64,000 nt of DNA from Nocardioides iriomotensis (GTDB lineage: Bacteria > Actinomycetota > Actinomycetes > Propionibacteriales > Nocardioidaceae): assembly GCF_004168035.1 (NCBI RefSeq), contig NZ_SDPU01000023.1, positions 1 to 64,000 on the forward strand, given 5' to 3'. Positions 1 to 64,000 of the stretch are shown one piece after another. Each line of letters starts with the position of its first letter. Within the stretch, counting starts at the first letter, position 1. Made by a program: the position numbers and the translations under genes. Below the pieces are notes generated by a model. That model worked only from the letters and a program-made list of their open reading frames with translations, searched no databases and was not told where the DNA came from.

Positions 1-750
1 ACCGTCGACTTCGACCGTCTGGGCCTGCGCGCCGGCGAGCGCGTGCTCGACATGGGCTGCGGCGCGGGCCGTCACGCCTACGAGATGTACCGGCGCGGCG
101 CCGACGTGATCGCCTTCGACCAGGACGGCGACGAGCTGGCCCAGGTGCTGGAGGTGTTCGGCGCGATGAAGGTCGCCGGCGAGGTCCCCGCCGGCGCCGA
201 GGCCGACATCAAGCAGGGCGACGCGCTGGCGATGCCGTTCGCCGACGAGGAGTTCGACCGCGTCGTCGCGGCCGAGGTCCTCGAGCACATCCCCGACGAC
301 GAGCAGGCGATCTCCGAGCTGGTCCGGGTGCTCCGGCCGGGTGGCACCATCGCGGTGACGGTGCCGCGCTGGCTGCCCGAGAAGGTGTGCTGGGCGCTGT
401 CCGACGCCTACCACGAGGTCGAGGGCGGCCACGTCCGCATCTACACCGGGCACGAGCTGGTCGGGAAGCTCGAGGCGGCCGGCCTGGAGTACGTCGGCCG
501 GGCCCACGCGCACGCGCTGCACGCGCCGTACTGGTGGCTCAAGTGCGCGGTCGGGGTCGACGACGACCGCCACCCGCTGGTGAAGGCGTACCACCAGGTG
601 CTCGTCTGGGACATCATGAAGCGGCCCGGCTACAGCACCGCGACCCGGCTGGCCGAGCGGGCGCTCAACCCGCTGATCGGCAAGAGCCTGGTGCTCTACC
701 TGCGCAAGCCCGCTGGAGACCGGAACGACGGGGCCGCCCATGGCGGCTGA
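1..750 (+). CDS. Class I SAM-dependent methyltransferase, 5' end outside window
   Basis: The reading frame is open from base 1, so the true start lies upstream; the GTG at 43 falls inside the SAM-binding core and cannot be the start. The glycine-rich motif I (LDMGCGAGRH) sits near in-window residue 16, followed by an acidic residue ending the second strand (AFDQD) and a motif AEVLEHIPDD near residue 92, typical of the Methyltransf_11/25 fold. The substrate is unknown. The last 11 bases overlap the start of the terpenoid-cyclase-like gene at 740, so the two are probably translated together. Family assignment is firm; function is not. Confidence 0.85.
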   Translation, partial: TVDFDRLGLRAGERVLDMGCGAGRHAYEMYRRGADVIAFDQDGDELAQVLEVFGAMKVAGEVPAGAEADIKQGDALAMPFADEEFDRVVAAEVLEHIPDDEQAISELVRVLRPGGTIAVTVPRWLPEKVCWALSDAYHEVEGGHVRIYTGHELVGKLEAAGLEYVGRAHAHALHAPYWWLKCAVGVDDDRHPLVKAYHQVLVWDIMKRPGYSTATRLAERALNPLIGKSLVLYLRKPAGDRNDGAAHGG

Positions 751-1828
751 GCTGCCCGCTCTCCCCGGCCTGCTGGACCGCGACCAGGTCGCCGCGTCCG
801 TCGCGGTCATCGCCGCCCAGCAGGAGCCCGACGGCGCGCTGCCCTGGACCACCGGACAGCACACCGACACCTGGAACCACGTCGAGTCCGCGATGGCCCT
901 GCTCGTCGGCGGCCGCGCCGACGCCGCCCACCGGGCCTACGACTGGTGCCTGGCCACGCAGCGCGCGGACGGCTCCTGGCCGATGCGCACGGTCGCCGGG
1001 ACGGTCGAGGACGCGTCGGCGGAGAGCAACATGAGCGCCTACCTCGCGGTCGGCGTCTGGCACCACTGGCTGGTGCGCCGCGACGAGCGGTTCGTCCGGC
1101 GGACCTGGCCGGCGGTGCGCGCCGCACTCGACTTCGTCGTCGGGCTGCAGCTGCCGTTCGGTGGCATCTCCTGGGTGCGCGGCGAGGCGGGCGTCGTCGA
1201 CGACGGGGCGCTGCTCGCCAGCAGCTCCAGCATCTTCCACGCGCTCCGCGCCGGTCTCGCGCTGTCGGAGCTGATGGGCGAGCCGCAGCCCGACTGGGAG
1301 CTCGCCGCGGGCCGCCTGCGGCACGCGCTCCGGCACCACCGCGACACCTTCCTGGACAAGTCGACGTTCTCGATGGACTGGTACTACCCGGTGCTGGGGG
1401 GTGCCGTCGTCGGAGCCGAGGGCGACGCCCTGGTCGACGCGCGCTGGGACGACTTCGTCGTGCCCGGTCTCGGCGTGCGTTGCGTCGACACCAACCCTTG
1501 GGTCACCGCCGCGGAGACGTGCGAGCTCGCGATGGCGCTCGACGCGCTCGGCCGGCGCGACGAGGCGCTCGCGCTGCTGCGCGACGTCCAGCACCTGCGG
1601 TCGGCGCGGGGCGGCTACTGGACCGGCTACGTGTGGCCGGACGACGCGGTCTGGCCGCGCGAGGAGACGACCTGGACCGCGGCGGCGATGGTGCTGGCCG
1701 TCGACGCGCTGTCCGGGACGACGCCCGGGTCGGACCTGTTCCGTGGCTCGACGCTGCCACGGGAGTTCCCGGAGATCGGCCTGGAGTGCGGCTGCGCCGA
1801 CCGCACGGTCCGGCAGCGCGTCGGATAA
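740..1828 (+). CDS. Prenyltransferase/squalene-cyclase-like alpha-alpha barrel protein
   Basis: A 362-residue protein made of repeated helical pairs with motifs such as QEPDGALPW and QRADGSWPM, which resemble the QW-type repeats of the terpenoid-cyclase/prenyltransferase alpha-alpha barrel fold; glycosidase-like six-hairpin folds look similar. There is no signal peptide. ATG at 740 lies inside the upstream methyltransferase gene, which suggests coupled expression and a shared pathway. In actinobacteria such proteins are often simply named prenyltransferase although the substrate is unknown; a Cys pair (ECGCAD) lies near the C-terminus. No cyclase DxDD motif is seen, so cyclisation activity is not supported. 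Confidence 0.6.
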   Translation: MAAELPALPGLLDRDQVAASVAVIAAQQEPDGALPWTTGQHTDTWNHVESAMALLVGGRADAAHRAYDWCLATQRADGSWPMRTVAGTVEDASAESNMSAYLAVGVWHHWLVRRDERFVRRTWPAVRAALDFVVGLQLPFGGISWVRGEAGVVDDGALLASSSSIFHALRAGLALSELMGEPQPDWELAAGRLRHALRHHRDTFLDKSTFSMDWYYPVLGGAVVGAEGDALVDARWDDFVVPGLGVRCVDTNPWVTAAETCELAMALDALGRRDEALALLRDVQHLRSARGGYWTGYVWPDDAVWPREETTWTAAAMVLAVDALSGTTPGSDLFRGSTLPREFPEIGLECGCADRTVRQRVG

Positions 1829-1843
1829 GGCCGACGCCCGCGG

Positions 1844-2248
1844 TCACGGACCGCAGGCGCCGCCGGGAAGGTCGTCGAAGGGGCGGTCGCCGTCGGCCGA
1901 GTCGTAGGTCCACGACCGGATCTCCGGGTCGACGTTGTGCACCCGGATGCAGATCCCGTCCGGCTTCACCTGGCTCACCACGTGGTTGCCGGCGCTGGCG
2001 CGGAACGTCTCGTCACCGATCTGCACCGGTTCGCCCGGCCCGCTCTCGAAGGCGACGGGCTGCTTGTCCTCCTCGACGAGGACGTTCTGCATCCGCGCGA
2101 GGGTGGAGGCGTCGTTGTACCCCGATCGCTGCTTGTCGATGCTGTTGTCGTACGCGAGTGCGAACGGGAAGCTCAGCGCGATCAGCAGCCCGACGCCGAC
2201 GAGGACGGCGACGAGGACGCGGTGGGTGCCGAAGCGGGGGGACGCCAT
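1844..2248 (-). CDS. Hypothetical membrane-anchored protein
   Basis: A 134-residue protein with one hydrophobic segment at about residues 10-33 preceded by basic residues, followed by a hydrophilic, presumably extracytoplasmic domain with two Cys (GICIRV and GGACGP) that could form a disulfide. It lies tail to tail with the cyclase-like gene (15 bp gap) and just downstream of the methyltransferase gene on the same strand. I do not recognise the family; the type II membrane topology is inferred from sequence only. Confidence 0.6.
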   Translation of the reverse strand: MASPRFGTHRVLVAVLVGVGLLIALSFPFALAYDNSIDKQRSGYNDASTLARMQNVLVEEDKQPVAFESGPGEPVQIGDETFRASAGNHVVSQVKPDGICIRVHNVDPEIRSWTYDSADGDRPFDDLPGGACGP

Positions 2249-2278
2249 GAGGGCAATTCTGCGTGGGTGGCCGCCCGC

Positions 2279-2935
2279 TCAGTCCACCGGGTCGCCGGCG
2301 TCGCCGGCCACCCGCCGCAGCACCCGCAGCGACCCGAGCGCGTCGACCTCCTCGAACCCCGAGGCCAGCGCGCGCCGGTAGACCCGGTACGGCGCCTGGC
2401 CGCCGTCGGCCGGGTCGGGGAACACGTCGTGGACCGCCATCAGTGCGCCTCGGGCGACCCAGCGACCGAAGCCCGTGTAGTCGTTGCCGGCGTGCTCGTC
2501 GGTATGGCCGCCGTCGACGAACAGCAGCGACAACGGGGTGCGCCAGTGCGCGCTGATCACGGTGGAGCGCCCGACGACCGCGACGACCTGCTCCTCGAGG
2601 CCGGCGTCGGCGAGCGTGCGCCGGAAGGTCGGCAACGTGTCGAGGCGGCCGAACACGGGGTCGGCCAGGTCGGGGTCGTGGTACTCCCAGCCGACCTGGT
2701 TCTCCTCGGAGCCGCGGAAGTGGTCGACGCTGAACACGGTGCCGCCGACGGCCAGCGCGGCGGCGCCGAGGTAGACGGCGGACTTGCCGCAGTAGGCGCC
2801 GACCTCGAGCACCGGGCCGTGCGGCAGCCGCTCGACCGCCAGCCGGTGCAGCAGCTCGCCCTCGTCGTCGGGCATGAAGCCCTTGGCCGCGCGGGCCTTG
2901 GCGAGCAGGTCGGCCGGCATGGTGACCGCGGTCAT
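2279..2935 (-). CDS. Class I SAM-dependent methyltransferase (Methyltransf_24 type)
   Basis: A 218-residue protein starting at ATG 2935, which overlaps the stop of the upstream esterase gene by 4 bp (ATGA). Motif I is VLEVGAYCGKSAVYLG near residue 42, then the SVDHF acidic strand end and LLFVDGGHTDEHAGND near residue 138, characteristic of the Methyltransf_24 / class I family that includes O-methyltransferases and cephalosporin-hydroxylase-like proteins. The substrate is unknown. Coupling to the esterase suggests a shared small pathway, but nothing in the sequence identifies it. Confidence 0.8.
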   Translation of the reverse strand: MTAVTMPADLLAKARAAKGFMPDDEGELLHRLAVERLPHGPVLEVGAYCGKSAVYLGAAALAVGGTVFSVDHFRGSEENQVGWEYHDPDLADPVFGRLDTLPTFRRTLADAGLEEQVVAVVGRSTVISAHWRTPLSLLFVDGGHTDEHAGNDYTGFGRWVARGALMAVHDVFPDPADGGQAPYRVYRRALASGFEEVDALGSLRVLRRVAGDAGDPVD

Positions 2936-4218
2936 CGGGCCGCCACCCCCTCGACCGGCTCCGCGACGGGCTCCTGGGCGGCGGCCGCACGCGTGGCGGC
3001 GTCGTACGTCCAGCGGAGGAAGCGGTCGACGCCACGGACGACCGCCGCGCTGCGGATCGAGGGGAACACGTCGAAGGCGTGCTGGGTCCCGGGCAGCTCG
3101 GCGTAGGCGACCGGCTGGCGCGACACCGCGCGGAGCGCGCGCACGAAGTGCCGGGCCTGCTCGACCTCGACGAGGGAGTCCCGGGCGCCGTGGATGACGA
3201 GCATCGGGGGCGCATCGGCGTTCACACGGGCCAGGGGAGAGGCCTCCTCGAACGGCGTGAGGCAGTCGCTGGGGTCGGCGAACATCACTCGTCCGGCCAG
3301 GAACTTGTCCCGCAGGTCGGCCGAGCGCCGGGTGCCGATCGCGCCGGCGAAGTCGTAGACGCCGTAGAACGGGACGGCCGCCTGGACGGTCGTGTCGGCG
3401 TCCTCGAAGCCGGGCTGGTACGTCGGGTCGTTCGGCGTGAGCGCGGCGAGCGCCGTGAGGTGGCCGCCGGCCGACCCGCCGGTGATCGTGACGTAGCCGG
3501 GGTCGCCGCCGTACTCCGCGGCGTGCTCCTTGACCCAGGCGAGGGCGCGCTTGACGTCGACGATGTGGGCCGGGAACGGGTCGCGCGGGCTGAGCCGGTA
3601 GTTGATCGCGAAGCACACCCAGCCGCGCGCCGCCATGTGCCGCATCAGCGGGACGCCCTGCTCGTCCTTGCTGCCGACCGACCAGGCGCCGCCGTGCACC
3701 TGCACGAGCACCGGCGCGTCGCGCACGTCGGTGCCCCGGCGCCGGTAGACGTCGAGCAGGCCGCGCTTGCCGTGCCGCGGCTCGTAGGGCACGTCCTTGA
3801 CGACCTCGACCTCGTCGTCCCGCTGCCGGAACGGCCAGACGAGCTGGGAGAGCGGGGTGGACAGGTCCAGGTCGGTGTACGTCGCGCGCAGCCGGTCGAG
3901 GTAGTCGTCGCCGAGGGTCTCGCGCAGCGCGGCGTCGACGTGACGGTGCGCCTGCGCCGACTCCGCGACGAGCGCGCCGAGGCCGGCCGCGCTGCCCGCG
4001 GCGAGGGCCAGACCGGCCCGGCTGCGGCGGGACGGTCGGCGGGCGAGCTCGACGGCGGCGTCGGCGGCGGTGAGCGCGAGCAGGTGCGGGGCGAGCTCGC
4101 TGGTGAGCCAGCCGGCCGCGAACGACGGCACCTGGGCCCGGAAGCCGGGGAACGGCCGCACCGCGTTGGCGGTGAGCGCCGCGGTCAGGACCTGGCGGAG
4201 CAGGAAGAGGCGGGACAC
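2932..4218 (-). CDS. Alpha/beta hydrolase (HSL-like carboxylesterase/lipase)
   Basis: A 428-residue protein with a weakly hydrophobic N-terminal region of about 95 residues, then a hydrolase domain. The oxyanion-hole motif HGGAW, the nucleophile elbow GGSAGGH, an acid residue in GARDSLVEV and a His in GTQHAFDVF form the usual Ser-Asp-His set of hormone-sensitive-lipase-type esterases. The GTG start at 4218 sits six bases after a TAGGGT -10 box, so the mRNA is probably leaderless, which supports this start. It is the first gene of a two-gene unit with the methyltransferase (4-bp overlap). The substrate is unknown. Confidence 0.85.
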   Translation of the reverse strand: MSRLFLLRQVLTAALTANAVRPFPGFRAQVPSFAAGWLTSELAPHLLALTAADAAVELARRPSRRSRAGLALAAGSAAGLGALVAESAQAHRHVDAALRETLGDDYLDRLRATYTDLDLSTPLSQLVWPFRQRDDEVEVVKDVPYEPRHGKRGLLDVYRRRGTDVRDAPVLVQVHGGAWSVGSKDEQGVPLMRHMAARGWVCFAINYRLSPRDPFPAHIVDVKRALAWVKEHAAEYGGDPGYVTITGGSAGGHLTALAALTPNDPTYQPGFEDADTTVQAAVPFYGVYDFAGAIGTRRSADLRDKFLAGRVMFADPSDCLTPFEEASPLARVNADAPPMLVIHGARDSLVEVEQARHFVRALRAVSRQPVAYAELPGTQHAFDVFPSIRSAAVVRGVDRFLRWTYDAATRAAAAQEPVAEPVEGVAAR

Positions 4219-4224
4219 GCTGCC

Positions 4225-4230
4225 ACCCTA
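4225..4230 (-). promoter_or_regulatory. -10 box (TAGGGT) of the esterase gene, leaderless
   Basis: TAGGGT read on the minus strand, followed by six bases and the GTG start at 4218. This spacing puts the transcription start at or next to the start codon. No convincing -35 element is visible. Confidence 0.5.
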
Positions 4231-4270
4231 GACACTCAACTGGAACGTGTTGCAGTGAGGGTGACGCGGC

Positions 4271-5779
4271 TCACGTCCCGGTGTCGCCCTCCCAGGTCGC
4301 GAGCCGGCCGCTGCGGTGGACGGCCCGGATCCGCTGCTCGGCGGCGTTGCGCTGCTCGGGGTCGGTGAACACGAGCAGCACGTCGTCGGTCTGCATCTGG
4401 GTGGACGCGGTGAGCGCGCTGGTGGCGCCGTTACGGGAGAGCAGCCCGAGGGTCGAGCCGGACGGCAGCCGCAGCTCGCCGACGAAGACGCCGTGCAGCC
4501 TGCTGCCCGGCGCCACCCGGATCTGCAGGAGGTCGGCGCCGAGCCGGTACAGCGAGCCCGTCCCGACCGAGAGGTCCAGCGGGGTCGCTGTGGCGTACCG
4601 CCGCGTCGGCGGGAACAGCGCCCGCGGCAGCAGCCGGGCGACCGGGCCGGACTGGGCGACGGCCAGCGGGCCGATCACGCCGAGCACCAGGACGTATCCG
4701 GCGGCCAGTGACGCGACCCGCTGGTCGAGCCCGGCCCCGAGGGCGAGGCTGGCCAGCACGAGGGAGAACTCGCCGCGGGTGAGGACGGTGAGGCCGATGT
4801 TGGCGCCCGCCGTACGCCCGAAGCCGTGGATGCGCGCGGCGACCACGCCCGCGCTGACGCAGAGAACGATGGTCATGGCCACGGCGAACGCCACCGCACC
4901 GGCGACGTCGAGCAGGGCGCGCGGGTCGATGCTGAGCCCGAAGTGGAAGAAGAAGATCGCACCGAAAGCGTCACGCAGCGGGTGGGTGAGGTCGCGCAGG
5001 CGCTGGGACTTCTTCGTGGAGCCGAGGATGAGGCCGACCATGAACGCGCCGATGGCGTCGGAGACCCCGAGCGTCTCGGCGATGCCGGCGGTGATGATCG
5101 CGAGGCCGACGAACACAACCACGACGATCTCCTCGTCCTGGGTGTCGATCACCTTGCCGACCCAGCGCGCACCGTGCCGCGCGACCAGCGCCAGGCCGAA
5201 GAGGAACGTGAACGCCGTCGCGATGCCGGTCACCGCCTCGACGGGCCCGTCCGCGCCGCCGAGCACCGGCTGCAGCAGCGCGAGGTAGAAGGCCAGGAAC
5301 AGGTCCTCCATCACGGTGATGCCGAGGATCACCCGGGTCTCGGGGTTGCCGAGGCGGCCGGTCTCGACGAGCAGCTTGGTGACGATTGCGGACGACGAGA
5401 TGCCGACGACCGCGGCGACCACGAGCGCCTCCGCCACGCCCCAGCCGAGCGCGAAGCCGAGCGCCAGGCCGCCCCCGACGTTCAGGGCCAGGTACACCCC
5501 GGCCGCGGACAGCAGCCGCCGGCCACCCGAGGTCAGGTCCTCGAGGGAGAACTCCAGGCCGAGGTAGAAGAGCAGGAACACCAGCCCGAGCCGGGCCACG
5601 AGAGCGAGGTCGTCGGGGTCGGCGACGATGTCCAGCCCCGGGGTGTCCGGGCCGAGCAGCACGCCGGCGATCATGAACAGCGGGATCGTGGGGAGCCCGA
5701 CGGGCACGCCGACGCGCGCGAGCAGGCCGCACACGAGGAACGCCGCTCCGAGGGCGATCAGGCTCTCCGCGGCGTGCAC
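4271..5779 (-). CDS. CPA2-family monovalent cation:proton antiporter with TrkA-C domain
   Basis: A 502-residue integral membrane protein. About a dozen hydrophobic segments fill residues 1-390, with family motifs LGPDTPG, GLVFLLFYLGLEF and the unwound-helix region SSSAIVTKLL; a C-terminal soluble part (about 420-500) resembles a TrkA_C ligand-binding domain. It is of the KefB/GerN type, moving K+ or Na+ against H+. GTG 5779 is chosen because AGGAGG lies just upstream and the hydrophobic N-terminus begins right after it; the frame stays open further upstream but the extra residues are not protein-like. There is no RCK/TrkA_N nucleotide domain, unlike KefB of enterobacteria. Confidence 0.88.
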   Translation of the reverse strand: MHAAESLIALGAAFLVCGLLARVGVPVGLPTIPLFMIAGVLLGPDTPGLDIVADPDDLALVARLGLVFLLFYLGLEFSLEDLTSGGRRLLSAAGVYLALNVGGGLALGFALGWGVAEALVVAAVVGISSSAIVTKLLVETGRLGNPETRVILGITVMEDLFLAFYLALLQPVLGGADGPVEAVTGIATAFTFLFGLALVARHGARWVGKVIDTQDEEIVVVVFVGLAIITAGIAETLGVSDAIGAFMVGLILGSTKKSQRLRDLTHPLRDAFGAIFFFHFGLSIDPRALLDVAGAVAFAVAMTIVLCVSAGVVAARIHGFGRTAGANIGLTVLTRGEFSLVLASLALGAGLDQRVASLAAGYVLVLGVIGPLAVAQSGPVARLLPRALFPPTRRYATATPLDLSVGTGSLYRLGADLLQIRVAPGSRLHGVFVGELRLPSGSTLGLLSRNGATSALTASTQMQTDDVLLVFTDPEQRNAAEQRIRAVHRSGRLATWEGDTGT

Positions 5780-5979
5780 GGTCGGCACCTCCTGCGGGGG
5801 TGTCGTTCGGCGTGGGGTGGTCGAGGTTGGCGCGACGGCCCACGCCGCACTTTGGGTCGCCCGAAGTCCGCCACCTGTCCCGTGAGTGCGATGCACTCGT
5901 GGCGCCCGGTCGTCAGTCCGGAGGGCTCCGGCGTGGGCCCGTCGCTCGTCCAGTGTTGCGGGACCAGGGGGGCCGGAGA

Positions 5980-5997
5980 ATGGGTGGCAGCACCCAT
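5980..5997. other. Perfect 7-bp-arm palindrome upstream of the histidine kinase gene
   Basis: ATGGGTG-gcag-CACCCAT, about 65 bp before the kinase start and about 200 bp from the divergent antiporter start. A second smaller hairpin, GAGTGC-gat-GCACTC, lies at 5884-5898. The first could be a regulator operator or an mRNA hairpin; neither function is demonstrated. The rest of this 280-bp divergent intergenic region shows nothing else I can name. Confidence 0.35.
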
Positions 5998-6059
5998 CTT
6001 CGCGTCGTCGGCCCCGGTCCCGCGTGCGCCCGTGCGCAGGTGTGGGCGAGGGTGGACCC

Positions 6060-7037
6060 GTGGAAGCCCGGAACATGCCGCTGTACTGGCGGGTCTGCCT
6101 GACCAACGCGCTGGTCTTCCTGCTGGGCACGGTCGCGCTCGCCGTGTCGCCCGCCACCGTGTCGGTGCACCTGCTCGTGTCCGAGGCGGTGATCCTCGGG
6201 ATCGGGGCGCTGCTGATCGTCGTGCTCAACGCCGTCCTGCTGCGCGGCACCCTCGTCCCGCTCGACCGGCTGGTCGGCGCGATGGAGTCCGTGGACCACC
6301 CGGGGGAGCGGCCGGTGCTGCCGACCTCCGGTCCGAGCACGGTACGGCGTCTGGTGGCGAGCTTCGAGGCGATGCTGGGCCGTCTCGACCACGAGCGCAG
6401 CCGGTCCGCGGCCCAGGCGCTGGCCGCGCAGGAGGCGGAGCGGCACCGGATCGCGCAGGAGCTGCACGACGAGGTCGGGCAGAGCCTGACGGTGGTGCTG
6501 CTCCAGCTCAAGCACCTGCGCGACGGGCTCCCGGACTCCGACGCCGCGGCGGTCGTCGCGGTGGACGGTGTCCGCGAGTCCGCCCGGGCCGCGCTCGACG
6601 AGGTGCGCGAGGTCGCCCGCCGGCTGCGGCCCGGGGTGCTCGAGGACCTCGGGCTGCTCAGCGCGCTGGCCGCGCTCGCGACGGACTACTCGCAGCGCAC
6701 CGGGGTGCACGTCAGCCGCACGTTCGCCCCCGGCCTGCCGGACGCGACGGCGGAGGTCGAGCTGGTGGTCTACCGGGTCGCCCAGGAGGCGCTCACCAAC
6801 GTCGCCCGGCACGCCCGCGCGAGCGCGGTCGACCTGTCGCTCACCGTGCAAGGCGGTGACCTGGTGCTGACCGTGGCCGACGACGGCGCGGGCGTGCGCG
6901 GCGCCTCGGAGGGCACGGGCGTCGCCGGCATGCGGGAACGGGCCGGCATGGTCGGCGGCCGGCTCGCCTTCGACCGTCGCGACGGCGGCGGCACCGAGGT
7001 GCGGCTCGTCGTACCGACGGAAGGCCACCGTGCCTGA
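6060..7037 (+). CDS. Two-component sensor histidine kinase (NarL/DesK class)
   Basis: A 325-residue kinase with two N-terminal membrane segments (about residues 10-30 and 38-60), a short HAMP-like linker, the HisKA_3 phosphoacceptor helix with ELHDEVGQSLT (His near residue 140), then an HATPase_c domain with TNVARHA (N box) and VADDGAGV (G1 box). The near absence of an extracytoplasmic loop suggests it senses membrane state or an intracellular cue. GTG 6060 follows a GAGGGTGG ribosome site; ATG 6075 is an alternative giving 320 residues. It overlaps the response-regulator gene by 8 bp, forming a cognate pair. Confidence 0.88.
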   Translation: MEARNMPLYWRVCLTNALVFLLGTVALAVSPATVSVHLLVSEAVILGIGALLIVVLNAVLLRGTLVPLDRLVGAMESVDHPGERPVLPTSGPSTVRRLVASFEAMLGRLDHERSRSAAQALAAQEAERHRIAQELHDEVGQSLTVVLLQLKHLRDGLPDSDAAAVVAVDGVRESARAALDEVREVARRLRPGVLEDLGLLSALAALATDYSQRTGVHVSRTFAPGLPDATAEVELVVYRVAQEALTNVARHARASAVDLSLTVQGGDLVLTVADDGAGVRGASEGTGVAGMRERAGMVGGRLAFDRRDGGGTEVRLVVPTEGHRA

Positions 7038-7683
7038 TCCCGTGCGGATCCTGCTCGCCGACGACCACGCGCTCGTGCGCCAGGGCGTCCGGATGATCCT
7101 CGACGCCCAGCCGGACCTGCGCGTCGTGGCCGAGGCCGGTGACGGTGCCGAGGCCGTCGAGCTGGTGCGGACAGAGGAGGTCGACCTGGCCGTGCTCGAC
7201 GTGGCGATGCCACGGATGACCGGGCTGCAGGCGGCACGCGAGATCGCCCGACGCCGCGAGAACCTGCCGATCCTGATGCTGTCGATGCACGACAACGAGC
7301 AGTACTTCTTCGAGTCGCTCAAGGCCGGCGCCTCCGGCTACGTGCTCAAGTCCGTCGCCGACCAGGACCTCGTCGCGGCCGTGCGGGCGGCGATGCGCGG
7401 GGAGCCGTTCGTCTACCCGGGCGTGATGAGCACGCTGGTGCGCTCGTACCTCGACCGGCTCAAGCGCGGCGAACGGATGCCGGAGACCGTGCTGACCAGC
7501 CGCGAGGACGAGGTGCTCAAGCTGATCGCCGAGGGCCAGTCCACGCGTGAGATCGCGCAGGCGCTCACGATCAGCCCCAAGACCGTGGAGCGGCACCGCG
7601 CGAACATCCTGGCCAAGCTCGGGATGCGGGACCGCACGCAGCTGACCCGCTACGCGATCCGCGCCGGTCTGGTCGAGCCGTAG
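7030..7683 (+). CDS. NarL/FixJ-family response regulator
   Basis: A 217-residue regulator: receiver domain (residues 1-120) with the acidic pair LLADDHA, the phosphorylated Asp in LAVLDVAMPRMTG, a Thr/Ser switch in LMLSMHD and Lys in GYVLKSV; then a LuxR-type helix-turn-helix (about 150-215) with LTSREDEVLKLIAEG and SPKTVERHRANI. It overlaps the kinase gene, so the kinase is its likely partner. Targets are unknown; the palindrome at 5980-5997 is a possible autoregulatory site, but this is a guess. Confidence 0.92.
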   Translation: MPDPVRILLADDHALVRQGVRMILDAQPDLRVVAEAGDGAEAVELVRTEEVDLAVLDVAMPRMTGLQAAREIARRRENLPILMLSMHDNEQYFFESLKAGASGYVLKSVADQDLVAAVRAAMRGEPFVYPGVMSTLVRSYLDRLKRGERMPETVLTSREDEVLKLIAEGQSTREIAQALTISPKTVERHRANILAKLGMRDRTQLTRYAIRAGLVEP

Positions 7684-7733
7684 CCCCGATTAATTCGGTC
7701 GCGCTCGTGCGACCACCGGAGCACCCTGGTCGC

Positions 7734-8723
7734 ATGCAGATCGAGCAGCTCCGGGCCGACGACATCGCCGCCGTCGAGGAGGCCGTCGCCCTCCAGCGCG
7801 CCGTGCAGGAGGCCGACTCGCCGTGGACGCACCCGACCACCACGACGACCTTCACCGGCATGCTGCGGCACGGCTGGGACGGCGAGGCGCCCCGGGGCTA
7901 CCTCGCGCGTGGCGACGCCGGCACGATGGTCGCGGTCGCGCTCTACTGGACCAGCGAGTGGGACAACCAGGACTTCGCCTGGCTCGACCTCGCGGTGCAC
8001 CCCGACCACCGCCGGCAGGGCATCGGCAGCACGCTGTTCCGGGCGCTGTGCGACGTCGCCCGCGAGGAGGGCCGCACCAAGGTCGGCACCGACGGCTGGG
8101 AGAGCGACGCGGCCCGCGGCTTCGCCGACGCGATGGGGTTGACCCTCGGCTCCCAGGCCATCAACCGGCGCCAGTACCTCGCCCGGACCGACCGCGTCCT
8201 CGTCGCCAAGCTGTACGACGAGGCGTCGGACGCCGCTGCCGGGTACGAGCTGCTCCGCGTGGTCGGTGCCGTGCCCGACGAGCTGATCGACGCCGTGGTC
8301 GTGATGACCGCGGCCATCAACGACGCCCCGACCGACGACCTCGAGATCGAGGACGAGGTGTTCACCGCCGAGCGGGTGCGCGGCTACGAGCGCGCCGTCG
8401 CCGCCAAGAAGCAGCGGGCGTACCACCTGATCGCGCGGCACCGGGAGACCGGCGAGCTGGCCGGGCACACGATCGTGGCGGTCGAGGCCGAGCGGCCGAC
8501 GATCGGCCACCAGCACGACACCAGCGTCGTCCGCGCGCACCGCGGCCACCGCCTCGGTCTGCTGCTCAAGACCGCGATGATCCAGTGGCTGGCCGACGAG
8601 GAGCCGCAGCTGGAGTCGATCGACACCTGGAACACCGAGTCCAACGACCACATGATCGGCGTCAACGAGCAGCTCGGCTACACGGTCCTCGGGCGCGGCC
8701 TGGAGTATCAGCGCCGGCTCTGA
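7734..8723 (+). CDS. Tandem GNAT-domain acetyltransferase
   Basis: A 329-residue protein with two GNAT folds. The first carries the acetyl-CoA motif DLAVHPDHRRQGIGSTL near residue 90, and the second the degenerate TSVVRAHRGHRLGLLLK near residue 265. The tandem layout resembles mycothiol synthase and related actinobacterial acetyltransferases, but I do not see enough to call MshD, and the substrate is unknown. ATG 7734 is preferred over an upstream GTG because the protein fold begins there. It stands alone between the two-component pair and the phosphatase gene. Confidence 0.8.
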   Translation: MQIEQLRADDIAAVEEAVALQRAVQEADSPWTHPTTTTTFTGMLRHGWDGEAPRGYLARGDAGTMVAVALYWTSEWDNQDFAWLDLAVHPDHRRQGIGSTLFRALCDVAREEGRTKVGTDGWESDAARGFADAMGLTLGSQAINRRQYLARTDRVLVAKLYDEASDAAAGYELLRVVGAVPDELIDAVVVMTAAINDAPTDDLEIEDEVFTAERVRGYERAVAAKKQRAYHLIARHRETGELAGHTIVAVEAERPTIGHQHDTSVVRAHRGHRLGLLLKTAMIQWLADEEPQLESIDTWNTESNDHMIGVNEQLGYTVLGRGLEYQRRL

Positions 8724-8762
8724 CCTTCACCTTGCGGCGACGGCGTGTGAATACTGGGAGTC

Positions 8763-9851
8763 GTGCTCGGCCGGCGACGGAAGGACGGGGAGGGGCGGGG
8801 TCTCCGCGCCCTCTGGCTCGAGCTCGGCATCCCGCTGGGGGTGCTGCTGGCTGCCGTCGTCGCGGACTCACTGCTGCCGCGCGACATCATCATCACGGCT
8901 GTCTTCGCCATCGCGCCGTTCGTGGCCAGCGCGCTGACCAGTCCGGCGCGCACGGCGGCGATCGGGGCGCTCTCGGTGGTGGCCGTGGGTGTCTCGGCCC
9001 TGTGGAACCACGACGTCGGGACGGCGGAGTGGTGGATCCGACTGCTCGGCGGCGTCCTGTTCGCCGTGATCGCGGTCTTGGTGGCACGCATGCGGGTCCG
9101 GCGGGAGCAGGCCCTGCAGCACATGACGGTCGTCGCGGAGACCGCCCAGAGGGCACTGTTGCGGGGGGTTCCGGCGCGGGTCGGCTCCGTCGGCCTGGCC
9201 GCGCGGTACGTCTCGGCCACGGAGGCTGCCCTGGTGGGCGGTGACCTCTACGAGGTCGCGGACACGCCGTACGGCGTGCGGGTCGTGATCGGCGACGTCC
9301 GGGGGAAGGGTCTCGACGCGGTGCACCTGGCCTCCACCGTCCTGGCGGCGTTCCGGAGGGCGGCGTTCGTCAACCGGGTCCTCGCCGGCGTGACGAGGGA
9401 CCTGGACGACGCGGTGAGCGCGGTCTGCGGCGACGAGGACTTCGTGACGGCGCTGGTCGCGGAGTTCCGTCACGACGGGACCGGGGCCGTCGTGAACTGC
9501 GGCCATCTCCCGCCGCTGCTGCTGAGGTCGGGGCGGCGACCCAGCCGCCTGGACGGCGCCGAGCCCACCCCGCCGCTGGGTCTGGGCGGCCGACCCGCGG
9601 AGGAGCCGTTCGACTGGCCGGGGGGCAGCCGGATCCTGCTCTACACCGACGGGCTCGTGGAGGCGCGGAACCGCCAGGGCGCCTTCTTCCCGCTCGACGA
9701 CCACGTCGCGGAGCTCTGCACGGGGACCGTCGACGAGGCGCTGGACCGCCTGCTCGGGCTCCTCCGTGCCTTCTCCGCGGGGCAGGGCGACGACCTGGCG
9801 CTCGTGCTGGCCGAGCGGAGCCGGCCCGTGCCTGGTGCGGAGGACCAGTGA
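8763..9851 (+). CDS. Membrane-anchored SpoIIE/PP2C-type serine phosphatase
   Basis: A 362-residue protein with three to four hydrophobic segments in residues 20-110 and a cytoplasmic SpoIIE domain after residue 135. The metal-binding acidic motifs are present: VGGDLYEV, GDVRGKGLDA, LYTDGLVEARN and GQGDDLALVLAE. In actinobacteria such phosphatases (RsbU/RsbP-like) usually act on anti-anti-sigma factors or related phosphoproteins; no partner switch gene lies nearby, so the target is unknown. The gene ends 13 bp before the small membrane protein gene at 9865. Confidence 0.87.
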   Translation: MLGRRRKDGEGRGLRALWLELGIPLGVLLAAVVADSLLPRDIIITAVFAIAPFVASALTSPARTAAIGALSVVAVGVSALWNHDVGTAEWWIRLLGGVLFAVIAVLVARMRVRREQALQHMTVVAETAQRALLRGVPARVGSVGLAARYVSATEAALVGGDLYEVADTPYGVRVVIGDVRGKGLDAVHLASTVLAAFRRAAFVNRVLAGVTRDLDDAVSAVCGDEDFVTALVAEFRHDGTGAVVNCGHLPPLLLRSGRRPSRLDGAEPTPPLGLGGRPAEEPFDWPGGSRILLYTDGLVEARNRQGAFFPLDDHVAELCTGTVDEALDRLLGLLRAFSAGQGDDLALVLAERSRPVPGAEDQ

Positions 9852-9864
9852 GAGGGTTGGTCCC

Positions 9865-10254
9865 GTGCGGACCAGCGTGCTTCCGGTCGTCCTCGCCGGC
9901 GTCGTGGGGTTCTCGACCGTCGGCCTCTACCTCGTGGCGTGGGACCTCTTCGTCACGCAGTCGTCGTGCCAGGGCTTCGAGTACGACAGCTGCACCGGCG
10001 CGCCGCTGGCGATGACGCTGGTCGGCATCCCGCTGGTGTACGTCGTCGGGGCGGTCGGGCTGCGGGCGACGGGTGCGCGCCACGCCGGGCTCGCGCCGCT
10101 CGCGCTGGGCATCGCGCTGTTCGTCACGGCCCGGATCGTGGTGCCCTACGACACCTCGCTCTGGCTCTGGCCGACGATCACCGGCGTGCTGTCGGCGGCG
10201 TGGCGGTGGCGGTTCAGTCCCGAGCCGTCAGCACCAGCGGGCCGTCGGGCGTGA
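9865..10254 (+). CDS. Small integral membrane protein, unknown function
   Basis: A 129-residue protein of about three or four hydrophobic segments, with a Cys-containing loop after the first (QSSCQGFEYDSCTG) that may face outward and form a disulfide. GTG 9865 follows AGAGGG. Its last 41 bases overlap the 3' end of the methionine aminopeptidase gene on the other strand, an unusually long tail-to-tail overlap. It may be co-transcribed with the phosphatase gene. I do not recognise the family. Confidence 0.6.
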   Translation: MRTSVLPVVLAGVVGFSTVGLYLVAWDLFVTQSSCQGFEYDSCTGAPLAMTLVGIPLVYVVGAVGLRATGARHAGLAPLALGIALFVTARIVVPYDTSLWLWPTITGVLSAAWRWRFSPEPSAPAGRRA

Positions 10255-10981
10255 CCGCGACGGTGTGCTCGGAGTGCGCGCCGCGCGACCCGTCGACGCT
10301 GCGCAGCGTCCAGCCGTCGCGGTCGGTGTAGATCTGGTCCGTGGAGTGCAGGAACCACGGCTCGATGGCGATCACCAGGCCGGGCTTCAGCGGCAGGCCG
10401 CGGCCGGGCCGGCCGTCGTTGGAGACGTGCGGGTCGCCGTGCATCGTCCGCCCGACCCCGTGGCCGCCGAACTCGGTGTTGATCGACAGCCCGGCGCCGT
10501 GGGCGACGGCCGCGATCGCGGCGGAGATGTCGCCGATCCGGTTGCCGACCGTCGCGGCCTCGATGCCCGCGGCGAGCGCCCGCTCGGAGACGTCGATCAG
10601 CCGGAGGTCCTCCTCGCGCGGCGTCCCGACGACCACGCTGACGGCCGAGTCGGACACCCAGCCGTCCACGGAGGCGGCGAAGTCGAGGCTGAGCAGGTCG
10701 CCGTCCTCGAGCACGTAGTCGAACGGCAGCCCGTGCAGCACGGCGTCGTTGACCGAGGTGCACAGCACCTTGCCGAACGGCATCGCGCCGAACGACGGGT
10801 GGTAGTCGATGTAGCAGGACTCCGCGCCGCGCTCCTTGACCATCCGGTGCGCCAGGGCGTCGAGGTCGAGCAGGTTCACGCCGACGTCGGCCGCCGCGGA
10901 CACGGCGGTCAGCACCTCCGCCACGAACTGCCCGGCGGGGCGCATCTGCTCGATCTCGGTCGGCGTCCTCAGCTCGATCAC
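10214..10981 (-). CDS. map: Type I methionine aminopeptidase
   Basis: A 255-residue enzyme that removes the initiator Met from nascent proteins. All five metal ligands of the pita-bread fold are visible: Asp in SLDFAASVDGW, Asp in SDSAVS, His in GHGVGR, Glu in AIEPWF and Glu in the RGAHSEHTV region near the C-terminus. There is no N-terminal zinc-finger extension. The GTG start follows a TAGGCT -10 box by six bases, so the transcript is probably leaderless. It is not next to secY/adk, so this may be a second paralogue of the species. Confidence 0.93.
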   Translation of the reverse strand: MIELRTPTEIEQMRPAGQFVAEVLTAVSAAADVGVNLLDLDALAHRMVKERGAESCYIDYHPSFGAMPFGKVLCTSVNDAVLHGLPFDYVLEDGDLLSLDFAASVDGWVSDSAVSVVVGTPREEDLRLIDVSERALAAGIEAATVGNRIGDISAAIAAVAHGAGLSINTEFGGHGVGRTMHGDPHVSNDGRPGRGLPLKPGLVIAIEPWFLHSTDQIYTDRDGWTLRSVDGSRGAHSEHTVAVTPDGPLVLTARD

Positions 10982-10987
10982 GGGTCG

Positions 10988-10993
10988 AGCCTA
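10988..10993 (-). promoter_or_regulatory. -10 box (TAGGCT) of map, leaderless
   Basis: TAGGCT on the minus strand, six bases before the GTG start at 10981; it supports that start codon. Confidence 0.5.
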
Positions 10994-11002
10994 CGGACAC
11001 CG

Positions 11003-11359
11003 TCAGCCGGTGACGCAGACGGTCTCGCGCTCGACCTGGATCTTCTCGCCGTCGCTCGACACGTCGGTCACGACCCGCACGGACGTGCCGGCGCAGCCCT
11101 CGGTGCCGAGGTCGACCGGTTGCTCCTCGGCCGCCTGCCCGGATCGGCCGCGGGGGCCGCGTTCGCCGTCGACCCCGTCCACGCCGTCGGAGCCGTCGGC
11201 CCCGGGTGGGCCTTCCTCGCCGGGCAGGCCCTGGAGACCGGTCGGGCCCTGCGGGCCGACCAGCTCGTCGTTCAGGACGGCGATGCCCCCGAGGGCACCC
11301 AGGAAGCCGCAGACGACCGCGATCAACGCGGTGAGCAGCAGGTTGTCTCGGGTGCGCAC
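11003..11359 (-). CDS. Membrane-anchored collagen-like (Gly-X-Y) protein
   Basis: A 118-residue protein: membrane segment at about 7-29, then 13 uninterrupted Gly-X-Y triplets at residues 35-73 (GPQ, GPT, GLQ, GLP, GEE, GPP and so on), and a C-terminal domain of about 40 residues with two Cys. This is the composition of a bacterial collagen-like triple-helix stalk carrying a small globular head outside the cell. With only 13 triplets it is among the shortest such stalks. The function is unknown. The GTG start lies six bases after a TAGCGT -10 box. Confidence 0.75.
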   Translation of the reverse strand: MRTRDNLLLTALIAVVCGFLGALGGIAVLNDELVGPQGPTGLQGLPGEEGPPGADGSDGVDGVDGERGPRGRSGQAAEEQPVDLGTEGCAGTSVRVVTDVSSDGEKIQVERETVCVTG

Positions 11360-11365
11360 GGGCTC

Positions 11366-11371
11366 ACGCTA
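11366..11371 (-). promoter_or_regulatory. -10 box (TAGCGT) of the collagen-like gene, leaderless
   Basis: TAGCGT on the minus strand ends six bases before the GTG at 11359, the same spacing as at several other genes of the window. Confidence 0.45.
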
Positions 11372-11555
11372 GGCGGTCGACAGGTCACGAATGCGTGAGA
11401 CGCGCGGGCCCGGTGTTGCCGGGCGTGCGGGGCGCTTGGTCTGATGAAGCCCGCTCGAGGCTTCCGTCGAGACGTGGCGGATGTGACACTTGATGCTCAT
11501 GTGAAGGATGTGGCGGTGCCTCGGGGGTGCCGTCCGAGGGACAGGGAGACGGGGA

Positions 11556-12806
11556 ATGGCCCGCAGGGTGCGTTTCAGCACGAGAGTGGTCAGGTCGGTC
11601 GGGACGCGGCGCGCGCTGGTGGGGGCGGTCGTCGCCACGCTCGCGGTGGGGGTGCTCGTGCAGCGCGGGCCCGACGCCGGGTCGCCCGGCGCCACGTCCG
11701 CCGTACAGCCGGCGGCGCGGAAGGTCGGCAGCTACACACCGGTCACCGGCGCGATCTTCAACCGGCCGATCGGGTCGCGGTGGCAGCAGTACGCGATCTT
11801 CCGGCACGTGAACCGCACGATCGACTCGACGCCGTCCGGCGCGACGATCCGGATGGCGGTCTACTCCTTCTCGCACGCCGCCACGGCGGACCGGCTGGTC
11901 AAGGCCTACAAGCGCGGCGTGAAGGTGCAGGCCATCTTCAACGACCACAAGAGCTACGGCCCGGAGCGGCGGCTGGTGCGGGTGCTCGGCAGCAAGACCT
12001 CGAAGGGCTCGTTCGCGAAGTTCTGCTCCGACTCGTGCCGCGGCTACAAGGGCAACATGCACCAGAAGGTGTTCCTGTTCAGCAAGGCCGGCTCCGCGCA
12101 GAACGTCGTCATGGTCGGGTCCAACAACATGACCGCCAACAACGCCGTCAACCAGTGGAGCGACATCTACACGTCCGCCGGCGACCCGGCGCTCTACTGG
12201 ACCTACGCGGGCGTCTTCGACCAGATGAAGCAGGACGTCATCCAGTCCCAGCAGTTCATCACCGCGCGGATCAACAGCTACCAGACGGACTTCTACCCGA
12301 ACCCGTCGGTGGTGAGCCAGGAGACCGACCCGGTGTGGAACGACCTCTCGCAGATCTCCTGCGGCGTCCCGGCGCCCGGCTACGGCGTCTCGGTGACCGA
12401 CCCTGACGGCACGGTCCGCCAGACGACCGCCGTACGCCTGTCGCACCACGCGTGGAACGGCGACCGCGGGATCTGGCTCGCCCGCAAGGTGGCCGAGCTG
12501 AAGCGGAGCGGCTGTGACGTGCGGGTCGTGTACGGCGTCGGCATCGGCGGTGCGGTGAAGGCGATCCTCGAGAACAACGCGATCCCGCTGAAGGCCAACG
12601 CCGTGCCCGGCAAGCGCACGCACCAGAAGGTGCTGACCGTCAACGGCACCTACGCCGGCAACCCGGCCTCGAAGATCGTCTGGAACGGCTCGCAGAACTG
12701 GTCCGACGGTGCGCTCAAGCGCGACGACACGACGCTGCGCGTGGACGACCCGACGGTCTACGACCAGTACAACGCCAACTTCGAGGACATGTGGGCCAAC
12801 GGCTGA
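11556..12806 (+). CDS. Secreted phospholipase D-like protein
   Basis: A 416-residue protein with a basic N-terminus and hydrophobic segment (about residues 18-33) consistent with export, and two PLD-type half-sites: MHQKVFLFS with GSNNMT near residue 170, and THQKVLTVN with WNGSQNW near residue 355. The canonical HxKxxxxD has Ser and Asn in place of the two Asp residues, as in other actinobacterial PLD-like proteins I recall. It may cleave phosphodiesters (lipid or nucleic acid) outside the cell. ATG 11556 follows GGGGA; its stop is 1 bp from the convergent MBL-fold gene. Confidence 0.8.
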   Translation: MARRVRFSTRVVRSVGTRRALVGAVVATLAVGVLVQRGPDAGSPGATSAVQPAARKVGSYTPVTGAIFNRPIGSRWQQYAIFRHVNRTIDSTPSGATIRMAVYSFSHAATADRLVKAYKRGVKVQAIFNDHKSYGPERRLVRVLGSKTSKGSFAKFCSDSCRGYKGNMHQKVFLFSKAGSAQNVVMVGSNNMTANNAVNQWSDIYTSAGDPALYWTYAGVFDQMKQDVIQSQQFITARINSYQTDFYPNPSVVSQETDPVWNDLSQISCGVPAPGYGVSVTDPDGTVRQTTAVRLSHHAWNGDRGIWLARKVAELKRSGCDVRVVYGVGIGGAVKAILENNAIPLKANAVPGKRTHQKVLTVNGTYAGNPASKIVWNGSQNWSDGALKRDDTTLRVDDPTVYDQYNANFEDMWANG

Positions 12807-12807
12807 C

Positions 12808-13467
12808 CTACCAGCCGCGGGCCCGCCACTCGGCCAGGTGGGGACGCTCGGCGCCCAGCGTCGAGTCGTCCCCGTGGCCGGGGTAGAACCAGGTCTCGTC
12901 GGGCAGCCGCCCGAACACCTTCGCCTCGACGTCGTCGATCAGCGAGGCGAAGTTCTCGGGCGATCCCGTCTTGCCGACCCCTCCGGGGAACAGCGAGTCG
13001 CCGGTGAACAGGTGCGGCGTGCCGTGCGGGTCGTCGTACAGCAGCGCGATCGAGCCGGGGGTGTGCCCGACGAGGTGGATCACCTCGAGCGTCGAGCGGC
13101 CGACCGTGACCGTGTCGCCGTCGGAGACCGGCCGGTCGACCTTCACCGGCAGGGCGTCGGCGTCCTCCTCCCCGGCGACCGTCTCGGCGTTGGTGGCCGC
13201 GACGACCTGGGGGAGCGCCCGGTGGTGGTCCCAGTGCTGGTGGGTGGTCACCACCGTCGACAGCCCGTCGTCGCCGATCATCCCCAGGATCCGCTCGGGC
13301 TCGTCGGCGGCGTCGATGAGGACCTGCTCGTCGGTGTGCCGGCAGCGCAGCAGGTAGACGTTGTTGGCCATCTCGCTCACCGCGAGCTTGGTGATCATGA
13401 GGTCCGTCAGCTCGCGAACCTCGCTCGGACCGCCGGGCTTGACCTTGCCGCGGTATGTCACGGTCAC
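12808..13467 (-). CDS. MBL-fold (glyoxalase II-like) hydrolase
   Basis: A 219-residue metallo-beta-lactamase-fold protein with THQHWDHH (HxHxDH) near residue 72, GHTPGS near 130, TGDSLFPGG near 152 and YPGHGDD near 198, the full dinuclear zinc site of the glyoxalase II-like group. GTG 13467 overlaps the stop of the upstream MDMPI gene by 4 bp (GTGA); GTG 13461 is an alternative with GGAGG five bases before it. Coupling with a mycothiol-enzyme-family gene makes a role in thiol-dependent detoxification (mycothiol thioester hydrolysis) a reasonable inference, not a proven one. Confidence 0.85.
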   Translation of the reverse strand: MTVTYRGKVKPGGPSEVRELTDLMITKLAVSEMANNVYLLRCRHTDEQVLIDAADEPERILGMIGDDGLSTVVTTHQHWDHHRALPQVVAATNAETVAGEEDADALPVKVDRPVSDGDTVTVGRSTLEVIHLVGHTPGSIALLYDDPHGTPHLFTGDSLFPGGVGKTGSPENFASLIDDVEAKVFGRLPDETWFYPGHGDDSTLGAERPHLAEWRARGW

Positions 13468-14189
13468 CTCCACCTCGGGATCGTGGGCAGCTCTCCTGTC
13501 GAGGACACTAGTCCGCTCCCGCCGCCCCGCCCGACGAGCCACCAGGCCAGGTCGCCGGCGGTGCCCTTCACCTCGGGGCCGGCGCCCGAGCCGAGCTTCC
13601 AGAGGCCGTCCACGTCGGTCGAGGACAGCACCATGGAGGGCCCGTCCAGCCCGAGCTCGGCCTGGCGGCGGCCGATCAGGCCGCGGCTGAAGTCCTCGGG
13701 CCACCCCGCCGCCGCGTAGTCGAGCAGCAGGTCCGCGTGGTGGACCTCGACCTCGGTACGGCGCATCCCGCCGACGTCGGCGACCGTGCCCTGCGCCGGG
13801 CCGCCGACGACCCTGGAGAAGGGCACGTCGAGCGGCCCGCCGTACGACGCCGCCGCCTGCTCGAACGTCGCGGCCGACTCCTGCGCGTCCGCCACGAGCC
13901 CGCCGGCGTCGAGCTCGGCCACCGTGGTGTCGATGTCCCGGTCGCGGACCTCGGCGGTCTCGTACATCGACGCGGCCTCGCCCTCGGCCGCCTGCGCCAG
14001 CACCCGGGTCATCGCGTCCGCGTTGCGGGAGAGGTGGGCGACGACGTGCGCCCGGGTCCATCCGGGGAGGGCGGAGGGGGCGGCCAGCGCCCGGTCGTCC
14101 AGAACTGTCAGTGCCCCCAGATAGCGTGCCGTGGCGTGGACTATCTCGGCGAGCAGGGGGAAGGGAGAGGATGTGACGTCAGGTCCCAT
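13464..14189 (-). CDS. Maleylpyruvate isomerase-family mycothiol-dependent protein (MDMPI_N)
   Basis: A 241-residue protein with the DinB-like four-helix MDMPI_N domain: [20 protein letters not shown] near residue 42 and [14 protein letters not shown] near residue 145 supply the His/Glu/His metal ligands typical of mycothiol-dependent isomerases and S-transferases. ATG 14189 is chosen, although the frame is open five codons further. Translation is coupled to the MBL-fold hydrolase (4-bp overlap), so the pair may act together on an electrophile conjugate. It lies divergent from uvrA across the SOS box; whether it is also damage-controlled is open. Confidence 0.85.
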
Positions 14190-14216
14190 GGCCCCATCCA
14201 ACACCGGCTATCATGG

Positions 14217-14230
14217 CGAACACTTGTTCG
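14217..14230. promoter_or_regulatory. LexA (SOS) box upstream of uvrA
   Basis: CGAAC-ACTT-GTTCG, a perfect palindrome matching the actinobacterial/Bacillus SOS core GAAC-N4-GTTC. It lies 51 bp before the uvrA start and 27 bp before the divergent MDMPI start. LexA repression of uvrA is well established in this group; damage induction here is inferred from the site alone. Confidence 0.8.
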
Positions 14231-14281
14231 AACGCCGACCGGTCCGTTCCATCCACCCACGTCACCAGCAGAGGATCTTGC

Positions 14282-17308
<3,027 letters not shown>

Positions 17309-17398
17309 CGGGCCAACACACAGGCAGCTCTCAGGTCGGTGCCGGGCACGCGTGGTTAGGGTGAACGTTCAAGCGACCCCTCTCGGAGGAGCCCCGGC

Positions 17399-17896
17399 AT
17401 GACTGTCCACCACGACGCGCACGACGACGCCCCGACCGGCCCCGGCGGGGAGGCGCACGACCTCAGCCGCCGCGGCATGCTCCGTGGCACCGCGGTCGGC
17501 GCGCTCGCGCTTCCGGTGCTCGCGGCGTGCGGCAGCGACGGCGGGAGCGGCGGCGGTGACGGGAGTGGCGGCACCGACGGTGCCGCGGGTGGCAGCGGCG
17601 GCAGCGCGGGGGACACGCTCGTCCCCACGAGCGACGTGCCGGTCGACGGCGGCACCATCCTGCCCGACCAGCAGGTCGTGGTGACCCAGCCGAGCGACGG
17701 CGACTTCAAGGCGTTCACCGCGATCTGCACCCACCAGGGCTGCATCGTCGCCTCCGTCTCCGGCGGCACCATCAACTGCGACTGCCACGGCAGCAAGTTC
17801 TCGATCGAGGACGGCTCCGTCGTCAACGGGCCGGCCACCGCCCCGCTCGACGCGGTCGAGATCGCGGTCAAGGGCGACGAGGTCACCCGCGCCTGA
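17399..17896 (+). CDS. Rieske [2Fe-2S] lipoprotein exported by Tat
   Basis: A 165-residue protein with twin arginines (LSRRGMLRG) near residue 22, a hydrophobic stretch and a lipobox LAAC near residue 42, then a Gly/Ser-rich linker and a Rieske domain whose cluster ligands are CTHQGC and CDCHG (two Cys, two His). It is therefore a folded Fe-S protein exported by Tat and anchored by lipid. It is short compared with the bc1 Rieske subunit QcrA and has no partner cytochrome gene nearby, so the redox partner is unknown. GGAGGA precedes the ATG. Confidence 0.9.
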   Translation: MTVHHDAHDDAPTGPGGEAHDLSRRGMLRGTAVGALALPVLAACGSDGGSGGGDGSGGTDGAAGGSGGSAGDTLVPTSDVPVDGGTILPDQQVVVTQPSDGDFKAFTAICTHQGCIVASVSGGTINCDCHGSKFSIEDGSVVNGPATAPLDAVEIAVKGDEVTRA

Positions 17897-17948
17897 GGCC
17901 TCGCCCACACGGGCGCCCCGGCGCCGAGGATGTGTCCCCGCCCATGCG

Positions 17949-17954
17949 TAGGGT
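17949..17954 (+). promoter_or_regulatory. -10 box (TAGGGT) of uvrC, leaderless
   Basis: TAGGGT ends six bases before the GTG at 17961, so the uvrC transcript probably begins at its start codon. No SOS-like palindrome is present here, unlike at uvrA. Confidence 0.5.
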
Positions 17955-17960
17955 TGGCAC

Positions 17961-19946
17961 GTGGCTGACCCGTCGACCTACCGCCCCGCGACGGGCTCGA
18001 TCCCGACCTCGCCGGGTGTCTACCGCTTCCGCGACGAGCACCGCCGCGTCATCTACGTCGGCAAGGCCGTCAACCTGCGGTCCCGGCTGACGTCGTACTT
18101 CCAGGACCTCTCCGCGCTGCACGCCCGCACCCAGACGATGGTGACGACGGCGGCGAGCGTCGAGTGGACGGTGGTCGGCACCGAGGTCGAGGCACTGCAG
18201 CTGGAGTACTCCTGGATCAAGGAGTACGACCCGCGGTTCAACATCAAGTACCGCGACGACAAGTCCTACCCGTGGCTCGCGGTGACGCTCAGCGACGAGT
18301 TCCCGCGCGTGATGGTGGGGCGCGGCGCGAAGCGCAAGGGCACCCGCTACTTCGGCCCCTACTCCCACGCCTGGGCGATCCGCGAGACCGTCGACCTGCT
18401 GCTGCGGGTGTTCCCGATGCGGTCGTGCTCCAACGGCGTCTTCAAGCGGTCGGGGCAGATCGGCCGGCCGTGCCTGCTCGGCTACATCGGCAAGTGCTCC
18501 GCACCGTGCGTCGGCCGGGTCAGTGCCGAGGAGCACCGCGAGATCGTCGAGGACTTCTGCGACTTCATGGCCGGCAACACGACGTCGTTCGTGAAGCGCC
18601 TCGAGAAGGAGATGTACGCCGCGTCGGCGGAGCAGGACTACGAGCGCGCTGCCCGGCTCCGCGACGACGTCGGCGCCCTCAACCGCGCGCTCGAGAAGCA
18701 GGCCGTGGTGCTCGGCGACGGCACCGACGCCGACGTCATCGCCGTGTCGGAGGACCCGCTCGAGGTCGCCGTGCAGATCTTCATCGTCCGCGGCGGCCGG
18801 GTGAAGGGTCAGCGCGGCTGGGTCGCCGACAAGGTCGACGACTCCGACACCGGCCGGCTCGTCGAGGGCTTCCTCCAGCAGCTGTACGCCGACGAGACGG
18901 GTGACGCGATCCCGCGCGAGGTGCTGGTGCCGGCCCTGCCGCCCGACCAGGAGGCGCTCGAGCACTGGCTAACCGACAAGCGCGGCGCCAAGGTGCAGAT
19001 CCGGGTGCCGCAGCGCGGCGACAAGAAGGCCCTGCAGGAGACCGTGGCCCGCAACGCGCTCCAGGCGCTCGGGCTGCACAAGACCAAGCGCGCCAGCGAC
19101 CTGACCACCCGCAACCGGGCGCTGGAGGAGATCCAGGCGGCGCTCGAGCTGCCCGGGGCGCCGCTGCGCATCGAGTGCTACGACATCTCCAACCTGCAGG
19201 GCACCGAGGTGGTCGGCTCGATGGTGGTGTTCGAGGACGGCCTGGCCCGCAAGTCGGAGTACCGCCGCTTCGTGGTCCGCGGCGTCGACGGCCAGAACGA
19301 CGTCGCCTCCATGCACGAGGTGATCACCCGGCGGTTCCGTCGGCTGCTCGACGAGCGGGCCGATGCCCCTGACCTCGACGGGCTGTCCGAGGGCGACAGC
19401 GACGGCCCCATGCTGGTCGACCCCGACACCGGGCGACCGCGCAAGTTCGCCTACGCCCCGGGACTCGTGGTGGTCGACGGTGGCCCGCCCCAGGTCGCGG
19501 CCGCGCAGCGGGCGCTCGACGAGCTCGGCATCGACGACGTCCCGGTGTGCGGGCTCGCCAAGCGGCTCGAGGAGGTGTGGCTGCCCGGGCAGGAGGACCC
19601 GGTCATCCTGCCGCGCACGAGCGAGGGCCTGTACCTCCTGCAGCGCATCCGCGACGAGGCGCACCGCTTCGCGATCACCCACCACCGCTCACGCCGGTCC
19701 AAGAGCATGGTCGAGAGCCTGCTCGACGACGTGCCGGGCCTGGGCGAGGTGCGTCGCAAGAGCCTGCTCAAGCAGTTCGGCTCTCTGAAGAAGCTGCGGG
19801 CTGCCACAGTGGACGAGATCGCCGTCGTCCCGGGCATCGGCCCGCGCACGGCCGAGGCGATCGTGGCCGCGCTCGCCGACCAGGCGGGCCGGTCCGGCAA
19901 GACCGTCAGCGTCAACACCGCCACCGGCGAGATCGAGGAGTCCTGA
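17961..19946 (+). CDS. uvrC: Excinuclease ABC subunit C
   Basis: A 661-residue nuclease that makes both incisions in nucleotide excision repair. In order: GIY-YIG domain ([25 protein letters not shown] near residue 13), a Cys-rich region, the UVR helix pair (near 205-240, [18 protein letters not shown]) that binds UvrB, the RNase H-like 5' nuclease domain with [10 protein letters not shown], and two helix-hairpin-helix motifs at the C-terminus ([17 protein letters not shown] and [12 protein letters not shown]). It leads the unit uvrC-rapZ-yvcK-whiA, an arrangement common in Gram-positive bacteria; rapZ follows 2 bp after its stop. Confidence 0.97.
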
Positions 19947-19948
19947 CC

Positions 19949-20854
19949 ATGGGTGCGTCCCCGTCGCAGACCCCGCCCTCCGGGCCGCCGCCGGAGGAGC
20001 GAGGCGAGCTGGTCGTCGTCACCGGCATGACCGGTGCCGGCCGCAGCACGGCCGCCAAGGAGCTCGAGGACCTCGGCTACTTCGTGGTCGACAACCTGCC
20101 GCCGCAGCTCGTGCGTGACGTCGTCGAGCTCGTCGACGCCTCCCGCGGGGTGCAGCAGCCCATCGCGGTCGTCGTCGACGTGCGCTCCGGGTCGTTCTTC
20201 GGCGGCCTCCAGGAGGTGCTGGCCACCGGGCAGACGGGGCGTCGTACCACGCTGCTGTACCTCGACTGCTCCGACGACATCCTGGTCCGCCGCCAGGAGG
20301 CCGCGCGCCGGCCGCACCCGCTGCAGGAGGGCGGCCGCCTGCTCGACGGCCTCGCCCGGGAGCGTGACGTGCTCGCGGACCTGCGCGCCGACGCCGACCT
20401 GGTCATCGACACCACCGCGCTCAACGTGCACCAGCTCACCGACAAGGTCGCCGAGGCGTTCGGCACCGAGCAGACCACCTCGATGAAGGTCACGGTCGTG
20501 AGCTTCGGCTTCAAGTACGGCATCCCCGCCGACGCCGACCTCGTCGCCGACATGCGCTTCCTGCCCAACCCGCACTGGGTGGAGGAGCTGCGGCCGCTGA
20601 CCGGCCGCGACAGCTCGGTGGCCGACTACGTCAAGAAGCAGCCCGATGCCGAGGAGTTCCTCACCGAGTACGTCGCGCTCGTCCGGACCCTGATGGCCGG
20701 CTACCTGCGCGAGGGCAAGCGGTTCATGACCATCGCCATCGGCTGCACCGGCGGCAAGCACCGCAGCGTCGCGATGACCGAGGAGATCGCCGCACGGCTG
20801 CGCGGCTACGGCATCGACGCGCGCGGGGTCCACCGGGACCTCGGGCGGGAGTGA
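19949..20854 (+). CDS. rapZ: RapZ/YvcJ nucleotide-binding protein
   Basis: A 301-residue P-loop protein with Walker A GMTGAGRS near residue 24, Walker B-like TLLYLDCSDD near residue 105 and the C-terminal RapZ signature SFGFKYGIP, DMRFLPNP and GCTGGKHRSV. In E. coli RapZ is an adapter that delivers GlmZ sRNA to RNase E; actinobacteria lack that circuit, and YvcJ is a nucleotide-binding protein of uncertain role linked to cell-envelope metabolism. ATG 19949 follows the uvrC stop directly; yvcK follows 1 bp after its stop, so the cluster is one transcription unit. Confidence 0.93.
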   Translation: MGASPSQTPPSGPPPEERGELVVVTGMTGAGRSTAAKELEDLGYFVVDNLPPQLVRDVVELVDASRGVQQPIAVVVDVRSGSFFGGLQEVLATGQTGRRTTLLYLDCSDDILVRRQEAARRPHPLQEGGRLLDGLARERDVLADLRADADLVIDTTALNVHQLTDKVAEAFGTEQTTSMKVTVVSFGFKYGIPADADLVADMRFLPNPHWVEELRPLTGRDSSVADYVKKQPDAEEFLTEYVALVRTLMAGYLREGKRFMTIAIGCTGGKHRSVAMTEEIAARLRGYGIDARGVHRDLGRE

Positions 20855-20855
20855 G

Positions 20856-21839
20856 ATGACGGCCGCCCCCTCGCCGGAGCCTGTTCGGCCCGACCGGCTC
20901 GACGTGCGCGCCGTCGCCCTCGGCGGCGGTCACGGCCTGGCCGCCTCGCTGTCCGCGCTGCGCCACGTGGTGCGCGACCTGACCGCCGTCGTCACCGTGG
21001 CCGACAACGGCGGCTCGTCGGGCAGGCTACGGCACGAGTTCGGGGCGCTGCCCCCCGGCGACCTGCGGATGGCGCTCGCGGCCCTCTGCGGCGACGACGA
21101 GTGGGGCCAGACCTGGGCGCGCGTGCTGCAGCACCGCTTCCGCAGCGAGGGGGAGATGCACGACCACGCGGTCGGCAACCTCCTGATCGTGGCGCTGTGG
21201 GAGCTGCTCGGCGGCCACGTGCAGGGCCTCGACTGGGTCGGGCGTCTCCTCGGCGCCCAGGGCCGGGTGCTGCCGATGGCGATCACCCCGATCGACATCG
21301 CCGCCGACGTCGAGGGTCTCGACCCCGCCGACCCGACCGCCACGGTGCGGGTGCGCGGCCAGGTCGAGGTGGCGTCGACCGACGGCCGGGTCGACGCGGT
21401 CGTGCTCGAGCCGCACGACCCGCCGGCCTGCCCCGAGGCGCTCGCGGCGATCGCGGTGGCCGACTGGGTCGTCCTCGGCCCGGGCTCGTGGTTCACCAGC
21501 GTGATCCCGCACCTGCTGGTGCCCGACCTGCGCACGGCGCTCACCTCGACCCGGGCCCGCGTGGCGGTGACGCTGAACCTCGAGCCGCAGACGGGGGAGA
21601 CCGACGGCTTCACCCCCGAGCAGCACCTCGAGGTGCTGTCCGCGCACGCCCCCGACCTGCGGGTCGACGTCGTGCTCGCCGACCGCCGTTCGGTGGACGA
21701 CGAGGCCGGGCTGCGCCACGCAGCGAAGGCGCTCGGCGCCGAGCTCGTGGTCGCCGACGTGGCCGCCGGGGACGGCACTCCCCGGCACGATCCAGACAAG
21801 TTGGCGGATGCGTATGCACAGGTGATGAAGCAGGCTTAG
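20856..21839 (+). CDS. yvcK: YvcK-family gluconeogenesis factor / UDP-sugar-binding protein
   Basis: A 327-residue CofD-like fold protein: the [10 protein letters not shown] loop near residue 26, [13 protein letters not shown] near residue 46 and GNLLIVAL near residue 107 are the family's nucleotide/UDP-GlcNAc site motifs. YvcK (CuvA in mycobacteria) supports peptidoglycan synthesis and growth on gluconeogenic carbon. It sits between rapZ and whiA, as in other actinobacteria and Bacillus. Confidence 0.93.
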
Positions 21840-21927
21840 GGTGCAGTCTTGGCCGGGTCGCGAGGGCGGTCGTGACGTCAACAGCACGGTTCGGGGAAAG
21901 AAGGAACGACGTGGCAGGATCGGACGC

Positions 21928-22914
21928 ATGGCGATGACGGCACAGGTCAAGGCAGAGCTGGCCAGCACCCAAGTCACCAAGTCGTGCTGTCGCAAGTCCG
22001 AGGTCTCGTCGATGCTCCGCTTCGCCGGCGGGCTGCACATCGTCAGCGGCCGCATCGTCGTCGAGGCCGAGCTCGACACCGGCGCCGCCGCCCGGCGCCT
22101 CCGCAAGGACATCGCCGAGATCTACGGCCACTCCTCGGACGTCGTCATGGTGTCCGGCAACGGCATCCGCAAGGGCAGCCGCTACGTCGTCCGCGTCGTC
22201 AAGGACGGTGAGGCGCTCGCGCGCCAGACCGGTCTCCTCGACACCCGCGGCCGTCCGGTCCGCGGCCTCCCGCCGCAGGTCGTGTCCGGCGCCGGCTGTG
22301 ACGCCGTCGCCGCGTGGCGAGGTGCCTTCCTCGCCCACGGCTCGCTGACGGAGCCCGGCCGCTCGTCGGCCCTCGAGGTCACCTGCCCGGGGCCCGAGGC
22401 CGCCCTCGCGCTCGTCGGCGCGGCCCGCCGGCTCGGGATCTCCGCCAAGGCCCGCGAGGTCCGCGGCGTCGACCGCGTGGTCATCCGCGACGGCGACGCC
22501 ATCGGTGCGCTGCTCACCCGCCTCGGCGCCCACGAGTCGCTGATGGCCTGGGAGGAGCGCCGGATGCGCCGCGAGGTGCGTGCGACCGCCAACCGGCTCG
22601 CCAACTTCGACGACGCCAACCTCCGCCGCTCCGCCCGCGCGGCCGTCGCTGCCGGCGCCCGCGTCGAGCGCGCGCTCGAGATCCTCGGCGACGACGTGCC
22701 CGACCACCTCAAGCTCGCCGGCGACCTCCGCCTCGAGCACAAGCAGGCGTCCCTCGAGGAGCTCGGCCAGCTGCACGAGCCGGCCCTCACCAAGGACGCC
22801 ATCGCCGGCCGGATCCGTCGGCTCCTCGCGATGGCCGACAAGAAGGCGCAGGAGACCGGTGTCCCCGACACGGAGTCGAGCCTGACCCCGGAGATGCTCG
22901 CCGAGCAGCAGTAG
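21928..22914 (+). CDS. whiA: WhiA sporulation/cell-division regulator
   Basis: A 328-residue protein with the LAGLIDADG-homing-endonuclease-like N-terminal domain ([21 protein letters not shown] and so on) and a C-terminal helix-turn-helix (about residues 225-315; [21 protein letters not shown]). In Streptomyces, WhiA with WhiB activates sporulation-specific division genes; in non-sporulating actinobacteria it is still conserved. ATG 21928 (MAMTAQVK) matches the family N-terminus; a GTG at 21841 in the same frame would add 29 residues unlike the family. It closes the uvrC-rapZ-yvcK-whiA unit. Confidence 0.94.
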
Positions 22915-22945
22915 CCGCAGGCTCCCCACGGCCCCCGTTTCGTTA

Positions 22946-22975
22946 CCCGCACGTACCTCGGACCGAGGGTGCGGG
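22946..22975 (+). terminator. Terminator-like hairpin after whiA
   Basis: Nested arms CCCGCA...TGCGGG and CCTCGG-a-CCGAGG form a strong 12-bp GC stem with a short bulge, 31 bp after the whiA stop. No U tract follows, as is usual in high-GC actinobacteria. Confidence 0.5.
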
Positions 22976-22993
22976 CACCCCGCGCGCTGGGGG

Positions 22994-22999
22994 TAGGGT
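22994..22999 (+). promoter_or_regulatory. Probable -10 box (TAGGGT) of the gap operon
   Basis: TAGGGT about 45 bp before the gap start codon, just after the whiA hairpin. The -35 element is not obvious. With an AGGAG ribosome site before gap, this transcript would carry a leader. Confidence 0.4.
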
Positions 23000-23029
23000 C
23001 GGCCGTGACGTGACGCAGCCCCGAACTAG

Positions 23030-24049
<1,020 letters not shown>

Positions 24050-24063
24050 GGGACGCCCGCTCC

Positions 24064-25251
24064 ATGAAGCAGATCGACGACCTCGGCGACCTGCGCGGCA
24101 AGCGCGTCCTCGTCCGGTCCGACCTGAACGTCCCGCTCGACGGCTCCACGATCACCGACGACGGACGGATCCGGGCCTCCGTGCCGACGATCCAGAAGCT
24201 CGTCGACGCCGGAGCCCGGGTCGTGGTGACCGCGCACCTCGGCCGGCCGAAGGGCGAGCCCGACGACAAGTACACCCTCGCCCCGGTCGCGAAGCGCCTC
24301 GGCGAGCTCCTCGGCCAGGACGTCGCGTTCGCGACCGACACGGTGGGGGAGTCCGCCTCCACCACCGTGGCGGGCCTCGCCGACGGCCAGGTCGCGCTGC
24401 TCGAGAACGTCCGGTTCAACGCCGGCGAGACGAGCAAGGACGACGCGGAGCGCGGGGCGTTCGCCGACCGACTCGCCGGGCTGGCCGACGTGTTCGTCAG
24501 CGACGGCTTCGGTGTCGTGCACCGCAAGCAGGCGTCGGTGTACGACGTCGCGGAGCGGCTGCCCTCCGCGATGGGCGGTCTGGTCGCGGCCGAGATCGAC
24601 GTGCTGCGTCGGCTCACCGAGGAGCCCGAGCGGCCCTACGCCGTCGTGCTCGGCGGTTCCAAGGTGTCCGACAAGCTCGGCGTCATCGACAACCTGCTCG
24701 GCAAGGCCGACCGGCTGCTGATCGGCGGCGGCATGGTGTTCACCTTCCTCAAGGCCCAGGGTCACGAGGTCGGCACCAGCCTGCTCGAGGCCGACCAGCT
24801 CGACACCTGCCGCGACTACATCCGGCGCGCCGAGGAGGCCGGCGTCGACCTGGTCCTGCCGACCGACATCGTCGTCGCGCCGGAGTTCAGGGCCGACTCG
24901 CCGCCCACCGTCGTACCCGCCGACGCCATGCCGGCCGACCAGATGGGCCTCGACATCGGCCCCGAGTCCGGCAAGGCCTTCGCCGCGGCGCTCGCCGACG
25001 CCAAGACCGTCTTCTGGAACGGCCCGATGGGCGTCTTCGAGTTCGACGCGTTCTCGGGCGGCACCCGCGCGGTGGCGCAGGCGCTGGTCGACGGCGACGG
25101 CCTGACCGTCGTCGGCGGTGGCGACTCCGCGGCCGCGGTCCGCCAGCTCGGCTTCGACGAGGGCGCCTTCGGCCACATCTCGACCGGCGGCGGCGCCAGC
25201 CTGGAGTACCTCGAGGGCAAGCCGCTCCCGGGCATCGACGTCCTGTCCTGA
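24064..25251 (+). CDS. pgk: Phosphoglycerate kinase
   Basis: A 395-residue glycolytic kinase that transfers phosphate from 1,3-bisphosphoglycerate to ADP. Signature [11 protein letters not shown] at residue 15, the arginine/His substrate site TAHLGRPKG near residue 58, [13 protein letters not shown] near residue 197 and the nucleotide-loop GGGDSAAAV near residue 357. It is of normal length. It lies between gap and tpiA, with a dispersed palindromic repeat separating it from tpiA. Confidence 0.97.
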
Positions 25252-25261
25252 CGCACCTCTC

Positions 25262-25288
25262 GGGTGGTCGAGCCTGTCGAGACCACAC
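25262..25288. repeat. Dispersed REP-like palindrome upstream of tpiA
   Basis: Contains GGTGGTCGAGCCTGTCGAGA followed by CCACACC, with TGGTC/GACCA arms around a TCGAgcctgTCGA core. It closely resembles a short intergenic repeat I recall from many high-GC actinobacterial genomes (GGTTTCGACAGGCTC type). A related copy lies at 45481-45520 between sufB and sufD. Confidence 0.45.
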
Positions 25289-25308
25289 CGTCGACACGAA
25301 GGAATCTC

Positions 25309-26106
25309 ATGGCCAAGCACGCGCGCATCCCGCTCATGGCGGGCAACTGGAAGAGCAACCTCAACCACCAGGAGGCGGTCGTCCTGGTGCAGAAGCTCGC
25401 CTGGACGCTGTCGGACAAGAAGCACGACTACGGCAAGGTCGAGGTCGTCGTGGTGCCGCCGTTCACCGACCTGCGCAGCGTGCAGACGCTGGTCGACGGC
25501 GACCGGCTGGAGATCAAGTACGGCGCGCAGGACGTCTCCACCCACGACGGTGGCGCCTACACCGGTGAGATCTCCGCCGCGATGCTGGCGAAGCTCGGCT
25601 GCTCCTACGTCGTCGTCGGTCACTCCGAGCGCCGCGAGTACCACGCCGAGGCCGACGAGGTCGTCAACGAGAAGGCGAAGAAGGCCATCGCCGGCGAGAT
25701 GACCCCGATCGTCTGCGTGGGCGAGGGTCTCGACGTCCGCAAGGAGGGCCGCCACGTCGAGCACACGCTCGCGCAGGTCGACGGCTCGCTGGCCGGGATC
25801 GGCGCCGAGCAGGTCGGTGACCTGGTCATCGCCTACGAGCCGGTCTGGGCGATCGGCACCGGCGAGGTGGCCACGCCCGACGACGCGCAGGAGGTGTGCG
25901 CCGCGATCCGCGGCCGCATCGAGGAGGTGCACGGCGAGGAGGTCGCCGCCAAGGTGCGCATCCTGTACGGCGGGTCGGTGAAGGCCGCCAACGTCGCCGG
26001 GATCATGGAGAAGGCCGACGTCGACGGCTGCCTGGTCGGCGGCGCGTCGCTGCAGGCCGACGAGTTCGGCGGGATCTGCCGGTTCTACGACATGCCGGTC
26101 ATCTGA
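25309..26106 (+). CDS. tpiA: Triose-phosphate isomerase
   Basis: A 265-residue TIM-barrel enzyme that interconverts dihydroxyacetone phosphate and glyceraldehyde-3-phosphate. Asn-x-Lys of the active site is in [11 protein letters not shown] near residue 12, the catalytic His in VGHSERREY near residue 104, the catalytic Glu in [11 protein letters not shown] near residue 180 and the phosphate loop in YGGSVK near residue 222. ATG 25309 has AAGGA before it; an in-frame upstream GTG lies inside the repeat and is rejected. Confidence 0.97.
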
Positions 26107-26147
26107 CCGCCCGTCCCACCGTCGTACGACTCCCCGCACCCGTGAGT

Positions 26148-26153
26148 TAGGCT
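26148..26153 (+). promoter_or_regulatory. -10 box (TAGGCT) before secG
   Basis: TAGGCT with eight bases to the GTG start of secG, so secG may have its own, nearly leaderless transcript besides read-through from tpiA. Confidence 0.4.
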
Positions 26154-26161
26154 TTCCCACC

Positions 26162-26398
26162 GTGGTCATCACCTTCACCGTTCTGCTGATCCTCTCCAGC
26201 CTGCTGCTGATCCTGCTCGTGCTGCTGCACAAGGGCCGGGGCGGCGGGCTCTCCGACATGTTCGGTGGAGGCGTCTCGAGCGGCCTCGGCGGCTCCTCGG
26301 TGGCGGAGCGCAACCTCGACCGGATCACGGTCGGGACGGCGCTGATCTGGACCGCCTGCATCATCGCCCTCGGCCTCCTGCTGAAGGCCGGCAGCTAG
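26162..26398 (+). CDS. secG: Preprotein translocase subunit SecG
   Basis: A 78-residue protein with two membrane segments (about 3-24 and 54-74) and the conserved loop LLHKGRGGGLSDMFGGG between them, which is diagnostic for SecG. It is the accessory subunit of the SecYEG channel that promotes SecA cycling. Placement after tpiA is the standard actinobacterial arrangement. Confidence 0.93.
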   Translation: MVITFTVLLILSSLLLILLVLLHKGRGGGLSDMFGGGVSSGLGGSSVAERNLDRITVGTALIWTACIIALGLLLKAGS

Positions 26399-26449
26399 CA
26401 GCACCCCGCAACACCAGTCGAGCCCCCCGAACCGACAGGAGTCAGTAGC

Positions 26450-26809
26450 GTGGCAGGTGGTGGCAACGCCATTCGCGGCAGCCGGGTAGGCGCCGGCCCG
26501 ATGGGCGAGGCGGAGCGTGGGGAGGCCGCGCCGCGTCAGCGGGTGGTCTACTTCTGCGCCCACGAGCACGAGTCCGTGATCACCTTCGCCGTGGAGGCGG
26601 CCGTGCCCGACTCGTGGGACTGCCCGCGCTGCGGCCTGCCGGCGAGCCTCGACGCGGAGAACCCGCCCCCGCCGCCGAAGATCGAGCCCTACAAGACGCA
26701 CCTGGCGTACGTGAAGGAGCGGCGCTCCGACAAGGAGGCGCAGGCGATCCTCGACGAGGCGATCCAGCTCCTGCGCGACCGCCGCAAGAAGGGCGAGATC
26801 GTCTTCTGA
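26450..26809 (+). CDS. rbpA: RNA polymerase-binding protein RbpA
   Basis: A 119-residue actinobacteria-specific transcription factor that binds RNA polymerase and group 1/2 sigma factors and stabilises open complexes. The N-terminal tail (GGGNAIRGSRVGAGPMGEAE), the RbpA core with FCAHEHES and CPRCGLPA, the basic linker and the C-terminal sigma-interaction helix (EAQAILDEAIQLLRDRR) are all present. GTG 26450 is preceded by AGGAG. It follows secG by 51 bp and ends at the repeat cluster. Confidence 0.96.
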   Translation: MAGGGNAIRGSRVGAGPMGEAERGEAAPRQRVVYFCAHEHESVITFAVEAAVPDSWDCPRCGLPASLDAENPPPPPKIEPYKTHLAYVKERRSDKEAQAILDEAIQLLRDRRKKGEIVF

Positions 26810-26827
26810 CGCTCCGCGTCATCCCGC

Positions 26828-26940
26828 GAGTCGGCGCATCTTGCCCCTCCGGGGCCGTCGAGTCGGCGCATCTTGCCCTGCACGTGCGGGGCAACTAGCG
26901 CCGACTCGAGGCGTCTCCAGGGGCAACTAGCGCCGACTCG
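26828..26940. repeat. Four-copy inverted repeat cluster between rbpA and pgl
   Basis: Two copies of GAGTCGGCGC-atc-TTGCCC (26828-26846 and 26860-26878) are followed by two inverted copies, GGGCAA-cta-GCGCCGACTC (within 26888-26908 and 26920-26940). The inner pair folds into a stem of 10 plus 6 bp with a 3x3 internal loop and an apical loop containing GCACGTGC. It lies exactly between two convergent genes, so a bidirectional terminator role is plausible. The same core recurs at 36787-36871. Confidence 0.75.
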
Positions 26941-26945
26941 ACGGG

Positions 26946-27683
26946 TCAGCGGGCCGAGGCGGAGTCGTCGTCGAGCCACCAGACGGTGCGCTCGACGCCG
27001 GTGACCCCGGCTGCCGGGATGTCGTGCGGGTCGGCGCCGCCCAGCGCGCGGGCGACCGCGTCGGCCTTGCCGTCGCCTGAGGCGACGAACCAGACCTGCC
27101 GGTTGCGGTTCAGTGCGGGGAAGGTGAACGTGATGCGCTCGGGCGGCGGCTTGGGGGAGTCGGTGACAGGGAGGGCGATCGCGTCGACGTCGAGCTGCGG
27201 GTAGCCCGGGAACAGCGACGCGACGTGCCCGTCGGGGCCGACGCCCAGCATCACCAGGTCGAAGCCGCCGCGGCCGTGGCTGCGGACGTCGGCGGAGAAC
27301 GCGTCGGCGGCGGCCGCCACGTCGGTGTGCCCGGCGTCCGACGCCGGCATCTCGTGGACCAGGGCCGGGTCGAGGTCGACGTGGTCGAGCAGCGCGGCGC
27401 GGGCCTGCGCGGCGTTGCGGTCGGGGCTGTCGGCCGGGACGTAGCGCTCGTCGCCCCACCACAGCTCGACCTGGCGCCAGTCGACGTTGCGGGACACGGT
27501 CTGCCGGGCGACCTCGCGGTGGATCGCGTCGGCGATGGTGCCGCCGGTCAGGCAGATGCCGGGGATCTCGCCGGCCGCCTGCGCGTGCTCCACCAGGTCG
27601 AGCAGGGCGCCGGCGACGGTGCGGGCGAGGTCGGCGGCGTCGGGCCGGACGACCACCTCGGGCTGCTGCGCGGCGGCCGTCAC
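26946..27683 (-). CDS. pgl: 6-phosphogluconolactonase
   Basis: A 245-residue hydrolase that opens 6-phosphogluconolactone in the oxidative pentose-phosphate pathway. It shows CLTGGT near residue 44, the signature WWGDERYVPADSPDRN near residue 74 and MLGVGPDGHVASLFPG near residue 145, as in the NagB/DevB fold. GTG 27683 overlaps the opcA stop by 4 bp (GTGA), so it is the last gene of tkt-tal-pgi-zwf-opcA-pgl. Confidence 0.95.
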   Translation of the reverse strand: MTAAAQQPEVVVRPDAADLARTVAGALLDLVEHAQAAGEIPGICLTGGTIADAIHREVARQTVSRNVDWRQVELWWGDERYVPADSPDRNAAQARAALLDHVDLDPALVHEMPASDAGHTDVAAAADAFSADVRSHGRGGFDLVMLGVGPDGHVASLFPGYPQLDVDAIALPVTDSPKPPPERITFTFPALNRNRQVWFVASGDGKADAVARALGGADPHDIPAAGVTGVERTVWWLDDDSASAR

Positions 27684-28588
27684 TTCGCGTCCTCCTTCAC
27701 CATCCGCTTCACGGTGCGGGCATAGACCTCGTCGGGGTCGAGCCGGCGCAGCTCCTCGGAGAGCAGCTCGTCGAGCTCCCGCCGCTTCAGCGCCACCGGC
27801 CGGTCGGGCTCGCCGGGGGCGGACAGCGTGGCGAGCTTGCCGTCGGGGCGCGCGATCACGATGTCGCCCTGCTTGGTGGTCAGCACGACGCGGGTGATTC
27901 CGGGGCCCTCGGAGCCTCGGCGCGCGACCTTCACCTTGAGCCGGTCGCTGAGCCAGGCGGACAGCAGGTCGGCGCTCGGGCTGATCCGCTCGGCACTGAC
28001 CGACGCGGCGGTGACCTTCGACTGCGCCTGCTCGAGCGCGGCGGCGAGCAGGGCGCGCCAGCCGGTGAGCCGGGTCCAGGCGAGGTCGGTGTTGCCCGGC
28101 GCGTAGGCGCGGCACTGGGTGAGCATCGCCTTGGCCTTCCCTGTCCGTACGGCGGCCGCGTCGGTGATCCGGCGTCGGGCCAGCCGGCCGAGCGGGTCGG
28201 CCGCGGGATCGGCAGGGGCCCGCGAGGGCCACCAGACGACGACGGGTGAGTCGGGGAGGAGCAGCGGCAGCACGACCGACTCGGGGTGCTTGGTGACCGC
28301 GCCGCTGAGCGTGATGAGGGCCGTCTCGCCGGTCCAGCCGGAGCCGATGCCGACCTTCGCGTCGACCCGGGCGGCGCCGCGGCCGTCGCCGAGGATCATG
28401 CCGAGGACCCGGGCGGGGTGCTCGCGCGAGGCGGAGCGGGCGATGTCCATCGCCGTCTCGGCGTCCTCCTCCTCGACGACGAACACGAGGGTCATGACCA
28501 TGCCCATCGCCGGGCTGCCCGCACGGCGGCGGGCCCGCACGAACTCGGCCGCGATCGCGCTGCTGGTGGTGTCGTTGAGCTCGATCAT
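27680..28588 (-). CDS. opcA: Glucose-6-phosphate dehydrogenase assembly protein OpcA
   Basis: A 302-residue actinobacterial/cyanobacterial protein needed for active glucose-6-phosphate dehydrogenase. The N-terminus IELNDTTSSAIAAEFVRAR and the central LLLPDSPVVVWWPSRAPADPAADPLGRLA are typical of the family, whose fold has no known catalytic site. It starts 3 bp after the zwf stop and overlaps pgl by 4 bp, matching its role as the partner of Zwf. Confidence 0.94.
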   Translation of the reverse strand: MIELNDTTSSAIAAEFVRARRRAGSPAMGMVMTLVFVVEEEDAETAMDIARSASREHPARVLGMILGDGRGAARVDAKVGIGSGWTGETALITLSGAVTKHPESVVLPLLLPDSPVVVWWPSRAPADPAADPLGRLARRRITDAAAVRTGKAKAMLTQCRAYAPGNTDLAWTRLTGWRALLAAALEQAQSKVTAASVSAERISPSADLLSAWLSDRLKVKVARRGSEGPGITRVVLTTKQGDIVIARPDGKLATLSAPGEPDRPVALKRRELDELLSEELRRLDPDEVYARTVKRMVKEDAK

Positions 28589-28591
28589 CGT

Positions 28592-30133
28592 TTACGGCCT
28601 CCTCCAGACCCGCCCGTCGCGGGCGAGCATCTTGTCGGCCGAGGCGGGGCCCCAGGTGCCGGCTTCGTAGGTGTCGGGCTTCCCGTGCTCCGCCCAGTAG
28701 TCGACGATCGGGTCGAGGATCTTCCAGGACTGCTCGACCTCCTCGTGCCGCGGGAACAGCGGTGGCTCACCGAGGAGCACGTCGAGGATGAGGCGTTCGT
28801 AGGCCTCCGGGCTGGACTCGGTGAACGACCCGCCGTACGCGAAGTCCATGTTGACGTCGCGGATCTCCATCGCGGTGCCGGGCACCTTCGAGCCGAACCG
28901 CATCGTCACGCCCTCGTCGGGCTGCACCCGGATGACCAGGGCGTTCTGGGTGAGCTCCTCGGTCGCGGTGGCGCTGAACGGCAGGTGCGGCGCCCGCTTG
29001 AACACCACTGCCACCTCGGTGACGCGGCGGCCCAGCCGCTTGCCGTGGCGCAGGTAGAACGGCACGCCGGCCCACCGCCGGGTCTCCACGCCCAGGGTGA
29101 TCGCGGCGTAGGTCTCGGTGTGCGAGGACCCCGGGATGTCCTCCTCCTCGAGGTAGCCGGGCACCTTGACGCCGCCGGACCAGCCCTCGGTGTACTGCCC
29201 CCGGGCCGTGGCGAGGTCGAGGCGGCGGGGGAGCACCACGGACTCGAGCACCTTCTGCTTCTCGATCCGCAGGCTCTTGGCGTCGAACGACGTCGGCTCC
29301 TCCATCGCGGTGAGCGCCAGGAGCTGGAGGAGGTGGTTCTGGATCACGTCGCGGGCGGCGCCGATGCCGTCGTAGTAGCCCGCCCGGCCGCCGATGCCGA
29401 TGTCCTCGGCCATCGTGATCTGGACGTGGTCGACGTAGTTGGCGTTCCAGACGGGCTCGAACATCGCGTTGGCGAACCGCATCGCCAGGATGTTCTGCAC
29501 CGTCTCCTTGCCGAGGTAGTGGTCGATCCGGAACACCGAGTCGGGCGGGAACACCTCGGACACGATCGCGTTGAGCTCGCGGGCCGTCTCCAGGTTGGAA
29601 CCGAACGGCTTCTCGACCACGACGCGTCGCCACGCCCCCGGCTTCGGATCGGTGAGCCCGTGCTCCTTGAGCTGGCCGATCACGTCGGAGAAGAACCGCG
29701 GCGGGATGGACAGGTAGAACGCGTGGTTGCCGCGTGTGCCGCGCACCCGGTCGAGGTCGAGGATCGTCTGCCTCAGCTGGTCGAACGCGACGTCGTCGCT
29801 GAAGTCGCCCTGCACGAACCGGATGCCCTCCGCCAGCTGCTTCCAGACCTCCTCCCGGAACTCCGTGCGGGCGTGCTCCTTGACCGAGTCGTGCACGACC
29901 TGGGCGAAGTCCTGGTCGGCCCAGTCGCGGCGGGCGTACCCGACGAGCGAGAAGCCGGGCGGCAGCAGGCCGCGGCTGGCGAGGTCGTAGACGGCCGGCA
30001 TCAGCTTCTTGCGGGACAGGTCGCCGGTGACCCCGAAGATCACCAGGCCGCAGGGGCCGGCGATCCGGGGCAGGCGGCGGTCCTGCGGGTCGCGGAGCGG
30101 GTTGACGAAGACGCTGGTGGCGTCATCGCTCAT
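28592..30133 (-). CDS. zwf: Glucose-6-phosphate 1-dehydrogenase
   Basis: A 513-residue enzyme oxidising glucose-6-phosphate with NADP, the entry step of the pentose-phosphate pathway. Coenzyme loop GVTGDLSRKKLMP near residue 35, EKPFGSNLETAREL near residue 170 and the substrate motif RIDHYLGKETVQNIL near residue 200 (Lys and His of the active site). ATG 30133 overlaps the pgi stop by 4 bp (ATGA) and gives the normal family length; the frame is open far upstream but reads through pgi antisense-like residues. Confidence 0.97.
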   Translation of the reverse strand: MSDDATSVFVNPLRDPQDRRLPRIAGPCGLVIFGVTGDLSRKKLMPAVYDLASRGLLPPGFSLVGYARRDWADQDFAQVVHDSVKEHARTEFREEVWKQLAEGIRFVQGDFSDDVAFDQLRQTILDLDRVRGTRGNHAFYLSIPPRFFSDVIGQLKEHGLTDPKPGAWRRVVVEKPFGSNLETARELNAIVSEVFPPDSVFRIDHYLGKETVQNILAMRFANAMFEPVWNANYVDHVQITMAEDIGIGGRAGYYDGIGAARDVIQNHLLQLLALTAMEEPTSFDAKSLRIEKQKVLESVVLPRRLDLATARGQYTEGWSGGVKVPGYLEEEDIPGSSHTETYAAITLGVETRRWAGVPFYLRHGKRLGRRVTEVAVVFKRAPHLPFSATATEELTQNALVIRVQPDEGVTMRFGSKVPGTAMEIRDVNMDFAYGGSFTESSPEAYERLILDVLLGEPPLFPRHEEVEQSWKILDPIVDYWAEHGKPDTYEAGTWGPASADKMLARDGRVWRRP

Positions 30134-31767
30134 GAAAGCGCCTCCTGGAGGGCGTCGAGCCCCGCCGGTACGTCGGTCAGGTGCACCCGCAGCACGGGCC
30201 GGTCGTGCTCGGCGAGCACGCGGGCGTCGCCGGCGGCCTGGGCCGCGATCAGCTGGCCGAAGGTGTAGTCGCGGCCCGGCACGGCGAGGTCCTCGGCGTG
30301 TGCGCCGGTGACCTGGAGGTACACGCCGACGGCCGGGCCGCCCTTGTGCAGCTGCCCGGTCGAGTGCAGGAAGCGCGGCCCCCAGCCGAACGTCGCGGGC
30401 CGGCCGGTGCGGGCGGCGACCGTGCGGCGGACACGCGCGAGGTCGGCGTGCCGGAGCCGGTCGAGGTAGGCCATCACCGCGACGTACCCCTGCTGCGGGT
30501 CCAGCTGGGCGAGGAGCGCGTCGACGGCCTCCTTCAGGGTGGTGGCGCTGCCGGCCCAGTCGCCGCCGAGCGCGCGGACCTCGACCGGACCGTCGACGAA
30601 CAACGGCGGGGTCTGGTCGGGCTCCCCCTCGAGCATGGAGCGCGCGGCCTTCTTGGCGCTCTCGACGTCGGGCTGGTCGAACGGGTTGATGCCGAGGATC
30701 CGGCCGGCGACGGCCGTGGCGGCCTCCCACAGCAGCATCTGCGCCCCGAGCGAGCCGGTGACGGACACCTCGGAGCCGGAGGAGCTGCCCGTGCCGTCGC
30801 CGTCGTCGTCGGGGTCGGCGACCAGGCGGGCGACCGTGACGTCGCCGGGCTGGGCGGCGACCTCCGGGTCGGTCTCGTCGGCGACGACGACCGGGAGGAT
30901 GCCGGTGCCGTCCTTGCCGGTGCTCTCGGCGACGAGCTGCTCGGCCCAGTCGCCGAAGCCGACCAGGCCGGAGCCCTCGTCGACGACCACGAGCTTGTCG
31001 CGCAGCGGGGAGGTGCCGGCCATGGCGGCGCCGAGCCGGAGCGCCGGGTTGGCCTCGTCGTCGTCGGCGAGCAGGTCGGCGACGGCGTCGGCCTCGTCGA
31101 GCAGGGCCTCGATGTCGGCGCCGGCGAGCCCGGAGGGCACCAGCCCGAACGCGGTCATGGCCGAGAAGCGGCCGCCGACCTCGGGGTCGGCGTTGACGAC
31201 GCGGTAGCCGTCGGCTCGGGACTGCGCGTCGAGCGGCGAGCCGGGGTCGGTCACGATGACGATCCGCCGGGTCGGGTCGAGTCCGGCTCGGTTGAACGCG
31301 TCGACGAAGGCGCGGCGCTGGGAGTCGGTCTCGACGGTCGAGCCGGACTTGCTGGAGACCACCACGACCGTGCGGTCCAGGCGGTCCTCGAGCGCCGAGG
31401 ACACCTGGCCGGGGTCGCTGGAGTCGAGCACGGTGAGCTCGACGCCCGCGGTCGCGCAGATGACCTCCGGGGCGAGCGACGACCCGCCCATCCCGCACAG
31501 CGCGACGTGGTCGACGCCCTCGCCGGCGAGCTCCTCGCGCAGCGCGGCGATCTCACCGAGCAACGGTCGTGAGGTGCGGTGCAGCCCGGTCCAGCCGAGG
31601 CGCTTGCCGGACTCGTCCTCGGCGGCCTCGCCCCAGAGCGTGGCGTCCTTCTGGAACAGCCGGCTGGCGAACTTGTCGGCCACCAGGGCCGGCACGTGGG
31701 CCGAGATCGCGTCGGCGGCGGCCCCGTGGGCGGCGAGCTCCAGCGGGGCCTCGGGCCCGCTGCTCAC
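30130..31767 (-). CDS. pgi: Glucose-6-phosphate isomerase (short actinobacterial type)
   Basis: A 545-residue SIS-fold isomerase. It has [11 protein letters not shown] near residue 90, [10 protein letters not shown] near residue 130 and [19 protein letters not shown] near residue 195, all phosphosugar-binding motifs of PGI. The C-terminal half resembles PGI regions of bifunctional transaldolase/PGI proteins, which fits its place directly after tal. It is coupled at both ends by 4-bp overlaps with tal and zwf, so it recycles fructose-6-phosphate into the oxidative branch. Confidence 0.9.
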
Positions 31768-32864
31768 TTCGCGGAGCCCATCTGGCCGCGGACGGTCTCG
31801 ACCAGCTCGTCCCAGGACTTCACGAACTTGTCGACGCCCTCCTGCTCGAGGGTGGCGATCACGTCGTCGTAGTCGATGCCGGCGTCCTTCAGTGCCGCCA
31901 TCACCTGGCGTGCGTCGTCATAGCGCGTGGTGACCTGGTCACCGTCGACCTCGCCGTGCTCGGCAAACGCCTGCAGCGTCTTCTCCGGCATCGTGTTGAC
32001 CGTGTTGGCGACCACGAGGTCGGTCACGTAGAGGGTGTCGGGGTAGTCGGGGTTCTTGACGCCGGTCGACGCCCAGAGCGGACGCTGCGTGTTGGCGCCG
32101 TCGGCCTTGAGTGCGGCGAACCGCTCGCCGCCGAACTTCTCGACGTACGCCTCGAACGCCAGCCGGGCGTTGGCCACCGCGGCCTTGCCCTTGAGCGCCG
32201 GGTCGGCGTTGCCGTCGTCGAGCCGCTTGTCGATCTCGGTGTCGACGCGGGAGACGAAGAACGACGCGACCGAGTGGATGTGGGAGAGGTCGCGCCCGGC
32301 CTCCTTGGCCTGCTCGAGGCCGGCGAGGTAGGCGTCCATCACCGCGTCGTAGCGGTCGAGCCCGAAGATCAGCGTCACGTTGACGCTGATGCCCTCGCCC
32401 AGCACCGACGTGATCGCGGGGCCGCCCTCGGTCGTGGCCGGGATCTTGATGAACAGGTTGGGTCGGTCGACCGCCGCCCAGAGCTTCTTCGCCGCGGCGA
32501 TCGTGGCCTCGGTGTCGAAGGCGAGGCCGGGGGCCACCTCGATCGAGACCCGGCCGTCGACGCCGCCGGTTGCCTCGAAGGTCGGCTTCAGGACGTCGCA
32601 GGCGTTGCGGACGTCGGTCGTCGTGAGCTCGAAGATCGCGTCGTCGACCGATGCGCCCGCGTCGACGAGCTGCTTGACCTGGTCGTCGTAGCGCTCGCCG
32701 TCGGAGAGGGCGCCGGCGAAGATCGTCGGGTTCGTGGTCACGCCGACCACCGAGCTCTCCTTGACGAGGTCGGCGAGGTTGCCGGTCTCGATGCGCTCGC
32801 GGGACAGGTCGTCCAGCCAGATCGACACACCCGCGTCGGCGAGTGCGGTGAGACGTTCAGACAT
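31764..32864 (-). CDS. tal: Transaldolase
   Basis: A 366-residue TIM-barrel enzyme of the non-oxidative pentose-phosphate pathway. N-terminal [10 protein letters not shown], the Asp in [13 protein letters not shown] near residue 45 and the Schiff-base Lys in [12 protein letters not shown] near residue 135 are clear. Its length matches the actinobacterial two-domain-like tal rather than the short TalC type. ATG 32864 is preceded by GGGAGGA. It overlaps pgi by 4 bp; tkt ends 61 bp upstream. Confidence 0.96.
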
Positions 32865-32925
32865 CGGATCCTCCCGTGGGTCGGTATTCAGTTCGTGGTG
32901 CCTGGGGCGTGCTGAGCGTGCGGGG

Positions 32926-35025
32926 TCAGGCGTCGCTCGCCTGGGCCGCGCGGATGCTGTCCTCGGCCGCGAGCGCGACCGCCTCGGCGGTGATGCCGAA
33001 CTCGCGGTAGATCGTGGCGTAGTCGGCCGAGGCGCCGAAGTGGTCGAGCGAGACGATCCGGCCGTGCGGGCCGACGACCTCGCGCCAGCCCAGCGCGATG
33101 CCGGCCTCGACACTGACCCGGGCCTTGACGATCGGCGGGATCACCGAGTCGCGGTAGGCCTGGTCCTGGGCGTCGAACCACTCGCGGCACGGCATCGACA
33201 CGACCCGGGCGCGCACGCCCTTCGCGCCCAGTGCCTCGCGGGCCTGGACGGCGAGCTGGACCTCGGACCCGGTGCCGATGAGCACGACGTCGGGGACGCC
33301 GCCGTCGGCGTCGACGAGGACGTAACCGCCCTTGGCGACGCCCTCGGTCGTCGCCCAGCCGTCGCGGCCGCGGGGGAACGTCGGGACGTTCTGCCGGGTG
33401 AGCGCGAGGCCGGCCGGGCGGTCGGTGTGCTCGAGCACGGTGCGCCAGGCGGCGACGGTCTCGTTGGCGTCGGCGGGGCGGACCACGTCGAGCCCCGGGA
33501 TCGCCCGGAGCGCGGCGAGGTGCTCGACCGGCTGGTGCGTCGGGCCGTCCTCGCCGAGGCCGATCGAGTCGTGGGTCCAGACGTAGGTGACCGGCAGCTG
33601 CATCAGCGCGGCCAGCCGGACGGCCGGACGCATGTAGTCGGAGAAGACGAGGAAGGTGCCGCCGTACACGCGGGTGCCGCCGTGCAGGGCGATGCCGTTC
33701 ATCACCGAGCCCATCGCGTGCTCGCGGATGCCGAAGTGCAGGACGCGGCCGTAGAGGCCGCCCTGGAAGTCCTTGGTGGAGCGCTCCTCGGGGATGAACG
33801 ACGGCTCGCCCTTGGGCGTGGTGTTGTTGGACTCGGCCAGGTCGGCCGAGCCACCCCACAGCTCGGGCAGCACCGGGGCGAGCGCGCTGAGCACCTCCCC
33901 GGAGGCCTTGCGGGTGGCGACGCCCTTGTCGTCGGCGTCGAACGTCGGCAGCGCGGCGTCCCACCCGGCGGGCAGGGCCCGGCTGCGGAGCCGGTCGAGC
34001 AGCTCGGCGCGCTGGCGGTAGCGCGTGGCCCAGGCGTCGAAGCCCTCCTGCCAGGCGGCCTGGGCGGCCTGGCCGCGCTCGACGAGCGCGCGGGTGTGCG
34101 CGAGCACCTCGTCGGTGACCTCGAAGGTCAGGTTCGGGTCGAACCCGAGCACCTTCTTGGTCGCGGCGACCTCCGCCTCGCCCAGCGCCGAGCCGTGCGC
34201 CTTGCCGGTGCCCTGCGCGTTGGGGGCGGGCCAGGCGATGATCGTGCGCAGGTTGATGAAGCTGGGCCGGTCGGTGACCCGCTTGGCCTTCTCGATCGCC
34301 TCCCAGAGGGTCTGGAGGTCCTCCTCGTAGCGGGTGCCGTCGTTGGTCCAGTCGACGTTCTGCACGTGCCAGCCGTAGGCGCGGTAGCGGGCCGACACGT
34401 CCTCGGAGAAGGCGATGTCGGTGTCGCCTTCGATCGAGATCCTGTTGTCGTCGTAGATCAGGACCAGGTTGCCGAGCTGCTGGTGGCCGGCGAGCGAGGA
34501 GGCCTCGGAGGAGACGCCCTCCTCCAGGTCGCCGTCGCTGCACAGGGCGAAGACGAAGTGGTCGAACGGGCTCTCACCGGCCGGTGCCTCGGCGTCGAAC
34601 AGGCCGCGCTCGCGGCGGGCCGCCATCGCCATGCCGACCGCGTTGGCGACGCCCTGGCCCAGCGGGCCGGTGGTGGTCTCGACGCCGGCGGTGTGGCCGT
34701 GCTCGGGGTGGCCAGGGGTCTTGCTGCCCCAGGTGCGCAGCGACTTGAGGTCGTCGATCTCCAGTCCGAAGCCGCCGAGGAAGAGCTGGGTGTAGAGCGT
34801 GATGCTGCTGTGGCCGCAGGACAGCACGAACCGGTCGCGGCCGACCCAGTCGGGGTCGGCGGGGTTGTGGCGCATCACCTTCTGGAAGAGCGTGTACGCC
34901 ACCGGCGCGAGCGACATCGCCGTACCGGGGTGTCCGTTGCCGACCTTCTGGACGGCGTCCATCGCCAGCACCCGGGCCGTGTCGACGGCTCGCTGGTCGA
35001 GATCGGTCCACTCGAGCTTGCTCAC
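32926..35025 (-). CDS. tkt: Transketolase
   Basis: A 699-residue thiamine-diphosphate enzyme. It shows [16 protein letters not shown] near residue 28, the ThDP/metal motif [13 protein letters not shown] (CSDGDLEEG) near residue 160 with [10 protein letters not shown], and the catalytic Glu region in the pyrimidine-binding domain [14 protein letters not shown] near residue 425. It is the first gene of the pentose-phosphate operon and is transcribed divergently from ctaB. GTG 35025 begins the conserved [16 protein letters not shown] sequence. Confidence 0.97.
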
Positions 35026-35164
35026 GGGGCTGGGGTCCTTCCGACGGGTCCTGACGACTGCTGCGGTGCCGGGTCGGGCACCGGGTTGAGCCTACTCAGC
35101 AGCGGTGATGGATGGCACAGGGTGTCCGTGCCCGCCCGGTACCCGGGAAACGGGGCGGACACAC

Positions 35165-35170
35165 TAGACT
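35165..35170 (+). promoter_or_regulatory. Probable -10 box (TAGACT) of ctaB
   Basis: TAGACT 43 bp before the ctaB GTG, in the 188-bp divergent tkt/ctaB region. Just upstream an inverted repeat GTGTCCG...CGGACAC (about 35120-35162) flanks the likely -35 position and could be a regulator site. Confidence 0.4.
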
Positions 35171-35213
35171 CGGCGACGCTCGTCAGCCGTTCCCTCCCAT
35201 TTCCGAGGTGTGT

Positions 35214-36185
35214 GTGACCGCCGTCGATCCCGACGTCTCGGTGGCCCGTCATGGGCGCGCCGTGGCGGACGCGACGACCTCTGCCGCCGGCCTCACGCGG
35301 GTCAAGGACGTGCTCGCGGCGTACGTCGGGCTGACGAAGCCGCGCATCATCGAGCTCCTGCTGCTGACCACGGTGCCGGTGATGTTCCTCGCCGAGCGCG
35401 GTGTGCCGCCGCTCGGCCTGGTCGTCGCCACGGTCGTGGGCGGCACCCTGTCGGCCGGCAGCGCCAACGCGCTGAACTGCGTGTACGACGCCGACATCGA
35501 CGAGCGGATGCGCCGCACCCGCCGGCGGGCGCTCCCTCGGCACGTCGTGTCGACCCGGGCCGCCCTGGTCTTCGGCCTGGCGCTCGGCGTCGTCTCGACG
35601 CTGTGGCTGGGCCTCCTCGTCAACTGGCTCTCGGCCTGGCTGGCGCTGGCCGCCAACGTGTTCTACGTCGTCGGCTACACGATGATCCTCAAGCGCCGCA
35701 CCACCCAGAACATCGTCTGGGGCGGGGCCGCCGGCTGCTTCCCGGCGCTGATCGGCTGGACCGCCGTCACCGGCGAGCTCGCCTGGGCGCCGGTGGTGCT
35801 CTTCCTCGTCGTGTTCTTCTGGACGCCGCCGCACTTCTGGGCGCTGGCGATCCGCTACCGCGAGGACTACGCCGCCGCCGACGTGCCGATGCTGCCGGTG
35901 GTCGCCGGTGCGCGGGTGGTGGCCCGGCAGATCGTCGCCTACTCCTACGTGATGGTCGCGACCTCGCTCGCGCTGTGGCCGGTCGCGCCGACCGGCTGGT
36001 TCTACCCCGCGGTCGCGACCGTGCTGGGCGCCGCGTTCCTCGTCGAGGCGCACCTGCTGCTCGGCCGCGCCCGGCGCAGCGACGACGTCGTCGACCTCAG
36101 GCCGATGCGGCTGTTCCACTGGTCGAACATGTACCTCTCGCTGCTCTTCGTCGGCGTCGCGCTCGACCCGCTGCTGACTCGGTGA
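35214..36185 (+). CDS. ctaB: Protoheme IX farnesyltransferase (heme O synthase)
   Basis: A 323-residue UbiA-family membrane prenyltransferase with about nine hydrophobic segments. The first Asp-rich motif [18 protein letters not shown] near residue 90 and the second region [13 protein letters not shown] near residue 220 bind farnesyl diphosphate and Mg. It attaches farnesyl to protoheme for cytochrome aa3 oxidase. The order ctaB next to tkt is conserved in actinobacteria. GTG 35214 follows GAGGTG. It overlaps the NUDIX gene by 4 bp (GTGA). Confidence 0.95.
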
Positions 36186-36685
36186 CGCCGTTCGACCTGA
36201 CCCTCGTCCACGACGAGGGCCTCGACCCGTCCCTGCGCGCCCTCGAGCGGCACGCCGTCCGCGCCGTCGTCGTGCGTGACGGCGCGCTCCTGCTGATGCG
36301 CACCGCCGACGGCGCGCTGAAGCTCCCCGGCGGCGGCGTCGACGACGGCGAGTCCGACGAGACCGCCCTGCGCCGTGAGGTCGACGAGGAGACCGGCCTC
36401 GCGGTCACCGCCGTCGACGGGTGCGCCGGCGTCGTCACCGAGCACTCCGCTTCCCGTCCCGACGACGCACAGCCGGCGTTCGTGCAGGTCTCGCGCTACT
36501 ACCGCTGCCGCGTCGGCCCCGGGTCGGGACGCACCGCCCTGTCCGCCGGTGAGCGGGAGCTGGGCCTCGGCGCCGTCTGGCTGCCGCTGCCTGAGGCCGT
36601 CGCCGCCAACCGCGCCCGGGCCGACGGCCCGCACCGCTTCGTCCGCCGCGAGCTCGCCGTGCTGGAGCTGCTCAGCCAGCTGTAA
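36182..36685 (+). CDS. NUDIX hydrolase
   Basis: A 167-residue protein with a perfect Nudix box, GGVDDGE-x7-REVDEETGL, at about residues 61-83, which binds the metal and hydrolyses a nucleoside-diphosphate-linked substrate. The substrate is not predictable. Start GTG 36182 overlaps the ctaB stop, so it is translated from the ctaB mRNA. A strong hairpin follows its stop. Confidence 0.88.
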
Positions 36686-36697
36686 CGCGGGGTTATC

Positions 36698-36733
36698 GAC
36701 GCTTCACAAGGCGCATGCGCCTGGGGAAGCGTC
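36698..36733 (+). terminator. Terminator-like double hairpin after the NUDIX gene
   Basis: Outer arms GACGCTTC and GAAGCGTC (perfect 8 bp) enclose the perfect palindrome AGGCGCATGCGCCT at 36709-36722, 13 bp after the stop codon. A degenerate direct duplication of its right half follows (GTATGCCTAGGGAAG). It is a likely transcription stop for ctaB-NUDIX. Confidence 0.6.
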
Positions 36734-36786
36734 CGTATGCCTAGGGAAGTGCCCCCGGGTACGGCGGTCGGCGCGGCGAGCCGCGA

Positions 36787-36871
36787 GGGGCAAGTCGCGC
36801 CGACTCGGCACGTCCGGGAGGGCAAGACGCGCCGACTCGGCACGTCTCGGAGGGCAAGACGCGCCGACTCG
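36787..36871. repeat. Three tandem copies of the GGGCAA-N3-GCGCCGACTCG repeat
   Basis: Direct copies at 36787-36807, 36820-36839 and 36852-36871, spaced 32-33 bp apart, with linkers GGCACGTC.. that are themselves alike. The three variable bases are GTC, GAC and GAC. Same core as the cluster at 26828-26940, again located between convergent genes (NUDIX and the AAA ATPase). Confidence 0.75.
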
Positions 36872-36885
36872 ACGGAGCGTCGGCC

Positions 36886-38366
36886 CTAGCCGGACCCCGC
36901 TCCCGGGGAGCCGAGCAGCGCCCGGGTCATCGCGTTCCGGGTGTGCAGCAGCTCGTCCAGCGCCTCGTCCAGGTGGTCAGCCGAGACCCGGAGCCCGTCC
37001 CCGTCCGGCTGGTCGGCCGCCGCGATGAGGGCCGCCCGGCGCAGCAGCTCCTTGAGGAACGACGCGGTCACTCCCTCGAGCCGGTCCAGCACGGTGTCGA
37101 GCCGCGAGTCGTCGACGTCGAGATCGCCCCGGTAGAGCGCGAACAGCCGGCGCCGCGCGTCGGTGTCCGGCAGGTCGATCGCCACCGCCTGGTCGACCCG
37201 GCCCGGACGCTGCGCCAGCGCCGGCTCCAGCACGTCGGCGCGGTTGGTGGTGAGCAGGAACACCACGTCGGCGTCGTCGGCCAGTCCGTCCATCTCGTTG
37301 AGCAGCTGGAACAGCAGCGGTGATGGCCGGGGTGCCGGCCGCGGTCCTCGGCGATCAGGTCGACGTCCTCCACGACGATCATCGCCGGCTGGAGCGCCCG
37401 CGCGACCGAGCAGGCCACACCGATCATGCCCAGGCTCTCGCCGGACAGGATCACGATGGTGGTGTCGTCGAGCGCGCTGGTCAGGTAGCGCACCGTGTGG
37501 GTCTTGCCGACGCCCGGCGGGCCGAACAGCAGCAGGCCGCGCTTGAGGTGCTGGCCGGCGGCCCGCAGCCGGTCGCGCTGCTCGCGCACCCCCACCACCT
37601 GCCGGGTGACGGCGGCGAGCGCGTCGGGCGGCAGGACCAGGTCGTCGGCGGTCATCGCGGGACGCTCGTGGAACGTCAGCGCGCCCCGGGGCTCGCCGAA
37701 CATGTGCTGCGCGAACGACACGACCTGGCCGCGGTAGACGTTGTGCTCCAGCGCCAGCCGCCGCACGTCGGCGGCGACCCGGGTGACGGTCTCCTCGTCG
37801 GCGGCCGCCACCTCCAGGGTGGTCGCGCTCTGCCCCATCTCGGGGTCGCCGAGCCGGAACAGCAGCACGACGGGGGTGCCGCCGTCGTCGACGAGGTACG
37901 CCGCGCAGACCACGCACGCGCGCACCTGGCCACCGGGCCCGCACGGAAGGTTGACCCGCGCGACGTTGCCCGGCGCGGGGCCGAAGTGCTCGACCGGCAG
38001 GCTGCGCACCAGCTCGGAGAAGCCGATCTCGTGGTGCCGGCTGTTGGTGACGCCGACGACCCGGTGCGTGCGACCGGCCTCAGCCAGCCAGGCGTCGAGC
38101 CCGGCCTGGACGTTGACGTGGTCGTAGGCCGCCCACGACTCCTTCACCAGCGTCGCGCTTTCGCCGTCGACGCCGAGGTGCTCGGCGAACAGCCGCCGGA
38201 ACGTCTCTCGGTCGTCGGCGCGCGCCGTCGCGACCACCCGCCGCTGCGCACGGCGCGCGAGCTTGGCGACGTCGGAGAACCGCAGCCGTTCGTCCTCGGC
38301 CTCGCCGCCGCCACCGGTGGCTGGCTCGTCGTACCCGATGCTCAGCCTGCTCTCGTACGCCGCCAC
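36886..38366 (-). pseudogene. AAA-family ATPase, frameshifted near 37325-37333
   Basis: Residues 1-350 read in one frame from GTG 38366: an N-terminal domain of about 230 residues, then Walker A GPPGVGKTHT and Walker B AMIVVEDVDLIAED. After EDRGRHPG the frame is lost, and the rest of the AAA domain (PLLFQLLNEMDGL, the sensor region FLLTTNRAD, arginine finger in AQRPGRVD, C-terminal lid) continues in the next frame to 36886. One missing base in a C run (G run on the plus strand at 37325-37333) restores about 493 residues. It could be a real mutation or a sequencing error; codon use is normal in both halves. Confidence 0.8.
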
Positions 38367-38426
38367 GGCGCCTCCCCGTCCCCTCCCCGGACTGCCCGGG
38401 TGCGCCGACGGTACGCCACGGCGCGG

Positions 38427-38741
38427 TCAGTGCAGCAGCTTCAGGCCCACGACACAGCCGACGATCCCGAGCACCAGCAGCACCTTCAGCGCCGAGCCCG
38501 CCTCGTCGCCCGTGGCCATCGACCACGTGACCGTGAGGGCGGCACCGATGCCGACCCACACGGCGTACGACGTGCCCGTCGGCAGCGTGCGCATGGCGTA
38601 CGCGAGGCCGGCCATGGAGGCCGCGCAGGCGACCAGGAAGGTGAGGCTGGGTCCGAGCCTGGTGAAGCCCTCGGAGCGGCCGAGCGCGACCGCCCAGACC
38701 GACTCGAGGACACCGGAGAGGACCAGCACGAGCCACGACAT
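38427..38741 (-). CDS. gdx: SMR-family guanidinium exporter (Gdx/SugE type)
   Basis: A 104-residue protein with four membrane helices and the essential Glu in LSGVLESVWAVAL near residue 13, plus GTSYAVWVGIGAA near residue 58, the signature of the SugE/Gdx branch of small multidrug resistance proteins, which exchange guanidinium for protons. The start ATG 38741 follows AAGGAG. The riboswitch directly abutting that ribosome site argues strongly that guanidinium, not a drug, is the substrate. It acts as a dual-topology or parallel dimer; there is no second SMR gene beside it. Confidence 0.9.
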   Translation of the reverse strand: MSWLVLVLSGVLESVWAVALGRSEGFTRLGPSLTFLVACAASMAGLAYAMRTLPTGTSYAVWVGIGAALTVTWSMATGDEAGSALKVLLVLGIVGCVVGLKLLH

Positions 38742-38754
38742 CGGATGTCTCCTT

Positions 38755-38797
38755 GGCGCCGTCTTGTCGCAAGCCGGGTACGGCACCGCTCGTCCGG
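38755..38797 (-). promoter_or_regulatory. Guanidine-III (ykkC-III) riboswitch
   Basis: The 43-nt RNA matches the compact guanidine-III aptamer: CCGGACGAG, then GCCGTACCCGG, then GACAAGACGGCGCC. P1 pairs CCGG (38797-38794) with CCGG (38777-38774). The pseudoknot pairs GGUGCCGU (38787-38780) with ACGGCGCC (38762-38755), eight pairs with one G-U. The AAGGAG ribosome site of gdx begins at the very next base (38754), so the control is on translation initiation. The class is known mainly from actinobacteria, upstream of SMR exporters. Confidence 0.9.
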
Positions 38798-38849
38798 GAG
38801 CCCGTCGGGGCTCTGCCCCCAGGCTCTCACACCGGCCACGCGGTCGGCC

Positions 38850-38855
38850 TAGGCT
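38850..38855 (+). promoter_or_regulatory. -10 box (TAGGCT) of the mug-type gene, leaderless
   Basis: TAGGCT seven bases before GTG 38863; the box is part of a palindromic AGCCTAGGCC-like stretch that could also serve the divergent gdx transcript. Confidence 0.45.
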
Positions 38856-38862
38856 CGTCCCC

Positions 38863-39462
38863 GTGGTGAGCCGCCCGAGCAAGGACGACCTCGAGGCGGC
38901 GCGCGACCGGGTGCTGCCGGACCTGCTCGGCCCCGGCCTGCGGATCGTCTTCTGCGGCATCAACCCCGGCCTCTGGTCCGCGGCGACCGGCCACCACTTC
39001 GCCCGGCCGGGCAACCGGTTCTGGCCGGCCCTGCACGACGCCGGGCTCACCCCGCGGCGGCTGGACCCCGCGGAGCAGGCCGAGCTGCTCCCGCTCGGCC
39101 TCGGACTCACCAACGTCGTGCCGCGGGCGAGCGCGCGCGCCGACGAGCTGACCAGGCAGGAGTATGTCGACGGCGGCGCCGCCCTCCGGGCCAAGGTCGA
39201 GCGGCACGCGCCCGCCTGGCTCGCGGTGCTCGGCGTGACGGCGTATCGCGCTGCCTTCGGCGACCGGACCGCCCAGGTGGGGGAGCAGGCCGTCACCTGG
39301 GGACCGACCCGGCTCTGGGTGCTGCCCAACCCGTCGGGGCTCAACGCCCACTGGTCGGCCACAGCTCTCGCGGGCGAGTTCCACCGCCTCGGCGAGGCCG
39401 CCGGCGTCGTCCGACCGGATCGGGCAGGAGGCGTCGGGTCCGCGACCGCTCCCGGCTCCTAG
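38863..39462 (+). CDS. mug: G/U(T) mismatch-specific DNA glycosylase (Mug/TDG family)
   Basis: A 199-residue uracil-DNA-glycosylase-superfamily protein. The catalytic-water motif GINPGLWSA (Asn near residue 33) and the minor-groove wedge NPSGLNAHW near residue 168 are both present, with ARPGNRFWPAL typical of Mug. It removes uracil or thymine opposite guanine, relevant for a GC-rich genome subject to deamination. A second GTG three bases on is an equal candidate start. It is divergent from gdx and monocistronic. Confidence 0.9.
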   Translation: MVSRPSKDDLEAARDRVLPDLLGPGLRIVFCGINPGLWSAATGHHFARPGNRFWPALHDAGLTPRRLDPAEQAELLPLGLGLTNVVPRASARADELTRQEYVDGGAALRAKVERHAPAWLAVLGVTAYRAAFGDRTAQVGEQAVTWGPTRLWVLPNPSGLNAHWSATALAGEFHRLGEAAGVVRPDRAGGVGSATAPGS

Positions 39463-39501
39463 CGTCGGAAGCGTCAGGTCCAACGACGGGAGGATGACGG
39501 G

Positions 39502-40410
39502 GTGCTGGACCGGTTCAACGAGGCGATGGCGTACGTCGAGGCCCACCTGGAGGTGGCCCGCGACGGCGACGTCGACCCCCGCGAGCTGGCCCGGGTCGCG
39601 GCGACGTCGGAGTACCACTTCCGGCGGATGTTCTCGGCGCTCGCCGGGATGCCGCTGTCGGAGTACGTGCGCCGCCGGCGGATGACGCTCGCCGGCCCCG
39701 CGGTCGTCGGCGGCGACGAGACGTTGCTCGACATCGCGGTGCGCTACGGCTACGAGTCCGGCGAGGGCTTCGCGCGGGCGTTCCGGGCGGTGCACGGCGT
39801 CGGGCCGGGGGAGGCCCGCCGCGAGGGAGCGGCGCTCGTCTCGCAGCCACCCATCTCCTTCCGTCTCGTCGTGGAGGGAAGCAGCAGCATGCGGTACCGC
39901 ATCGTGGAGAAGCCGGCGTTCGGGCTCGTGGGGTTCAGGGCACGCGTGCCCCTGGTCCACGAAGGGCCCAACGCCGCGATCATGGAGTTCGTCCGGGGTC
40001 TCGACCCCGCCGCCCGCGCCCGCGTCGAGGCGCTCGCCGACCAGGAGCCGGCCGGCCTGGTGAGCGTCAGCGACGGCATCGCGGACGACCGGGCCGAGGG
40101 CTCGGAGCTCGACTACTGGCAGGCCGTCGTCACCGGCGCGGAGGCTCCCGACGGGGTGCCCGGCGTCGAACGGCTGGAGGTGCCGGCCGGGACCTGGGTG
40201 GTGTTCGAGGGGGAGGGGCCGGTGCCGGAGGCGTTCCAGCACCTGTGGCGCGACGCGTACGTCGAGTGGTTCCCGTCCCATCCCTACCGGACCCGGCCCG
40301 GGCCGGAGCTGCTGAGCACCCGGCTGGACCCGGACGGCACCCGGGGCACGGCGGCGCTGTGGCTGCCGGTCGAGCCCACGGACGGGCCGCCCGAGACGTC
40401 CGGAAAGTAG
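39502..40410 (+). CDS. AraC-family regulator with GyrI-like effector domain
   Basis: A 302-residue protein: two helix-turn-helices of the AraC/XylS type in residues 1-108 (ARVAATSEYHFRRMFSALAGMPLSEYVRRRRM; SGEGFARAFRAVHGVGPGE), then a GyrI-like (SOUL/BacR-type) small-molecule-binding domain from about residue 130 (MRYRIVEKPAFGLVGFR; WQAVVTGAEAP). This is the Rob/BmrR-like layout that senses hydrophobic or cationic compounds. GTG 39502 follows GGAGG. The regulon is unknown; the nearby SMR gene has its own RNA switch. Confidence 0.9.
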   Translation: MLDRFNEAMAYVEAHLEVARDGDVDPRELARVAATSEYHFRRMFSALAGMPLSEYVRRRRMTLAGPAVVGGDETLLDIAVRYGYESGEGFARAFRAVHGVGPGEARREGAALVSQPPISFRLVVEGSSSMRYRIVEKPAFGLVGFRARVPLVHEGPNAAIMEFVRGLDPAARARVEALADQEPAGLVSVSDGIADDRAEGSELDYWQAVVTGAEAPDGVPGVERLEVPAGTWVVFEGEGPVPEAFQHLWRDAYVEWFPSHPYRTRPGPELLSTRLDPDGTRGTAALWLPVEPTDGPPETSGK

Positions 40411-40436
40411 TCAAGAAATCAACTTGACTCCTTTTG
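40409..40436 (+). terminator. Intrinsic terminator of the AraC-family gene
   Basis: AGTCAAG-aaatcaa-CTTGACT, perfect 7-bp arms followed by CCTTTTG, and starting inside the stop codon. It is an unusually AT-rich, classical Rho-independent shape for this GC-rich genome. Confidence 0.65.
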
Positions 40437-40472
40437 CAACCTTTCCCGGAGACGACGCGTCTAGGAAAAGTA

Positions 40473-40517
40473 GACGGGCCGTCATCGGAGCCACGGGGGT
40501 GCCGATGAAGGCCCGTC
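40473..40517. terminator. Bidirectional terminator between the AraC-family gene and ctaA
   Basis: GACGGGCCGTCATCGG (40473-40488) pairs with CCGATGAAGGCCCGTC (40502-40517) at 15 of 16 positions around a 13-nt loop. On the minus strand it is followed by CTACTTTTCC, so it would also stop the ctaA transcript. Confidence 0.65.
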
Positions 40518-40535
40518 TTGTCATGCCCGGCTCCG

Positions 40536-41456
40536 TCACGCCCGGAGCGCGGGTTCCGCCGCGGGCTCGGCGACGGCACGCCGCTCGCGCAGGTTGACCA
40601 GCACCCAGGCCAGCCCGGCCGACGTCAGCGCGGCCCCCAGCAGGTGGAACGCGACCAGCACGATCGGGAGGTCGGTGAAGTACTGCACGAACCCGACCAG
40701 GCCCTGGGCCAGCTCCACGGCCAGCAGCAGGACCGCGGCCCGCTGTGCGCGCTGCGGGGCCGAGACGGCCCGGAGCGCGAACACCAGCGCTACGGTCAGG
40801 CCGAGCAGCAGGAACACCGCGTCGGTGTGCAGCTGGCTCACGCTGCGCGGGTCGAGCCCGTTGCGCGGGGACGACAGGTCGCCGGCGTGCGGGCCGCTGC
40901 CGGTCACCACGGTGCCGAGGTACAGCACCGCCCAGCCGACGACGAAGGTGAGCCGGGCCAGGTGCGTGATCGCCGGCGGCACCGTGGGTACGGCGGGGCC
41001 GTCCCCCTCGTCGACGCGGCGCAGGAGCGTCACGGCCACGGCGATCATCGCCAGCGACACCAGCAGGTGGAACGCGACGATCCACGGGTTGAGGTCGGTC
41101 AGCACGGTGATCCCGCCGATCACGGCCTGGGCAGGGACGCCGAGGCCGAGCACGACCGACAGCTTCACGAGCGACGAGCGCCCCGAGCGCAGCGCGACGA
41201 GGAACGTCGCGACGGCGATCGCGGCCAGCAGGAAGGTGACCATCCGGTTGCCGAACTCGATCGCGCCGTGGATCCCGAGCGCGCCGTGCGGCACGAACGA
41301 CTCGTCGGTGCAGCGCGGCCAGGTCGGGCAGCCGAGACCGGAGCCGGTCAGCCGGACGACGCCGCCGGTGAGCACGATCGCGATGTTGCCGAGGACGCTC
41401 GCGATCGCGGCCGGGCGCAGCCACCGGTTCGCGGCAGGGCTGGAGGTCACGGTCAC
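40536..41456 (-). CDS. ctaA: Heme A synthase (CtaA/COX15)
   Basis: A 306-residue membrane protein with eight hydrophobic helices. It keeps the haem-ligand histidines in IHGAIEFGNR, in AFHLLVSL, in QLHTDAVF and in AFHLLGAAL, plus the extracytoplasmic Cys pair region GLGCPTWPRC. It oxidises the C8 methyl of haem O made by CtaB, giving haem A for cytochrome aa3. GTG 41456 overlaps the ABC permease stop (GTGA); ATG 41462 is the alternative. ABC genes directly before ctaA are common in actinobacteria. Confidence 0.93.
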   Translation of the reverse strand: MTVTSSPAANRWLRPAAIASVLGNIAIVLTGGVVRLTGSGLGCPTWPRCTDESFVPHGALGIHGAIEFGNRMVTFLLAAIAVATFLVALRSGRSSLVKLSVVLGLGVPAQAVIGGITVLTDLNPWIVAFHLLVSLAMIAVAVTLLRRVDEGDGPAVPTVPPAITHLARLTFVVGWAVLYLGTVVTGSGPHAGDLSSPRNGLDPRSVSQLHTDAVFLLLGLTVALVFALRAVSAPQRAQRAAVLLLAVELAQGLVGFVQYFTDLPIVLVAFHLLGAALTSAGLAWVLVNLRERRAVAEPAAEPALRA

Positions 41457-42241
41457 TCCCATCGGAAGGTGCGGGCGGTGAGGAGGGTGCCGGCGACGGC
41501 CCACGCCGCCAGCACGAGGAGGTCGCGGACGGGGAGGGCGCCGTCGATGAAGGCGGTGCGCAGCCCCTCGCCGAGCGCTCCCGACGGCAGCCAGGCCAGG
41601 GAGCCGCCGGCGCCGCCGTAGGCGGACGCGGGCAGCACGACGGCACCGCCGGCGAGCAGCAAGAGGTAGACGAGGTTGGCGGCGGCGAGCGTGGCCTCGG
41701 CCCGGAGCGTGCCCGCGAGCAGCAGTCCGAGCGAGGCGAACGCCGCGGTGCCGAGCAGGGCGACCAGCAGGGCGCCGACCACCCCGGCGGCGGTGAGGTT
41801 CGGCTGCCAGCCGAGCAGCAGCCCGGTGCCGCCGAGGACGACGAGCTGGAGCAGCTCGACGACGAGCAGGGCGCCGACCTTGCCGAGCAGCAGGCCGGAC
41901 CGCGGCAGCGGCGACGAGCCCAGCCGCTTCAGCACGCCGTACCGGCGCTCGAAGCCGGTCGCGATCGCCAGCGACGTGAAGCTCGTCGACATCACCGCCA
42001 GCGCGAGCACGCCCGGGACGAGCAGGTCGATGGGGTGACCCTCGATCCCGAGGTCGAAGCGGCGGCTCGCGAGCAGGCCGCCGATCAGCACGATCAGCGG
42101 GATGACCACGGCCAGCAGCAGCTGCTCGCCGTTGCGGAGCAGGAGCTTGGTCTCCATGCGCGCTTGCGCGGTGACCATCCGCGGGTACGGCGCGGCACCA
42201 GGGCGCGGGGTGAAGGTGCCGCTGCTCACCGGGGCGGTCAC
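41453..42241 (-). CDS. ABC-2 type transporter permease
   Basis: A 262-residue permease with six hydrophobic segments after an N-terminal cytoplasmic part of about 45 residues (ETKLLLRNGEQLLLAVVIPLIVL; GFERRYGVLKRLGSSPLPRSGLL). The coupling-helix region is typical of the DrrB/ABC-2 family of exporters. Start GTG 42241 overlaps the stop of the ATPase gene by 4 bp and its stop overlaps ctaA by 4 bp, so ATPase-permease-ctaA is one tightly coupled operon. The cargo is unknown; in this context it may support oxidase or haem maturation. Confidence 0.88.
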   Translation of the reverse strand: MTAPVSSGTFTPRPGAAPYPRMVTAQARMETKLLLRNGEQLLLAVVIPLIVLIGGLLASRRFDLGIEGHPIDLLVPGVLALAVMSTSFTSLAIATGFERRYGVLKRLGSSPLPRSGLLLGKVGALLVVELLQLVVLGGTGLLLGWQPNLTAAGVVGALLVALLGTAAFASLGLLLAGTLRAEATLAAANLVYLLLLAGGAVVLPASAYGGAGGSLAWLPSGALGEGLRTAFIDGALPVRDLLVLAAWAVAGTLLTARTFRWE

Positions 42242-43197
42242 GACGCCAGCTCCCGACCGGTGATCTGGAGGAACACGTCCTCCAGGGTGCGCTGCCCGAG
42301 CGTCAGGGACTCCGGCAGCACCCCGTGCTGCTCGCACCACGCGGACACCTTCGCGAGCGTGCTCGCGTCGGCCGGTCCCGTGATCAGCAGGCTCTGGGCG
42401 TTGACCGGGCGGACGTCGGTGTCCGGGCCCAGCGTCGCCTGCAGCGAGGCGGGCGCGCCGGGCGGGAACGGCTCGGTCACGACCAGCCGGATCGTGCTGT
42501 TCCCGGTGCCGCGGGTCAGCTCGAACGGCGTCCCGCTCGCGATCAGCCGGCCGTGGTCGATGACGTGCACGGTGTCGGCGAGCCGCTCGGCCTCGTCCAT
42601 GTAGTGCGTGGTCAGCACGACGGTCACGCCGTCGCCGCGCATCTCCTCGAGCAGCTGCCACGTCGCGCGCCGCAGCTGCGGGTCCATCCCGGCCGTCGGC
42701 TCGTCGACGAACACCAGCTCCGGACGGCCGACGACCGCCATCGCGAGGCCGAGGCGCTGCTGCTGGCCGCCCGAGAGCCGCCGGTACGGCGTCCGGCCGC
42801 ACTCGTCGAGGCCGAGCCGGTCGACCAGCAGGCCGACGTCGAGCGGGTGCGCGTGCAGGGACGCGACGTGCCGGAGCATCTCGACCGCGCGAACGCCGGA
42901 CCAGGCGCCGCCGCTCTGCAGCATCACGCCGATCCGGGGCAGCAGCGCGGTCCGGTCGGCCTGCGGGTCGAGGCCCAGCACGCGGACCGTGCCGGCCTGC
43001 GGGCGGCGGTACCCCTCGCAGGTCTCGAGCGTCGTTGTCTTGCCGGCCCCGTTGGGGCCCAGGACGGCGGTGATGGTGCCGCGCTCGACGGTCAGGTCGA
43101 GGCCGTCGACGGCGACGGTGTCGCCGTACGCCATTCGGAGACCCTCGACCACGACGGCAGCCCCGGACGGGGCCGGCGCGGCAGGGGTCGTAGGCAC
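42238..43197 (-). CDS. ABC transporter ATP-binding protein
   Basis: A 319-residue ATPase of the DrrA/ABC-2 exporter group: Walker A GPNGAGKTT near residue 53, Q-loop region MLQSGG, signature LSGGQQQRLGLA near residue 150, Walker B LVFVDEPTAGMD and H-switch LTTHYM. GTG 43197 lies seven bases after a TACACT -10 box, which suggests a leaderless mRNA and favours this start over one 66 bases upstream. It is the first gene of the operon with the permease and ctaA. Confidence 0.92.
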   Translation of the reverse strand: MPTTPAAPAPSGAAVVVEGLRMAYGDTVAVDGLDLTVERGTITAVLGPNGAGKTTTLETCEGYRRPQAGTVRVLGLDPQADRTALLPRIGVMLQSGGAWSGVRAVEMLRHVASLHAHPLDVGLLVDRLGLDECGRTPYRRLSGGQQQRLGLAMAVVGRPELVFVDEPTAGMDPQLRRATWQLLEEMRGDGVTVVLTTHYMDEAERLADTVHVIDHGRLIASGTPFELTRGTGNSTIRLVVTEPFPPGAPASLQATLGPDTDVRPVNAQSLLITGPADASTLAKVSAWCEQHGVLPESLTLGQRTLEDVFLQITGRELAS

Positions 43198-43204
43198 GGG
43201 GGAG

Positions 43205-43210
43205 AGTGTA
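43205..43210 (-). promoter_or_regulatory. -10 box (TACACT) of the ABC-ctaA operon
   Basis: TACACT on the minus strand ends seven bases before GTG 43197. It shares a 143-bp divergent region with sufR. Confidence 0.45.
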
Positions 43211-43327
43211 GGAAGGCGCCGGCCGCGGCGGGCGCGACCGGGGTCTGCTGTGGGACGGGTCACGCGGCCCGCGGGGCAGGCGGACAGGTTAGGTGGACCT
43301 TATTTGAAGCCGACCCACCATTAACGA

Positions 43328-43342
43328 CACAATGTTGTTGTG
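43328..43342. promoter_or_regulatory. Candidate SufR operator overlapping the sufR start codon
   Basis: CACAA-TGTTG-TTGTG, a perfect 5-bp-arm inverted repeat whose last three bases are the GTG start codon of sufR. Bacterial SufR proteins bind short inverted repeats at the suf promoter, and this is the clearest one here. The region just upstream (43295-43330) is unusually AT-rich. Binding is inferred. Confidence 0.5.
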
Positions 43343-44029
43343 GAATTCGAGAGCAACGCCCCCGGCGACGCTCCCACCCGGGAGCGCGTGGCCCGGTCGA
43401 TCCTCGAGCTCGGGCCCAGCACGGCCGCCGTCCTCGCGGAGCGGCTGGACCTCACGCCTGCCGCCGTGCGCCGGCACCTCGACCACCTGACCGACGAGGG
43501 CGTCGTCGAGCCGCGCGAGCCACGGGTGTACGGCGCCCGGGGCCGGGGCCGCCCGGCGAAGCTCTTCGCGCTGACCGAGGTGGGCCGGGACCGGTTCGAC
43601 CAGCAGTACGACGACCTGGCCGTCCAGGCGCTGCGGTTCCTGTCGGAGACCGGCGGCGACGACGCGGTCCTCGCGTTCGCTCGCCGGCGGATCGAGACGC
43701 TGGAGTCCCGCTACGACGAGATCCTGGCCGCTCGCCCCGACGTCGAGCCGGCCGTCGCGCTGGCCGAGGCGCTCACCCAGAGCGGCTACGCCGCGTCGGT
43801 GCGCGAGAGCCCGGTCGGGCAGCAGCTGTGCCAGCAGCACTGCCCGGTCTCGCACGTCGCCCACGAGTTCCCGCAGCTGTGCGAGGCCGAGACCGAGTTC
43901 TTCAGCAAGGTGCTCGGCCGCCACGTCCAGCGCCTTGCGACCATCGCCCACGGCGACGGCGTCTGCACCACCTGCATCCCCGAAGTGCCCCGCACCCGCA
44001 CGAGCACTGTCTCCGCTACGAGAGGTTGA
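43340..44029 (+). CDS. sufR: Fe-S-sensing transcriptional repressor of the suf operon
   Basis: A 229-residue winged-helix protein (DNA-binding residues about 15-75: [25 protein letters not shown]) with a C-terminal Cys cluster [12 protein letters not shown] near residue 160, plus FPQLC and VCTTC further on. These cysteines are the family's [Fe-S] ligands: with cluster bound it represses suf, and on cluster loss it lets go. It lies 7 bp upstream of sufB as the first gene of the operon. Confidence 0.92.
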
Positions 44030-44036
44030 GCTGACT

Positions 44037-45455
44037 GTGACCACCATCGAGCAGATGAACCCCGAGCTCGCCGGCCTCGGCCGATACGAGTACGGCTGGG
44101 CCGACAAGGACGACGCCGGCTCCATCGCCCAGCGCGGTCTCAACGAGGCGGTTGTGCGCGACATCTCGGGCAAGAAGAGCGAGCCGCAGTGGATGCTCGA
44201 CCTGCGCCTGAAGGGCCTCAAGCTCTTCGACCGCAAGCCGATGCCGACCTGGGGCGCGGAGCTCGACGCGATCGACTTCGACAACATCAAGTACTTCGTC
44301 CGGTCCACCGAGAAGCAGGCCGCGTCCTGGGACGACCTGCCCGAGGACATCAAGAACACCTACGACAGGCTCGGCATCCCCGAGGCGGAGAAGCAGCGCC
44401 TCGTCGCCGGCGTCGCCGCGCAGTACGAGTCCGAGGTCGTCTACCACCAGATCCGCGAGGACCTGGAGGAGCAGGGCGTCATCTTCGTCGACACCGACAC
44501 CGCGCTGAAGGAGCACGAGGAGCTCTTCAAGGAGTACTTCGGCACCGTCATCCCGGTCGGCGACAACAAGTTCGCCGCGCTCAACACCTCGGTGTGGTCC
44601 GGCGGCTCGTTCATCTACGTGCCCAAGGGCGTCCACGTGGACATCCCGCTGCAGGCCTACTTCCGGATCAACACCGAGAACATGGGCCAGTTCGAGCGCA
44701 CGCTGATCATCGTCGACGAGGACGCCTACGTGCACTACGTCGAGGGCTGCACCGCCCCGATCTACTCCTCCGACTCGCTGCACTCCGCGGTCGTGGAGAT
44801 CGTCGTGAAGAAGGGCGGCCGCTGCCGCTACACGACCATCCAGAACTGGTCGAACAACGTCTACAACCTCGTCACCAAGCGCGCGACCTGCGAGGCCGGC
44901 GCGACGATGGAGTGGGTCGACGGCAACATCGGCTCCAAGGTGACGATGAAGTACCCCGCCGTCTACCTCATGGGCGAGCACGCCAAGGGCGAGACGCTGT
45001 CGATCGCGTTCGCCGGCGAGGGCCAGCACCAGGACGCCGGCGCCAAGATGGTGCACGCCGCGCCGCACACCTCGTCCTCGATCCTGTCGAAGTCGGTGGC
45101 CCGCGGCGGTGGGCGTACGTCGTACCGCGGCCTGATCCAGGTCAACGAGGGCGCGCACGGCTCGAAGTCCAACGTGCTGTGCGACGCGCTGCTGGTCGAC
45201 CAGATCAGCCGGTCCGACACCTACCCCTACGTCGACATCCGCGAGGACGACGTGTCGATGGGTCACGAGGCGTCGGTCTCCAAGGTCTCCGACGACCAGC
45301 TCTTCTACCTCATGTCGCGCGGCATGGAGCAGGACGAGGCGATGGCGATGATCGTGCGCGGCTTCATCGAGCCGATCGCCAAGGAGCTCCCGATGGAGTA
45401 CGCCCTCGAGCTGAACCGCCTGATCGAGCTGCAGATGGAGGGCGCGGTCGGCTGA
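44037..45455 (+). CDS. sufB: Fe-S cluster scaffold SufB
   Basis: A 472-residue beta-helix core protein of the SufBCD scaffold on which [4Fe-4S]/[2Fe-2S] clusters are built. Conserved stretches include [46 protein letters not shown] near residue 235 and the C-terminal [17 protein letters not shown]. The Cys in YVEGC and later Cys residues are candidate cluster/persulfide sites. GTG 44037 follows GAGGTTGAGCT. There is no intein, unlike mycobacterial SufB. Confidence 0.96.
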
Positions 45456-45480
45456 CGCCTGCCCGCTGCCCTGCCCACTC

Positions 45481-45520
45481 GGGCGGTCGAACCCTTCGAC
45501 AAGCTCAGGAACCACCCGTC
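45481..45520. repeat. Dispersed REP-like palindrome between sufB and sufD
   Basis: GGGCGGTCGAACCCTTCGAC followed by AAGCTCAGGAACCACCC; ends GGGcGGT and ACCaCCC are complementary. It carries the TTCGACAAGCTCAG motif I recall as a widespread intergenic repeat of high-GC bacteria. It interrupts an otherwise tight operon and may set a sufB/sufD expression step by mRNA folding (inference). Confidence 0.5.
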
Positions 45521-45556
45521 GCGACCCCCCGACCCGAGAGAAAGTGACGCTGAGAA

Positions 45557-46738
45557 GTGACCCTGACCGACGCCCGCGAGAGCGTGGAGTCCGCCCTCGA
45601 AGTAGCTCCGGTGCAGTCCCACCTGCACCCGGTGTCCTCCTTCGACCTCGCCGACCACCCGATGCCCACCGGGCGCGAGGAGATCTGGCGGTTCACCCCG
45701 CTCAAGCGCCTCGCCGGTGCGCTCGACGACGCGCCGACCGACGAGGGTGCCGCGACCTACGAGACGACCGGTCCGGAGGAGTTCTTCCCCGGCACGCTCG
45801 CCGTCGGCCAGGCCCCGCGCGGCCGCGCGCTGGTGCCCGACGACCGCGCCTCCGCGGTGGCGTCGAGCAACACCGCCGACGCCCTCCACGTGAAGGTGCC
45901 GGCCGACACGATTCTTGACGAACCGCTCGGCCTGACCGTCACCGGGGCCGCCGGCCGGCGCAGCAACGCGCACTACGTCGTCGAGGCCGGCGCACACTCC
46001 ACGTTCACCTTCGTGCTCGACCACCGCGGCTCCGGCGTCCACGCCGGTAACCTCGAGGTCGTCGTCGGCGACGGTGCCGACGTCACGGTCGTCTCCGTGC
46101 AGGACTGGGACGACGACGCGGTCCACGTCGGCACCCACGAGGCGCTCGTCGGCCGCGACGCACGCTTCAAGCACGTGATGATCTCGTTCGGCGGCTCCGT
46201 CGTGCGGGTCAACGCCAACGCGTCGTACTCCGGTCCCGGCGGCGAGGCCGAGCTGCTCGGCCTGTACTTCGCCGACGAGGGCCAGCACCTCGAGCACCGC
46301 CTGTTCGTCGACCACGACGCGCCGCGCACGAAGAGCCGCGTCACCTACAAGGGCGCGCTCCAGGGCGACAAGGCGCACACGGTCTGGGTCGGCAACGTGC
46401 TGATCCGCAAGGTCGCCGAGGGCATCGACACCTACGAGGAGAACCGCAACCTCGTCCTCACCGACGGCTGCCAGGCCGACTCGATCCCCAACCTGGAGAT
46501 CGAGACCGGCGAGATCGCGGGCGCCGGTCACGCGTCGGCGACCGCGCGGTTCGACGACGAGCAGCTGTTCTACCTGCGCTCGCGCGGCGTGCCGGAGGAG
46601 GAGGCCCAGCGCCTCGTCGTGCACGGCTTCTTCAACGACCTGATCCGCAAGATCGGCATCCCGGCCCTCGAGCAGAAGCTGATGGCGACGGTCGAGACCG
46701 AGCTGGCCAAGAACGTCCTGAAGGACGTCGCGCTGTGA
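45557..46738 (+). CDS. sufD: Fe-S cluster assembly protein SufD
   Basis: A 393-residue partner of SufB in the SufBC2D scaffold, with the same beta-helix core: the N-terminal REEIWRFTPLKRLA, GEAELLGLYFADEGQHLEHRLFVDH near residue 235 and the C-terminal GHASATARFDDEQLFYLRSRG. The conserved His in the GLYFADEGQHLEHR region interacts with SufB. GTG 45557 follows the repeat. It overlaps the Rieske gene by 4 bp. Confidence 0.95.
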   Translation: MTLTDARESVESALEVAPVQSHLHPVSSFDLADHPMPTGREEIWRFTPLKRLAGALDDAPTDEGAATYETTGPEEFFPGTLAVGQAPRGRALVPDDRASAVASSNTADALHVKVPADTILDEPLGLTVTGAAGRRSNAHYVVEAGAHSTFTFVLDHRGSGVHAGNLEVVVGDGADVTVVSVQDWDDDAVHVGTHEALVGRDARFKHVMISFGGSVVRVNANASYSGPGGEAELLGLYFADEGQHLEHRLFVDHDAPRTKSRVTYKGALQGDKAHTVWVGNVLIRKVAEGIDTYEENRNLVLTDGCQADSIPNLEIETGEIAGAGHASATARFDDEQLFYLRSRGVPEEEAQRLVVHGFFNDLIRKIGIPALEQKLMATVETELAKNVLKDVAL

Positions 46739-47070
46739 CCTTCGAACGCGTCTGCTCGGTCAGCGAGGTCCCGGCGGACACCCCGCTGGGGGTCCTCGCC
46801 GGCCCGCTCGAGCTCGCGATCGCCCGCGACGGCGACGAGTTCTTCGCGATCCAGGACCTCTGCTCGCACGCGGCGATCGCGCTCTCCGAGGGCGACGTCG
46901 AGGACTGCACGGTCGAGTGCTGGCTGCACGGCTCGCGCTTCGACCTGCGCACCGGCAAGCCCACCGGACTTCCCGCGACCGAGCCGGTCGCGACCTTCCC
47001 CATCGAGGTACGCGGACAGGACGTGTACGTCGACACCGAGACCCCCCTGAACGGAGTAACCCCTTCATGA
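46735..47070 (+). CDS. Rieske-type [2Fe-2S] ferredoxin in the suf operon
   Basis: A 111-residue soluble Rieske protein like the ferredoxin subunit of aromatic dioxygenases: cluster ligands CSHAAI near residue 42 and CWLHGSRF near residue 61 (two Cys, two His). It is coupled to sufD (GTGA) and sufC (ATGA). Its place inside suf is conserved in actinobacteria and suggests an electron-donor or cluster-transfer role in assembly; no dioxygenase gene is near. Confidence 0.92.
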   Translation: MTFERVCSVSEVPADTPLGVLAGPLELAIARDGDEFFAIQDLCSHAAIALSEGDVEDCTVECWLHGSRFDLRTGKPTGLPATEPVATFPIEVRGQDVYVDTETPLNGVTPS

Positions 47071-47819
47071 GCACCCTCGAGATCAAGAACCTCCAGGTCA
47101 GCGTCGACACCGAGGACGGACCGAAGGAGATCCTCAAGGGCGTCGACCTCACCATCCGGGGCGGCGAGACCCACGCGATCATGGGCCCCAACGGCTCGGG
47201 CAAGTCGACCCTGGCGTACTCCATCGCCGGTCACCCGAAGTACCAGGTCACCGGCGGCACCGTCACCCTCGACGGCGCCGACGTCCTCGCGATGACCGTC
47301 GACGAGCGCGCCCGTGCCGGCCTGTTCCTCGCGATGCAGTATCCCGTCGAGGTCCCCGGCGTCTCGGTCGCCAACTTCCTGCGCACCGCCAAGACCGCCA
47401 TCGACGGCGAGGCGCCGAAGCTGCGCACCTGGGTCAAGGACGTCAACGGCGCGATGGAGCAGATGAAGCTCGACGCGTCGTTCTCGCAGCGCTCGGTCAA
47501 CGAGGGCTTCTCCGGTGGCGAGAAGAAGCGCCACGAGATCGTGCAGCTCGAGCTGCTGAACCCCAAGGTCGCGGTGCTCGACGAGACCGACTCCGGTCTC
47601 GACATCGACGCGCTGAAGATCGTGTCCGAGGGCGTCAACCGGTACGTCGAGCAGGGCGACCGCGGCGTCCTCCTGATCACGCACTACACGCGCATCCTGC
47701 GCTACATCAAGCCGGACTTCGTGCACGTCTTCGTCGACGGAAGGATCGCCGAGGAGGGCGGCCCGGAGCTCGCCGAGCAGCTGGAGGCCGAGGGCTATGA
47801 GCGTTACGTCAACGCCTGA
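47067..47819 (+). CDS. sufC: Fe-S assembly ATPase SufC
   Basis: A 250-residue ABC ATPase: Walker A GPNGSGKSTLAY near residue 38, the SufC-specific signature GFSGGEKKRHEIVQ near residue 150, Walker B VAVLDETDSGLDID and H-motif LITHYTRIL. It powers SufBC2D. ATG 47067 overlaps the Rieske stop by 4 bp. Its 3' end overlaps sufS by 23 bp. Confidence 0.96.
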   Translation: MSTLEIKNLQVSVDTEDGPKEILKGVDLTIRGGETHAIMGPNGSGKSTLAYSIAGHPKYQVTGGTVTLDGADVLAMTVDERARAGLFLAMQYPVEVPGVSVANFLRTAKTAIDGEAPKLRTWVKDVNGAMEQMKLDASFSQRSVNEGFSGGEKKRHEIVQLELLNPKVAVLDETDSGLDIDALKIVSEGVNRYVEQGDRGVLLITHYTRILRYIKPDFVHVFVDGRIAEEGGPELAEQLEAEGYERYVNA

Positions 47820-49107
47820 TTCGCAGGTGGCCGCCGGGCTGTCGGGGCTGTTGCCCGGGCTCGACCTCATCCGCGCGGACTTCCCGATCCTGTCGCGCAC
47901 GCTGGCCGACGGGAAGGCGCTGGTCTACCTCGACAGCGCCAACACCTCGCAGAAGCCGCAGGTGGTGATCGACGCGATGGTCGACCACCTCGAGCGGCAC
48001 AACGCCAACGTCGCGCGCGCCATGCACCAGCTGGGCGCGGAGTCGACGGCGGCGTTCGAGGGCGCGCGCGACATGGTCGCGGCGTTCATCGGTGCCCCGT
48101 CGCGCGACGAGGTGATCTTCACCAAGAACGCCTCCGAGGCGCTCAACCTCGTCGCCAACACGTTCGCGTGGGCGCGCGGTGACCTGCAGCTCGGTGCCGG
48201 CGACGAGGTCGTCATCACCGAGATGGAGCACCACTCCAACATCGTGCCGTGGCAGCTGCTCACCGAGCGCACCGGCGCGACGCTGCGCTGGTTCTCCGTC
48301 ACCGACGACGGCCTGCTCGACCTCTCGCGGCTCGACCAGCTGATCACCGAGCGGACGAAGATCGTGTCGCTCACCTGGGTGTCCAACGCCCTCGGCACGG
48401 TCAACCCGATCGCCGCGATCGCGCGCCGCGCCCACGAGGTCGGCGCCGTGGTCGTGGTCGACGCCGCCCAGGCGGTGCCGCAGATGCCGGTCGACCTGGC
48501 CGCGATGGACGACGTCGAGCGCCCGGACTTCCTGGCGTTCACCGGCCACAAGGTCACCGGCCCGACCGGGATCGGCGTGCTGTGGGGCCGCGGCTCGCTG
48601 CTGGAGCAGCTGCCGCCGTTCCTCGGGGGCGGCGAGATGATCGCGACCGTGTCGATGGAGAAGTCGACGTACGCCCCGATCCCGCACAAGTTCGAGGCCG
48701 GCACCCCGCCGATCGTCGAGGCCGTGGGTCTCGGCGCGGCGGTCGACTACCTCGCCGCCGTGGGCATGGACGCCGTCCGCGCCCACGAGGAGGCGATCAC
48801 CGGCTACGCCCTGGCCGGGCTCGGCTCGGTCTCGGGGCTCACGATCCTCGGCCCGACCGACGCGGCGCTGCGCGGCGGGGCGATCTCGTTCGAGCTCGAC
48901 GGCGTGCACCCGCACGACGTGGCCCAGGTGCTCGACTCGCGCGGCGTGGCCGTGCGCGCGGGGCACCACTGCGCGAAGCCGGCGCACAAGCGCTTCGGCG
49001 TGCAGAGCTCGACCCGGATGTCGTCGTACCTCTACACGAAGCCGGCCGAGATCGACGCGCTGGTCGAGGGCCTGGAGTACACCAAGCACTACTTCAAGGT
49101 GGGCTGA
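47797..49107 (+). CDS. sufS: SufS-type cysteine desulfurase
   Basis: A 436-residue PLP enzyme that takes sulfur from cysteine. The PLP Lys is in FTGHKVTGPTGIGVLWG near residue 250, and the catalytic Cys in RAGHHCAKPAHKRFG near residue 392, a group II desulfurase that works with SufU. Other PLP contacts include TEMEHHSNIVPW and VDAAQAVPQ. ATG 47797 lies 23 bp inside sufC. sufU begins directly after its stop. Confidence 0.96.
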   Translation: MSVTSTPDSQVAAGLSGLLPGLDLIRADFPILSRTLADGKALVYLDSANTSQKPQVVIDAMVDHLERHNANVARAMHQLGAESTAAFEGARDMVAAFIGAPSRDEVIFTKNASEALNLVANTFAWARGDLQLGAGDEVVITEMEHHSNIVPWQLLTERTGATLRWFSVTDDGLLDLSRLDQLITERTKIVSLTWVSNALGTVNPIAAIARRAHEVGAVVVVDAAQAVPQMPVDLAAMDDVERPDFLAFTGHKVTGPTGIGVLWGRGSLLEQLPPFLGGGEMIATVSMEKSTYAPIPHKFEAGTPPIVEAVGLGAAVDYLAAVGMDAVRAHEEAITGYALAGLGSVSGLTILGPTDAALRGGAISFELDGVHPHDVAQVLDSRGVAVRAGHHCAKPAHKRFGVQSSTRMSSYLYTKPAEIDALVEGLEYTKHYFKVG

Positions 49108-49578
49108 GTGGACCTCGACACCCTGTACCAGGAGATCATCCTGGACCACTACAAGAACCCCCACCACGCAGGGCTCCGCGAGCCCTACGAGGCGGAGGTG
49201 CACCACGTGAACCCCACGTGCGGCGACGAGGTGACGCTCCGCGTCCACCTGTCCGGCGACGGCGCCGAGGCCGTCGTCGAGGACGTGTCGTACGCCGCGG
49301 AGGGGTGCTCGATCAGCCAGGCCTCGGCCTCGGTGATGACCGACCTGGTCATCGGCAGGACCGTGGCGGAGGCGGCGTCGCTGCACGAGGAGTTCCTGAC
49401 CCTCATGCAGGGCCGCGGCACCGTCGAGCCCGACGAGGACCGGCTGGAGGACGGCATCGCCTTCGCGGGCGTCGCCAAGTTCCCGGCCCGCGTGAAGTGC
49501 GCCCTGCTCTCGTGGATGGCGTGGAAGGACGCGACCGCGCAGGCGGTCGCGACGGACGACAAGGAGGCGCACCGATGA
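49108..49578 (+). CDS. sufU: SufU zinc-dependent sulfurtransferase
   Basis: A 156-residue IscU-like protein with the three zinc-ligand/acceptor Cys in NPTCGDE near residue 34, EGCSISQAS near residue 69 and ARVKCALLSW near residue 130, plus the Asp in CGDE. The insertion between the last two Cys (GRGTVEPDED) marks SufU rather than IscU. It accepts sulfur from SufS for the SufBCD scaffold. GTG 49108 follows the sufS stop with no gap. Confidence 0.95.
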   Translation: MDLDTLYQEIILDHYKNPHHAGLREPYEAEVHHVNPTCGDEVTLRVHLSGDGAEAVVEDVSYAAEGCSISQASASVMTDLVIGRTVAEAASLHEEFLTLMQGRGTVEPDEDRLEDGIAFAGVAKFPARVKCALLSWMAWKDATAQAVATDDKEAHR

Positions 49579-49949
49579 CCGACGCCCAGACCGACCCGCA
49601 CGCCGACCTGCCCGAGGTCGACACCACCGGCGGCGGCACCACGACGACCGTCGAGGACGTCACCGAGGCGATGAAGGACGTCGTCGACCCCGAGCTCGGC
49701 ATCAACGTCGTCGACCTCGGCCTCGTCTACGACGTGCACCTCGACGAGGGGGCCAACGTCGTGCTCGACATGACGCTGACCTCGGCGGCCTGCCCGCTGA
49801 CCGACGTGATCACCGACCAGACCGAGCAGGCGCTCGAGGGCCTGGTCAACGACGTCGCGATCAACTGGGTCTGGATGCCGCCGTGGGGCCCGGACAAGAT
49901 CACCGACGACGGCCGCGAGCAGCTCCGCGCGCTCGGGTTCAACGTCTGA
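49575..49949 (+). CDS. sufT: SufT/MIP18-family metal-sulfur cluster assembly factor
   Basis: A 124-residue DUF59 protein: an acidic, Thr-rich tail of about 25 residues, then VTEAMKDVVDPELGINVVDLGLVYDV and the conserved Cys in TSAACPLTD near residue 84. DUF59 proteins help deliver Fe-S clusters to targets. It is coupled to sufU by an ATGA overlap and ends the suf operon. Confidence 0.93.
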   Translation: MTDAQTDPHADLPEVDTTGGGTTTTVEDVTEAMKDVVDPELGINVVDLGLVYDVHLDEGANVVLDMTLTSAACPLTDVITDQTEQALEGLVNDVAINWVWMPPWGPDKITDDGREQLRALGFNV

Positions 49950-49972
49950 CCGTCCCGACCCCGAGCCGGCGC

Positions 49973-50635
49973 ATGTCCACGCGCACCGTCGCGGTGCCGC
50001 CCGAACGGCTCGCGCGCTGGTGCGACAACTTCACCACCCGGCACGGCCCGACCACGCTCGACGTGGTGGACGGCAGGTTGCTGCTCACGGCCGACGACGG
50101 CGAGTCCGCGTCGGCCGTGCTGCCGTTCGGGAGGCGGTACGACGGGGCGCCCGACCCGGCTGTCGTCGCCGACGCGGCCGCGGCGCCGCTGACCTGGGGA
50201 GTCCTGCTCGTGCGCAAGGGCGGCTTCGCCGTCGCGCTGCTCGACACGACCGACCACGTCGTCGCGTCCAAGGTCGGGCAGCGGCACGTCCAGGGCCGCA
50301 CCAAGGCCGGCGGCCAGTCCCAGCAGCGGTTCGCGCGACGCCGGGACAACCAGGCCCGCCAGGCCTACGAGGCCGCCGCCGACCACGCCGCACGCATCCT
50401 CGGTGAGGGGCCACATCACGCACGACACACCGACCAGCACGGTGGGAATGTGGCCTCTCGCGCCCTGGTCGTGGGTGGGGACCGCCAGGCGGTCGACGCC
50501 GTGCTCGACGACCGGCGGCTCGCAACGTGGCGCGACGTGATCGTCGACCCGTGGCTGCCGGTACCCGATCCCCGCCGGTCCGTCCTCGACGACGCCATCG
50601 CCACCGCCCGGTCGGTGCAGATCACCCTGGGCTAG
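49973..50635 (+). CDS. acVLRF1-family peptidyl-tRNA hydrolase
   Basis: A 220-residue actinobacterial Vms1-like release factor, expected to release peptidyl-tRNA from stalled ribosomes. The signature GRTKAGGQSQQRFARRRDNQ (near residue 110) with its catalytic Gln and basic residues is complete, after an N-terminal RNase H-like fold; the C-terminal LVVGGDRQAVDAVLDD and IVDPWLPVPDPRRS resemble the eRF1 middle-domain end. Residues about 145-163 are encoded by a 55-bp inverted-repeat element and look inserted. It stands 23 bp after sufT. Confidence 0.85.
   Translation: MSTRTVAVPPERLARWCDNFTTRHGPTTLDVVDGRLLLTADDGESASAVLPFGRRYDGAPDPAVVADAAAAPLTWGVLLVRKGGFAVALLDTTDHVVASKVGQRHVQGRTKAGGQSQQRFARRRDNQARQAYEAAADHAARILGEGPHHARHTDQHGGNVASRALVVGGDRQAVDAVLDDRRLATWRDVIVDPWLPVPDPRRSVLDDAIATARSVQITLG
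50405..50459 (+). repeat. 55-bp element with 12-bp terminal inverted repeats, inside the acVLRF1 gene
   Basis: Ends GAGGGGCCACAT and ATGTGGCCTCTC are inverted complements at 11 of 12 positions. The element is translated (EGPHHARHTDQHGGNVASR) in phase with the gene. A second, inverted copy lies at 50639-50693; by hand alignment about 40 of 55 positions match, with both ends and the CGACACACC and CGGTGGGAA blocks best conserved. Confidence 0.8.
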
Positions 50636-50638
50636 CGC

Positions 50639-50693
50639 GAGAGGCCAGTTTCCCACCGGGTCTGCGGGTGTGTCGCGCGCCGAGTGGCCTGTC
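50639..50693 (-). repeat. Second, inverted copy of the 55-bp element, just after acVLRF1
   Basis: Begins 3 bp after the acVLRF1 stop. Ends GAGAGGCCAGT and AGTGGCCTGTC are partly complementary. Same length as the first copy and opposite orientation, so the two could pair in the mRNA across about 180 nt or act as a terminator. Confidence 0.8.
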
Positions 50694-50717
50694 GGTCCGT
50701 CGGGGGCGGGCAGCCAC

Positions 50718-50723
50718 TAGGTT
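50718..50723 (+). promoter_or_regulatory. -10 box (TAGGTT) of the GNAT gene, leaderless
   Basis: TAGGTT ends six bases before GTG 50730. Confidence 0.45.
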
Positions 50724-50729
50724 TCCTCC

Positions 50730-51212
50730 GTGGCGAGCGAGCTCGAGATGGTGGTGACCGACCCGGGGGATCCGGACGTGGTGGCGCTGCTGGAGGGTCA
50801 CCTGTCGTTCGCGGCCGAGCACAGCCCGCCGGAGGACGTGCACGCGCTGGACCTCGACGGCCTTCGGGACCCGAGCATCACGTTCCTCGCGGCCCGGCGT
50901 GACGGCGTGCTGCTCGGGGTCGGTGCGCTGAAGGTCCTGGACCCGACGCACGGTGAGCTGAAGTCCATGCACACGCTGGCCGCGTCGCGGGGGAGCGGCG
51001 TCGGCGCCGCGCTGGTGCGGCGGCTGCTCGACGAGGCCCGCGCGCTCGGGCTGGAGCGGGTGAGCCTCGAGACCGGGTCGATGGAGGCGTTCGCGCCGGC
51101 CCGGCGGATGTACGCGCGAGCCGGGTTCGTCGCGTGCGAGCCGTTCGGCGACTACAACCCGAGCCGCAACAGCACGTTCATGACACTCGACCTGTCGCCC
51201 GACGCCCGGTGA
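50730..51212 (+). CDS. GNAT-family N-acetyltransferase
   Basis: A 160-residue single-domain acetyltransferase with the acetyl-CoA loop MHTLAASRGSGVGAALVRRLL near residue 75 and the C-terminal RRMYARAGFVACEPFGDY, like YjaB/PhnO-type small GNATs that act on small amines or antibiotics. The substrate is unknown. Its stop overlaps a possible 44-codon ORF by GTGA. Confidence 0.88.
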   Translation: MASELEMVVTDPGDPDVVALLEGHLSFAAEHSPPEDVHALDLDGLRDPSITFLAARRDGVLLGVGALKVLDPTHGELKSMHTLAASRGSGVGAALVRRLLDEARALGLERVSLETGSMEAFAPARRMYARAGFVACEPFGDYNPSRNSTFMTLDLSPDAR

Positions 51213-51343
51213 TCACCGCCGGCAACAGCACCCGCCACCGGACCAGGACGGCACGGCGCTTTTGGCCGCCCCGCGACGCGGGCGTCCCGCCGGAGCGCTT
51301 CTACGGCGTGACGCCGGCGTTCGAGGAGTGGGGCCACGACTAG
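51209..51343 (+). CDS. Possible 44-residue protein coupled to the GNAT gene
   Basis: GTG 51209 overlaps the GNAT stop (GTGA) and the frame runs to TAG 51343. The product is basic at first (TRHRTRTARRFWPPRD) and then ends GVTPAFEEWGHD. Its stop overlaps the convergent hypothetical gene by 4 bp. Size and composition allow a real small protein, but I know no family; it may be chance. Confidence 0.35.
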   Translation: MITAGNSTRHRTRTARRFWPPRDAGVPPERFYGVTPAFEEWGHD

Positions 51344-51696
51344 CGGATCCCGGCGACCTCGTCGAGCTCCTGCAGCAAGTCGTGCGCGGCGAGCTCGACC
51401 TGCTTGTGCCGCCACTCGGACGCGCGGTACACGCAGGCGATCAGGCCGGTGCGGTGGACGCGCCGCAGGTCGCCGTACACGAAGGCGCAGCGGCCCTTCG
51501 TCCGGTCCTTCGCGCCGACGGTGAGGCCGAGGTGCCAGGCGGCGTACTCCTCCCACGAGTGCCGCTCGAGGTAGGCGTTCTGGGCGTCGGCCGCGGGCTG
51601 GACGGCGCCCCAGTCGCTGTCGAGGACGTACTGCCTCGCCCGGATCAGCTTGCGCGCGTGGGCGACGGCGTCGGGGTTGACCTCGTACTTCGCCAT
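51340..51696 (-). CDS. Conserved hypothetical protein (118 residues)
   Basis: A 118-residue, probably cytoplasmic protein (MAKYEVNPDAVAHARKLIRA...), rich in Trp/Tyr/His and with one Cys pair far apart. It has AGGAGG before ATG 51696. It resembles short actinobacterial proteins of unknown function that begin with a Lys/Arg-rich helix followed by an aromatic mixed domain. No catalytic motif is recognised. Confidence 0.75.
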   Translation of the reverse strand: MAKYEVNPDAVAHARKLIRARQYVLDSDWGAVQPAADAQNAYLERHSWEEYAAWHLGLTVGAKDRTKGRCAFVYGDLRRVHRTGLIACVYRASEWRHKQVELAAHDLLQELDEVAGIR

Positions 51697-51724
51697 GCCT
51701 CCTGGTGCCCGCTCGCGCCCCGGC

Positions 51725-52345
51725 TCATCCCTCGTCGGGCACCGGGTCCTCGGCGCCGCGTGCGACCAGGGCCTCGCCGAGCGCGTCGGCGTGCCGGAGC
51801 GACCGCACGATCAGCGGTACGACGAACGCCCGGGGGCTGGCCCCGAGCCCCCGCGCCCGCTGCGCGTCGCGGACCTCCTGCGCCAGCCCCACCACGACCG
51901 GGACGCACCGGATGCCGAGCGCCAGCAGCAGCCCGACCCGGTCGGGGTCGACGCCGACCCGGCGCAGCGGCCGGCAGACCGCGACGATGGCGTCGACCAG
52001 GTCGGTGGTGCGGGTGCTGAGCGTGACCAGCGCAGCGAGCAGGACCAGCACGGCGAGCACGCCGACGACCACGAACGCCCGGGCCGGCCCGTTGACCAGG
52101 ACGTGGAAGACCGCGGTGCCGAGCGCGATCCAGAGCAGCGGGCGCACCTGCGCGACGGCGACGCGCAGCGAGATCCCGGCGACGCCGTACAGCACCGTGA
52201 CGACGCCGAGGGCGACCAGCACCTGCCACGGCTCGTCGAGCAGCACCGAGACCACGCCGGCGGCGACGAGCCCCAGCAGCTTCAGCCCCGCCGGAGCCCG
52301 GTGCAGCGGCGAGGTGCCGGGGAGGAACAGCCCGAGCGGTGTCAC
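51725..52345 (-). CDS. bioN: ECF transporter transmembrane protein (BioN/EcfT)
   Basis: A 206-residue T component with five hydrophobic segments and two Ala-Arg-Gly coupling motifs, RARGLGASPRAF near residue 166 and LVARGAEDP near residue 195, that contact the ATPases. With BioM and the substrate-binding BioY it forms a biotin-specific energy-coupling-factor importer. GTG 52345 overlaps the bioM stop by 4 bp. It ends the five-gene unit bioY-acs-thl-bioM-bioN. Confidence 0.9.
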   Translation of the reverse strand: MTPLGLFLPGTSPLHRAPAGLKLLGLVAAGVVSVLLDEPWQVLVALGVVTVLYGVAGISLRVAVAQVRPLLWIALGTAVFHVLVNGPARAFVVVGVLAVLVLLAALVTLSTRTTDLVDAIVAVCRPLRRVGVDPDRVGLLLALGIRCVPVVVGLAQEVRDAQRARGLGASPRAFVVPLIVRSLRHADALGEALVARGAEDPVPDEG

Positions 52346-53043
52346 GGCGTGGCCGCCATCAGGGACCGGTAGTGCGCGACCGCCGCACCGGGCGCGTCGT
52401 CGCAGACCAGCCGGCCCTCGTCGAACACCAGCACCCGGTCGAAGTCGTCCAGCAGGTCGAGGTGGTGGGTCACCAGCAGGACCTGCTCGGGCAGCCCGGC
52501 GACCACCTCGGCGATCCGGGCGGCGTTGCGCAGGTCGAGCAGCGTCGTCGGCTCGTCCATCACCAGCACCGCCGGCTCGGTCACCATCACCGACGCCAGC
52601 GCGAGCAGCTGCTTCTGGCCGCCGGACAGCAGGTGCGCGGGGTGGTCGGCGTGGCCGTCGAGGCCGTACGCCGCCAGCACGCTCGCCACGCGGGCGGCGA
52701 CCTCGTCCTTGGGGACGCCGCGCCGGCGCAGCCCGAACGCGACGTCCTCGGCCACGGTCGGCATCACGATCTGGGCGTCGGGGTCGGTGAAGCAGAATCC
52801 CACCAGCCGGCGCACCCCGCGACCCTGCGAGCGGGTGTCGAGGCCGTCGACGCGGACCCGCCCCGACGTCGGAAGCACGAGCCCGTTGAGCAGCCGGGCG
52901 AACGTCGACTTGCCGGACCCGTTGGCGCCGATCACCCCGACCCGCTGCTCGGAGAGCGTCACCGTCACGTCGGCCAGCACGGTCCGCGCGGCGGCGCCCG
53001 CGCCGTACACGTGGCCGACGCCCTCCACCTCGATCAGCGGCAC
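52342..53043 (-). CDS. bioM: ECF transporter ATPase (BioM)
   Basis: A 233-residue ABC ATPase with Walker A GANGSGKST near residue 41, the EcfA Q-loop region CFTDPDAQIVMPTVAEDVAFG, signature LSGGQKQLLALA near residue 140, Walker B AVLVMDEPTTLLD and H-switch VTHHLDL. It energises BioNY. Its start (GTG 53043) overlaps the thiolase stop by 10 bp, so the thiolase is co-translated with the transporter. Confidence 0.92.
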   Translation of the reverse strand: MPLIEVEGVGHVYGAGAAARTVLADVTVTLSEQRVGVIGANGSGKSTFARLLNGLVLPTSGRVRVDGLDTRSQGRGVRRLVGFCFTDPDAQIVMPTVAEDVAFGLRRRGVPKDEVAARVASVLAAYGLDGHADHPAHLLSGGQKQLLALASVMVTEPAVLVMDEPTTLLDLRNAARIAEVVAGLPEQVLLVTHHLDLLDDFDRVLVFDEGRLVCDDAPGAAVAHYRSLMAATP

Positions 53044-54176
53044 GCCTGCACCACCATCGCGACCCCCTGGCCGCCGCCGACGGCGATCCCGGCCAGGCCG
53101 ATCTCGCCCCGGTCCTGGTGCACGAGCCGGCTGAACAGCCGCACCGCGAGCACGGCGCCGGACGCACCCCACGGGTGGCCGAGCGCGAGCGCGCCGCCGT
53201 CGGGGCAGACCCGCTCCTCGTCGAGCCCGAGGTCGTCGCAGCAGGCGAGCACCTGGCCGGCGAACGCCTCGTTGAGCTCGACCGCGTCGACGTCGTCGAG
53301 GGTCAGCCCGGCCTCGTCGAGCGCGGCGCGGACGGCGGGCACCAGGCCGAGCCCGGGCAGCTGCGGGTCGACGCCCGCGGTGGCGGTGGCGAGCACACGG
53401 AGGCCGGGGAGGCCCAGCTCGGCGTGGGTGGCGGCGTCGACGATCGCCACGGCGGCCGCGCCGTCGTTGACGCCGCAGGCGTTGCCGGCCGTGACGGTCC
53501 CGCCGTCCACGAACGCGGGCCGCAGCCGGGCCAGCCGCTCGACGGTCAGCCCGGCGCGGACCCGCTCGTCGCGGGCGAGGCCGGCCACGGGCAGCACCTC
53601 GGCGCCGAACGTGCCGGCCTCCCAGGCGGCGGCGGCGCGGGCGTGGGAGCGCGCGGAGTAGGCGTCCTGCCGCTCCCGGGTGACGCCGTACTTCGCGGCG
53701 AGCTGGTCCGCGGCCACGCCCATGTCGGGGTCGCCGAGCGTGGCCGGCGCGAACGGCGCGCGGGTGTAGCGCACCGGGTCCGCGCCGTCGGCCGGCGGCC
53801 GGAAACGCCACGGCGCCGTCGACGCCGACTCGACGCCACCCGCCAGCACCAGTCCCGGACGCGCGCGCACCAGCGCGGTCGCGACGTCGATCGCGGCCAG
53901 GCCGCTGCCGCACTGGCGGTCGACCGTCAGGGCGGGTACGGCGACCGGCAGACCCGCGGCGAGCGAGGCGACCCGCGCCACGTCGCCGCCGGGACCCGTG
54001 CAGTTGCCGAGCACGACGTCGTGGGGGAGCAGCCCGTCGAGCGAGCCCGCGAGCGCGGCGAGCACCGGCGCAGCGAGGTCGGCCGCGGTGACGTCGCGCA
54101 GCGCCCGGCCGGCGGTGCCGATCGGCGTGCGCAGCGCGGCGACGACGACCGGGGCGTCGGCGGCGGTCAGGGTCAC
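53034..54176 (-). CDS. Thiolase-fold acyltransferase lacking the C-terminal catalytic Cys
   Basis: A 380-residue thiolase-superfamily protein. The acylated nucleophile Cys is present in VDRQCGSGLAAID near residue 90, with NEAFAGQV near residue 300 and the catalytic His in GHPWGASGA near residue 335. The C-terminal motif, normally Cys-x-Gly-Gly-Gly, reads GIAVGGGQGVAM: the general-base Cys is Ala. It may be an acyl-transferring or degradative variant rather than a full acetyl-CoA acetyltransferase. It lies between an acyl-CoA-synthetase-like gene and bioM in a biotin-uptake cluster. Confidence 0.85.
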   Translation of the reverse strand: MTLTAADAPVVVAALRTPIGTAGRALRDVTAADLAAPVLAALAGSLDGLLPHDVVLGNCTGPGGDVARVASLAAGLPVAVPALTVDRQCGSGLAAIDVATALVRARPGLVLAGGVESASTAPWRFRPPADGADPVRYTRAPFAPATLGDPDMGVAADQLAAKYGVTRERQDAYSARSHARAAAAWEAGTFGAEVLPVAGLARDERVRAGLTVERLARLRPAFVDGGTVTAGNACGVNDGAAAVAIVDAATHAELGLPGLRVLATATAGVDPQLPGLGLVPAVRAALDEAGLTLDDVDAVELNEAFAGQVLACCDDLGLDEERVCPDGGALALGHPWGASGAVLAVRLFSRLVHQDRGEIGLAGIAVGGGQGVAMVVQACR

Positions 54177-54185
54177 GGTCCCAAC

Positions 54186-55148
54186 CTAGAGCCCGGTCAG
54201 CGGCCGCAGCGTCGGCGCCCGCTCCGCGACCGCGTCCCGGTCGACCTTGCCGGCGGCGGTCAGCGGCAGGGCGTCGACATGCCACCAGCGGCGCGGCCGG
54301 GCGGCGTCGACGAGCTCCTCACGGGCGGCGGCGACGAGACGGCCGTGGTCGTCGGCGTCGGTGAGGACCACCGCGAGCACCTCGCCGAGCGTCGGGTGCG
54401 GGACGCCGAGGACGATGAGCTCGCCGCGAGCGTGCGCGCGCAGCACCGCCTCGACCTCGCTGATCCGCACCGTCACGCCGCCGGTGGTCACGGCGTCCGC
54501 GCGGCCGTGCAGCACCAGGACGCCATCGGCGAACGTGCCGAGGTCGCCGACCGTCGCCCAGCCCTCGGCGTCGGCCCGACCGAGGGCGAGGTACGGCGAG
54601 CAGACCCACACCTCGCCGTCGCGCACGTCGACCTCGACGCCGGGGAACGGGCGCAGCGACGCGGCGTGCCGGCCCCACGCGACGAACGACAGCTCGGCCG
54701 CCCCGTAGTAGTGGTGCACCACCAGGCCCGCGCCCTCGGCACGCGTCGCGAGCCCGGGCCCGAGCGGGGCACCCGCGACCACCACGGTGAGCCCGTCGGG
54801 CACGGTGCGGTCGAGCAGCACGTCGAGCGCGGTCGGGGTGAGCACGGCATGGCTCGCGTCGGCGACGTCGTCGACCAGCACGGCGCCGGTCCAGGCGGCG
54901 TGCACCCGCGCGAAGACGTTCATCGACCCGGTCGACGGGCCGGGTACCCACAGGCGCGTCCCCGGGCCGATCCCGGACAGGTCGGTGACCGCGTCGAACG
55001 ACACCACCCACGACGTCGTCGTGCGGGTGACGGTCCGCGGCCGGGTCGTCGATCCGGCGGTGCGGAGCGTGACCGGTTCCCCGCGCGCGTGCGCGTCCCG
55101 GAAGGCGGCGACCGGGTCGGCCGCCGTCGTCAGGTCGTGCTCAGACAG
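54186..55148 (-). CDS. AMP-binding (acyl-CoA synthetase/MenE-like) protein, probable CTG start
   Basis: A compact adenylate-forming enzyme, about 320 residues with the full N-terminus. The A3 phosphate loop TLRTAGSTTRPRTVTRT lies upstream of the first ATG/GTG (GTG 55007), so that start would remove an essential motif; in frame, CTG 55148 (CTGTCTGAGC..., overlapping the bioY stop) gives LSEHDLTTAADPVAAF and includes it. Other motifs: YYGAAELSFVAWG near residue 152, ATVGDLG (A7-like) and PLTAAGKVDRDAV with the catalytic Lys near the end. The fold is shortened at the N-terminus compared with the usual 500 residues, like MenE. The acyl substrate is unknown; biotin-related acids are an inference from context. 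Confidence 0.75.
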   Translation of the reverse strand: MSEHDLTTAADPVAAFRDAHARGEPVTLRTAGSTTRPRTVTRTTTSWVVSFDAVTDLSGIGPGTRLWVPGPSTGSMNVFARVHAAWTGAVLVDDVADASHAVLTPTALDVLLDRTVPDGLTVVVAGAPLGPGLATRAEGAGLVVHHYYGAAELSFVAWGRHAASLRPFPGVEVDVRDGEVWVCSPYLALGRADAEGWATVGDLGTFADGVLVLHGRADAVTTGGVTVRISEVEAVLRAHARGELIVLGVPHPTLGEVLAVVLTDADDHGRLVAAAREELVDAARPRRWWHVDALPLTAAGKVDRDAVAERAPTLRPLTGL

Positions 55149-55770
55149 CCTGCTGCTCCGACGCCTCGGCCGACTCGCGGGCGGCGCGGCCCTCGCCGAG
55201 CAGCCCCGGGTACGCCGCGTGCACGCCGCGCGCGACGACGGCCGCGACGACCACCTTCACCAGGTCGCCGGGCAGGTAGATCCAGCTGGCCACGGTCGCC
55301 GCCCACGGCGTGATGCCGAGGACGACCGCCATCCCGGCGATGCCGAGGAGGTAGAGCACCACGACGCCGCCGACGAAGTTGGCGACGATCCCCCAGTGCA
55401 GCTTGTACGTCGGACCGGCGCGCTCGGTGAGCCACCCCACGACGTACGCGGCGACGGGATAGCCGATCAGGAAGCCGACCGACGGCCCGGCGAACACGCC
55501 CAGGCCGCCGCGGCCGCCGGCCAGCAACGGCAGGCCGACGGCGACCAGGGCGAGGAACAGGACGAGCGCCAGCCCGCCGCGACGGGCGCCGAGGATCGCG
55601 CCGGCCAGCATCACGCCGAGCGACTGCGCGGTGATCGGCACGCTGAAGCCGGGTGGGGTGAAGGCGGGCACCAGCCCGAGGGCGGCGACGACCCCGGCGA
55701 ACATCGCGACGAGCGCGAGGTCGCGGGACGTGAAGCGCGGGGAGGGGGACGGGGCGGAGGCGCGGGTCAC
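55141..55770 (-). CDS. bioY: Biotin transporter substrate-binding protein BioY
   Basis: A 209-residue S component with six membrane helices and the BioY motifs GFSVPITAQSLGVMLAGAILG near residue 40 and GPSVGFLIGYPVAAYVVG near residue 95, which bind biotin. It heads the cluster with acs, thl, bioM and bioN. The GTG start lies seven bases after a TAGACT -10 box, so it is probably leaderless. No clear BirA/BioQ operator is visible upstream. Confidence 0.93.
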   Translation of the reverse strand: MTRASAPSPSPRFTSRDLALVAMFAGVVAALGLVPAFTPPGFSVPITAQSLGVMLAGAILGARRGGLALVLFLALVAVGLPLLAGGRGGLGVFAGPSVGFLIGYPVAAYVVGWLTERAGPTYKLHWGIVANFVGGVVVLYLLGIAGMAVVLGITPWAATVASWIYLPGDLVKVVVAAVVARGVHAAYPGLLGEGRAARESAEASEQQAV

Positions 55771-55777
55771 GCGCCGC

Positions 55778-55783
55778 AGTCTA
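55778..55783 (-). promoter_or_regulatory. -10 box (TAGACT) of the bioY cluster, leaderless
   Basis: TAGACT on the minus strand ends seven bases before GTG 55770 and is the only promoter seen for the five-gene unit. Confidence 0.5.
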
Positions 55784-55825
55784 GGAGGCCCGATCCGAGA
55801 CGCATCAGCGCGGTCCAGTCCGCGA

Positions 55826-56461
55826 TCAGTGGTCCCCGCCGCGCTCGAGGCCGAGCGTGCCGAGCAGGTCCTCGTGCAGCTCGAACCAGACCGTGTGGCA
55901 GGAGTCGATCCGGGGCTCGTCGACGTACCTGCGCTCGCCGGCGTCGACCCGGACGAGCGCGGCGGCGAACCGCTCCGGGTAGCCGGCGAACCGGTCGAGC
56001 GCCCCGGCGAGGGCGTCGCCCACCGGCTGCAGCCGGCGACCGAGGGACGTCAGGTCGTCGAGGACCCGCTCGTCCCAGGACCAGTCGTCGTGGTCGTTGG
56101 CGGCCATCCGGTCCCACGGGGTCGGCCGGATCTGCCAACGGGTGGTCGCGTCGAGGAATCGGGCGTTGAGCCGCGCGAAGGTCGCGTGGGCGTCGGTCAC
56201 CACGTCCCGCGCGCCGGCCTCGTCGAGCTCGGCGGCGAGCCGCCGGTCGTCCTCGGCGCGGCCGCGGTCGGTCAGCCCCCAACCGGTGAGGTCGGCGAAG
56301 GACGCCCGCGAGACCTGGCCGAACGCCTCCGCGTCGAGCAGCAGCTCCTCCACCTCGTCGGCGTCGAGGCCGAACCGGCGCGCGATGTGCGAGGCCTGGG
56401 CCATTCCGAGGAGCCGGACCCCGTGCAGGGTGAGCAGCTCGGGGGTGGAGGTCGCGGCCAT
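55826..56461 (-). CDS. Conserved hypothetical protein with winged-helix-like N-terminus
   Basis: A 211-residue protein. Residues 5-75 (LTLHGVRLLGMAQASHIARRFGLDADEVEELLLDAEA...GWGLTDRG) have the helix-turn-helix and wing pattern of MarR/wHTH proteins; the rest is a helical region with WDRMAANDHDDWSWDERVLDDL and the motif DSCHTVWFELHEDLLGTLG. ATG 56461 is chosen, although the frame opens upstream. The family is common in Nocardioidaceae but has no known role; regulator function is inferred. Confidence 0.7.
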   Translation of the reverse strand: MAATSTPELLTLHGVRLLGMAQASHIARRFGLDADEVEELLLDAEAFGQVSRASFADLTGWGLTDRGRAEDDRRLAAELDEAGARDVVTDAHATFARLNARFLDATTRWQIRPTPWDRMAANDHDDWSWDERVLDDLTSLGRRLQPVGDALAGALDRFAGYPERFAAALVRVDAGERRYVDEPRIDSCHTVWFELHEDLLGTLGLERGGDH

Positions 56462-56490
56462 GCCGCGAACGTACAGGGACGGGAAGCGGG

Positions 56491-57426
56491 TCAGAGCCGG
56501 GACGCGGAGAACGTGTCGCACGCCTGCAGCGAGCCGGTGCGCATGCCCGTGCTGAACCACCGCATCCGCTGCTCGGCCGAGCCGTGCGTCCAACGGTCGG
56601 GGTCGACCCGGCCGGAGGTGCGCTTCTGGATCCGGTCGTCACCGACGGCCCGGGCCGCGTCGAGGGCGTCGGCGATGTCCTGGTCGGTGAGGTCGAGGAT
56701 GAACGGCTCGCCGCTCTCGTCGGGGACCTCGGTGGCGTGCTTGGTCCAGACGCCGGCGTAGCAGTCGGCCTGCAGCTCCAGCCGCACGGCGTCGCTGGTC
56801 GGGCCCTGCTGGGTGCGGACCTGGCCCATCGTGCCGAGGAGGTCCTGGATGTGGTGGCCGTACTCGTGGGCGAGGACGTAGGCCTCGCTGAACGGTCCGC
56901 CGCGCGCGCCGAGCTGACCCTCGAGCATCTCGTCGAAGAACGCCGGGTCGAGGTAGACCTGCTCGTCGGCCGAGCAGTAGAACGGCCCGACGTCGGAGGT
57001 CGCGTTGCCGCAGCCGGTGCTCACGGCGCCCTCGGGGAACAGGATGGTCGTCGCCTTCCGGTAGCGCACCCCGGCCTGTTCCGGCAACGCCTCGGCCCAG
57101 AACGCCTGGATCGAGTTGACGTCGGCGAGGAGCGCGCAGTTGCGGTCCTGGTTGGCGTCGGCGCCGCTCTCGCACTGGTCGAGGGACGTCTCGCTGCCGG
57201 CACCGCCGCCGCCCTCGCCGGGACCGATCGAGGGGGAGCCGCCGAGCTGGCTCTGCAGCAGGAAGATGATGACGAGGATGATCAGGCCGCCGATGCCGCC
57301 ACCGACCTTGAGGCCGCGGCCGCCACCGCCACCGATCGGGAGTCCGCCCATGCCGCCGCCGCTGCCGCCGCCCCGGCGTACCTGCACCTGGCTGCGGTCC
57401 AGCTTCGCCTTCGGGTTGTAACGCAC
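56491..57426 (-). CDS. Neutral zinc metallopeptidase (YpfJ family), membrane-anchored
   Basis: A 311-residue protein: basic, Gly-rich N-terminus, one membrane segment at about 45-60, a Gly/Ser linker and an extracellular peptidase domain with the zinc motif AHEYGHHIQDLLG near residue 200 and the downstream LQADCYAGVW Glu ligand. The N-terminal MRYNPKAKLDRSQV is typical of the actinobacterial branch. GGGAGG precedes GTG 57426. The substrate is unknown; these are presumed envelope proteases. Confidence 0.9.
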   Translation of the reverse strand: MRYNPKAKLDRSQVQVRRGGGSGGGMGGLPIGGGGGRGLKVGGGIGGLIILVIIFLLQSQLGGSPSIGPGEGGGGAGSETSLDQCESGADANQDRNCALLADVNSIQAFWAEALPEQAGVRYRKATTILFPEGAVSTGCGNATSDVGPFYCSADEQVYLDPAFFDEMLEGQLGARGGPFSEAYVLAHEYGHHIQDLLGTMGQVRTQQGPTSDAVRLELQADCYAGVWTKHATEVPDESGEPFILDLTDQDIADALDAARAVGDDRIQKRTSGRVDPDRWTHGSAEQRMRWFSTGMRTGSLQACDTFSASRL

Positions 57427-57452
57427 AGTCCGACCTCCCGTTGGGTGTCCGT

Positions 57453-57458
57453 AGACTA
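57453..57458 (-). promoter_or_regulatory. -10 box (TAGTCT) of the zinc metallopeptidase gene
   Basis: TAGTCT on the minus strand, about 26 bp before GTG 57426, leaving a short leader that carries GGGAGG. The same bases read TAGACT on the plus strand, so a divergent promoter is possible. Confidence 0.4.
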
Positions 57459-57609
57459 GGGCACGTACCCGCGCCCCTGCCCCGCTACGCGGCCCCCGGC
57501 CGGGCCCTCGCGGCGATGTCGTCGGTCAACGGGGCTTCGCCCCGCCTCTCCTCCGCCTGGCGAGGACCTCGCCCGGCAGCCGCTCGCAACGGCCAGGGGC
57601 ACCGGCACG

Positions 57610-57615
57610 TACCCT
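57610..57615 (+). promoter_or_regulatory. -10 box (TACCCT) before the ABC-F leader
   Basis: TACCCT six bases before the ATG of a seven-codon ORF (57622). GCACGTACCC, which contains part of this box, also occurs at 57461-57470, so the leader region is flanked by a direct 10-bp repeat. Confidence 0.4.
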
Positions 57616-57621
57616 GGGCCC

Positions 57622-57642
57622 ATGCCACGTGTGACGCACTGA
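57622..57642 (+). CDS. Leaderless six-residue upstream ORF before the ABC-F gene
   Basis: ATG CCA CGT GTG ACG CAC TGA (MPRVTH), starting where transcription from the TACCCT box would begin, 62 bp before the ABC-F start. ABC-F resistance genes in Gram-positive bacteria are often controlled by ribosome stalling on such short leader ORFs. The rest of the 278-bp intergenic region shows no hairpin I would call an attenuator with confidence. Confidence 0.35.
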   Translation: MPRVTH

Positions 57643-57704
57643 CCGGCGCGCCCGCTCTCTCGACGCCCGTCCTGTTCCCCGACCCGTCCACGAGGTAACC
57701 ACCC

Positions 57705-59303
<1,599 letters not shown>

Positions 59304-59311
59304 CCTCCGCG

Positions 59312-60226
59312 TCAGCGGTACCGGTCGAAGAACGCCACGATCGCGTCGAGCGCCTCGCGCTGCACGTCGTCGACCTGCGGGACGCCCGCCGCGTCGACCT
59401 CCGGGTAGATGTAGCCGTGCACGTCGTGGCTCCACGACCGCCACTCGACGTCGTCGCGCCTGTCGGCGAGCAGGTCGTAGGTCAGCCGGAACACGCCCTG
59501 CAGCTCGTCCTCCTCCCGTCCGAGCACCAGCACCGGGATGCGCACGCCGTCGACGCGCGCCGACACCTCCGCGGGGTCGGCGACCCGGCTCCGGGCGTGC
59601 TCGACGTCGCGCATCAGCAGGCGCTCGATGTCGCGCATGCCGCCGTCGTTCGCGACGGTCGGCTCGTCGTCCAGCCGCAGCGTCAGCACCTCGTGGGACG
59701 CCGGTTCCGCCGCCACCGCGGCCCGCAGCGGTACGTCGTACTGCGAGCAGAGCTTGAGCAGCATCTCGCCGGCGTGGCTCACCCCGAGGTGGAACAGCCG
59801 GTCGCCGTCGACCGCGGGATGGCGAGCCACGTGGCGGAGGATCGCGAGCTCGTCCTCGTACTCCAGCGGCGCTCGGTTCATCAGCTCCATGCCCTGGCGG
59901 CCGTGCACCCGCAGCCGGCCGCCGTGCTGGTAGCCGAGCTCCACCTCGGTCCGGTAGCGCATCCACGCGCTCGCGTAGCCCGCCTCCAGCAGCCGGTCCT
60001 GGACGTGCCGGAAGCGGTGCACCCGGTCCTGCAGCCAGCCGATCCCGCCGCCGCCGTTGCCGTAGGCCACGAGCACGCACGGGTGCGGCCCCTCGCCCTC
60101 CGGCAGCCGCAGGGCGTACGGCGTGTAGAGGCCGTCGAGCGTCTCGGCGAGGAGGTAGTGCGCCGGCCGGTCGGACCCTGCGACCTCCTCGGTCATCAGC
60201 ACTTGGTGCGGCTCCCACGCGGTCAC
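59312..60226 (-). CDS. Alpha/beta hydrolase (prolyl-oligopeptidase-like)
   Basis: A 304-residue hydrolase. The oxyanion region VAYGNGGGGIGWL near residue 60, the nucleophile elbow HLGVSHAGEMLL near residue 142, an acid in LVLGREEDELQ near residue 240 and a His in SWSHDVHGY near residue 270 fit the fold. GTG 60226 overlaps the stop of a 35-residue ORF by GTGA; ATG 60196 is the alternative. It converges on the ABC-F gene (8 bp between stops). Confidence 0.8.
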   Translation of the reverse strand: MTAWEPHQVLMTEEVAGSDRPAHYLLAETLDGLYTPYALRLPEGEGPHPCVLVAYGNGGGGIGWLQDRVHRFRHVQDRLLEAGYASAWMRYRTEVELGYQHGGRLRVHGRQGMELMNRAPLEYEDELAILRHVARHPAVDGDRLFHLGVSHAGEMLLKLCSQYDVPLRAAVAAEPASHEVLTLRLDDEPTVANDGGMRDIERLLMRDVEHARSRVADPAEVSARVDGVRIPVLVLGREEDELQGVFRLTYDLLADRRDDVEWRSWSHDVHGYIYPEVDAAGVPQVDDVQREALDAIVAFFDRYR

Positions 60227-60330
60227 GCGCCGCACCGTAGCGGCGTGCTGCACACGTTTGCAACAGGCGTGCCCGCCACGACGCCGGCGGCCAGCGCCAC
60301 CCAGCCCTGCCACCGTGTCCACGTCCGCAT
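60223..60330 (-). CDS. 35-residue SPW-repeat-like membrane ORF coupled to the hydrolase
   Basis: ATG 60330 is preceded by AAGGGAGG at good spacing; the product MRTWTRWQGWVALAAGVVAG... ends TPLRCGA and its TGA overlaps the hydrolase GTG (GTGA). The TRWQGWVALAAGVV stretch resembles the first half of an SPW repeat (RWQDWVNLVLG type) of small membrane proteins. It could be a truncated SPW gene now serving as a translation-coupling leader, or a real small membrane protein. Confidence 0.55.
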   Translation of the reverse strand: MRTWTRWQGWVALAAGVVAGTPVANVCSTPLRCGA

Positions 60331-60454
60331 GTGAGCCTCCCTTGGAACCGGGACCCGTCGCGCACGAGGCGGATCGACTCCTCCGGTCGTTCGCCCGGGC
60401 CCAGCGGCGGGTCCAGAGCCCGTGCCGACGGCCGGGACCGGGGGTGGCTGCCCC

Positions 60455-60460
60455 TACGCT
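60455..60460 (+). promoter_or_regulatory. -10 box (TACGCT) of the enoyl-CoA hydratase-family gene, leaderless
   Basis: TACGCT ends six bases before ATG 60467, supporting this start. Confidence 0.45.
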
Positions 60461-60466
60461 CTCCCC

Positions 60467-61267
60467 ATGAATCCCACCGTGGACCCGGAGGTCCTGGAGC
60501 GCGGCGGCGTCCGGCTCGAGGAGAACGGCCTCGTCGCGACCATCACGCTCAACCGGCCCGCCACCAAGAACTCCCAGACCCCCTCCACGTGGATGGCGTT
60601 GCGGGCGATCGGCGCCAGCCTCGACCCCGCCGTCCGCGTCGTCGTGGTCCAGGGCGAGGGGGACACCTTCTCCTCCGGGCTCGACCGGCGGATGCTCAGC
60701 GCCGAGGGCGTCGAGGGCGAGTCGTCGATCATGAACCTCCTCGACATCCCCGACGCCGAGCTGGCCGAGTCGATCGCGGGCTGGCAGGAGGGCTTCACCT
60801 GGCTGCGCCGCAGCGACATCGTGAGCGTCGCCGCGGTGCGCGGCTCCGCCGTCGGCGCCGGCTTCCAGCTGGCTCTGGCGTGCGATCTCCGGGTGCTGGC
60901 CGACGACGCGCGGTTCTCCATGCGCGAGCCGATCCTCGGCCTCGTCCCCGACCTCACGGGAACAAAACCCCTGGTCGAGCTGGTTGGTTACTCCAGGGCA
61001 CTGGAGATCTGCGCGACCACGCGCTGGGTGTCCGCCGAGGAGGCCCACGCGATCGGCCTGGCGACCGCGGTGGTCCCCGCGGAGGAGCTGTCCGACGCGG
61101 TGGCCGACCTGGTCGCGGCGCTGACCGCACCGCTGTACGGCGCGGTCACGGAGACCAAGGCACTGCTGCAGAGCGCGCACAAGCTCGACCTGGAGGAGCA
61201 GCGCAGGCTGGAGCGCGAGGCCCAGGTCCGCCGCTTCCGGGAGCTGGCCGCACTGATGGGGGAGTAG
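60467..61267 (+). CDS. Enoyl-CoA hydratase/isomerase-family protein
   Basis: A 266-residue crotonase-fold protein: TFSSGLDRRML oxyanion region near residue 65 and GSAVGAGFQLALACDLRVL near residue 125, then REPILGLVPDLTG near residue 153. The first hydratase Glu position (xE in G-G-C/A-E-L) is Gln here, while the second Glu (REP) is kept, so isomerase or another crotonase activity is more likely than hydration. It is monocistronic with its own leaderless promoter. Confidence 0.88.
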   Translation: MNPTVDPEVLERGGVRLEENGLVATITLNRPATKNSQTPSTWMALRAIGASLDPAVRVVVVQGEGDTFSSGLDRRMLSAEGVEGESSIMNLLDIPDAELAESIAGWQEGFTWLRRSDIVSVAAVRGSAVGAGFQLALACDLRVLADDARFSMREPILGLVPDLTGTKPLVELVGYSRALEICATTRWVSAEEAHAIGLATAVVPAEELSDAVADLVAALTAPLYGAVTETKALLQSAHKLDLEEQRRLEREAQVRRFRELAALMGE

Positions 61268-61331
61268 CCGAGACCGCAGCCCTGGGCGCGCGGGTCGGGA
61301 GACGGACGGATCGGGAGAGGAGGAGCCGAGC

Positions 61332-63200
61332 ATGTCGATGGGTTCCGGCATGGGACCGGTCTGGCGCCACCTGCGCACCGACCGCAGCATCACCGAGCAG
61401 CGGCTCGCCAAGGACACCGTCCGCCGCGTGGCCGCCTTCGCCAAGCCGCACCGCGGGCTGATCGCGGTCTTCCTCGTGCTGACCGTCATCGACGCGGCCC
61501 TCGTCGTGGTCACCCCGCTGCTGGTCAAGCACCTCGTCGACGACGGCATCCTCAAGCAGGACGGCAGCGTGGTCACGACGACCGCGCTGGCGATCGCCGG
61601 TGTCGCGCTCGTCGACGCCGCGCTCGCGGTCGGCCAGGGCTACCTGTCGTCCCGCATCGGCGAGGGCCTGATCTACGACCTCCGCACGTCGGTGTTCGCC
61701 CACGTGCAGCGGATGTCGGTCGCGTTCTTCACGCGCGCCCAGACCGGGGCGCTCGTGTCCCGGCTCAACAACGACGTGATCGGCGCCCAGCGTGCGTTCA
61801 CCTCGACCCTGTCGAGCACCGTCTCCAACAGCATCAGCGTGGTCGTCGTCGGCATCGCGATGCTCGCGTTGTCCTGGCAGGTCACGCTGCTCTGCCTCGC
61901 GCTGTTCCCGTTCCTCTGGCTCGCCTCCCGCTGGGTCGGCCGCAACCTGGCCGGTCTCACCCGCGAGCAGATGCAGGGCAACGCCGACCTCGGCAACACG
62001 ATGACCGAGCGGTTCAACGTCGGCGGCGCGCTGCTGCTCAAGCTGTTCGGTCGTCGCGGCGAGGAGGACGCCCTCTTCGCGCGCAAGGCCGGCGTCGTCC
62101 GTGACCTCGGCGTGCGCATCGCGCTGATCACGCGGATCTTCGGCGCCAGCCTGATGCTGCTGCCCGCACTCGCCACCGCCCTCGTCTACGGCGTCGGCGG
62201 CCACCTCGCGATCCAGCAGACCCTGACGGTCGGCACCCTCCTCGCGCTCGCCACGCTGCTGCTGCGCCTGCTCGGCCCGCTGCAGGGCCTGTCCAACGTG
62301 CGCATCGACGTGATGACCGCGCTGGTCAGCTTCGAGCGCGTCTTCGAGGTGCTCGACCTGCCCTCGATGGTCCAGGAGAAGCCCGACGCCGTCGCGCTGC
62401 CCGCGAGCACCGGGCGGGTGGAGTTCGACCACGTCGCCTTCCGCTACCCGCGCGCCGACGAGGTGTCGCTGGCCAGCCTCGAGTCGGTCGCGCGCACCGA
62501 GTCGCGCGACACCGGCGAGGTGCTGCGCGACGTCTCGTTCGTCGCGGAGCCCGGCCAGATGGTGGCGCTCGTCGGCCCGTCCGGTGCCGGCAAGACGACG
62601 ATGACCCACCTCGTCGCCCGGTTGTACGACGTCACCGGGGGAGCGGTCCGCGTCGGCGGTCACGACGTCCGCGACGTCACGCTCGAGTCGCTGGAGGACG
62701 CGGTCGGCTACGTCACCCAGGACGCGCACATGTTCCACGACACCATCGGCGCCAACCTCGCCTACGCCCGTCCCGCCGCCACTGACGACGAGATCTGGGC
62801 CGCGCTCGAGGCCGCGCAGATCGCCCGCCTCGTGCGCAGCCTGCCCGACGGCCTCGACACCGTCGTCGGCGACCGGGGCTACCGCCTCTCCGGCGGCGAG
62901 CGCCAACGGCTCGCGATCGCCCGGCTGCTGCTCAAGGCGCCCGGCATCGTGGTGCTCGACGAGGCCACCGCACACCTGGACTCCGAGTCCGAGGTGGCGG
63001 TCCAGCGCGCGCTCGACCAGGCGCTCGAGGGCCGCACCTCGCTGGTCATCGCGCACCGGCTCTCCACCATCCGCAGCGCCGACCTGATCCTCGTCGTCGA
63101 CGACGGCCGGGTCGTGCAGTCCGGCAGCCACACGGCGCTCCTGGCCGAGGGCGGGCTCTACGCCGACCTCTACGCCACCCAGTTCAGCCGCACGGCCTGA
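61332..63200 (+). CDS. ABC exporter, fused membrane and ATPase domains
   Basis: A 622-residue half-transporter: six membrane helices in residues 30-345 (ABC_membrane domain, KPHRGLIAVFLVLTVIDAAL onward) and an ATPase domain with Walker A GPSGAGKTTM near residue 420, Q-loop VTQDAHMFHDT, signature LSGGERQRLAIARLLL near residue 518 and Walker B IVVLDEATAHLD. It is a homodimeric type IV exporter of lipids or drugs by family; the cargo is unknown. GGAGGAG precedes ATG 61332. Confidence 0.92.
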   Translation: MSMGSGMGPVWRHLRTDRSITEQRLAKDTVRRVAAFAKPHRGLIAVFLVLTVIDAALVVVTPLLVKHLVDDGILKQDGSVVTTTALAIAGVALVDAALAVGQGYLSSRIGEGLIYDLRTSVFAHVQRMSVAFFTRAQTGALVSRLNNDVIGAQRAFTSTLSSTVSNSISVVVVGIAMLALSWQVTLLCLALFPFLWLASRWVGRNLAGLTREQMQGNADLGNTMTERFNVGGALLLKLFGRRGEEDALFARKAGVVRDLGVRIALITRIFGASLMLLPALATALVYGVGGHLAIQQTLTVGTLLALATLLLRLLGPLQGLSNVRIDVMTALVSFERVFEVLDLPSMVQEKPDAVALPASTGRVEFDHVAFRYPRADEVSLASLESVARTESRDTGEVLRDVSFVAEPGQMVALVGPSGAGKTTMTHLVARLYDVTGGAVRVGGHDVRDVTLESLEDAVGYVTQDAHMFHDTIGANLAYARPAATDDEIWAALEAAQIARLVRSLPDGLDTVVGDRGYRLSGGERQRLAIARLLLKAPGIVVLDEATAHLDSESEVAVQRALDQALEGRTSLVIAHRLSTIRSADLILVVDDGRVVQSGSHTALLAEGGLYADLYATQFSRTA

Positions 63201-63300
63201 CGCGTCGGGGGCGCAACCCCGCCGTACCGATTACGCGGAAGTGCTTGACCGGACCCCGTCGGTGGGGTGGGGTGTTCGCACCGACCATCTGGGAGAGCAC

Positions 63301-64000
63301 ATGCCTGGTTCGCAGCCCCTCCGTCGCGCGCTCGCCGTGCTGGCGACGGCCGCCCTCGCCGCCGGCGCCCTGACCGGCGTCCCGGCGGCCACCGCCGCCG
63401 GAGGCGACGACAGCCTCGCGCGGGTCAGCCCGCGCGCGTCCGGCTTCGCGGCCGGCCGCTACATCGTCCTCCTGCGGGCGCCCGCCGCCACCCAGTACGA
63501 CGGCTCCGACCCGCGCTTCCCCGCCACCCGGATGGCCCCCGGCGGCCGCTACCTCGCGCGCTCCGCGGCGGTCGCCCGCTACCGCGCGCACCTGGTCACG
63601 ACGCAGGACGCGCTGGCCCGGTCGGTCGGCGCCACCCCGGCGGAGCACTACACCGTCGCGGCCAACGGCTTCCTCGCCCAGCTGACCGGCGCGCAGGCCC
63701 TCGACCTGGCCTCCGACCGCAACGTGCTGCTGCTCAGCAAGGAGGCGCGGCTCAGCCTCGACACCTGGCAGACCCCTGACTTCCTCGGGCTGACCGGCCG
63801 CAACGGAGCCTGGCAGCGCCAGGCCGGCGGGCGCGACAACGCCGGCGACGGCGTCGTGGTGGGCTCGATCGACTCCGGCATCTGGCCCGAGTCGAAGTCG
63901 TTCCGCGGCCAGCGCCTGACCCGCGCTCCGAAGACCCGCTGGAAGATCTCCCGCGTCGGAGAGAACACCCGCATGGAGAAGGCCGACGGCGGCGTCTTCG
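63301..64000 (+). CDS. Secreted S8 (subtilisin-like) serine protease, 3' end outside window
   Basis: At least 233 residues of an open frame from ATG 63301 (GGAGAG before it). A signal peptide (residues 1-32, cleavage near ATAAGG) is followed by an inhibitor I9 propeptide (GRYIVLLRAPAA near residue 56 to about 155) and the beginning of the peptidase domain with the catalytic Asp in VVVGSIDSGIWPES near residue 185. The His and Ser motifs lie beyond the window. The plant-like SGIWPES signature fits the large actinobacterial S8 family with PA insert. Confidence 0.9.
   Translation, partial: MPGSQPLRRALAVLATAALAAGALTGVPAATAAGGDDSLARVSPRASGFAAGRYIVLLRAPAATQYDGSDPRFPATRMAPGGRYLARSAAVARYRAHLVTTQDALARSVGATPAEHYTVAANGFLAQLTGAQALDLASDRNVLLLSKEARLSLDTWQTPDFLGLTGRNGAWQRQAGGRDNAGDGVVVGSIDSGIWPESKSFRGQRLTRAPKTRWKISRVGENTRMEKADGGVF

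Follow-up and report, generated by a model that had tools for sequence, protein, structure and literature searches.

The combination of bioY with genes for an acyl-CoA ligase and a thiolase is already in print and is not new. The initial annotation of the locus studied here knew of no described pathway for this combination; the gene combination itself has been published (as yhfUTS, yhfS-yhfT and bioB-SMc00965-SMc00966), and we found no tested pathway for it in the literature. According to the available excerpts of the papers cited here, the yhfUTS operon of Bacillus subtilis comprises bioY, the YhfT ligase and the YhfS thiolase and carries a BirA operator, which BirA binds only with biotin and ATP; this bacterium also owns a biotin synthesis operon (PMC4016012). 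YhfT has been implicated in the production of surfactin (PMC6323116). In Staphylococcus aureus, yhfS-yhfT is under the control of the biotin protein ligase (PMC6391492, PMC7235819), its promoter is repressed by biotin, and BirA is described as a regulator of fatty acid elongation (PMC6391492). The pair is reported there as an operon separate from bioY (PMC6391492, PMC7235819) and elsewhere as lying downstream of bioY (PMC11089781). Since the S. aureus promoter is biotin-repressed and B. subtilis BirA requires biotin and ATP, those pairs would be on when biotin is scarce. In Sinorhizobium meliloti, bioB (BioY), SMc00965 and SMc00966 change in expression together in a nolR+ background, with log2 fold values of -3.28, -2.61 and -2.20 (PMC12445080).

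Two further systems bear on the locus, again as described in the excerpts available. The bioYMN genes of Corynebacterium glutamicum mediate biotin uptake and are induced by biotin limitation; the word thiolase does not occur in the available text of that report (PMC3398298). BioZ, a KAS III-type enzyme, carries out a C2 extension with malonyl-ACP that feeds biotin synthesis via FAS II (PMC8024396). As for possible substrates, bisnorbiotin is a natural vitamer that makes up 13-23% of the biotin compounds in human urine (PMC9106636). Searches of the literature that joined bisnorbiotin to bacteria and beta-oxidation, or vraA and vraB to biotin, found nothing.

The importer operon and its two enzymes

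The window, that is, the whole stretch of 64,000 nucleotides of Nocardioides iriomotensis DNA analysed here (NZ_SDPU01000023.1, positions 1 to 64,000), contains five minus-strand open reading frames in the order bioY, AMP-binding enzyme, thiolase, bioM and bioN (Table 1), just as the initial annotation had read them. Judged from its sequence, the operon encodes a predicted BioMNY biotin importer together with two enzymes that form a CoA-thioester module and are relatives of YhfT-YhfS from B. subtilis. A BioY S-component, a dedicated ATPase and a T-component are encoded together. The bioY product matches Lactococcus lactis BioY (4dve, 6.8e-20) and has both the conserved Asp and the conserved Lys of the GD..K motif. 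Two positions that are G/F in 14 of 16 other BioY proteins are V/L in the linked lineage; in L. lactis BioY they are A/L, and the comparison thus gives no sign of a different ligand.

Table 1. Features of the bioY operon (codon numbering of the thiolase-fold protein with its Zoogloea equivalents)
Feature	Coordinates	Strand	Basis and remarks
bioY	55141..55770	-	S-component of ECF biotin importer; GTG start; PF02632 1.7e-35
Short ANL (AMP-binding) acyl-CoA ligase-like protein, 320 aa	54186..55148	-	AMP-binding_C 3e-8; best NCBIfam model PRK07638
YhfS-like, Cys378-less thiolase-fold protein, 380 aa	53034..54176	-	Thiolase_N 1.2e-53; Thiolase_C 8.2e-35
bioM	52342..53043	-	ECF ATPase; ABC_tran 3.3e-25; ECF_ATPase_1 1.1e-58, under its curated cut-off
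bioN	51725..52345	-	ECF T-component; CbiQ 1.9e-15
Nucleophile Cys codon, residue 89 (Zoogloea Cys89)	53910..53912	-	retained; alignment
Asn302 codon (Zoogloea Asn316)	53271..53273	-	retained in the window; alignment
His334 codon (Zoogloea His348)	53175..53177	-	retained; alignment
Ala365 codon (place of Zoogloea catalytic base Cys378)	53082..53084	-	Cys lost; alignment, profile probing
TAGACT, candidate -10 element	55778..55783	-	7 nt before bioY GTG; sequence

The overlaps reported earlier also hold, with 10 bp between thiolase and bioM, 4 bp between bioM and bioN, and 8 bp between bioY and the ligase if the latter starts at CTG; to these we add a gap of 9 bp between ligase and thiolase. The CTG start is probable. 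The earliest ATG, GTG or TTG in frame is a GTG at 55007, behind the P-loop, and the CTG is backed by a CTG at the same place in 14 of 22 aligned relatives (GTG in one, ATG in one, none of these in six). By a simple pattern, a Shine-Dalgarno-like word precedes 12 of these 14 sites. The leaderless promoter proposed for bioY fared less clearly. The TAGACT element makes it a plausible candidate, and TANNNT lies 7-8 nt ahead of the candidate bioY start in 8 of 23 relatives; the other 15 are without such an element.

Residues 30-308 of the ligase align with positions 151-476 of PRK07638, the YhfT equivalog model (1.1e-26). The match starts at position 151 of 487, so that about the first 150 positions are missing and the protein does not have the full N-terminal subdomain of an ANL acyl-CoA ligase. 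None of the other 56 matching models outscores PRK07638, though its 93.4 bits fall under the curated cut-off of 518. The second-best, PRK07824, has 362 positions and exemplifies other short ligases, and many of the next-best profiles are fatty-acid CoA ligases. The ligase contains TAGSTTRPR (P-loop-like), YYGAAE, VGDLG, GRAD and AAGKVDR, and has all of what we take to be the ANL motifs, namely P-loop, YGxxE, GD and C-terminal GK. An AlphaFold2 prediction from the single sequence had a mean pLDDT of 40.5 and was not used. The thiolase matches TIGR01930 over its cut-off; PRK06690, the YhfS equivalog model, comes second only to this broad model and is the best equivalog, at 340.8 bits and under a curated cut-off of 498. 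Within its own genome, the protein scores 339.7 with PRK06690 and the next thiolase 223.6.

Linkage to bioY and gene content of pair-bearing genomes

The initial annotation had tied an acid-activating enzyme to biotin import and suggested a survey of relatives, and the linkage proved stable, so that the refutation it had named, an absence of linkage to bioY among relatives, failed. Among 86 genomes of the family with bioY, 40 neighbourhoods were fetched besides the window: 20 for a strong thiolase match beside bioY, and 20 completing the genus and covering other genera. The ligase-thiolase pair adjoins bioY in 24 of these 41, which is not a frequency, because the neighbourhoods were chosen partly for a thiolase beside bioY; the remaining 45 genomes may hide pairs under the profile threshold. 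All 21 family YhfS-profile matches of at least 289 bits lie 1.0-1.2 kb from bioY, and none of the 11 weaker ones (up to 285.3 bits) lies near it. A chance neighbourhood was rejected on this ground. Three genomes of other families likewise have the pair next to bioY, as do 8 of 10 loci from the plasmid collection; these ten were chosen from match lists and not drawn. At least two phyla have relatives of the pair next to biotin importers. A tblastn search of the plasmids with the window BioY gave no match and was too weak, since BioY genes next to the pair do occur in the same collection. Nine plasmid-collection loci have no BioR box (consensus TTATMKATAA; PMC4494728, as given in the excerpt available) at up to one mismatch.

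Of the 24 family genomes that carry the pair, 23 lack BioB, a finding that is new here. The window genome is one of these 23 and has no BioB, BioD or BioF match over cut-off. Among 12 pair-bearing genomes tested, one has BioD over cut-off and 11 have no BioD match above 24 bits; likewise, one has a strong BioF-like match and 11 have none above 40 bits. BioB is present in the pair-bearing genomes G051, G127 and G169. Thus, N. iriomotensis seems unable to make biotin, and by gene content the 23 family genomes would be biotin auxotrophs. An ordinary biotin protein ligase was found in all 28 pair-bearing genomes searched, and an alternative biotin ligase arising out of need was therefore rejected.

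Also new is the addition of a thioesterase and an MDR reductase beside the pair in some relatives (Streptantibioticus, Sinorhizobium and two Rhizobium loci); both are absent from the window operon. The best PDB match of the MDR protein is 3gms, a putative quinone reductase (169 bits), followed by mitochondrial 2-enoyl thioester reductases (about 101 bits). Both Rhizobium loci read thioesterase-ligase-thiolase, with no adjoining bioY.

The altered active site and the proposed role of the pair

A catalytic thiolase of the Claisen type (EC 2.3.1.9/16) has the nucleophile Cys89 and, in a CxGGG loop, the acid/base Cys378. The window protein has the former and carries Ala365 in place of the latter. 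We found that Cys378 is kept in none of 35 readable rows of the YhfS-like clade, and in all 41 other thiolase rows (40 different genes, as L006 and L008 are the same), which were picked non-randomly as YhfS-profile matches or own-genome thiolases. Cys89 is present in 37 of 37 clade rows and 41 of 41 comparison rows. Of the 36 clade rows that remain without the frame-shifted L088, 7 have M, T or V at the Asn316 place. The clade that lost Cys378, a loss reported here for the first time, forms one branch of the thiolase tree (support 100/99). L088 (out of frame) and L086 (ending before the Cys378 place) were excluded from the tree and the 35-row count, L038 was dropped as too short, and L039-L058 were skipped as duplicates of L068-L087 genes. 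In agreement with the alignment, the PRK06690 profile, through which alone the YhfS active site is known here, gains nothing from Cys at this place and 3.3 bits from Gly; in the 24 other models listed, Cys adds 4.3 to 5.8 bits to the score.

These data bear on what the initial annotation had proposed. Shortening by ordinary thiolysis is disfavoured because Cys378 is absent from every readable clade row, and was rejected; the lack of any BioB, BioD or BioF match over cut-off in the genome speaks against precursor salvage. Two-carbon lengthening of a biotin-ring compound may still hold, and would need decarboxylative malonyl chemistry or an unrecognised base.

We infer the substrate and reaction of the pair as follows. 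Our preferred reading, with a probability of about one in three, is CoA-thioester salvage of biotin vitamers with altered side chains, perhaps by malonyl-dependent two-carbon extension. When biotin is short, a biotin-ring acid with a non-biotin side chain would be imported, bisnorbiotin being the obvious candidate, and the short ANL enzyme would turn it into a CoA thioester. The thiolase-fold enzyme would accept the acyl group on Cys89, assisted by His348. As it has no base with which to use acetyl-CoA, it might extend this group by two carbons from a malonyl donor, in BioZ-like chemistry, or else pass it on to a different acceptor. The product could then be finished, and released as a free acid on which biotin protein ligase can act, by house-keeping fatty-acid enzymes or, in some relatives, by the MDR reductase and thioesterase encoded beside the pair. 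The full version, an undescribed vitamin repair in which bisnorbiotin imported by biotin-starved, auxotrophic bacteria is CoA-activated and its two missing carbons are rebuilt by a base-less, malonyl-decarboxylating synthase, is a rather doubtful proposition. Vitamer salvage is favoured by the bioY linkage, the Cys378 loss, the scarcity of BioB, BioD and BioF, the ubiquity of biotin protein ligase in the genomes searched, the BioZ precedent, the natural occurrence of bisnorbiotin, and the thioesterase and reductase of relatives with their enoyl thioester reductase-like matches. Against it stand the Asn316 losses, which weaken any Claisen chemistry in those members, the absence of the reductase and thioesterase from the window operon, the quinone reductase as best match, the Rhizobium loci without bioY, the three genomes with BioB, the B. 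subtilis synthesis operon and the missing BioR boxes.

The surfactin link of YhfT and the fatty acid elongation attributed to S. aureus BirA, as described in the excerpts available, likewise point away from vitamers and to fatty acids (PMC6323116, PMC6391492), and lead to the main rival, a lipid function under biotin control, which we regard as a tentative possibility. The ligase would make an acyl-CoA, and the thiolase-fold protein, reduced to an acyl transferase, would load its acyl moiety onto ACP, lipid or some other acceptor; with scarce biotin limiting acetyl-CoA carboxylase, biotin uptake would be coupled to the use of exogenous fatty acids. The Cys378 and Asn316 losses would leave acyl-enzyme but not Claisen chemistry, surfactin is a lipopeptide, and the many fatty-acid CoA ligases among the next-best ligase profiles also fit. 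However, this leaves unexplained why the pair lies inside an importer operon in separate lineages, and why a thioesterase, which would undo the activation, accompanies it in some relatives; moreover, fatty-acid CoA ligases have an N-terminal part that is missing from the window ligase.

The retained Cys89 and His348, the lost Claisen base and the tight coupling to BioY would suit trapping of biotin itself as biotinyl-CoA, which the thiolase-fold protein would store, release or pass to a protein acceptor. ECF importers are ATP-driven and require no trap, and ordinary biotin protein ligase is at hand, which makes this unlikely. Beta-oxidative shortening, as catabolism of biotin or detoxification of BioY-imported antimetabolites, is quite improbable: ligase and thiolase usually start and end such a pathway, and the extra enzymes of relatives could belong to it, yet the cysteine that thiolysis uses is gone, auxotrophs would destroy a vitamin they need, and the pairs of S. 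aureus and B. subtilis are expected to be on when biotin is scarce (PMC6391492, PMC4016012, excerpts). Least probable is precursor supply, in which a pimeloyl thioester would come from glutarate, azelate or pimelate. B. subtilis combines pair and synthesis operon, and three genomes have BioB; in the family of the window, this role was rejected because BioB, BioD and BioF are largely absent, and the pair there cannot feed de novo synthesis.

If the protein is not a working thiolase, that name is wrong in many genomes, and one missing residue with one predicted loss of activity offers a sharp test. The locus also provides a natural system in which to seek biotin-vitamer repair or biotin-controlled lipid scavenging.

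Comparison with described systems

The window shares the bioY-ligase-thiolase order of B. subtilis yhfUTS, a locus known here by description, and its two enzymes have the YhfT and YhfS models as best-scoring equivalogs, which at E<=1e-140 match only B. subtilis among 14 control genomes. Both enzymes score far under the cut-offs, the ligase is truncated, bioM and bioN join the operon, and the host is without BioB; the profile of YhfS shares the lack of preference for Cys at the Cys378 place. With S. aureus yhfS-yhfT, compared by description only, the likeness lies in a ligase-thiolase pair linked to biotin control. S. meliloti has AMP-binding and thiolase family genes alongside BioY (PMC12445080, excerpt), and in strain Ak57 the order is bioM-bioN-bioY-ligase-thiolase; unlike in the window, the ligase is unannotated, a ligase-like match lying within the approximately 1.5 kb between bioY and thiolase, and the thioesterase and MDR reductase adjoin. 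C. glutamicum shares the BioYMN operon, as bioY-bioM-bioN only (PMC3398298, excerpt). Classical biosynthetic and degradative thiolases share family matches, Cys89 and His348 with the window protein, which lacks their base. BioZ, as described in the source available, belongs to a different subfamily with a Cys-His-Asn triad, and its product is a precursor for synthesis steps whose genes the window host lacks; as a condensing enzyme with a Cys nucleophile, it can nevertheless serve to model how biotin metabolism might use malonyl donors for a C2 extension.

The ligase-thiolase pair in the biotin importer operon

The operon of N. iriomotensis comprises bioY, a short AMP-binding (ANL) ligase gene, a thiolase gene, bioM and bioN, in this order on the minus strand (Table). 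About 1 kb beyond the end of bioN, on the opposite strand, lies an acVLRF1-family gene, a family whose model is named release-factor-like peptidyl-tRNA hydrolase.

Table. Features of the operon and its surroundings in the window
Feature	Position	Strand	Support
bioY	55770-55141	minus	Pfam and NCBIfam agree: BioY
ligase	55148-54186	minus	Pfam and NCBIfam agree: AMP-binding_C
thiolase	54176-53034	minus	Pfam and NCBIfam agree: Thiolase_N/C
bioM	53043-52342	minus	Pfam and NCBIfam agree: ABC_tran/ECF ATPase
bioN	52345-51725	minus	Pfam and NCBIfam agree: CbiQ
ligase CTG start site (8-bp overlap with the bioY stop)	55141-55148	minus	compared in loci L068-L081, L083-L089, L098
acVLRF1-family gene	49883-50635	plus	Pfam/NCBIfam match

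Residues 30-308 of the ligase align to positions 151-476 of the YhfT model PRK07638 (487 positions), which means that the protein lacks roughly 150 N-terminal positions, while the nucleotide-binding and C-terminal lysine motifs are still present. The earliest ATG, GTG or TTG in frame, at 55007, lies behind the P-loop, and the likely start is a CTG located 8 bp inside bioY. Across 22 relatives, this site carries CTG in 14, GTG in 1 and ATG in 1; the remaining 6 lack a start codon at this place and have another candidate nearby. The overlap reads CTGTCTGA or CTGCCTGA, and a simple pattern detected a Shine-Dalgarno-like word 5' of the CTG in 12 of the 14 CTG-bearing relatives. Judging from this comparison, the CTG appears to be an initiation site conserved to an unusual degree.

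We searched 120 Nocardioidaceae genomes, 86 of which have BioY, with the YhfS profile PRK06690 (E<=1e-76), obtaining 32 matches in 30 genomes. All 21 matches of at least 289 bits were sited 1.0-1.2 kb from bioY, and none of the 11 weaker ones was near it. Besides the window, 40 bioY neighbourhoods were fetched as a chosen, not random, set. The order bioY-ligase-thiolase was present in 23 (in L089 a contig end cuts the thiolase), followed by bioM-bioN wherever the contig continues, with one intervening gene in L069. Ten had bioY-bioM-bioN without the pair and one had another gene between bioY and bioM; the same search did not find bioM/bioN beside bioY in five, nor bioY itself in one. The survey of bioY neighbourhoods proposed in the initial annotation thus found the pair linked in 24 of 41 of this chosen set, window included. 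Within Nocardioides, the pair is present in each of the seven genomes that yielded bioY; L088 has a disrupted thiolase frame. Altogether, these data show that the pair is co-inherited with BioY.

In two Nocardioides loci a gene or its match is divided. In L088 (genome G033) the thiolase gene, at ~4498-5584 as read in bioY orientation, is split over two frames, which is a frameshift or an assembly error; in L081 (G011; ~3500-4461, same orientation) the ligase match falls in two pieces, possibly through a frameshift. A separate comparison of 47 BioY sequences revealed two positions (69 and 76 in L. lactis numbering, assuming an offset of 9) with V in 29 of 31 and L in 30 of 31 members of the pair-linked lineage, and G and F in 14 of the 16 non-pair-linked sequences.

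In the wider phylum, PRK06690 (E<=1e-82) matched in 84 of 396 genomes. Apart from the window's own, 29 loci were retrieved. The complete five-gene order occurs in three of them (genomes G343, G386 and G169), and a fourth (G127) has the pair with bioY ~34 kb off; at the other 25, flanks of 1.5 kb showed no bioY and no ligase. Against plasmid records, the ligase matched 525 (E<=1e-5) and the thiolase 75 (E<=1e-60; 65 Rhizobium, 5 Azospirillum, 4 Sinorhizobium, 1 Nonomuraea). Of 10 plasmid-collection loci picked from these lists, 8 carry bioY close to the pair (two Azospirillum, Sinorhizobium meliloti, Paracoccus yeei, Alloyangia, Pseudosulfitobacter, Nonomuraea gerenzanensis and Streptantibioticus cattleyicolor), and two Rhizobium loci have none nearby. 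In the Sinorhizobium, both Rhizobium and the Streptantibioticus loci, the module lies beside genes for a hotdog thioesterase and an MDR oxidoreductase. In the PDB, the Rhizobium MDR protein matched a putative quinone reductase best, with mitochondrial 2-enoyl thioester reductases ranking next. In three Rhodobacterales plasmids (L140, L143, L144), a convergent nitroreductase-family gene adjoins the pair.

The thiolase active site

According to PMC3406046, thiolases use Cys89 as nucleophile, Asn316 and His348 as oxyanion hole and Cys378 as base (Zoogloea numbering). We aligned 37 rows of the YhfS-like clade with 41 rows of other thiolases (40 genes). Cys89 is kept in all of them, and His348 in every row except L088. 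At the Cys378 place, the 35 readable clade rows (L086 is cut and L088 out of frame), 32 of them near bioY and 3 not (two Rhizobium and G127), have A (24), G (6) or S (5), and all 41 other rows have Cys. At the Asn316 place, N stands in 29 of 36 clade rows (L088 left out), with M and T in 3 rows each and V in 1; of the other thiolase rows, 40 have N and one has H. In a maximum-likelihood tree of 76 rows, all 35 Cys378-less rows fall on one branch (support 100/99; 100% of 200 bootstrap trees), and none of 500 label shuffles gave a value as low.

We also probed PRK06690 with variants of the C-terminal part of the window thiolase at the Cys378 place. Scores were 147.4 bits for Ala, 147.4 for Cys, 150.7 for Gly, 147.6 for Ser, 147.4 for Thr, 147.3 for Asn, 146.4 for Val and 145.9 for Leu. 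Since Cys adds nothing, the YhfS profile does not expect it there either. The Ala-to-Cys change added 4.3 to 5.8 bits in each of the 24 other models listed (e.g., TIGR01930, 166.0 to 171.3; PRK09051 (BktB), 154.1 to 159.9). Alignment and tree together show that the clade has lost the Claisen base. From the enzyme families it follows that the thiolase-fold enzyme can load an acyl group on Cys89 and should be poor at deprotonating acetyl-CoA or at ordinary thiolysis.

Predicted biotin auxotrophy and the possible role of the pair

BioB exceeded the cut-off in 37 of the 120 family genomes and in 1 of the 24 pair-bearing ones (G051), some of which are incomplete; restricting the count to the 18 genomes with a completeness of 90% or more again gave 1. 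Among 12 pair-bearing genomes searched, BioD exceeded the cut-off in G051 alone and BioF in none, the one strong BioF match (377 bits) being in G051. Biotin protein ligase was present in all 28 pair-bearing genomes searched. Outside the family, BioB was found in G169 and G127 and not found in G343 and G386. By gene content, the window organism appears to be a biotin auxotroph. Lacking synthesis genes, it could not use the pair to make biotin from pimelate, dethiobiotin or other precursors without the finished ring, which argues against the precursor salvage initially suggested, unless some unrecognised synthase exists.

We tentatively propose, with a probability of about one in three, that the pair activates a side-chain-altered biotin vitamer and then extends it with malonyl or transfers it. 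The ligase, as its family suggests, would convert the acid to an acyl-CoA; the thiolase-fold enzyme might then add a malonyl unit in a BioZ-like step, or merely transfer the acyl group. The reductase and thioesterase of some relatives would fit a reduce-then-release order. Scarce malonyl-CoA during biotin limitation would be no bar to extension, because a vitamin needs trace flux only. A biotin-regulated role in lipid metabolism is nearly as likely, since many ligase profiles, and the published role guesses in the passages available, lean to fatty acids.

Known counterparts

Among 14 control genomes, PRK07638 and PRK06690 (E<=1e-140) matched in B. subtilis only, in proteins that, from their annotation, we infer to be YhfT and YhfS. 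PMC4016012 places BirA operators of B. subtilis at bioWAFDBI, yuiG and yhfUTS. For S. aureus, yhfS-yhfT are described as controlled by biotin protein ligase (PMC6391492, PMC7235819). In PMC12445080, S. meliloti RNA-seq shows the BioY gene bioB shifting together with downstream SMc00965 (AMP-binding) and SMc00966 (thiolase). Because these sets are in print, the gene combination is already known. The initial view that it has no described pathway therefore holds only in part: the literature passages on yhfUTS-type genes contain no tested reaction for the pair enzymes. In these passages, the roles assigned, namely fatty acid elongation (PMC6391492), surfactin production for YhfT (PMC6323116) and a dead-end mevalonate pathway for YhfS (PMC3686787), are based on annotation or association. 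Searches of open-licence PubMed Central papers did not turn up the family-wide form that is embedded in the importer operon and has a short ligase, the clade's loss of Cys378 or the auxotroph setting. As regards chemistry, a comparison is BioZ, which, according to PMC8024396, extends glutaryl-CoA by a malonyl unit, a step that the window's thiolase-fold enzyme may share.
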